This document shows, one piece after another, positions 1-31,117 of a stretch of 31,117 bases of DNA (position 1 is its first letter; each line of letters begins with the position of its first letter). The position numbers were made by a program, and so were the translations under genes. Source of the stretch: a virus. The stretch covers positions 1 to 31,117 of IMG/VR virus record IMGVR_UViG_3300025585_000121; one strand, 5' to 3'. The notes under the pieces are model-generated. The model did no database searches and was not told the DNA's origin. It saw nothing but the letters and a program-made list of their open reading frames with translations.

Positions 1-289
1 CAACGATGCCCGCAGTAATTGTGGCACTGGTTAAAGTTAGCCCAGATACTGTTGCCGACCAGTTCATGCCGGTAGAGATGGCAGAGTTGGCAACAAGGAC
101 GGTGTTATTGGCTCCAACGGGAACCCTGTCGGTCAAGTTGTCTGCCGTACCTGCGAGGATGTCCCCTTTGGCATCAATGGCAGACGGACCCGGAGCACGC
201 TTCCAAGTCGTACCGTTCCACTTCCAGACATAGTCACCGACCGCATGGGTGTCGTTAACGCTCGGAGAGTTGGGGAAGTCAATGGGCAT
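1..289 (-). CDS. Tail-fibre/appendage-like protein, N-terminal part (runs off the left end)
   Basis: An open frame reads leftwards from an ATG at 289, directly after an in-frame TAA, and continues past base 1. The product begins MPIDFPNSPSVNDTHAVGDY and then has a short WKWNGTTWKR segment. Next comes AIDAKGDILAGTADN followed by a VPVGANNTVLVANSA segment. That AKGDI(L)xGTADN...VGxNxxxLxADSAxxTGxxW module is frequent in phage tail-fibre and collar-type proteins, and a second copy lies in the gene at 12508-13359 of this window. The likely role is a virion appendage or receptor-binding structure. No strong ribosome binding site precedes the ATG, so the exact start is less certain than the frame. 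Most of the gene is outside the window. Confidence 0.7.
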   Translation of the reverse strand, partial: MPIDFPNSPSVNDTHAVGDYVWKWNGTTWKRAPGPSAIDAKGDILAGTADNLTDRVPVGANNTVLVANSAISTGMNWSATVSGLTLTSATITAGIV

Positions 290-317
290 GTACCCATTTT
301 ACACGCCCATTGTGTTG

Positions 318-557
318 CTAGAGCAGGGCTGGTCCTTGCTTTCTCCAGTTACTGGGAGAATGGTTCTCTTCCACTCCCTTGCGTGTCTCGTCATCGGCAT
401 ACAGTCTGACGATATGGACACAGGGGTCCCCCTCTTCGAACTCCTCTTCCTCTTGTGAGGTCATCGGTAGTCCGTCATGGGTAATACAGATAGACGGTCC
501 GCACCATCCTTGTTGTATCCCTATCTCTATCCACTGCTGTAGGGTCAATGTGGGCAT
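318..557 (-). CDS. Small acidic conserved-type phage protein of unknown function
   Basis: This 79-residue protein has a very good ribosome binding site (AAGGAGG, 4 bases before the ATG). It is rich in Glu/Asp (an EEEEFEEGD run near residues 36-44), has two cysteines (Cys19 and Cys46), and ends in an Asn-His-Ser-Pro-Ser-x-Trp-Arg motif. I recognise no enzymatic or binding domain. It is the last gene but one of the minus-strand regulatory group (HTH-like, phosphoesterase, Ntn hydrolase, WhiB) and is separated from WhiB by 64 bases. The overall look resembles small conserved hypotheticals common in actinophages, but no function can be given. The opposite-strand frames here look like shadows. Confidence 0.75.
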   Translation of the reverse strand: MPTLTLQQWIEIGIQQGWCGPSICITHDGLPMTSQEEEEFEEGDPCVHIVRLYADDETRKGVEENHSPSNWRKQGPALL

Positions 558-621
558 TGTTCCTCCTTAGTTAGATTTATGAGAACCGGCGCTGCGTCTA
601 TGCGCTTGGCAGGTGGGTAAT

Positions 622-939
622 CTACTTCTCGCCCCACATTTGGGCAAGCGTTGGTCTCACTGCCCTGATGCCCCTGCGCTTTTGTTCCGAAGCCAACTGA
701 CGACTCGTCAAGCCTGCCCAGACTCCGTGCATATCGGCTGCGGGGAACTCTAGGGCATATTCCAGACAATCTGCCTTTACAGGACACTCAGAACAGATTT
801 CACGGGCTTGCTGGATATAGGTGATGTCCTTGTGATGCCGTGGAAACATCAGGTGCGTCAAGCCCTTACAGGCTGCTTTGTGAGTCCAGTGGTTCTCATC
901 AGTGACAATCTTCTGGGGCTTGTTGTCTATCAAGGTCAC
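622..939 (-). CDS. WhiB-family transcription regulator
   Basis: This 105-residue protein carries the WhiB signature. Four cysteines (Cys24, Cys49, Cys52 and Cys58, the last three as CSECPVKADC) would hold a 4Fe-4S cluster. A Gly-Val-Trp-Ala-Gly-Leu-Thr turn (72-78) and a basic C-terminal stretch (KRRGIRAVR) follow. WhiB proteins are restricted to actinobacteria and their phages; they bind the principal sigma factor and change its promoter choice. The start codon is GTG at 939, and it overlaps the TGA of the upstream Ntn hydrolase gene as GTGA, which implies translational coupling. It probably acts on host or phage promoters during infection. The length is normal for the family and all key cysteines are present. 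Confidence 0.93.
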   Translation of the reverse strand: MTLIDNKPQKIVTDENHWTHKAACKGLTHLMFPRHHKDITYIQQAREICSECPVKADCLEYALEFPAADMHGVWAGLTSRQLASEQKRRGIRAVRPTLAQMWGEK

Positions 940-1553
940 TTGCCCTCACGCTGGGTATAGATATGGCAGGGACCGCCTGTATAGGGGTCATGGGTTCCTG
1001 CTACCTGAAGGGCGGTTGTCGTAACCTCTATCGCCCGCTTCATCGTCAAGCCCTCGGTAGAGTTGTCAATTAGAATATGAAGCGCCGCTCGGGCGTACTG
1101 ATAGCCGGTGCCGATGGCATAGATGCCGGTTGCGTCCTTCGACCATGAGTAGTCCGACTCAATGATGTAGATATTTGCCCTGACAGAGACGATGATGGTG
1201 GAGTTCTGCTCTGCCTGATGGTCTCGTTCCTGCTTATCAGGAGGACTAAAGCCTTCGTCGTCAAAGCAATTACGCAAAACTGGGATAAACCGACGCGTAA
1301 TATGCTGGTCTAGTTTCTCCGGTGTTGTTGCGTACCTCGTTGTCGGAGGCTGAAAGACATGGTGAAGGAGGTTGATAGCGCGCACATCACCGGCGGCTCC
1401 GAGAATGTATTCATCCTTTTCAGCCAGTTTGCTACTGGTCTTTGGCAGGATTGTCTGCCCACTGATGAATCCATTGTCGTCAAAGGAAGAAATCTTGGAG
1501 TCCGCTCCTAGAACGGTCCAGCCTTTCCCTTGTAGCCCGATGATGGTTGTCAT
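936..1553 (-). CDS. Proteasome-beta/HslV-like Ntn hydrolase
   Basis: This 205-residue protein starts MTTIIGLQGKGWTVLGADSK, the layout of proteasome beta and HslV subunits: after Met removal, a Thr nucleophile, a beta hairpin, then Ala-Asp (Asp18, equivalent to Asp17). Lys42 in SSKLAEKDEYILGAAGD fits the position of catalytic Lys33, followed by the conserved small-residue turn (LGAAGD, 51-56). A later GIYAIGTGYQYARAAL segment (143-158) matches the family's Gly-x-Gly turn and helix. Such proteins are self-compartmentalising peptidases. No propeptide is visible, so it would be active without processing. The start has GGAAGAATC before the ATG, and the end overlaps the WhiB start. Target and assembly state are unknown; a catalytically altered relative is possible. 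Confidence 0.8.
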   Translation of the reverse strand: MTTIIGLQGKGWTVLGADSKISSFDDNGFISGQTILPKTSSKLAEKDEYILGAAGDVRAINLLHHVFQPPTTRYATTPEKLDQHITRRFIPVLRNCFDDEGFSPPDKQERDHQAEQNSTIIVSVRANIYIIESDYSWSKDATGIYAIGTGYQYARAALHILIDNSTEGLTMKRAIEVTTTALQVAGTHDPYTGGPCHIYTQREGK

Positions 1554-1574
1554 GATTCTTCCAGTTAAATTTAT

Positions 1575-2798
1575 TTAGATGATGGAGAGGTTGTCCCAGC
1601 CATCAGCCGTGACGCAGAAGGTCAGGGTTCCGGCGCGCGTCTTGACCCCATAGGTGTCTTGGAAATACTCGCCAACAGGGACGATTGACGGGCAGACAAA
1701 CAGCGCCCGACCCTCCTGCTCCTTGGCGTTGAAGTGGTGGTAATGCCCAGTTACCAGAATGTCAGCGTCAGCGACGCCCGGATGCGCTCGCCCGTGCGCT
1801 TGGTCCTTCCACCAGTTCCAGACAGCCTGAGCGGCATTGTTGCCTGCCTTCGATAGATGCCCATGGGTGAATGCCAGAATCTTGCCATTCACCTCAAGCG
1901 AGGTGGTGAGACGCTCTAGCGGAAGCCTCCACGAGATGTTAGGGAATGCTTCCTTATTCATCTGGAAAGCCTCAGCAAGTTGCTCAAAGACAGCAACATC
2001 GTCGTTGTCGCCAGTTGTGGTGAACGCCTTGCCACTCAGACCTCGGTTCTCGCCGTGATTACCACCGACGGCAGTAACAGTTAGCCTCTGAGCGAGCGGT
2101 GCTAGCGCGAAGATAATGTCCCTAATACCCCGTCGAACAATCTTCATCTGCTCGCGTCGGTCGACCTCAATGCGGAACTGCTGGGCGGGATAGTGCCCGC
2201 AGGTTCCCTCTACGAGGTCACCAAGACCAGCAATGACAATATGGTCAATCTTTAGACCAGTCTTGCGGAGGTCTTTGACTCTTTGGGAAATTTTCTCAGG
2301 TAGAAGAGCGATTTCTTCAACCTGCTTCTCTACTCCGCCACCGTCACGATTTCCGGTCTGCCAGTCCGACAAAGCAACGACAAAAGTGGTGTCCCCAGTG
2401 GGCGCCGGTTTTGATGATTTCTTTGACTTCTTGATGGACTGATATATCTCGTCCATATTTGGGCGTTCTGGCGACTTCAGCCGTATATCAGCCTTGTACG
2501 AGTAGCAGATAGCGCTATACGCCTCCCCACCCGCATAGTCTTTCTTCCACCCATCAAACGATGTCCAGCGAATACTGTCGCCGACGACCTCATAAAGGTT
2601 TGGGTCTAGACCACGCTCACGAAGCAGGTCGGACCAATCGGTCGGGGGTTCGTGGATAGCCGAGGTTGTAATCGTTCCTTTGGTTCCATCCCAGACAACT
2701 CCTGGTTCCCAGCCGGTCGGTGACTTGCGAGTCTTGACGGCATCTTTGAGTTCCGCCTCACCCTCAATTGCGGCAAGCCGCTTTGTTAGTTCGCTCAC
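1575..2798 (-). CDS. Calcineurin-like metallophosphoesterase
   Basis: The protein has about 407 residues, with the metallophosphoesterase motifs in order: SDWQTG (144-149), GLGDLVEG (191-198), GGNHGE (245-250), THGH (311-314) and GHYHH (351-355). These supply the Asp, Asn and His ligands for a two-metal centre; the first motif has Gln where many members have His. The substrate could be a nucleotide, nucleic acid or phosphoprotein; I cannot tell which. An upstream in-frame ATG exists at 2813, but a perfect AAGGAGG lies inside that extension, 4 bases before GTG 2798, so I chose GTG. That GTG overlaps the TGA of the upstream gene (GTGA). The first 140 residues form a separate N-terminal module with no recognised domain. 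Confidence 0.85.
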   Translation of the reverse strand: MSELTKRLAAIEGEAELKDAVKTRKSPTGWEPGVVWDGTKGTITTSAIHEPPTDWSDLLRERGLDPNLYEVVGDSIRWTSFDGWKKDYAGGEAYSAICYSYKADIRLKSPERPNMDEIYQSIKKSKKSSKPAPTGDTTFVVALSDWQTGNRDGGGVEKQVEEIALLPEKISQRVKDLRKTGLKIDHIVIAGLGDLVEGTCGHYPAQQFRIEVDRREQMKIVRRGIRDIIFALAPLAQRLTVTAVGGNHGENRGLSGKAFTTTGDNDDVAVFEQLAEAFQMNKEAFPNISWRLPLERLTTSLEVNGKILAFTHGHLSKAGNNAAQAVWNWWKDQAHGRAHPGVADADILVTGHYHHFNAKEQEGRALFVCPSIVPVGEYFQDTYGVKTRAGTLTFCVTADGWDNLSII

Positions 2799-3034
2799 TT
2801 CGCCTCCTTGCATCGACAGAAGCCTTTGCGATGAAGAGTCACCGTCTGACGGTCAACTTTGTATCCCTCAGTACGCAAAACCTCTGTAATAGAACGAGTT
2901 GAAGCGTGAGAAACAAGTGCACTAGTGAGGGCGTCTTTATCTTCTTTAGGAAGTTCGTCAAGTATCTTTCCAAGTGTGCAATAAAGAGGATGCGACACTT
3001 CAGGAAGATTCGCGAGTTTGTCCTTTAGACCCAT
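2795..3034 (-). CDS. Small HTH-like protein with C-terminal Cys pair
   Basis: This 79-residue protein has a segment that reads as a helix-turn-helix (roughly 45-72): STRSITEVLRTEGYKV followed by DRQTVTLHRKG. It ends with Cys-Arg-Cys and lysines. Small phage proteins of this kind can be DNA-binding regulators or terminase-small-subunit-like; I cannot decide. The ATG has GAGGGG six bases upstream. Its stop overlaps the GTG start of the phosphoesterase, so the two are probably translated together. It is the first gene of the minus-strand string that is divergent from the plus-strand regulator at 3103, with a 68-base shared control region. Confidence 0.7.
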   Translation of the reverse strand: MGLKDKLANLPEVSHPLYCTLGKILDELPKEDKDALTSALVSHASTRSITEVLRTEGYKVDRQTVTLHRKGFCRCKEAK

Positions 3035-3085
3035 TTACAGCCCCTCAACTGTTGCGCTATGCGCCACCGCGGTCCAACCACACGA

Positions 3086-3093
3086 ACTATAGT
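3086..3093 (+). promoter_or_regulatory. Candidate -10 box/palindrome in divergent control region
   Basis: ACTATAGT is a perfect 8-base palindrome that contains TATAGT (3088-3093), a good -10 match 9 bases before the ATG at 3103. Transcription would start about 2-3 bases before the ATG, giving an almost leaderless message. No consensus -35 is visible. The palindrome could also be an operator for the adjacent winged-helix regulator, which is an inference. Confidence 0.4.
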
Positions 3094-3102
3094 ACATGAT
3101 GT

Positions 3103-3549
3103 ATGAATGAGCAAGCATCAACATACGATGTCAAAGAACAACTATTAGAGCCAGTGCGCGCGCTAGTTGATAGTGCGTTAAGAAATGGTTTAAATGCTGA
3201 TGAGATTGCAGATGGTATTCTTCATTTGCTTGACACGAAACATCTCGTCGAATACTCATCAAGCAAAACAGTTCGGCTACTCAACTCGCATGGGCGAGTT
3301 CTTGTTGCGATTCTTGAAGACCCAGGTATTACTCAGCGAGCAATTGCGCAGTATCTACGAGTATCAGAAAGCAACATCAATGTGTCAGTCAATTATTTGA
3401 TACGAGAGAAACTCGTAACAAAGACAAAAGTCAACAATCGGAATACTTACAGATTCAATGCCAAAGAGGCTTTGAAGCATCCTGATATCAGCCGTCTTCT
3501 TTCAACTATCATTCCCCATGTTGCTGAGTTGGCAAAAGGGGAAGTCTGA
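3103..3549 (+). CDS. Winged-helix (MarR/ArsR-like) transcription regulator
   Basis: This 148-residue protein has an N-terminal helical region (about 8-50). A winged-helix core follows (about 60-125): LLNSHGRVLVAILEDPGITQ, then RAIAQYLRVSESNINVSVNY as the HTH, and LIREKLVTKTKVNNRNTYRF as the wing. It probably binds DNA as a dimer. It lies 5 bases upstream of a DNA methyltransferase gene on the same strand and divergent from the HTH-like/phosphoesterase genes, so it may control one or both. Several ATGs are crowded at the start (3096, 3099, 3103), but only 3103 is in frame. No Shine-Dalgarno sequence is seen, which fits a near-leaderless transcript from TATAGT at 3088. Confidence 0.82.
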   Translation: MNEQASTYDVKEQLLEPVRALVDSALRNGLNADEIADGILHLLDTKHLVEYSSSKTVRLLNSHGRVLVAILEDPGITQRAIAQYLRVSESNINVSVNYLIREKLVTKTKVNNRNTYRFNAKEALKHPDISRLLSTIIPHVAELAKGEV

Positions 3550-3554
3550 TATAC

Positions 3555-4691
3555 ATGACCTACACGCTCATTCAAGGAAACGCCCTTGACCTCAAGTTGC
3601 CCGACGAGAGTGTGGACCTCATCATTACAAGTCCTCCATACTGGGGGCTTCGCACCTATCAAGACAAAGGTGAAGCGGTTAGTCAGCAGATTGGCGCTGA
3701 AGCAGAACCAGCGGAATTCGTTGATGCCCTCATTGCCGCTACGAATGAGATGAAGCGTGTTCTCAAGCCCTCTGGCTCAATCTTCGTCAACCTCGGTGAT
3801 AAGTACGCAGGCTCTGGAGGACATAACAATGCCGGAATCGGTGGTACTGGGCGTGGACCATCCAACTACCCAAAGACCGGAGCACCAGCAAAGTCCCTCA
3901 TCGGCATCCCGTGGCGCTACGCCATCAGAGCAGTAGACGACCTTGGACTTCTTCTACGAGCGGAAATTATTTGGTCTAAGGCAAATGGGATGCCTGACTC
4001 GGCACTAGACAGGGTACGTCGAAGCCACGAACACTGGTTCCACTTCACAAAGAGTCCGCAATACTTTTGCGCGATAGACCATATTCGTGAGAACACCGAA
4101 GCAGGTCTTGGTAAGACGCCCGGCTCCGTTTGGAAGGTTTCCATGGAGCCACTGCGCGTTCCGGAGGAACTCGGTGTCGACCATTACGCCGCATTTCCAT
4201 CCGAATGGCCGAGGCAGTTCATTCAGGCATGGTCACCATCAGCAATCTGCTTTAGGTGCGGAACGCCGGTTGCCCCTATTTCACAGAAGCGAACTTCTGG
4301 TGAGATGACGACTGATTTTGGCATGGGTAAGCGACATCAGGGAATTGGGCAGATGGGACCCGGAGATACCTCATACCAACGAGGCGCATGGGCATCTGGA
4401 GTTACCTATGAAATCACGGGTTACAACTGCGAATGTGGCAATCCTTCAGACACGAAAGAATCGGTAGTTCTAGACCCATTTGGCGGAACAGGCACGACAG
4501 CCGCAGTTGCGCACTTTCTTGGTCGACATGGTGTCAGCGTGGACTTGTCTGCTGACTATCTGCGCATTGCTGACTGGCGATGTAACGATGAGAAGTTTCG
4601 TAAGAAGGTGCTGGGAAGAACTGTTGTTCAGGATTGGGTGACGAGCCATGCGGAGAAGGCTTCGTCATCGACTGGGATAACCCATACCTGA
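3555..4691 (+). CDS. Beta-class DNA methyltransferase (N4-cytosine or N6-adenine)
   Basis: This 378-residue protein has motif IV TSPPYWGLR at 25-33 near the N-terminus and the AdoMet-binding motif I DPFGGTGTT at 307-315 near the C-terminus, the beta-class order. TSPPY-type motifs are commonest in N4-cytosine enzymes. Between them lies a target-recognition region with two Cys pairs, CFRCG (232-236) and CECG (292-295), that could hold zinc. The ATG is 5 bases after the winged-helix gene, with AAAGGGG about 13 bases upstream. No restriction endonuclease gene is adjacent, so it is probably an orphan phage methylase for anti-restriction or regulation. Its 3' end overlaps a minus-strand gene by 64 bases in antisense. 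Confidence 0.92.
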   Translation: MTYTLIQGNALDLKLPDESVDLIITSPPYWGLRTYQDKGEAVSQQIGAEAEPAEFVDALIAATNEMKRVLKPSGSIFVNLGDKYAGSGGHNNAGIGGTGRGPSNYPKTGAPAKSLIGIPWRYAIRAVDDLGLLLRAEIIWSKANGMPDSALDRVRRSHEHWFHFTKSPQYFCAIDHIRENTEAGLGKTPGSVWKVSMEPLRVPEELGVDHYAAFPSEWPRQFIQAWSPSAICFRCGTPVAPISQKRTSGEMTTDFGMGKRHQGIGQMGPGDTSYQRGAWASGVTYEITGYNCECGNPSDTKESVVLDPFGGTGTTAAVAHFLGRHGVSVDLSADYLRIADWRCNDEKFRKKVLGRTVVQDWVTSHAEKASSSTGITHT

Positions 4692-4954
4692 CAGAGTTCC
4701 GCGTCGTCTGTATCTCCAACCACAGACCACGCAAGTTCCAAATGACTGCTGCACTCACAAATACCAACATTGCAATCAAGGCCATAGGTCTCCAAAAAAT
4801 AGGTGACGATGCAGTCAAATTTACCGACTTTGCACTCTCTGTTTTCCGTCTGCGGACAAGAGACCTGAGAGATTGTTATTTCACTTCTGTTGAGGTGCAG
4901 GTACATGACATGTCCGTCGTTATGCCAGACAACCTCTTCTAATGAATCAAGCAT
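4628..4954 (-). CDS. Hypothetical Cys-containing phage protein
   Basis: This 108-residue protein has five cysteines between about residues 33 and 67 (spacing C-x6-C-x6-C-x12-C-x1-C) and an acidic C-terminus ending in a PVDDEAFSAWL segment. I recognise no domain. The reading is preferred over the opposite-strand frame (4634-4942) for two reasons: it has CTGGAG about 5 bases before the ATG, and an extended -10 promoter lies about 60 bases upstream (5014-5022). Its 3' 64 bases overlap the methyltransferase end in antisense, so the two converging transcripts share sequence. The function is unknown. Confidence 0.7.
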   Translation of the reverse strand: MLDSLEEVVWHNDGHVMYLHLNRSEITISQVSCPQTENRECKVGKFDCIVTYFLETYGLDCNVGICECSSHLELAWSVVGDTDDAELCQVWVIPVDDEAFSAWLVTQS

Positions 4955-5013
4955 TTGACTCCAGATAAATTAGGAAATTAAGGGTACATCCCAAAGAAGG
5001 GGCGCGCACATAC

Positions 5014-5022
5014 ATTATCCCA
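5014..5022 (-). promoter_or_regulatory. Extended -10 promoter for the 4954 gene
   Basis: On the minus strand, TGG is followed directly by GATAAT, the TGn plus hexamer form of an extended -10 element. A TTTACA lies 19 bases further upstream as a loose -35. Transcription would start near 5007 with a leader of about 50 bases. Confidence 0.45.
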
Positions 5023-5057
5023 CAGGTCTATTTCACGATGTAAAAGCCAGCATGGGG

Positions 5058-5070
5058 TACAATTCGCTCG
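5058..5070 (+). promoter_or_regulatory. Leaderless promoter: TACAAT, 6 bases, GTG
   Basis: TACAAT (5058-5063) is followed by exactly 6 bases and then GTG (5070), so the expected +1 is the G of the start codon. The same spacing occurs at 6739 and 10067. There is no consensus -35 at 16-18 bases; TTCACG lies 20 bases upstream. No Shine-Dalgarno sequence precedes the GTG. Confidence 0.5.
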
Positions 5071-5192
5071 TGCAAAATCAAGAAATTGATGAAGAGAACG
5101 AAGACAACGAACTGCTTTACTGCATAGAATGCGGACAGCCCCTAACTAGGGGCGATAGTAAGTGTCCGAGGTGTGGCGAGTTTCAGTGGTAA
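5070..5192 (+). CDS. Tiny zinc-ribbon protein
   Basis: This 40-residue frame starts at GTG 5070; an in-frame ATG at 5052 would add 6 residues. The product is acidic at first (VQNQEIDEENEDNE) and then has two Cys pairs: CIECGQPL, a short linker, and CPRCGEFQW. This is a minimal four-cysteine zinc ribbon of the type seen in small nucleic-acid or protein-binding adaptors. GTG is preferred because TACAAT sits 6 bases before it, between the ATG and the GTG. Its 3' end overlaps the next zinc-finger gene, which uses another frame. The function is unknown, and the gene is small enough to be missed by automatic callers. Confidence 0.65.
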   Translation: MQNQEIDEENEDNELLYCIECGQPLTRGDSKCPRCGEFQW

Positions 5193-5374
5193 CAGACGAA
5201 GAGTTCTTCAAACTAACAGTATGCCCGTACTGTGGTTCTCAAGTAGGGGAACGTGGCATGGATATTCATGAAGTGCTCATGCACCCAGAAAAGCGTGTTC
5301 GCTTCCATACGGAAGAGTACAAGCAATGGTGTGCTGAACAGGCTAAGAGCAAGTCAAAGCGTAAAAAGTCCTAA
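5186..5374 (+). CDS. Small CxxC...H...H zinc-finger-like protein
   Basis: I take GTG 5186 as the start, overlapping the stop of the zinc-ribbon gene; an earlier in-frame GTG at 5162 would add 8 residues. The product has about 62 residues, with a CPYCGSQVG pair followed by two histidines (MDIHEVLMH), the layout of a CCHH zinc finger. The tail is strongly basic (KSKSKRKKS) and could bind nucleic acid. It pairs with the zinc-ribbon gene in a two-gene transcript. Its TAA overlaps the TAG of the converging gene at 5371. No family was recognised. Confidence 0.65.
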   Translation: MVTDEEFFKLTVCPYCGSQVGERGMDIHEVLMHPEKRVRFHTEEYKQWCAEQAKSKSKRKKS

Positions 5375-5634
5375 GAGACTTTACGCGAGCGCTTTGTCAT
5401 TGCCGAATCCGAGTGTGATGCTAGATGGTCATCAATTCGACCGTGAACCATCCGGAATCCTTCATCAACCTTGTCGTCCAGATGACGAATATCGCCCTTT
5501 AGGTCATCAAGACGTTCACGAACCATTGAATGGTCGCGCGTATTTTCACGGCGTGATTTCTCAACAAGCGCCGTCATTAATCCAATTGCCGCTACAGCGA
5601 GGGCGATTAAACCATCTTGAAGTGTGACGCTCAT
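5371..5634 (-). CDS. Membrane-anchored coiled-coil protein, holin candidate
   Basis: This 87-residue protein has one N-terminal membrane segment (about residues 5-24, GLIALAVAAIGLMTALV). A charged heptad-rich stretch follows (about 27-70) that looks like a coiled coil (RERLDDLKGDIRHLDDKVDE), then a basic tail. A GGAGGG lies three bases before the ATG. It is the last gene of the lysis block, downstream of the endolysin. Small phage proteins with one helix and a coiled coil are found beside endolysins as holins or holin partners; that role is inferred from position and shape only. Confidence 0.7.
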   Translation of the reverse strand: MSVTLQDGLIALAVAAIGLMTALVEKSRRENTRDHSMVRERLDDLKGDIRHLDDKVDEGFRMVHGRIDDHLASHSDSAMTKRSRKVS

Positions 5635-5717
5635 TCGCCCTCCGCTCAGTTGTTTGGCTAGCAGAGTTGCTGTAAAAGTTTACTAAGACAACTTGCTTGC
5701 TTGGTGCAACTAAAGCA

Positions 5718-6185
5718 TCAGCCTTTCAGGATTCGTGCGAAAGTATCGGCAACGAGTTTTGCATCATTGGCAAACTTGGGGCTGAGTTCAACATGAACCC
5801 ACTTTCCACCGGGCGAACCAATGGTGGGCTTGTCGTAAACCTTCCATGCGGCACGGTCACAGCGCCACCCGCGACCATGCGGACCGCCCTCGAAGGAATA
5901 ATCATGTATTTCTTCGATTTCAAAATCATTTGCATGCTTCACGAGAAAGTCAATAAGAGCAAGACCGGCGGCACGGTCCTTGTCGTACCCAAGGTCCATT
6001 GCTCGTCCAGTACCATGAATGCTCGGCTTTGCTGGAGCACCCGGATTATTCATTGCGCGGACAACCCAAGTTCCGAGGTTCTTAATTTTTCCACCGTTAA
6101 GAAAAACGATGGTGTCCTTGAACGCCTCAGTGCCAGCCAATTTTCCAGTGGCGTTTCCGTTGAATCCAGTGTAGGGACGACCCAT
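5718..6185 (-). CDS. Endolysin, M15-like D,D- or L,D-peptidase
   Basis: This 155-residue protein has the zinc-peptidase signature of the M15 group: SIHGTGRAMD (Ser55, His57, Asp64) and, towards the end, WVHVELSP (His131), which would give the His, Asp and His zinc ligands. Enzymes of this group cut peptide bonds in peptidoglycan cross-links. There is no signal peptide, so export would depend on a holin, and two or three small membrane proteins are encoded next to it. A GAGGTGA about 6 bases before the ATG supports the start. The size matches a single-domain endolysin with no separate wall-binding domain. Confidence 0.82.
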   Translation of the reverse strand: MGRPYTGFNGNATGKLAGTEAFKDTIVFLNGGKIKNLGTWVVRAMNNPGAPAKPSIHGTGRAMDLGYDKDRAAGLALIDFLVKHANDFEIEEIHDYSFEGGPHGRGWRCDRAAWKVYDKPTIGSPGGKWVHVELSPKFANDAKLVADTFARILKG

Positions 6186-6201
6186 TTCAGTTCACCTCGT
6201 A

Positions 6202-6534
6202 TTACTTCAGGAGCGGGTCGATAGAAGAACCGACAGGCTCGGATTGATATTGCGGTTGAGCAGAAGCCTCCTCATTGGGCTTCCGATTAGAGAGACCATT
6301 CGCGGCGAGTACGCCTGAGAGCGCACCCGATAGGAAGAGAACGATAGGAACAAGAATGGAATCAATAAGCATCTTGTCCGTTAGTGATTGACCCGACTTA
6401 TTCTCAGGACCGAGAGGCTGAGTCACGAAGATAAGCGAATACATCGTCCCAAGAACGATGATTGCGAAAGTAATTGCAAGCGTAACGCCAACAGCGAGCG
6501 TCAGAATTTCCTTGGCGGACCACCTATTGCGCAT
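6202..6534 (-). CDS. Two-helix membrane protein, holin candidate
   Basis: This 110-residue protein has two hydrophobic segments, about 10-36 (LTLAVGVTLAITFAIIVLG) and 60-79 (ILVPIVLFLSGALSGVL), separated by a polar loop with GPENKSG. The tail is hydrophilic and rich in Gln/Ser/Pro. Two membrane helices, small size and a place directly upstream of the endolysin fit a class II holin, although no family is recognised. The start overlaps the end of the lipoprotein gene by 11 bases, with AAGGAAG just before the ATG. Confidence 0.75.
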   Translation of the reverse strand: MRNRWSAKEILTLAVGVTLAITFAIIVLGTMYSLIFVTQPLGPENKSGQSLTDKMLIDSILVPIVLFLSGALSGVLAANGLSNRKPNEEASAQPQYQSEPVGSSIDPLLK

Positions 6535-6739
6535 CTTCCTTCAGCCCTTCCGGAATCAAATATTCGGTACAGGTTCCCGTGACGACGCAACCAGGGCGCT
6601 TGCATTCTGGCTTGTCCCAGTTCTCCTGCTCTTGACATGGATATCGAACCCAGCCGTCATAACCGCATGCAGAAAAAGACCCGCCAAAGCCAAGGGCAAG
6701 CAAAAATGCAACTATATACCGAGTGAATGTACGTCGCAC
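6524..6739 (-). CDS. Small phage lipoprotein
   Basis: This 71-residue protein has a basic N-terminus, a hydrophobic stretch (IVAFLLALGFGG) and a lipobox-like SFSAC, with Cys25 as the likely lipidated residue. The mature part starts CGYDGWVRYPC and has further cysteines in PECKRPGC and TGTC (Cys25, 36, 47, 52, 58). Similar CGYDGxxRYPC lipoproteins occur in environmental phages; this comes from memory, not a search. It would sit on the outer face of the membrane. It starts with GTG, 6 bases after a perfect TATAAT, so its message is probably leaderless. It leads the lysis transcript; possible roles are lysis control or superinfection exclusion. Confidence 0.72.
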   Translation of the reverse strand: MRRTFTRYIVAFLLALGFGGSFSACGYDGWVRYPCQEQENWDKPECKRPGCVVTGTCTEYLIPEGLKEDAQ

Positions 6740-6756
6740 AGGTCTATTATACCTGT
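6737..6756 (-). promoter_or_regulatory. Leaderless promoter with overlapping operator-like palindrome
   Basis: On the minus strand, TATAAT (6746-6751) is followed by 6 bases and the GTG start at 6739. A perfect inverted repeat, ACAGGT-7 bases-ACCTGT (6738-6756), covers the -10 box, the predicted +1 and part of the start codon. A bound repressor there would block both transcription and, on RNA, a hairpin would hide the start. The TTGACA at 6754-6759 is only 2 bases from TATAAT and cannot act as its -35. Confidence 0.6.
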
Positions 6757-6775
6757 CAAAAATTAGTTCCTAGAT

Positions 6776-6943
6776 TTACTCGTCTTTGTTAAGAAGCAGT
6801 GCAGTGACATAGACGCCAAATGAAATTCCGCTAATCCAAAGCCCCCACTTGAGCGTTTCCCCAGACAGGGTAATCAGAACCATGGCGGTACCGCCGAGGG
6901 TCCACGCCAAGCCAGTTGCCTCGTCAAAGAATTTCTTAAGCAT
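6776..6943 (-). CDS. Small two-helix membrane protein
   Basis: The frame is open from 6985, but the real start is probably the ATG at 6943, because AAGGAG lies 6 bases before it and the upstream gene stops there (TAATG overlap). The 55-residue product begins MLKKFFDEATG and has two hydrophobic stretches (about 10-25 and 33-50) ending NKDE. It is translationally coupled to the LPxTG surface protein. It could be a holin-like or accessory membrane protein. I see no family signature. Confidence 0.7.
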   Translation of the reverse strand: MLKKFFDEATGLAWTLGGTAMVLITLSGETLKWGLWISGISFGVYVTALLLNKDE

Positions 6944-8289
6944 TACTTTCTCCTTGTTGCCGGTTGGGCTGAAAGAATGAGGCAAAAGCCAAGCGCCATA
7001 AGACCAATAGCAAGGAGGACCTGAGTTTCTGTTCCATTACCAGTCTTAGGAAGGTCTGGCGTTAGCACGGGGATAGATGATGTGGTTGGGGATTCCGGAA
7101 GCGCTGTAGTCGTAGTTTCAGGAGCGGTCGTCGTAGTTTCGACTGGGACCGTAGTTTCACGATTGTCGTCATCATCCTCTGCCACAGTTGTTGTAGGTGC
7201 CTCGGTTGGTGCAGGCTCGGTAGCAGGGGGGTCGGTCTCAACTGGGTCCGTTGAAGGAGGGTCAGTTGGGTCCGTTGAAGGAGGGTCAGTCGCTTCGGGG
7301 TCTGTTGAAGGAGGGTCTGTAGCCACAGGGTCCGTAGCGGGCGGGTCAGTCACCGGAGGTTCAGTCGTGGCTGGCGGAACTGTTGGCGCATCCGAGTTAT
7401 TTGGCGCTACGGCTCCGAAATCTTCCCCATTCTTAGTCGTTGAGCCGGGCTGGCTATCAACTAGGAGGACGGGCGAGAGTGCTGTGTCATCAAGATTAAA
7501 GACCGCAAAGCCAAGGAGATAATCGCCAGTTACCGAGACGGTGTAGGTCGACATTTGCCAACCAGTAGAACCAAATGTGCCAGTGGAATAGTCGCCAGTT
7601 CCGGGGTTTGTGAAGCCAAGAAGCGCATACTGATTGCCACTATTATTTACCGAAACAGTAGGTGACCCTGAAGTTGGCGTCAGTGAAGTGATTGAGCCAT
7701 CGTTGAAGGGGACATAATCGGTGCCGATGTAGTTCCAAGACATAGTGTAGGTCGTTCCCGCCTGAAGCGTGACCGTCTTTGTAATCCATGAGGCATCAGT
7801 TGGCGAGCCACTTCCATAACCAGAAGCGGAAGCCTGATTTGACAATTCCGAGCGCATATCTGTTTCATCAGAACTACTGACCCCAAGTGCCGTCAGAGCA
7901 TCGTCAAATGTCTGGGAACTATTGGGCTGGAGTGCGACTGCATACGAGCCATACGGACTAAATGACCATGACGTAGGGTCAACCGCTGGCTGGTAGTAGG
8001 GGTTAGGCGAGCCATCACCGAGCGTCGGGTTACCAACTGCTCCGTGACTTCCCGCATTAAATGTCACTGACCCACTGATAAGGGTCACGCCAGACCCATT
8101 ACCAGTAATTAAGCCACCAGCCAGTGACCCACTCTGCGACCCAATATTCCAGTCAGATAGATTTCCAGACTCAAACCCAGTATCTGCCACAACCTCAGCA
8201 GATGCCGAGCCGAGACTCCACGGCATGATTAGCGAAATTCCAGAGATAGCAAGAAAACCACCAAGAATATTGAGTGTTCGAGTTTTCAT
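6943..8289 (-). CDS. Secreted, LPxTG-type wall-anchored surface protein
   Basis: This 448-residue protein has a signal peptide (about 1-31, cleavage after SASA). An extracellular beta-rich region with many Gly/Ser/Thr follows (about 33-285), then a Pro/Thr/Asp stalk with TDPPSTDP-type repeats (about 300-360) and a Thr-rich stretch. The C-terminus is a full sorting signal: LPKTG at 413-417, a hydrophobic span and RRK. Sortases cut such signals and link the protein to peptidoglycan, so it should be displayed on the host cell wall rather than built into the virion. The ATG overlaps the TGA of the upstream surface protein (TGATG). There is no enzymatic motif. It may change adsorption or block other phages; alternatively the window includes host-derived DNA. 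Confidence 0.82.
   Translation of the reverse strand: MKTRTLNILGGFLAISGISLIMPWSLGSASAEVVADTGFESGNLSDWNIGSQSGSLAGGLITGNGSGVTLISGSVTFNAGSHGAVGNPTLGDGSPNPYYQPAVDPTSWSFSPYGSYAVALQPNSSQTFDDALTALGVSSSDETDMRSELSNQASASGYGSGSPTDASWITKTVTLQAGTTYTMSWNYIGTDYVPFNDGSITSLTPTSGSPTVSVNNSGNQYALLGFTNPGTGDYSTGTFGSTGWQMSTYTVSVTGDYLLGFAVFNLDDTALSPVLLVDSQPGSTTKNGEDFGAVAPNNSDAPTVPPATTEPPVTDPPATDPVATDPPSTDPEATDPPSTDPTDPPSTDPVETDPPATEPAPTEAPTTTVAEDDDDNRETTVPVETTTTAPETTTTALPESPTTSSIPVLTPDLPKTGNGTETQVLLAIGLMALGFCLILSAQPATRRK
7244..7320. repeat. Imperfect tandem repeats coding for the TDPPSTDP stalk
   Basis: Three close copies of GGGTCCGTTGAAGGAGGGTC begin at 7244, 7268 and 7298 (the last with T for C at base 6). On the minus strand they encode DPPSTDP units of the stalk in the LPxTG protein. 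Copy-number change by slippage would alter the stalk length. Confidence 0.75.
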
Positions 8290-10067
8290 CAGTTCTTCCT
8301 TCTCCCTGCTCCGATTCCGGTTGTTGCTCCCATAATTGAGGTCGTTACCGTGACGGCAACGACCACACGACGCTCTCCAACCGTGATGGCAGAACCAGAT
8401 GGGACATATGCGTCAAATTGTCCTGAGTAGACATTGACCTCCTCTTCAAAGACTTCCTTGACGGAATCATCCGTCTCGTTCAGCGCTTCAACGAGTTGTT
8501 CAGTCTGCTCATCAGATAGATTTTCAAAATCAACTGATTCAATGACAGCCTTAATTTTATCACTATTAATATTACTAAAGGCTTTTGAACCTATGATTGA
8601 AATAAGGTCGTCGTCACTCGCTTCTTCAGGATTGATGTCGTCAAGAATTGCTTCAAGTTCTGCTGGGTCTTCAATAGCCTCAACAACCTCGGGAACTATT
8701 TCCTCAGGAAGTTGTTCTTCGGGCGGAGTCGTGATTTCTGGTTCAGGCTCTGGCGTTACCTCAGGCTCCGGAACTACTTCTGGAGCAGGCTCAGGCTCAG
8801 GCTCAGGTGCAACCTCAGGCTCTGGCTCTGGAGTTACCTCGGGTTCTGGAGCGGGTTCAGGTGCAACCTCTGGCTCAGGTTCTGGCTCTGGCTGAGGCTC
8901 AGGCTCGGGTTCCGGTTGAGGGTCTTCGTTATTTGATGGCGTATCAGTCGTAGTCGTTGTTTCTGGCTCAGTCGTGGTTGTAGTAGTCGCTGACTCTGTC
9001 GTCGTGGTTGTTTCTTCAGGAAGAGTTGTTGTTGTAGTTGTTGTAGGCACAGGGGCATCACCGCTGAATGCGGATGCTGGCACTACTTCATATGTACCCC
9101 CATCAATACTCCAGTAAAGATAGAAGCAGGTTCCTCCGCCGTTTTCGTACATCCATGCGTCGATTGAATACTGACCAACTGGGATATCTAGCGGTCCACT
9201 GAAAGAGGGGGAACAGCCCTTATCAGTCCACAAGCCAAATGGCGCTTGACCGTCAATCTCTACTTGACTTCCATCGTCTGAATAGACAACGAACTCAATG
9301 GTGTTGTGCTCAGGAATATTGATAAATCCCTGATAGTGCGCCATGAAATGGTCCCACCCACAGGTTCCGACATGCAACTCAGGGCTATCCCAGGTTTGAT
9401 AAATATTCTCGTACCAAGTTTCACCGCACTGCTGATACGCACTGTCTGAGATGGTAGGGGGAATATTTGTGACCGTATAGATAGTGGTAGCGAGTCCGCC
9501 CTCTGGAGCAGGAGGCTCAGTCGTAGTCGTGGTTGTTTCAACCGGCGGTGGTTCTTCGGCAACAAGAGACGCACCGCTGATTACTGGTCCATAACATCCA
9601 GCCCACCAGAGCGAATCAATACCCGAGAAACTGACGGTTACAGTCTCGTCATCGGATTGAGTCGTTATGGAGAGGGAGTGTTCGGTCGAACTTGCTTCGG
9701 TTATCGTCCCTGTAGAGATTGTTTCGTCATCATCCTCAAGGGATGCTGAATATTGACCACCGCCCTCACTCAGCATTCCAGTAAATGAAAGAGTGACCAC
9801 TCCCGCACTAGGAATGACGACGTCTTGACTAACTGTCGCCATTTCGTAAGAAAACGCCAAACTGTCGGCATACCATTCCCCAAGTGATGGCTGACCAGCA
9901 TTGCATGACGCTCCACCATTTGCTCCGGTCCAGCCCCCTTGATTGGCTGAAAATGAACCGTTAACTAGATAGTCAACTGGTTCGGCAGTTGCCCGATTCA
10001 GGGGCAGTATGAAGAAGAACAATATAAGCGGAAGAAAGGATATTGCTCGTCTAAGTTTATACGCCAC
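8289..10067 (-). CDS. Secreted PA14-like surface protein with Thr- and Pro-Glu-rich stalk
   Basis: This 592-residue protein has a signal peptide (1-28, ending ATA). A beta-sandwich-like domain (30-170) and a PA14-like domain follow (about 191-335, with [12 protein letters not shown] and [13 protein letters not shown] as typical strands). Next come a poly-Thr stretch (342-375), a long Pro-Glu repeat (381-446), an acidic helical region (455-543) and a hydrophobic C-terminus ending GAGRRKN. The last part resembles a sorting or membrane tail, but no LPxTG is visible. PA14 domains often bind carbohydrate. It starts with GTG, 6 bases after TACAAT and without a ribosome binding site. The stop overlaps the start of the LPxTG gene, so both are likely made together and displayed on the infected cell. 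Confidence 0.78.
8740..8925. repeat. Low-complexity Pro-Glu coding repeat
   Basis: Short units of the form GGCTCAGGTTCT and GGCTCAGGTGCAACC repeat through this stretch. On the minus strand they encode alternating Pro-Glu with occasional Val-Ala or Val-Thr. The opposite-strand frames here are shadows of this repeat. Confidence 0.75.
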
Positions 10068-10079
10068 CTACTAATTGTA
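10067..10079 (-). promoter_or_regulatory. Leaderless promoter: TACAAT, 6 bases, GTG
   Basis: On the minus strand, TACAAT (10074-10079) is followed by exactly 6 bases and the GTG start codon of the PA14-like protein, the same geometry as at 5070 and 6739. A TTGCCA lies 21 bases upstream, too far for a normal -35. The promoter would drive the two surface proteins and the small membrane protein. Confidence 0.5.
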
Positions 10080-10118
10080 AAATATCCAAATAATGGCTAG
10101 TGGCAATAAGGCTATGAA

Positions 10119-10508
10119 CTAAGTCTGCTCCATCCCGAACTTGGAGCCATTCATATAAATCATTGAGGCAGGCAGTTTGCCATCAGCGACGAGTTTGCGT
10201 CTGTATTCAAGGTAAACAGGGACATTTTCAACAATCGTCGGATTGATGTTAAGCCAAACAGTCTTTTCACGAACGAACTTCGCCTTAGTCTCTTCCTTGT
10301 CAGGGCGCATGTATTCAAAAAAGCGTTGCCCGCGATACTTCTCCTTAACCTCAAGGTAAAGGATGTACATAGTGTCTTCGGTGAGGAAGAGGTCAAGAAA
10401 ACCAACATCCTCCGTGTCGTTCAAAAACGTAACCCGCTTAACTTCCTTAGAGGGGTCGTCGGGGAAATAATTAATTGGAGAGATTTGCTCTCTGTAGCCC
10501 TTCTTCAT
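10119..10508 (-). CDS. Hypothetical protein with faint acetyltransferase-like segment
   Basis: This 129-residue protein contains YILYLEVKEKYRGQRFFEYM (about 49-68), which recalls the beta-strand and pyrophosphate-binding turn of GNAT acetyltransferases (Glu-Val-x-x-x-x-Arg-Gly-x). The rest of the fold is not convincing and the glycine pattern is incomplete, so I do not assign that function. It overlaps the upstream gene by 38 bases and has only a weak GAGAAG before the ATG. It is the last gene of the tail-appendage transcript, so a role in appendage assembly or modification is possible. Confidence 0.6.
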   Translation of the reverse strand: MKKGYREQISPINYFPDDPSKEVKRVTFLNDTEDVGFLDLFLTEDTMYILYLEVKEKYRGQRFFEYMRPDKEETKAKFVREKTVWLNINPTIVENVPVYLEYRRKLVADGKLPASMIYMNGSKFGMEQT

Positions 10509-10902
10509 ATTGCTTCTCGTTTCGTGGGGTCCACGGACCTAAATCAGTGGGGAATGTTGGTTTAATAGCATATACAACAGCAAGAAAATGCCACTGCCTT
10601 TCAGTTAATGGCTCACCCGTTTCTGGTGTTAATCCAATTGGACAAACCCAATAGCCGTTATCGTCCAAAATAAACCACGGCTTAGGTGCTGGTTCAACAA
10701 AAATATCTAGCGACTCAATATAAAGATATCCAGCACTTGGAAATACATCTCTAATGGACTCATTATAGGAGCATTGAATCCAGCGACCATCTAGTCCTAA
10801 TGAGTTATTGATAAATGCCTGACCGTTAGATTCCTCAGAATCAGGAATTGTAATAACTTGTTCAACTGTATTTTCCGAATTTACTTTTGCAAAGTGTGCC
10901 AT
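10471..10902 (-). CDS. Conserved-type tail-region phage protein (MAHFAKV type)
   Basis: The frame is open from 10950, but ATG 10902 gives the typical start MAHFAKVNSENTVEQVITIP, 7 bases after the stop of the glycine-rich gene. The 143-residue product has repeated aromatic and Pro-rich motifs (APKPWFILDDNGYWVCPIG) and WTPRNEKQYEEGL near the end. Proteins starting MAHFAKVxxxxVxxVIV are common in environmental tailed phages beside tail fibres, and their role is unknown. I know this family by pattern only. Position suggests a tail-fibre partner or chaperone. Confidence 0.72.
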   Translation of the reverse strand: MAHFAKVNSENTVEQVITIPDSEESNGQAFINNSLGLDGRWIQCSYNESIRDVFPSAGYLYIESLDIFVEPAPKPWFILDDNGYWVCPIGLTPETGEPLTERQWHFLAVVYAIKPTFPTDLGPWTPRNEKQYEEGLQRANLSN

Positions 10903-10909
10903 GGCTATC

Positions 10910-12505
10910 TCATACGTCCGTCGTATCCGTCGATGGGAATGCTCGTCCATCGCCCCAGATGATTCTTACGGCTCCATTGCCGCCATTCTGCGAACCTGCC
11001 GAATATGAGGTGTCGTTGCCAGAACCACCACCACCGTAGCGACCTCCATTGCCGAGACCCACTTCGCTACTGCTTTGTCCACCAGAGCCACCCTGACCAT
11101 AACTGGAACCGCTTGTACCAGAGCCAAGAATGCCAACGCCACCACCACCACCGTCTGAGACCACGGTGCCACCGGTTGAAGCACCTCCGGCACCTCCGCC
11201 ACCAGACCCAGCAACTGAAGTGTAGTTAGTTCCATAACCATTGCCACCGTTGCCGGTATAACCACCCGCACCGCCACCACCACCGCCAGAACCAGTTGAA
11301 TAGTAAGTGCCAATTCCACCTGCGCCACCACCATCGCCAGTATAGGAACCGCCACTCACGTCAGCAGTTGAACCAGCGCTGCCACCAAACCCCCGAACAG
11401 TAGCGGTCGAAATGAAGTACGAAGTCCCACCAGGGTCCGGTGAACTACCACCAGTTCCACCACTGCCTACGACAACTGTATACGTCTGGCCGGGAGTAAC
11501 AGAAATATTATTCTTCCAGCCGAGACCTCCACCTCCGCCACCAGAACCTCCAGAACCGCCAGTAGAACGTCCGCCTCCGCCTCCACCAACAGCGACGACA
11601 CAAACGCTTGTTACTCCAGTTGGACAAGTCCACGAGTACGTACCTGGAGTTGTATAGGCAACTTGGTCGGCAGAAGCGACGGGAGATAGGGCAGGATTCG
11701 GCTGACCAGTGATTTGATAGCGAATGATGGCAATTCCTGAACCGCCACTTTGTCCATAACCGCCGCCGTTACCTGTATTAGCGGTGCCGTTAGTGGGCGT
11801 TCCTCTATTGTACCCAAGACCCCCATTAGAGACAGTACGAATTACTCCACCTAAATACGAAACGAGATTATAGGCACCACCATTTCCACCAGTTCCATAG
11901 TCGCCAGTTATTTCTCCGCCACTACACCCATACTTTCCGCATCCACCACCCGAGAAGGCAATTGTTCCATCAGTGAGGCCGGACGAGCCAGCGACGCCCT
12001 GTCCAGTAGTTCTAGCACCGCCTGCACCAGGAGTCTTATTTGCGTTTGTGCCTCCACCACCGCCACCGGAGCCTCCAGATTGCCCAGAAGTTGCTTCGCC
12101 TGTTACTGGGTTATATGGGGTCCCACCACACCCTCCACCAATTGACGTATAACCATAAAAAGTTGAGTTAGAGCCGTTAGAATTAGCAGCGCCTCCGGCA
12201 CCAATCACTATCGGATAACTACCAATTGCAATATTGTTGAAGGACCCACTAAGAGCGCCCCCTCCACCACCTCCGCCACCGTTTGAGCCGCCGCCTCCGC
12301 CTCCTGCAACTAGGAGAAACTCAACAAGAGCAGTAGGAGTAGAGCGCGTAACGACGAAGTTCCCTGATGAGAGAAATACATGGGCGCGATAGGTAAAGCC
12401 ACCCTCCGAGTACTCGTAGATTGAGTCTCCACCAGTGGCATACATAGACGTCTCACTAGTAAAACCAGCCCAGCGAGACGAGGACGCTGACCCAAGTAAG
12501 GGCAT
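10910..12505 (-). CDS. Glycine-rich tail adhesin-like protein
   Basis: This 531-residue protein is built from two glycine-rich domains. The first (about 60-265) opens VEFLLVAGGGGGG; the second (about 280-520) opens SVCVVAVGGGGGG and contains PGQTYTVVVGSGGTGG. Both have the pattern hydrophobic strand, GGGGGG run, then IxIGAGG/VVVGSGG, seen in glycine-rich phage tail-tip proteins that form polyglycine-helix receptor-binding surfaces. It starts 2 bases after the stop of the tail-fibre-like gene and is therefore co-translated. Opposite-strand and +1 frames across this gene are long but are composition shadows. It is probably the host-recognition part of the tail. Confidence 0.82.
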   Translation of the reverse strand: MPLLGSASSSRWAGFTSETSMYATGGDSIYEYSEGGFTYRAHVFLSSGNFVVTRSTPTALVEFLLVAGGGGGGSNGGGGGGGGALSGSFNNIAIGSYPIVIGAGGAANSNGSNSTFYGYTSIGGGCGGTPYNPVTGEATSGQSGGSGGGGGGTNANKTPGAGGARTTGQGVAGSSGLTDGTIAFSGGGCGKYGCSGGEITGDYGTGGNGGAYNLVSYLGGVIRTVSNGGLGYNRGTPTNGTANTGNGGGYGQSGGSGIAIIRYQITGQPNPALSPVASADQVAYTTPGTYSWTCPTGVTSVCVVAVGGGGGGRSTGGSGGSGGGGGGLGWKNNISVTPGQTYTVVVGSGGTGGSSPDPGGTSYFISTATVRGFGGSAGSTADVSGGSYTGDGGGAGGIGTYYSTGSGGGGGGAGGYTGNGGNGYGTNYTSVAGSGGGGAGGASTGGTVVSDGGGGGVGILGSGTSGSSYGQGGSGGQSSSEVGLGNGGRYGGGGSGNDTSYSAGSQNGGNGAVRIIWGDGRAFPSTDTTDV

Positions 12506-12507
12506 AC

Positions 12508-13359
12508 TCAGGCAAACCTTGTCTGCGACCCGAAGACCGCATAGGTCGGAGTTCCATCAACCTTTACAATTGAAAAGATATATAGGTCAATGCTATTTGC
12601 ATTACCAGCGGTCGGAGCAACGCCACCTTGCCACTTAGGCGTTACCGTTGTTCCGTCAATTTTAATCGTGGATGGGTAGTAAGCAGTTGCCCCCTGAGTG
12701 ATTGCTACGGCAACAGTTACAGACGATGTAGTTGGAAGCCATGAATCAAGAGAGGTACCACTATTGCCTCGGAAGTTAAGCGTTGGGTTACCCGAAGCCG
12801 CCGTCGTGAAGTACCAGTTGGTATCCGTTGCTAGGTCAATATCAAGAGTACCGGTGGGCGTTGTTCCAGTAATTGTCCAAGTCTCTCGTGGGTGCGAAAG
12901 GAGTGGGGTCGTAATAGTCGGCTGGGTAATCGTTGGCGTAGTGAGGGTAAAAGTCGGCAGAGTCTTCGTCCACTTCAAACCAGTTGCCTGAGCCGAGTCA
13001 GCCATTAAAATCTGGTCGTTCGTGCCGACAGACCGGACGCTGACAGTGTTATCAGCAGTACCGACGAGAATGTCACCCTTCGCATTAACCGTATTAACGC
13101 TTAGAAGGTCAGCAATAACCTCAATCCAAGAACCGGTATTATCCTCAGCGTTATAATAGTAAAGTTTCTGAGTATCGGTCTTATAAAACAATGTGCGCGC
13201 ATACTGAGCGGCGCCAGCGGGAAGAACGGTTCCAGAGATGAACCGTGCTACACGCGCTTCAAGATTCGCATGAGAATCGTCCATTTGTGAACGAGTAAAT
13301 GAATCCGAGTCTTCGCTCCAGCGGTAGAGGGCAAGACGCGTTGTTTGAGAGACCGTCAT
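12508..13359 (-). CDS. Tail-fibre-like protein with AKGDI repeat module
   Basis: This 283-residue protein has an N-terminal region (1-85) with FYKTDTQKLYYYN. The module VNAKGDILVGTADNTVSVRS then leads to VGTNDQILMADSAQATGLKW (about 92-131). A Thr-Pro-Ile repeat (TLTTPTITQPTITTPLL) and a beta-rich C-terminal domain that resembles virion appendage domains follow. The ATG has GAGGAG before it, and a TATAAT lies about 25 bases upstream, so this gene opens a transcript of four genes. The same module occurs in the partial gene at 1-289. It is likely a trimeric fibre or baseplate-attached appendage. Confidence 0.78.
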   Translation of the reverse strand: MTVSQTTRLALYRWSEDSDSFTRSQMDDSHANLEARVARFISGTVLPAGAAQYARTLFYKTDTQKLYYYNAEDNTGSWIEVIADLLSVNTVNAKGDILVGTADNTVSVRSVGTNDQILMADSAQATGLKWTKTLPTFTLTTPTITQPTITTPLLSHPRETWTITGTTPTGTLDIDLATDTNWYFTTAASGNPTLNFRGNSGTSLDSWLPTTSSVTVAVAITQGATAYYPSTIKIDGTTVTPKWQGGVAPTAGNANSIDLYIFSIVKVDGTPTYAVFGSQTRFA

Positions 13360-13383
13360 TTTAACTCCTCAGATGATGAACCA

Positions 13384-13389
13384 ATTATA
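13384..13389 (-). promoter_or_regulatory. -10 box of the tail-appendage transcript
   Basis: A perfect TATAAT on the minus strand lies 28 bases downstream of the terminator stem and 24 bases before the ATG at 13359. The hexamer at the -35 position (TTTCTA) is a poor match. Transcription would start near 13377, leaving a short leader with a GAGGAG site. Confidence 0.55.
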
Positions 13390-13417
13390 CAACGAGACTG
13401 TCACGCTAGAAAAGGAA

Positions 13418-13439
13418 AAGCCCCCCTTTCGGGGGGCTT
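13418..13439 (-). terminator. Intrinsic terminator after the major capsid gene
   Basis: A perfect 9-base-pair stem, AAGCCCCCC/GGGGGGCTT, with a GAAA loop on the minus strand, is followed by TTCCTTTT. It lies 23 bases after the capsid stop. It would end the capsid transcript and separate it from the tail-appendage promoter. Confidence 0.92.
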
Positions 13440-13462
13440 CCCTCACTTCAGGTTGAACTGAA

Positions 13463-14770
13463 TCAACTCGGAGCCATGTCGAACGTGACCTTCACGAACG
13501 CCTCCGGACGCTTCACCGCAAGGGCGAGGCGCTGCTCAGCCAAGATGACGATGGCGTTGCGCACGAAGAAGTCAGCATGCTGTTCCGAGATTCGGATGCT
13601 CGCCTGCTCACGGTCGTACAACTGGGCGCCGGTTCCGAACGCACCGATGAGCGCAGTGCCCTCGGTGATTGCCGGAGTCTCAACGACCGGGATACGCCAC
13701 AACTTCGGCTCGCCACCGAGCGCCACCGAGACGGCAACGAGGTACTGACCGTTGATGTCCTTGGTGAGTTCGATGTCTTCCCAGTCGTTCGGGTGCATAA
13801 CGATGCCGGTCGGCTCGTAGTACGCAAGGAACGAGAGGGTAGCCGCACGGCGAAGTGCGTCAGCCTTGGTGTCGGCAACCGGAACAGTCTCGCCATCCGA
13901 CCAGTCGTAGGTCTGGATGCCCGAGGTCTGGAGCACGCCCTCAAGGTTCTCGCCAGTGCCATCACCGTTGAGAATCTGGTCGTCTTCAGCAAGACGGAGA
14001 CCGTACATCAGTTCGTTGTCGATGATGGAGCGCAACTGCGGCTCATCAGCGAGAACGTTCCGGTGGGCGGCTTCCCAGTGGGCGAGGGTACGGACCGGAG
14101 CCTGAGCGCCGAGGAAGGTGAATCCTGACTGGGGCTTCTGGGCGAACGAGCCACCGTCACGCTCGGCGACGGTCGAAGCGGCGTTCGTGAAGCCGGTCAT
14201 TCGGAAGTACTCAATCACAGCGGCAGTCGTGGTGCGGGTCGGGAACAGGTCACGAACGCGACGGGTACGCATCGGCGGAACCACAATCGGGTCACGCTGA
14301 ACGTTACCGAACGAACCCGGCGTGCCCGAGGGCAGTGCCGAGTAGATGTCCTTGACATTCATTCCGAGGTTGGCGACGCTTCCGTTGTGCACGAAGGGCG
14401 ACGGCATGTTGGCGCCATTGCGACCACCGTTCAGCGACTTGAACTCGGGCGACTCCAAGAACATCTCGCCGAGCGACTTCGCCGAGCGACCAGAGGTGAA
14501 GCCAGAAGCGGCTGCGGCTGCGGCTGCAACCGAGTCCGAAGCGGGCTGACGCTCCCAACGCTCAACATCGCGCATCGACTCAATTCCGTCGATGAGGCTC
14601 TTGATTTCCTTGATGTCGGACATGTTCTTGTCGAAGGCGGTCTTCTGGTCGGTGGAGACCTGAACGACACCGTCTTCAATCTTGAACGAATCGGCAATAG
14701 CCTTGTTGTCTGCCATCTTTGCCCGAAGTGCAGACTGCAATTCGGAGAGGCGGCTTTCGTCTACTGACAT
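13463..14770 (-). CDS. Major capsid protein, HK97 fold
   Basis: The frame is open to 14860, but ATG 14770 has AAGGAG about 5 bases upstream, giving 435 residues. The N-terminal 95 or so residues are helical and charged (a delta-domain-like scaffold), followed by an Ala-rich linker. The body has HK97-type features: RTLAHWEAAHRNVLADEPQL near residue 230, LMYGLRLAEDDQILNGDGTG near 260, GIVMHPNDWEDIELTKD near 325, and AIVILAEQRLALAVKRPEAF near the end. The motif AKSLGE at 97-102 sits where HK97 gp5 is cut. It is transcribed with a 54-residue gene and ends at a strong terminator. It forms the icosahedral shell. Confidence 0.95.
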   Translation of the reverse strand: MSVDESRLSELQSALRAKMADNKAIADSFKIEDGVVQVSTDQKTAFDKNMSDIKEIKSLIDGIESMRDVERWERQPASDSVAAAAAAASGFTSGRSAKSLGEMFLESPEFKSLNGGRNGANMPSPFVHNGSVANLGMNVKDIYSALPSGTPGSFGNVQRDPIVVPPMRTRRVRDLFPTRTTTAAVIEYFRMTGFTNAASTVAERDGGSFAQKPQSGFTFLGAQAPVRTLAHWEAAHRNVLADEPQLRSIIDNELMYGLRLAEDDQILNGDGTGENLEGVLQTSGIQTYDWSDGETVPVADTKADALRRAATLSFLAYYEPTGIVMHPNDWEDIELTKDINGQYLVAVSVALGGEPKLWRIPVVETPAITEGTALIGAFGTGAQLYDREQASIRISEQHADFFVRNAIVILAEQRLALAVKRPEAFVKVTFDMAPS

Positions 14771-14858
14771 TTCTACTCCTTGGTAGAGAGGGTTGATTTG
14801 GTGTTGGTTGTCTGACCGATAAGGCTCAGGTAAGCACCCAGTTACCGCGTCTAGTTTC

Positions 14859-14867
14859 AAGATAACA
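14859..14867 (-). promoter_or_regulatory. Possible second promoter for the capsid gene
   Basis: TGT followed by TATCTT on the minus strand is an extended -10 form, about 90 bases before the capsid ATG. No clear -35 was found. The 175-base stretch 14771-14945 otherwise holds only short, weak hairpins (a 5-bp GTAGT/ACTAC stem and a GGTAA/TTACC stem). Confidence 0.3.
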
Positions 14868-14945
14868 GACCAAATAAAACCCGTAGTGTAACTACTTCAC
14901 TTTTTGTCAGTTATGTGACGAAGCGTCTAACAATTACTTAATTAT

Positions 14946-15110
14946 TCAACTGCTCTTTTTGGATGCTCGCGACCGAACCTCTTCATTCGGCGACATGCCT
15001 TCAAGAATAGAGCGCAAGAACGCGCGTCGTTCGGCGCGGTCCATATTGTAGTAGTCCTCGCCAATAGATATCTGAGCGACTGAAGTGTTCTTATTCTTTT
15101 TCTCGTTCAT
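14946..15110 (-). CDS. 54-residue protein upstream of the capsid gene
   Basis: This small frame has an AGGAGG four bases before ATG 15110 (a second in-frame ATG is at 15113). The product begins MNEKKNKNTSVAQISIGEDY and contains an amphipathic segment MDRAERRAFLRSILEGMS, with a basic Ser/Lys C-terminus. It shows no recognised domain. Its strong ribosome binding site and its own promoter (TTGCAA, 17 bases, TATCAT) make it credible. It sits first in the capsid transcript, so it may be a head accessory or assembly factor. Confidence 0.7.
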   Translation of the reverse strand: MNEKKNKNTSVAQISIGEDYYNMDRAERRAFLRSILEGMSPNEEVRSRASKKSS

Positions 15111-15128
15111 CATTCCTCCTCGCTATCA

Positions 15129-15157
15129 ATGATACAGCAGTTATAAAAGAATTGCAA
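15129..15157 (-). promoter_or_regulatory. Promoter of the 54-residue/capsid transcript
   Basis: On the minus strand, TTGCAA (15152-15157) and TATCAT (15129-15134) are separated by the ideal 17 bases. The predicted start lies about 7 bases downstream, giving a short leader that includes the GAGGAGGA ribosome site. It would make capsid synthesis independent of the long upstream transcript. Confidence 0.6.
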
Positions 15158-15186
15158 TAGTAATATTATGTAAGGCTTTACACAAT

Positions 15187-17751
15187 TTAGTCTTTAGCCT
15201 TTGCTTTTCGCACTTCTCGTTCGAGTTCACGCAGGCGGTCTAGCGAAATGGCACTGCTCTTCCTAGTTTTCCTAAACTCTTCAATTGTCATTCCATCTTC
15301 TAAAAGATTTTTTGCAATTTGTTCCCGTTCTGGAACAGATAGTGCCCCTATTGGCCGTCTCTGAGGCCAACGTCCGCGAATATTTGCGTGATTCCGAATG
15401 TTACGAATATCTGAGACCGGAATATTTAGTTTGGCAGCAATTTCCTCCAAGTTCCATCCTCTCTTGTAAAGAGCAATCATGTTATTTTGAACGCCGAGAT
15501 ACATTTCATCTGTAACGCGCGCACCAGCAATAAATTTAGCCAACTCACGCCGTTTGGCTATTTTTGGCTTAGGTTTTAGTACTCGCTTAGGAAATGCATC
15601 GGGGAACTTGCTTTTAAGTAGACTAGCCACCACGTCAACCTGCATATCAAAACGTTGCGCAATTGATACAAAAGACTCTAACTTATTACCTTTATCAATT
15701 TCAGACTGCACATAAGCAAGTATTTCATCACGCTTTAATGCATTAATACGCCTAGCAGCATATAAAGGAAGTTTATTCGTTTCTTGGTGCGGATGAGGAA
15801 TTTTTTCAACCATACGGATTGCGGCAATAAAACCCTGTTGAGTTTCTTTAAGTTTTTTTCCAACTTCTATATCTGTGTATCCCTCTTTTAATAACTCACT
15901 AATCTTTTTTCGACGTTCAGCATATTTAGGATTATCTAAGGCTCTAATCCATTGATTTAAATCTTCGCGTTCTACGTTCTGTTCTACAAGGTCCGCATTT
16001 GGAACATAAGCATTAACCTCGTCAGGCTTATTTTGTGCCCTAACATGTTGCAAATAAGGATTGAAAATTCCGTTCGGAACCGTTTCATTACCCGTACCAC
16101 CACCTGGGTAGAAGGCTCCGTCCCAGTTGCCGTCTTCTTTAGCCCTTGTAATTACATCTAGGTCAGCAAGAGAAATCTGATTTTGACGAAGTGCCTCAGC
16201 CTTAGCCTGCTCCAAGTTCATTATTTTCTTGTCATACACATCCGAAACATCGAAGTAAATGATGCCGTCTTCTGGGTTATGCCAAGCACCCAAAGCAACT
16301 TGTTTGCCATTCTTTTTCTTAGCGAGGAACTTCTCTTTATGCATTTCAAGGAATGCTTCTAGATAATCAATGCCCTCTTCGGTAACATTGCCGTCCTTAT
16401 CAAATACACGGTTTGCCGGAATCTTGATGCCGTTCTTGTTGCGAGCAATTGCCCAGCCAGATTTAACGTCCGTTTTACCAGCAAGCGAGAACGTAAAACC
16501 GCCATCAGGGTCTTTCAGGCGCGCAAACAGGTCCAAGATAGTTTTCGGAACAGCAGGCACATTGTCCTCGCCTGTAGCCGGATTCGTTCTGAATCCGTCA
16601 CCATCACCATCTACAGGCTCACCGTTTCGGCCGACAACATTTGCGAATCGTTGCCGACCCATTTCTCCAATGGTGCGTAGTCCAGACTTTGTTGTAACCG
16701 CATCAGATAAAGAAGTGGCGCCTTTTCGCCATGGGTGGTCGCGTGCCAACAGGTCATTATCTCCGACATACCTTGAACTTGCCGGTTTACCTGACGAAAG
16801 AATCTTGAGGAAGGCGTTAACTCTGCCCATTGCCCACTGACCACGCGTCATGCCGGGTCGGTGGCTAACAGAAAATGCTCCGGCTCCTCTTCGGTACACA
16901 GCCTTAAGTTTTGCAACAGTCGTCAATGACCACGACGGCTTATTGGCCTTGCGCATTGCATCGTTATGCTCACGAACCTTATTCGTCAGAGCAGTTTCAG
17001 TGGATTGGTCAATGACAATGTCGGACGCACTAGAAGTCGATGATGCGGAGCCGGATGGATTTCTCTGAGAACCACGAATTCGCTCTTTAGGCAGAGATGG
17101 CGTCGCTGCAAGGCGGTCCTTGCGCGCCTTTCTAAAGGACCGCTTAGCCTCCTTGAGAAGCATCTCGTTAAAAGGAATCTGCTTGCCTCGTCGTCGCAGG
17201 CGACGTTCTGTATAACCACGCCCGCCTACTTCGTGGAGGCGCTCTGCAAATTTACGAATCTCATCTCGTTGTCCAAGGACAGACTGACCAGTTCGGCGCC
17301 GGTAATCCGAAACATTCGTGCACGGGGTCCAGACTCGCTCATTATCAGGTGTAACACGCCGAGCGATACCAATACACCCAAGCGCCGTGGCTCGAAGTCG
17401 GGCAGTATTTGGGTCGTCGTAGACATCGGGGTCACCGCGCCGAGGAAGGGCGCGTCCAATGATTACTGACTTTCCTGCCACCAGACCACCAGAAGGAAGA
17501 GTGTCAATGCTGGTAATCCCACGCTCACCAAGAGGCTCATAGCCATTCTCTGCTTCCCAGAGGCGCCGCTTGCGCCGTCGCTTCTTCCCTTCGCTCTTTT
17601 TCCCATATGCCTCTTCAGAAATCCGAGTCATAGTTTCTGAGTCGGCGCAAGGCAACCAATTCCCCTTGTCGTCCTGATGCGCGCCAGAGCAACCGATATA
17701 GCGAGCAATAGTCAGCGCTTGCTCACGGGTTGACTTAGGCTTTGTCGCCAT
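15187..17751 (-). CDS. Large multidomain head-region protein with Cys boxes and HTH-like C-terminus
   Basis: This 854-residue protein is modular. Two related Cys boxes (GCSGAH...NWLPC, Cys21/Cys35; GCIGIA...VWTPC, Cys126/Cys144) are followed by basic linkers. A conserved-looking block is at 275-344 (VYRRGAGAFSVSHRPG, then QWAMGRVNAFLKIL and DNDLLARDHP), like a domain I recall from phage and giant-virus proteins. A calcium-loop-like DGDGDGF is at 381-387. Another block is at 431-556 (SGWAIARNKNGIKIPANRVF to GGTGNE), like actinophage head-associated proteins. The last 240 residues contain about four helix-turn-helix-like units. No catalytic motif is certain. It overlaps the upstream gene as TAATG. 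It is probably a minor virion protein, perhaps DNA-associated. Confidence 0.8.
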   Translation of the reverse strand: MATKPKSTREQALTIARYIGCSGAHQDDKGNWLPCADSETMTRISEEAYGKKSEGKKRRRKRRLWEAENGYEPLGERGITSIDTLPSGGLVAGKSVIIGRALPRRGDPDVYDDPNTARLRATALGCIGIARRVTPDNERVWTPCTNVSDYRRRTGQSVLGQRDEIRKFAERLHEVGGRGYTERRLRRRGKQIPFNEMLLKEAKRSFRKARKDRLAATPSLPKERIRGSQRNPSGSASSTSSASDIVIDQSTETALTNKVREHNDAMRKANKPSWSLTTVAKLKAVYRRGAGAFSVSHRPGMTRGQWAMGRVNAFLKILSSGKPASSRYVGDNDLLARDHPWRKGATSLSDAVTTKSGLRTIGEMGRQRFANVVGRNGEPVDGDGDGFRTNPATGEDNVPAVPKTILDLFARLKDPDGGFTFSLAGKTDVKSGWAIARNKNGIKIPANRVFDKDGNVTEEGIDYLEAFLEMHKEKFLAKKKNGKQVALGAWHNPEDGIIYFDVSDVYDKKIMNLEQAKAEALRQNQISLADLDVITRAKEDGNWDGAFYPGGGTGNETVPNGIFNPYLQHVRAQNKPDEVNAYVPNADLVEQNVEREDLNQWIRALDNPKYAERRKKISELLKEGYTDIEVGKKLKETQQGFIAAIRMVEKIPHPHQETNKLPLYAARRINALKRDEILAYVQSEIDKGNKLESFVSIAQRFDMQVDVVASLLKSKFPDAFPKRVLKPKPKIAKRRELAKFIAGARVTDEMYLGVQNNMIALYKRGWNLEEIAAKLNIPVSDIRNIRNHANIRGRWPQRRPIGALSVPEREQIAKNLLEDGMTIEEFRKTRKSSAISLDRLRELEREVRKAKAKD

Positions 17752-18185
17752 TACTCTTTATTTCCCTGAGATGCATTATAAATAGCGTCTAAAGCATCCA
17801 TTCGAGATTGAACTTTCTTGTAGAAAGATTTAAGGTCCGAGTCCCCGTATGTTCCATCTTTATCCAATTGAATTTCAAAAATTGGAAGTCTGCGAGTTAT
17901 TCCCTTGACAGCATTAAACTTATCGCTGTAAGTATTATATTCTTCGTCGTCAAATACTAGAGTATCTACCATTGAATTTGATGACGCCCATCTATCAAAT
18001 GACACGGAGTTATTTTTAATTGTTGAAGCAATAGCAACAGAACAACCTAGAATATTGGACCAATAATCAACAGCATCTTTGGGACCTGTAACTTCGATTG
18101 TGCGCCCATCCGCAATAACTGATACCGGAATAGCGTCTTCTGCTTTAATGCCAATCGGACCGTAAATAACCATGTACTGCTTCAT
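17751..18185 (-). CDS. Hypothetical protein of the head operon
   Basis: This 144-residue protein has no recognised domain. The N-terminal half is beta-rich (MKQYMVIYGPIGIKAEDAIP, then a KDAVDYW segment that could begin a helix). The C-terminal half is charged and helical (LKSFYKKVQSRMDALDAIYN). A GAGGAGAAT stands before the ATG, and its stop overlaps the start of the 854-residue gene, so the two are translationally coupled. It may be a partner of one of the two very large proteins on either side. Confidence 0.7.
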   Translation of the reverse strand: MKQYMVIYGPIGIKAEDAIPVSVIADGRTIEVTGPKDAVDYWSNILGCSVAIASTIKNNSVSFDRWASSNSMVDTLVFDDEEYNTYSDKFNAVKGITRRLPIFEIQLDKDGTYGDSDLKSFYKKVQSRMDALDAIYNASQGNKE

Positions 18186-18211
18186 TCAATTCTCCTCAGC
18201 AAATATGAAAA

Positions 18212-21200
18212 CTATACCGCCGTTAGACCCGCTAAAAACTTGTTTCGCTGGTTAATTAGTTTGTCGATTGACAAACTAAGTTGGTCGTATACTGACCCAG
18301 CGCGTGTCTTTACAGCGTCCGCTACGCCAAAAACCTGAAGTTGCGAATCGGGAAGGTTGTCTATGGCATTCTTAACGAATGCGTCTCTCCCTCCGGCTTT
18401 AATTGCTCTCCCTCGCTCAATCATGCCATCATAAACATTCATGATGTCATCAATTTGCTTGGCGCGCTCTGCTTGTGGCAGTTTTTTGAGATGGCTATTC
18501 ATTGACCTGAGAAGTGTCCCATCTGCCCAGAATGCCCTCTGATAGTCACCTAAATCCATAGGGCTTTGTGCGCGCCTAGCGCCCCAGTCAAGGTCAATAG
18601 GAATAACCATCGGTTTCCCACCAACCATTGCGCCCATGTGGTTTTGGTCATGTCGGTCAGGAACCTGAAGAATATAGTTCAGCAAAAAACCTGCGAGTCG
18701 CTGAGGGTGCGCCTTATCCGGCTCTCCTGCAAACTGCTGTGGCGTGAAATTCGGAAAACCAGCACCGTTTTTCAGCCCAGCAGCCTTAGGGTCAACGATT
18801 TGTCCCTGAGGCGCGCGATTCCATGCAAACGGAATAATTGCTGCCGGAACACCATTTCGACCACGAGCAGGACCATCAAATCCGGCAGCGTCAACATTAA
18901 TTCCAAGGGCATTTGCTAACTGGAAGTTAAGAACTGCGTTGACATTATTTCTGTCGTCATCCTTATCATGCTTAAGGACAAAGCCCATTCCAGTTGGCTG
19001 ACCCTTGGCATCAAGTGCAACAAAAATCTTAGTGTCACCAATAATTCCGCCGTTTTTCACAACTTCCATGTACTGCTTTTTGCCCTTATTATTAGGGGAA
19101 ACATGCCCCACGAGGGCAGCCCACCACAGGTCACGGGGAATGTCTTCAATGGAGTTGCCATCGTTAAGCCATTTCACGGCATCCTGAGAGTTTTTAATCT
19201 TAGAATTTGGTCGTGGCCTTACAACTGGCATGGGGTTATCTGGTGTTCCATCTTCACCAAGTTTTGGAACCTGCTTCACTCTCTTGCGAGGAGTATCAGG
19301 TACGAGCACATTTAGAGCGTTGCCATATTCTGGTTGCGCCTCAGGGGTATTTGCGTCAGGCTGGGGCTTGACAACACGCTCAGGATTTGCCGGAGCGTTT
19401 GGCTTCGGTGTCGGTGCCTTTGGAGCAGAAGGAGCCTTATTGGCATCTCTCCGATTCTTGTCAAGAATTGCTAAATGACGCTTTTTCGCATCTCGCAATA
19501 TGGCAAGTTCATCGGTTGCTTGATTGTATCTATACAGCAGTTGTGCGCGACGCGCCTCTGACTTTTCAGTTTGAAGCACTTGAACAGTTTCACGTTGTAA
19601 CTCTTCTCGCTGATTAATACGCCAATCAAAGACATCGAATAAACCAGTGCCTACAAACTCTTCAGTTCCATCACGGTATTTTTTGAGGGCATTACTCCGT
19701 ACAGTCCCTCGCCAAATATAGTCAGGGTGCTTTCGGAGTTTCACCGCTTCGCTTGGACTCATACCAGGCGGAGGAGCGTTGAACTGACTTGATGGGGGAG
19801 TAAATCGCGGTTTTCTATCCGAAACCGGAGGCTTCGGAGTACGAGTCGGACGATTGCTCCTGATACGACCAGCGGTTGAAGCATTAGCGCCATCAATAAA
19901 CTTCTGGCGACGCTTGGGTCCGACCTTGTTAATTAGGTCGATATGGTCAGGGTTGAGTGCGGCACGAGGTGGACGCCTATTAATTTGCTGTTCAAGGTCG
20001 TTCAGTACGTCCCAGTCATTGGCATTAGCCTTAAGCACGCCAATATACGCACCGGGCTTATTGTTCTCGCGCTGCTTGATGTAATCCTTAATTGCCCGAC
20101 TTGTAACCGGCTCATTGGCTCCGAGACCGAGGCGCTTGCGCCAGTCAGCATCAAGGCGAGCCTTTTCATCCATCACAAGACGCTTTAGGCGGAAGTTCTG
20201 GTCAGCATCAAGTTGAGCAGCGTCCAGCATTTTTCCGCGCTGGCGCTTGGGTTGAGGACGACGAATCGGCGTGCTGACTGCTTGTTGAACTCGCGCCGAA
20301 CGACTACGGGCACGAACAGATACTGGAGCCTTCGGAGTCTTCGGAGTCTTCCAAAGACCGTTATCTTGGCGATGATTAAACTCCTCAAAGACCAGTCGAT
20401 AACCATCCCGAGGTTCAAGACCTTGGTTATTGCGTAGAAAAATGGTCTGATTTGTATCTAAAAGGTCCATCAGGCGTGCGAGGTCTTCATCGGAAAGGTC
20501 CGCAACCTCGAATGGGACAGGGTCCTTTTCCTTATGCTTCTTGAGAATCTTCAATAGTTCATCGTCAGAGAAGCCATCAAGATTCTTCTTGACAGAAGGG
20601 GCTTTTGGTACGGGCTTAGGAACTGGCTTACGAGCCTGGGGAGCGTTAGGGCGATTGGGACGAACCCTCGGCACGCTCTGATTCGGTTGCACATTCTTCT
20701 TCCATGCATTAAAAGAGAGAACGGGTTCAAGTTGCGGTGCTTCGCCAGGAATTAAGAGATTCCCATCCGGAATTGAGTCAAGATATTCGTTATATTGCTG
20801 CCAGTCAGAATCTGAAATATTGGCTGGGCGGTTTTTACGGGCGTTAGCGATACGCCTCGTTTGAGCGTCAATACCATCAACCGGAATATTTCTCGGTTGA
20901 CGTTCCTCGCCTCCGAGAACACGCTGAGCGGCGCGCTCTAGAGCAACAGCCGCCCGTCCCTGACGATTCAGACCATCACGACGCTGCTTACGCTGAGGCT
21001 TCAACTTGTAAACACGAACCTCACGCTTGTACGCGTCCGGAATCTCCATCCGGCGATTGACCATTTCTTGAAGAATCTCAAGACGCTCTTGCCGACGACG
21101 AGCCTCAACATCGCGTCCCTCACCGGGGCGTAATGGTCGCGGTCGATTCACATCTAGCGCACGAAGGAGTGCTTCATCCTTCACCTTGGCATAGCGATTT

Positions 21201-22495
21201 TCGCGATTCTTGATTCGCTTCTTATCACCAGGCTTATATTCGTCAGGATTATAACCACCCACAAGACCACGAGCGGCTCGTTCCATTACGCCATCACGCT
21301 GACGCTCAGCCACGGGCTTGCGGACAGGGCGCGCGCCCTGACGACGCTCAGGGCGATTTACATTGCGATTCTGCCCACGATTAGGAAGCGCAGGGCGAGC
21401 GGGAACCGGACGATTTACTCCCTGACCGCGCCCAGCAGGACGAACAATTGCCCGTCCATTCGGTCCGCCATCGCGCTCACGGCGAAGCGCACGGTTCTCA
21501 CGAATAAGTTCAGCAATTCGCTTTTCAACCGCCGGAGTCGGAGTCTCATCTACCAAATCATCTAGTTCACGCGAAATTGCCTGCAACCGGTCATCAATCT
21601 CCCGTTTGCGTCCTTCGGGAACATTGGGAACACCAACTCTACGCTGGCGCCTCATGCCTACATTAGGGACATAGTCACGTGGCTGGTACTCACCAACAAG
21701 ACGCTGGGCACCACGTTCAAGAGCGACAGCAGCCTGACCTGCTCCACGACGAATGGCGTCGCCAGCACGCTCTCCAACACCGGGCTTCTGTGCTCGTTCA
21801 GCAGCGCGATTCAAGCGTCGCAGTTGACGCTGTTCGCCGATATTGTCGATTCGTCGTCCAGCATTAACCAAAGCGCGTCCGACACGCCGGATAATTCCAC
21901 CGCCACAACCACGCCCAAAACGGTCAGTGATATATCCGCCAAACTGGCTACCGGACGGACAGCGCCATCCTCCCGATGGTCCAAGGTCGGGGTCCCATAC
22001 TGCGCGGACCTTCTTCATCTCAAAATTGAGACGCGAATAGGTGCTTTCGCTCCGATATGACAGAGCCTTGTATTCAATAGCCGCTTGACGGCTAGAAGAT
22101 GAGATTGTTGATAGACGAGCCGAAGAAACGGCAGGCATTGACTTGGAGCGGATTGCGGTTGGGCGGTAGAGACGACCATGTCCAACAACAGCATCAACGA
22201 CTTCATGCGTCGGCTCAGAATCATTGGACGTAATTTCGGCTAGCAAGTGGTCGCCATAAAGTGACTTTGCTTGAGTAAGAATTTCGTCAGTAAGGATGCG
22301 AGCATTACCCGTATAAAGAGCATGAGACAACGACTCGTTCAGTTGCTTCATATTCATGGATGAACTATTAACCCATTCCGCCCAAGCGGAAGCATCATCC
22401 GTGACGGCTATTGCCGTAGCCTGATTATTCTCGTAAATAACGAGTGCATACGCACTATCCGACTCAGATTCACGAACGACCTGTAGACGCTTCAT
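18212..22495 (-). CDS. Giant head-region protein with C-terminal kinase-like domain
   Basis: This 1427-residue protein has an N-terminal module (1-165), then a Cys box WRCPSGSQFGGYITDRFGRG (177-196). A very basic Arg/Pro/Asn-rich middle (200-1090) contains three copies of an ALERAAQRLVGG-like unit (258-275, 404-420, 518-532). The C-terminal domain (1100-1427) reads as a HipA/phosphoinositide-kinase-like fold: GFVLKHDK with Lys1175, a helix with NFQLANALGI, the catalytic-loop-like PDRHDQN (Asp1280, Asn1285) and a metal-site-like PIDLDWG (Asp1301). The domain may phosphorylate protein or another substrate, possibly after injection. ATG 22495 overlaps the stop of the upstream paralogue (ATGA). 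The kinase call is by motif only. Confidence 0.78.
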   Translation of the reverse strand: MKRLQVVRESESDSAYALVIYENNQATAIAVTDDASAWAEWVNSSSMNMKQLNESLSHALYTGNARILTDEILTQAKSLYGDHLLAEITSNDSEPTHEVVDAVVGHGRLYRPTAIRSKSMPAVSSARLSTISSSSRQAAIEYKALSYRSESTYSRLNFEMKKVRAVWDPDLGPSGGWRCPSGSQFGGYITDRFGRGCGGGIIRRVGRALVNAGRRIDNIGEQRQLRRLNRAAERAQKPGVGERAGDAIRRGAGQAAVALERGAQRLVGEYQPRDYVPNVGMRRQRRVGVPNVPEGRKREIDDRLQAISRELDDLVDETPTPAVEKRIAELIRENRALRRERDGGPNGRAIVRPAGRGQGVNRPVPARPALPNRGQNRNVNRPERRQGARPVRKPVAERQRDGVMERAARGLVGGYNPDEYKPGDKKRIKNRENRYAKVKDEALLRALDVNRPRPLRPGEGRDVEARRRQERLEILQEMVNRRMEIPDAYKREVRVYKLKPQRKQRRDGLNRQGRAAVALERAAQRVLGGEERQPRNIPVDGIDAQTRRIANARKNRPANISDSDWQQYNEYLDSIPDGNLLIPGEAPQLEPVLSFNAWKKNVQPNQSVPRVRPNRPNAPQARKPVPKPVPKAPSVKKNLDGFSDDELLKILKKHKEKDPVPFEVADLSDEDLARLMDLLDTNQTIFLRNNQGLEPRDGYRLVFEEFNHRQDNGLWKTPKTPKAPVSVRARSRSARVQQAVSTPIRRPQPKRQRGKMLDAAQLDADQNFRLKRLVMDEKARLDADWRKRLGLGANEPVTSRAIKDYIKQRENNKPGAYIGVLKANANDWDVLNDLEQQINRRPPRAALNPDHIDLINKVGPKRRQKFIDGANASTAGRIRSNRPTRTPKPPVSDRKPRFTPPSSQFNAPPPGMSPSEAVKLRKHPDYIWRGTVRSNALKKYRDGTEEFVGTGLFDVFDWRINQREELQRETVQVLQTEKSEARRAQLLYRYNQATDELAILRDAKKRHLAILDKNRRDANKAPSAPKAPTPKPNAPANPERVVKPQPDANTPEAQPEYGNALNVLVPDTPRKRVKQVPKLGEDGTPDNPMPVVRPRPNSKIKNSQDAVKWLNDGNSIEDIPRDLWWAALVGHVSPNNKGKKQYMEVVKNGGIIGDTKIFVALDAKGQPTGMGFVLKHDKDDDRNNVNAVLNFQLANALGINVDAAGFDGPARGRNGVPAAIIPFAWNRAPQGQIVDPKAAGLKNGAGFPNFTPQQFAGEPDKAHPQRLAGFLLNYILQVPDRHDQNHMGAMVGGKPMVIPIDLDWGARRAQSPMDLGDYQRAFWADGTLLRSMNSHLKKLPQAERAKQIDDIMNVYDGMIERGRAIKAGGRDAFVKNAIDNLPDSQLQVFGVADAVKTRAGSVYDQLSLSIDKLINQRNKFLAGLTAV

Positions 22496-24432
22496 TTCTT
22501 CATCCCTATGACTGTTGAGAGCATTTCTCGTGACTGAGCAAGGCGCTCTAGCCGTTGTGTAAACAAAGATTGAACAATCTTCATATGACGCTCTTCGGCA
22601 TCAGAAAGTTGTCCGTCAACCTTTAACTTGCTGATGTAATCATCCCACTTGAAGGCACGTGCCCGTTGGATAAGGGACTCCAATATGTCCAAGGCTTGTT
22701 GCCTGACCTCTTCAGGCGACCTGCTAAGCGAATCTGCCAAAACCTTGCCATCTGAAGAGGCAAAATCTCCAAAGTCAAGATTTCGTCGCTTTTCCAGTTC
22801 ATTAGCGGAAAGACCAACAAAAGCCGATGGAGCATTAACGGTTGATACCAGACGAGTCCCATCAGCATTCGTAACGCGTGAAACAGATGATGGATTTCGA
22901 CCCCTAACATCCAAGAGATAGTCAGAAGCAAGAAGGCGCATCCGGTCCTGCGCCGAGACGTCGTCTAGGCGACCACCGACCTGCACCTTTCCATCTTTCA
23001 GCAGTGAGGCACTGTCCTGTACAAGATATGGGCGAGAGTCACCAGAATCAACGAGACGAACCTTGGGAGCAACCATTCCGAGGTGTTCCTGAATGGCTCC
23101 AGAGGCATGAGCACCCAAATGCTCAAACTTTTGACCGCCAGTTACTTCCGTAAAGCCAACACCGCCGTCTGTTCTGGTAAACAGCGTTTGGCGAGCATTA
23201 AGTTTCTTCTGACGATAAACCTTAGAGCGCCGAACTGCTTCCATCAATATAGTGGGGTCAATCTCTGACAGATTTCCACCCTTATTGATGTGCTCAATTG
23301 CGCCTTCTAGATTTGAAATGTCTCGTGACTCACCCTGTTGAGGTGCCTTGGGCATAGGCGCAGAGGGGACTTGAGTAGATGGCTTGCGCTTCCCACCCTT
23401 GAATGCTTCCTGCGCCCAACGAGGCTTGCCTTTATCTGGACCTGATGGCACCGGAGACTCGGGGTTCTTGATTCCAGCAAAATCCGTTTCAAGAGAAATA
23501 GCACCATCAGAGTTGGCTACTACTGCCTCAAGGCGCGCCAACGGATTTTTTGAATTGTCAATTGACTCGGCGCTACTAACGGTCTTACCCAGTTTTCGTC
23601 GCTCTCCGACGGATAGTGGGCGCGTTCTATCCATCCGGACAACGGAACCATTAGGCAGAACATAGACAAGAGAAGTAACGCCAGTATTCGAAAGAAGACC
23701 TAGTTCGTCCTTGCCAAAATCAGTGTTATTAGACAGCGCAAGAAGGAATGCAGCATCCTCCATATTTCGGTTATCAGGAACTTTCCGAAGTTCAGCGGGG
23801 GAAACGACAGGTTGCATTGGAAAACCGTCGCGCCTAATCATCATAAAATCAGCATTCGCATTTTCGGACAGAGCACGGACGGCAGTTGCAATCCCATTGT
23901 CCCTACTGCGCTTGCTCATTGCGCCAACACGGGGAACATCAGCGGCTCGGCGAGTAATTTGAGACTCACCCGTAACCGGCGCCCCACGAAGAGGATTAAC
24001 ATCAGGCTTCAAATAGCCCAGACCACCGCCCTGCGGTCTCATAGCCGCATTGGCGAGTTGCATCAATGACGGAAGCAAATTTGGAAGGTCAAACAGTTGT
24101 CGACCACAAGTTGACCACTGTGAGTCAGTGAATCGACCACCAAATTGAAATCCCTCAGGACAGCGATATCCGCGCTCATTGGGTTTCCCTAGACGAGGCT
24201 TTCTCATTCCCCCACCAGGCGTCAGCGCCGAATAAATGCGCGACCGAACAGGACTACGAAACTCACTTAGGTCACCCGGTAAAATGGCGGAGCCAACGGA
24301 CTGCGCGGCTCTACCAGCGCCAGTACTGGATGAGATAAGTCCCACCTTCTCACTAAGGTCAGGATTATCGGCAATGAACTGAGCAGCGCGTCGCTCTACC
24401 CATTCTCTTTTATTCGGAATAGGCTCCGACAA
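22492..24432 (-). CDS. Head-region protein with degenerate kinase-like domain
   Basis: This 646-residue protein shares with the 1427-residue neighbour a Cys box (YRCPEGFQFGGRFTDSQWST, 89-108, plus Cys109). Its C-terminal domain aligns by eye: NLEGAIEHINKGGNLSEIDP (374-393) against NSQDAVKWLNDGNSIEDIPR. The catalytic-loop equivalent is DVRGRN (Asp508, Asn513), but the ATP-lysine position reads FTEV and the metal-site Asp seems to be Asn533. It therefore looks like a pseudokinase-type relative. The start codon is TTG at 24432, with GGGTGA before it; no better start fits the coupling (5 bases after the upstream gene). It is translationally coupled to the 1427-residue gene. Confidence 0.75.
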   Translation of the reverse strand: MSEPIPNKREWVERRAAQFIADNPDLSEKVGLISSSTGAGRAAQSVGSAILPGDLSEFRSPVRSRIYSALTPGGGMRKPRLGKPNERGYRCPEGFQFGGRFTDSQWSTCGRQLFDLPNLLPSLMQLANAAMRPQGGGLGYLKPDVNPLRGAPVTGESQITRRAADVPRVGAMSKRSRDNGIATAVRALSENANADFMMIRRDGFPMQPVVSPAELRKVPDNRNMEDAAFLLALSNNTDFGKDELGLLSNTGVTSLVYVLPNGSVVRMDRTRPLSVGERRKLGKTVSSAESIDNSKNPLARLEAVVANSDGAISLETDFAGIKNPESPVPSGPDKGKPRWAQEAFKGGKRKPSTQVPSAPMPKAPQQGESRDISNLEGAIEHINKGGNLSEIDPTILMEAVRRSKVYRQKKLNARQTLFTRTDGGVGFTEVTGGQKFEHLGAHASGAIQEHLGMVAPKVRLVDSGDSRPYLVQDSASLLKDGKVQVGGRLDDVSAQDRMRLLASDYLLDVRGRNPSSVSRVTNADGTRLVSTVNAPSAFVGLSANELEKRRNLDFGDFASSDGKVLADSLSRSPEEVRQQALDILESLIQRARAFKWDDYISKLKVDGQLSDAEERHMKIVQSLFTQRLERLAQSREMLSTVIGMKK

Positions 24433-24437
24433 TTAAA

Positions 24438-25121
24438 TCACCCACAGCCACAGTCAGAATCTTTTTCTCCATACATCCGCTGGTGCGTCATCATCTTGCC
24501 ATCTTCGTCTTCACCCTCATGGTCCCAGTTATTGTCATCATTGAGGAAGTTAACGAACTTCGGCTCCATGACAAGGAAGTCACGAAGGACCCCGATTGCA
24601 TGCTGAAGGTCGTCTTCAGTTACAACAATTGCCATCGGACGTTGGTCGGGCATATTCATGCCGTCCTCGTTGTCCCAGTTATCGTTCTCAGAGTCCCACA
24701 TCATGTCCATGCCCTTGCCAGCGTTTGCTGCGCCACGAAGGCGTGAAAGGCGCTGAGCAAATTCAGAATCACTGATGAGCGAGCCTCGGACAACACCACG
24801 AAGTTTGCGACGACAGTTCTTCATGCCGGGGTGATGGCAACCCTCATTCGGCCAAAGACCGGTTGTTTCGTGATGGAGCCACGCACAGATATTGTTCAAC
24901 GGGTACAACTCAGGGTGATTAGCGAGGATTACACGACAACGACGGAATCCGCCCTCACGGCGCATAATGGGGCGCCAATAACGAAGAAGACGCTCAAGGT
25001 TGCCACGACGAGGACCGTATCCACGAAGGACATCACCAGTAATGCGCTCCTGCGGAATTGCATCCGGAGGAACCGGAGCCTTTACGCTAACGCCTGTGAT
25101 TTCTGAAAAGTTGAAACCCAT
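24438..25121 (-). CDS. Head-region protein with Cys/His-rich core and CGCG tail
   Basis: This 227-residue protein has a conserved-looking core (about 34-110). It includes GPRRGNLERLLRYWRPIMRR, then a Cys/His-rich stretch with ICAWLHHETTGLWPNEGCHH and MKNCRRKLRG that could bind a metal. The C-terminal half is acidic, with NDNWDNEDG and NNWDHEGEDEDG, and the protein ends DCGCG. Similar NLERLxRYW proteins occur beside portals in actinophages, as far as I recall, with no assigned function. It has AGGAG about 6 bases before the ATG. It probably belongs to the head assembly set. Confidence 0.72.
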   Translation of the reverse strand: MGFNFSEITGVSVKAPVPPDAIPQERITGDVLRGYGPRRGNLERLLRYWRPIMRREGGFRRCRVILANHPELYPLNNICAWLHHETTGLWPNEGCHHPGMKNCRRKLRGVVRGSLISDSEFAQRLSRLRGAANAGKGMDMMWDSENDNWDNEDGMNMPDQRPMAIVVTEDDLQHAIGVLRDFLVMEPKFVNFLNDDNNWDHEGEDEDGKMMTHQRMYGEKDSDCGCG

Positions 25122-25137
25122 GGCTAACTCCTAAATG

Positions 25138-26799
25138 TCAGAGTGTCTTGTCGATGTCTACTTCTTGGGCGAGAATTTCAAACTCCATCAAACTCTTCAG
25201 GAACTGAATGTCGTCACTCTTCTCGGCGGCAAACTGTGTCTGAACCTTCTTGGGAACCCAGTTGACCGGAATCATGTCTTCGGCGCCAAGGTCCATCGCA
25301 CGCTTGATGATGTGTGCCTTTGCGGCTTCCGTGTCCTTTGCACGACCCAGCGACTGAATGGCATTCATGAGGTCGTTCTTATCCTTGATGGGGAACGAAC
25401 CGTCTTCCATGGCTTCGCCAGCCTTAGCCATCGCCATACGCTGGTCCTCTGAGTAGTCACGCTTAACCTCAACCTCATCGTCAAGCGACTTGCCCTCATC
25501 CATCCAGTTGGCGGGAATAAGGTCCGAAGCCCCAAGAGCCTCTGCGCGCTTCATGATGTGCTTCTTCGTGGCAGGCTTGTCCTTGGCGCGACCATACGCA
25601 CGGATTGCGTTGCGAAGGTCGGCAACATCCTTAATCGGATACGAGCCATCAGGCATAGCCATTCCGCTTTCGGCAAGCGTCATTCGCGACTCTTCGCTGT
25701 AGGCACGCTTCAGAGCAATCTCAGCCGCCTCTGCCTCAATCTCCTCAACTTCATCCTGAGTGTAAGGCTGGTAACCAGCATAGTTGCCATCAAGTCCGAC
25801 GAAAACATCGTAAGACATTCCGTCAGACCCATTGACCTCTACGACATAGACATCATCGTCATCAAGAATGTCAGAGTCAATTCGGACAACATCGCCGGTA
25901 AGACCAAGTTCGGTCTCAAGGGACTTCAAAGCAATGTCAACTGCATCCGTCGCAGTGATGACATCGTAGGCGCCCTCTTCAAACTCATCGTCCTCAAGGG
26001 ACTTGCTCTCAATTCCTGCCTCAGCGGCTGAAATTCGCTGAAGTTGAAGCATTTCACCAGACTGACCATCGGAAATCATTTCCCAAGTCTTGCCATCCTT
26101 GGCTTCAACCTGAACAACGAAAAGGTCAGTCGTGAACGAGTACCCGGAATCCAGAACCTTTCCGCCGAGGATGTCAAGAGCAACGCCTTCAACATCAACG
26201 AGTCCGGGCATGCCTGACTCATTGCGACAACCACCGGGGCAGTTCTCGCAGATGTCCGACGAACCGGGGTAAGCCTTACGCTCCAACTGACAGATATAAG
26301 CATCGTCATCAAAGTCGGCAGACTTCATGCCCATCGACGACATAGCACGACCACGTGAACGCTTGGTCGGCTTCATCATCCAAGTCTTGTCGGACTCTTC
26401 GTCCATCATCTCTTCTTCGGGGTTTTCTTCCTCGTTCATCATTTCCTCAGCCATAGGCTTCTTCATGCCACCCTTTTCCTCAAGGTCCTCACCCTCGCTG
26501 TCATTCTTTTGCATGACAGCCATAGCGCCACAAGCACCACAAACCTTCGCGCCAGCCTTATAGCCACACTCACCAGAGCCGAGACCCTTAGCGCACTTGA
26601 CGACACCACCATCGGCATCAATCTTCACGATTGCCTTCTCGTTGATTTCGTCCATTTCTTCGTTCTCCTTATATTGCATGGCTCGTGAGAGACAGCCTTT
26701 TGGATTGGAGCATCCCTCACACGGAGTCATTTGGCTTTTGCCAGTCACCATGCAGTGATACTTATTTGTGATTTTCACTAAAGATTTCTCAGTGTCCAT
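25138..26799 (-). CDS. Acidic modular scaffold-like protein with three Cys4 clusters
   Basis: This 553-residue protein has three four-cysteine clusters (Cys16/27/30/36; Cys69/78/87/90; Cys170/184/187/191) that could bind zinc. Two PepSY-like beta segments follow (about 205-255 and 280-343), and then a duplicated 60-residue module (367-432 and 449-514), each with Y-S-E-x-x-R-M, M-x-D-G-S-(Y/F)-P-I-K-D and a closing P-x-N-W. Five KSL tripeptides fall near module borders. Its place between the prohead protease and the capsid, its acidity and its repeats suggest a scaffold or head-decoration protein that the protease may cut. AGGAAA precedes the ATG. No enzymatic motif was seen. Confidence 0.78.
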   Translation of the reverse strand: MDTEKSLVKITNKYHCMVTGKSQMTPCEGCSNPKGCLSRAMQYKENEEMDEINEKAIVKIDADGGVVKCAKGLGSGECGYKAGAKVCGACGAMAVMQKNDSEGEDLEEKGGMKKPMAEEMMNEEENPEEEMMDEESDKTWMMKPTKRSRGRAMSSMGMKSADFDDDAYICQLERKAYPGSSDICENCPGGCRNESGMPGLVDVEGVALDILGGKVLDSGYSFTTDLFVVQVEAKDGKTWEMISDGQSGEMLQLQRISAAEAGIESKSLEDDEFEEGAYDVITATDAVDIALKSLETELGLTGDVVRIDSDILDDDDVYVVEVNGSDGMSYDVFVGLDGNYAGYQPYTQDEVEEIEAEAAEIALKRAYSEESRMTLAESGMAMPDGSYPIKDVADLRNAIRAYGRAKDKPATKKHIMKRAEALGASDLIPANWMDEGKSLDDEVEVKRDYSEDQRMAMAKAGEAMEDGSFPIKDKNDLMNAIQSLGRAKDTEAAKAHIIKRAMDLGAEDMIPVNWVPKKVQTQFAAEKSDDIQFLKSLMEFEILAQEVDIDKTL

Positions 26800-26820
26800 G
26801 TTACTTTCCTGCTACTTACC

Positions 26821-28488
26821 TTAGGCGGAATAACCATCTTCGGTAAGCAACTCGGCGTCATAATTTCCAACGCTGAGAGCCGTATTGATTGCGCTAATAG
26901 CGTCGTCCGAAACAACGCCCTTGATTTCAATTCCGTGCTCATTGGCTGTTGCACTAAGACCGTGGAACTCAAAGACGGGGTCAAGCAATTGCTTCACCTC
27001 AAAAAGGTCCTCAAGATTTGCAGAGATGTTTGCAGTCTTTTCTTTCATCTCAATCTCGGAACGACCGCCAGCAGCAATCACTTCCTGAAGCAACTGCATT
27101 GCCTGACTCAACTTTTCAAGATTGCTTGCGTTAATAACGCGTCCAGCCTTGCCATGCGTATCCACGAATGATTTGACGTCGTCAACGACATCATCAAGGG
27201 ATTTACCTGCCCCACCGCAACCACAGCCGCAACCAGTCTTTGGCTTTACGAACTCGGGAGCCTCAGAATCCTCGTACTGCCTATCAAACATGTTCTGAGT
27301 AGGAGTTTTCTGTTCCTCTTCATCGCCATCTTCTTCGGGAAGATAAATGGTGCGAGGGGTAACGCCGATGGGCTTACCAAACATGAAGTCACCACCCTCA
27401 GAATGCCAACCCACTCTCATCGTCTGGGGCTTGCCATTCATCATGTGGTCGAAAACCACCAAATTGGGTTCCACGTGGCGTATACGAACCGGACCGCCGA
27501 ATCGCATCCCAATCGCGTTTGCTAGTTCCCGCATCATTTCGGGCTTCTCGCCCTCCTGATTGTTCCAGCACTTCTCGTCCATGTCGTAGGATGCCTCCAT
27601 TATGAAGGTCTTTTCCTTCATCTTGGAGTCCTGCTTCTTCATGGCTTCCCGGACAACATTCTTCATGTAGTCCTCGCCCCTGCTCCCAATCGCGAGCCAC
27701 TTGATTTGAGCGATGACGCCGGGGAGCCTGAAGTCGCCCGCGTGCCTTGCCACCCATGCTTCGCGCAATTCGAGCGCGTTGGTCTGTGCTTGGCTTTTTG
27801 CGACTCCGCCCGCCTCCGCAATTTGCGTGAGGATTCGGTACTGGTCGTTTCCCTTGATATTTCCGCCTGCCGCCCAAATCTGTGGGTAATCCCTCTTTAT
27901 TCGCTCTGCAAACTCACGGTCAAACATCGGCCACTTGGACTTCTTGAAGGAGTCCATCGGCTCCTCAGTAGAAGCAGCCTTGATTGAAATCGTACCAGTC
28001 AATTGATTAGCGCCATGCAATACAGGGCTAACTTCATATAGTTCTACTTCACGAAGAAGGTTTGCTTGACGAGCGTTATCATAAATAGCGTCAAGCGTCT
28101 TGTAGCCAATACTCCACTCCTGCTCTTCGCCATAAAATGAAACATTGGCAAACGCTTCGCGTCCCTTTTCGGACTGAAGGTTGAACTGAACCCGAGCAAA
28201 AAGTCCTCCGATTCCAGCCTTCTTCATTTTCGCCGGAAGACGAGGGTCGCTAGCAGGGACCTCATAAATCTCTAGAACCTTTCCAATTGGATGATTCCAG
28301 TCATGTCCCCACACAACGCGAGGCTTTCGACGCTTTAGGCTTTCAGTAAATGCGCCAGAGAGCACGATGTCGCCAACGCTGTCCTTGTTGCCGACGCCTG
28401 CAACAAAACACTCAACAATGCCCTTAGCCTCGTCAATTGAAACCTGACCAGGCATCGCTTTGAAATTGAAAGTCTCCGAAACCGGCAT
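26821..28488 (-). CDS. HK97-type prohead serine protease with long C-terminal extension
   Basis: The N-terminal 170 residues of this 555-residue protein match prohead proteases. GHDWNHPIGKV has His62 in the usual catalytic His position. EWSIGYK supplies Ser126, and REVELYEVSPVLHGANQLTG (146-165) is the typical closing strand. Such proteases cut the scaffold and capsid delta domains during maturation. The extension holds a block at 189-290 (EFAERIKRDYPQIWAAGGNI, LPGVIAQIKWLAIGSRGE), an unusual GCGCGCGG run (419-426), KSLDD (429-433), and a helical C-terminus that may act as a fused scaffold. GAGGTGG precedes the ATG. Usual prohead proteases are about 200 residues, so this one is over twice as long. 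Confidence 0.92.
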   Translation of the reverse strand: MPVSETFNFKAMPGQVSIDEAKGIVECFVAGVGNKDSVGDIVLSGAFTESLKRRKPRVVWGHDWNHPIGKVLEIYEVPASDPRLPAKMKKAGIGGLFARVQFNLQSEKGREAFANVSFYGEEQEWSIGYKTLDAIYDNARQANLLREVELYEVSPVLHGANQLTGTISIKAASTEEPMDSFKKSKWPMFDREFAERIKRDYPQIWAAGGNIKGNDQYRILTQIAEAGGVAKSQAQTNALELREAWVARHAGDFRLPGVIAQIKWLAIGSRGEDYMKNVVREAMKKQDSKMKEKTFIMEASYDMDEKCWNNQEGEKPEMMRELANAIGMRFGGPVRIRHVEPNLVVFDHMMNGKPQTMRVGWHSEGGDFMFGKPIGVTPRTIYLPEEDGDEEEQKTPTQNMFDRQYEDSEAPEFVKPKTGCGCGCGGAGKSLDDVVDDVKSFVDTHGKAGRVINASNLEKLSQAMQLLQEVIAAGGRSEIEMKEKTANISANLEDLFEVKQLLDPVFEFHGLSATANEHGIEIKGVVSDDAISAINTALSVGNYDAELLTEDGYSA

Positions 28489-28502
28489 ATTCCACCTCGT
28501 GT

Positions 28503-28532
28503 AAGCAAGACAATCATAAGACAGTCTCGCTT
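28503..28532 (-). other. Stem-loop in the portal-protease gap
   Basis: AAGCAAGAC (28503-28511) and GTCTCGCTT (28524-28532) can pair over 9 bases, with one G-U pair on the minus-strand RNA and a 12-base loop. It lies 15 bases upstream of the protease ATG and could affect its translation. Confidence 0.45.
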
Positions 28533-28552
28533 GCTGTAGGGGAAGTTCGAAT

Positions 28553-28572
28553 ACCTATTTCAGTAAATAGGT
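28553..28572 (-). other. Perfect 8-bp stem-loop after the portal stop
   Basis: ACCTATTT and AAATAGGT pair perfectly across a 4-base loop, though there is no T-tract after the stem on the minus strand. An 11-base direct repeat, TTTCAGTAAAT, occurs at 28558 and 28575. It is more likely an RNA-stability or processing hairpin than a full terminator. Confidence 0.5.
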
Positions 28573-28584
28573 GTTTTCAGTAAA

Positions 28585-30900
28585 TCAGGAGAACTTCAGA
28601 CGGCAACGACAATTAATCGTAAGGTTCGGAGGTGCTGTTGGGTCTCCGGGGAATCGGAGCACTGAACCATCAGCCATAAATCCTTCGCCGAGTCCGACGC
28701 TCTTGCCGTGAAGAACCTGATGTTCGTTTCGGACGCGCGAATCACGCCTCGTCAGCCAAGTCTTTTTAGTTACCCGTAACTGCTTTCCCGCCATATAGAC
28801 GCCAGCATTGAAGGCAGTCTGAGATTCGTGTTCCGCAATCAATCGTCGACGCTTGCCGAGCAAGTTGGCAAAGATTGCTACAAGAGCCGCACGAAGAATA
28901 CTGAGCCGGTCTTCCTCGTCTTCGTTGGCAATTGCCATAGCCACAAGGAGAGCAGCCGCAATTTCTTCCTTGGTTGTCTGATTGACCTTCTGGGTGCGGG
29001 CGACCTGCTCCGCTACATACCTCTTGAACTCTTCCTCATCTAGTTCATTCGGTTCGCCAGATTTGCTGAATGATAGTTCAGCAGCATCATTGACAATAGC
29101 CGAGTAGACGGGCGCTAAGTCATCAGCAAGTTGGCGATTCCAGATGTTCTCATCAAACACATCATCGGTACGGAGTTCACGACTATTCATTAGTCGCTTG
29201 GCTTTTGCTCCAAGTGCCTTTTCTAGGACAACCCGTTGTTGTCTTTCGAAAAATCGCTCCAAGTTGCGGTCAAGGATTTCAGCCCACCGTTCTGAGGTCT
29301 GCTCTGCTTTGATGTCCCATTCGTCAATAACTTGGGTATCCATCTTGGTCTCGAATCGACCATGACGTGCTGAGAGTTGACCAGGAGCGCCTTGAGCCGG
29401 AGGGGCGACTGCTTCAATTTCTGGACCAGGCGATGCGCCGGGGGCAATCTGGTCAGTCGGACCCGGCTCACCGGCTGGAGTTGCCGGACCAGTTACCTGC
29501 TCTTCTGGAACGGTCTGTGCTTCTTGTCCAATCATCGGAAGACCCGGAGGCTGTGCCTGTCCTTCAGCGGGAGGAACAGGTGCTCCAGCCATTTCTCCCC
29601 CTGCCGGAGGTGCTCCGCCCGGAGGCGCTGCGCCCATATCAACCGGTTGCACCTGACCGGTCTCAAACGGCTTTTCGGTGTTAGCAATAGGAGCCATATT
29701 CGGACTAACTAGGAGACTGTCAGCAAGTTCTGACTCAACAGTCTTGCGACCCGTGACCTTGCGATATTCATTCACGCTGATGAGACCAGCCTGAAATTCA
29801 TCCATCGAATAACGCTCACGCTCTTGCTTGGCGATAATCAGAATGGGAATCTGACCTGTCTCGAAGTCAACATAAAACTTGTCATCAAGTTCATCAAGAC
29901 CACGAGCAATCTGCTCAAGGTGAGGCATCATCGTTTCCATCCAGAAAACACGAAGTTCCTCAGCGGCGTTATTAAAGGTTCGGCCAGCCGCATTTCCAAT
30001 AACAGATTCCGGAACGCCAAAGGCAGCCAGAATTTCTTCCTTCGTCAACTGGCGCATTTCTACATAACTTGCATCCCGAGGGGATGACGATGTATCGATG
30101 TAGTCAGCACCATCATCGGATGAGATGACCGTAATAGCGCCCGTGCGGTTCAGGTTTCCTCGGAACCGACTTCGGAGTTCATCTTTATCATCATCATCAA
30201 TCTCTGAGCGAAGAACTAGCAAGCCACCCGGACGACCATCATTAAGCAAGAAATTACGGTTATAGAGTTTGGAGAGATTCTCAATCTCAATAGCAATTCC
30301 TGCTGACTCCATTGGAGTCAAAGACAAGTAGGGGTCAATCGGGTGGGGTCGCCGAATCCACAGAACATCATCGGGCGGAACAATGACTTTCTCACCAGTG
30401 GGCATTTGAACTTCGTAGCCAGCAACAAACCTTTTCGCATCGGGAATTGGTGAGGTGAACTGAGGTGGGAGAAGGTTTAGGGCAATGAGTTTGCCGGAGC
30501 GCCCACGAATCTTTTCAATAAAGACGCCACGGGTGCTCATCAAAAGTTGACTAGACATCCGATAGCGGAAGATAAAACTGTTTTCGCCCTGATTGGCACG
30601 ACTATTTAGTAGGTCAAGTATCTCGTGCTTACGGGTAAGAATTTCGCCATTGGGGTCATTGTCTTTGCGAAGAATGATGGGCAGTCGCGCTTGGTTGCCA
30701 GCGATGGCATCAATGCATCGGTTAACCCAAGTAACCTTCTGCATTCCTTCGCGATAAGCGCGCTCAATGTCCCACGAATCACGATAACCCTTTCCAGCGA
30801 TGGCGGGATTATTGGCAATTGGCGAGCCGGGTCCAAGGTTCGCTGCCTTCCCCTCCATTGAGGTGCCGAGGCTTTTCGTATTTCGTGAATTCCAAGCCAT
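28585..30900 (-). CDS. Portal protein fused to a MuF-like minor head domain
   Basis: Residues 40-395 of this 771-residue protein match HK97-family portals: WVNRCIDAIAGNQARLPIIL, PPDDVLWIRRPHPIDPYLSL, and EEILAAFGVPESVIGNAAGR near 288-307. A Pro/Gly/Ala-rich linker (400-510) follows. The C-terminal region (520-771) is helical and ends with the MuF-type signature WLTRRDSRVRNEHQVLHGKS and PGDPTAPPNLTINCRCRL. The portal forms the 12-fold ring for DNA entry; MuF domains act in head morphogenesis and can be injected. The two are separate genes in many phages, so this is a fusion. The start lies 2 bases after the stop of the small membrane gene. Confidence 0.93.
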   Translation of the reverse strand: MAWNSRNTKSLGTSMEGKAANLGPGSPIANNPAIAGKGYRDSWDIERAYREGMQKVTWVNRCIDAIAGNQARLPIILRKDNDPNGEILTRKHEILDLLNSRANQGENSFIFRYRMSSQLLMSTRGVFIEKIRGRSGKLIALNLLPPQFTSPIPDAKRFVAGYEVQMPTGEKVIVPPDDVLWIRRPHPIDPYLSLTPMESAGIAIEIENLSKLYNRNFLLNDGRPGGLLVLRSEIDDDDKDELRSRFRGNLNRTGAITVISSDDGADYIDTSSSPRDASYVEMRQLTKEEILAAFGVPESVIGNAAGRTFNNAAEELRVFWMETMMPHLEQIARGLDELDDKFYVDFETGQIPILIIAKQERERYSMDEFQAGLISVNEYRKVTGRKTVESELADSLLVSPNMAPIANTEKPFETGQVQPVDMGAAPPGGAPPAGGEMAGAPVPPAEGQAQPPGLPMIGQEAQTVPEEQVTGPATPAGEPGPTDQIAPGASPGPEIEAVAPPAQGAPGQLSARHGRFETKMDTQVIDEWDIKAEQTSERWAEILDRNLERFFERQQRVVLEKALGAKAKRLMNSRELRTDDVFDENIWNRQLADDLAPVYSAIVNDAAELSFSKSGEPNELDEEEFKRYVAEQVARTQKVNQTTKEEIAAALLVAMAIANEDEEDRLSILRAALVAIFANLLGKRRRLIAEHESQTAFNAGVYMAGKQLRVTKKTWLTRRDSRVRNEHQVLHGKSVGLGEGFMADGSVLRFPGDPTAPPNLTINCRCRLKFS

Positions 30901-30902
30901 AT

Positions 30903-31082
30903 TTATTCAGACCCCAACAGGTAGCCAAAGAGACCGCAAGCAGTTCCAGCCACGATGAAGCCCGCGGCTGGTAAAATCATGTAAGCACCAACACCTGTCA
31001 ATAGTATAAACGCAAACATTAACGAATTAGCGGTTAGAGCACGCCAGTTACGAACTCTTGATAATGCAAAGATTTTTTTCAC
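30903..31082 (-). CDS. Small membrane protein upstream of the portal
   Basis: I take GTG 31082, because GAGG stands 5 bases before it; an earlier GTG at 31088 overlaps that ribosome site. The product has 59 residues, with a basic N-terminus (VKKIFALSRVRNWR) and one long or two short hydrophobic segments (about 18-35 and 38-53), ending GYLLGSE. It is co-transcribed and nearly continuous with the portal gene. No function can be given. The terminase would be expected to the right, outside the window. Confidence 0.68.
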   Translation of the reverse strand: MKKIFALSRVRNWRALTANSLMFAFILLTGVGAYMILPAAGFIVAGTACGLFGYLLGSE

Positions 31083-31117
31083 GTTCACCTCAAAGCGCTT
31101 ACCGACACTAATGTATC

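Follow-up and report, generated by a model that had tools for sequence, protein, structure and literature searches.

The 31,117-nucleotide window analyzed in this study is the entire linear IMG/VR virus record IMGVR_UViG_3300025585_000121 (positions 1 to 31,117), hereafter the source record. The central gene of the studied locus (936..1553, minus strand) encodes a 205-aa proteasome-fold Ntn hydrolase with the N-terminus MTTIIGLQGKGWTVLGADSK. It is followed by a gene for a WhiB-family protein (622..939, minus strand; 105 aa, GTG start), whose identity is confirmed by a match to PF02467 (E = 5.6e-15), and the two genes share the tetranucleotide GTGA at 939-936, which is composed of the WhiB GTG start and the protease TGA stop; both the neighbor and the coupling are thus as described in an earlier note on this sequence. 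Directly upstream of the protease gene, we identified a gene absent from that note, which encodes a 412-aa metallophosphoesterase (1575..2813, minus strand; PHROG_284 'exonuclease', E = 1.2e-55, with Pfam Metallophos_2 below cutoff). It is preceded by a gene for a small HTH-like protein of 79 aa (2795..3034, minus strand; PHROG_3979), the apparent counterpart of which in DSL-LC01 is annotated as the terminase small subunit. Another conserved 79-aa protein is encoded 3' of WhiB (318..557, minus strand); it has no match in Pfam or PHROG, and its homologs are located downstream of the protease in other loci of the WhiB and zinc-ribbon classes described below. A PADLOC search with five cassette proteins gave no anti-phage defense match.

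The translated protease begins with Met followed by Thr, and the Asp18 and Lys42 residues and the LGAAGD turn (residues 51-56), which constitutes the oxyanion turn, are all found in the protein, in agreement with the initial description. Upstream of the ATG codon, the open frame continues for approximately seven codons to an in-frame stop and contains no start codon (the whole open frame is 212 aa), which leaves no room for a propeptide, as the earlier note had claimed; thus, Thr2 must be the N-terminus once Met is gone. The cleaved propeptide that precedes Thr1 in bacterial 20S beta subunits is therefore missing from the phage protease, whose only ATG adjoins the Thr codon. Short and similar in-frame readings (VPQQGV, VQRQGI, VPWQGI) are observed 5' of the Met-Thr start in the diverse loci L016, L027, L045, L067, L084, L087, and L090; these are probably the end of the overlapping upstream gene read in a different frame, although they could also represent a leader that is conserved.

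The protein matches the Pfam Proteasome family PF00227 with 31.2 bits (cutoff 22.4; E = 2.2e-7) and PHROG_1040, annotated as 'peptidase HslV family', with E = 3.7e-21. The AlphaFold2 model built from a 48-sequence alignment (pLDDT 90.6, pTM 0.87) displays an alpha-beta-beta-alpha fold with an N-terminal Thr at position 1 and includes both helix pairs, formed by helices 57-65, 78-99, 151-161, and 171-188. Superposition by VIA-align gave Z scores of 18-20 on the DALI scale against 20S beta subunits, BPH (the betaproteobacterial proteasome homolog), and Anbu, and the catalytic Thr1 of most aligned chains corresponds to model residue 2, i.e., Thr2. HslV was the best Foldseek match of the model (E = 3e-10), with BPH at 3e-9, and a profile of 48 relatives compared with solved structures likewise retrieved HslV chains first (E = 7e-6) and BPH next (9e-5), while the identity of the protease to solved proteasome-family subunits is only approximately 12-22%. 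On the basis of the predicted model, the structural scores for these families tie, and the fold picks no single family among them. The assignment to the HslV equivalog was rejected (TIGR03692, 22.5 bits versus a cutoff of 157.75; NF003964, 26.2 bits versus a cutoff of 137), as was the assignment to the bacterial 20S proteasome beta (PrcB) equivalog (TIGR03690, 16.3 bits versus a cutoff of 191.9).

A single-sequence scan of viral contigs with the protease as query returned no match; the relatives were reached in two steps, via DSL-LC01 and then via an alignment, and the IMG/VR scan with this alignment yielded at least 582 confirmed relatives, 80 of which were kept. All 67 distinct core proteins retain Thr2, Thr3, Asp18, Lys42, Gly52, Gly55, Gly148, Gly150, and Asp189 and have either Thr or Ser at position 192; MTTI and LGAAGD were among the patterns used for the scan, so that the conservation of Thr2 and of the turn is partly built in, and the conservation of Asp18, Lys42, Asp189, and Thr192 is free of this bias. 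The set of conserved residues extends beyond the one noted earlier, as Asp189 and Thr192 pair, in a profile alignment with an archaeal beta subunit, with the DSASGG motif. They are the equivalents of Asp166 and Ser169, which belong to this motif in the proteasome. Loss of Thr2, Asp18, or Lys42 in relatives, which the earlier note had named as evidence against its own reading, was observed neither among the 67 distinct core proteins nor in six remote phage homologs that share 22-32% identity with the protease. Thus, the proposal of an Ntn hydrolase of the proteasome/HslV type whose catalytic set is intact is backed by PF00227, PHROG_1040, the fold, and the residues kept in relatives. The protein is a genuine viral proteasome homolog and is probably active.

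Three arrangements recur in the genomic context of the protease genes. In arrangement A, which is found in the source record and in loci L013, L014, L028, L067, L076, L085, L087, and L093, the small-terminase-like, metallophosphoesterase, protease, and WhiB genes follow each other, sometimes with the gene for the conserved 79-aa protein. Arrangement B consists of the terminase, small-terminase-like, metallophosphoesterase, protease, holin-like, portal, scaffold-like, and capsid genes. Arrangement C, often found in larger phages, combines the protease with a zinc-ribbon protein and the 79-aa protein. The zinc-ribbon protein (L071, 5046-5363, and homologs) is small, contains two zinc-ribbon-like Cys motifs, and is encoded at 17 loci, mostly directly downstream of the protease; it is possibly an equivalent partner where other loci have WhiB. 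The metallophosphoesterase gene adjoins the protease in 24 of the 44 clusters defined at 90% identity, whereas WhiB lies within 1 kb in 7 of them, and WhiB was therefore rejected as an obligate partner. On the tree of relatives, the WhiB trait requires six changes and appears in approximately five places. The mean WhiB density in the long carriers is approximately one per 60 kb, from which we estimate about one adjacency or fewer by chance, and the flanks of the loci contain no further WhiB beyond the adjacent ones. Thus, the position of the protease beside WhiB, as reported for the source record, recurs in other clusters, more often than by chance and in several places on the tree, and the linkage is real but optional.

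WhiB is encoded in 21 of the 23 long records with the protease, some of which were picked for WhiB adjacency and most of which were not; judging from this gene content, the protease clade is carried largely by actinophages. DSL-LC01, the named relative of highest identity, was assembled from lake water. The protease family is common in lake viruses of actinobacteria, and the source phage infects actinobacteria, probably freshwater ones. The scan of bacterial genomes identified a single relative, L093, on a contig filed under a gammaproteobacterial MAG; with its protease, WhiB, and cassette, it is probably a mis-binned actinophage. Two copies of the protease are encoded in record G010 of 267 kb (L037 and L070) and on one 42 kb contig (L072 and L078); the Thr, Asp, and Lys residues are intact in both members of each pair, and the paired copies could form mixed rings. 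Two further genes of the source record may encode secreted proteins. The 448-aa product of 6943-8289 (minus strand) has no Pfam match and contains an N-terminal signal-like segment, a Pro/Thr-rich region, and a C-terminal LPKTG motif followed by a hydrophobic stretch and RRK; it looks like a phage-encoded sortase-anchored cell-wall protein. The gene directly upstream (8289-10067, minus strand) encodes a 592-aa protein that begins with a signal-like segment and matches PA14 only weakly, below the cutoff (E = 8e-5); it is apparently a second secreted phage protein.

Several previously described systems resemble the source protease. The phage proteins of PHROG_1040 from DSL-LC01, Pumpernickel, Pitbull, D'Alembert, and Geobacillus virus E3, which are annotated as HslV, protease, or Ntn hydrolase, belong to the same family by HMM and tblastn searches and have the same catalytic residues, and in DSL-LC01, as in the source record, WhiB is the next gene. 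However, the source protease represents a distinct and abundant actinophage clade that is 23-40% identical to these named proteins by tblastn and is distinguished by the cassette with the metallophosphoesterase and small-terminase-like genes. The paper on DSL-LC01 from Dishui Lake discusses its WhiB genes, and the words 'HslV', 'protease', and 'proteasome' are absent from the main text; the literature searched contained no paper that combines phage, HslV, and WhiB. The phage-borne proteasome homologs AAH and PPH (Fuchs, Alva and Lupas, 2021; PMC8665760) share with the source protease a compact, propeptide-free organization of group I (HslV/BPH-like). PPH proteins have approximately 140 aa and lack helix H2 (PMC8665760), and the source protease, with 205 aa and both helix pairs, lies outside this group. 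For AAH, which we compared by its description only, no Actinobacteria-specific phage could be found in 2021 (PMC8665760), whereas the source clade resides in WhiB-encoding phages. On a quick tree with long branches, cellular homologs encoded on plasmids of rhizobia, Streptomyces, and Bacillus cluster with L010-L012, which are phages of the MTCI type, and are separate from the source clade. HslV (ClpQ) shares with the source protease the fold, the Thr/Asp/Lys triad, and the direct Met-Thr start; in contrast to HslV, the phage protein scores 26 versus 137 bits for the equivalog, has no HslU that could be found, and keeps a proteasome-like D-x-x-T-G motif. BPH shares the fold (Z score of 19) and likewise has no evident partner unfoldase, but it is approximately 16% identical, its bacterial genes belong to stress-regulated operons, and the tetradecameric assembly has been shown for BPH only (PMC5777263).

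Candidate partners were searched for in the long carriers. No ClpP was found in the 22 long carriers searched, and in 14 of 23 records, the WhiB-adjacent ones included, no AAA+ protein of the Clp/HslU type exceeded the cutoff. AAA_2 had no match in DSL-LC01, which is complete, or in the source record, which is a 31 kb fragment whose partner gene might be encoded elsewhere. The other nine of the 23 records, all of them large relatives, have strong AAA_2 matches of the ClpA/B-D2-like type (PHROG_4871), which are encoded tens of kilobases from the protease, in carriers with arrangement C where the neighbors are known. HslU or ClpX is not favored as the partner, as none scored above cutoff in the WhiB-adjacent records and the AAA+ proteins of the large relatives are ClpA/B-D2-like and non-adjacent; an ATPase partner is possible in the nine large relatives. 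The PHROG_4871 proteins of L103 and L104 (records G007 and G009) and of seven other large carriers are approximately 475 aa long and combine an N-terminal part without an assigned domain with a single ClpA/B-D2-like AAA+ module, and no ClpP accompanies them in the same record.

Taken together, we consider it likely that the gene encodes a catalytically competent HslV/BPH-like threonine protease of an actinophage, which is homo-oligomeric and acts on proteins or peptides in the course of infection, with no dedicated unfoldase of phage origin. The protease would be expressed from an apparent operon with the small-terminase-like protein and the metallophosphoesterase, and here also with WhiB. Met1 would be cleaved off by the methionine aminopeptidase of the host, so that Thr2 would become the N-terminal nucleophile, activated by Asp18 and Lys42. 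Subunits of this kind would be expected to form a homo-oligomeric single or double ring that encloses the active sites. The presumed peptidase would then act in the manner proposed for BPH, an epoxomicin-binding homo-tetradecamer with no apparent partner unfoldase (PMC5777263), which thus provides a precedent for a stand-alone protease. Removal of host regulators, suggested in the earlier note, is a possible outcome of this activity.

The gene order in arrangement B points to a different role, that of a morphogenesis protease with the scaffold, the portal, or further head proteins as its substrates, and would be accounted for by it. The portal gene is next in 36 of the 80 loci, often with scaffold-like and major capsid genes behind it, and the search of four portal-linked records (L018, L021, L045, and L090) revealed no S78 prohead protease. 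A search for the T4-type prohead protease PF03420 gave no match anywhere, controls included. However, the source record has its own S78 prohead protease (26824-28488), as do seven other carriers, which argues against the proteasome-like protein as the head protease there, since it would not be needed, and the loci of the WhiB and zinc-ribbon classes are not beside head genes. We thus regard morphogenesis as an unlikely explanation, while a head-protease role remains conceivable for arrangement B.

Many actinobacteria possess a proteasome, and the fold shared with the 20S proteasome underlies the other suggestion of the earlier note, that the phage subunits mix with those of the host and inhibit or redirect its proteasome. 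This suggestion was not supported, as the identity to solved subunits is approximately 12-22%, the score of 16 bits is far under the 20S beta cutoff of 192, and the nearest profile relatives, HslV and BPH, are homo-oligomeric; moreover, a pure inhibitor would not need a perfectly conserved active site. Given the low identity and the unbroken catalytic set, such mixed rings are highly improbable. The active site could also serve a non-protease reaction, as in a peptide ligase or transpeptidase like connectase, or belong to a highly specific processing enzyme that works as a monomer or single ring, given that the ligase connectase and predicted assemblies of atypical form also belong to the proteasome family (PMC8665760). 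The chances of this appear low, as the model has no connectase-type helical insertion between its early strands and the protein retains the extended Asp/Ser-Thr motif of proteasomes.

That phages carry proteasome homologs has been known since 2021; what is new is their abundance in actinophages and the conserved cassette. The literature searched contained no assay of any viral proteasome homolog. Beyond the stand-alone protease favored here, we propose, quite tentatively and with little confidence, that in this large actinophage clade the proteasome homolog, the metallophosphoesterase, and the small-terminase-like protein form a host-takeover or DNA-packaging cassette, in which WhiB, or elsewhere the zinc-ribbon protein, would direct the protease, either as its adaptor or as its substrate. 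With the gene present in hundreds of contigs from phages (mostly actinophages among those tested), an unbroken active site, and recurring neighborhoods, the use of a proteasome by phages becomes directly testable, and, if WhiB proteins or similar regulators are indeed targets of the protease, this would constitute a new route of host takeover.
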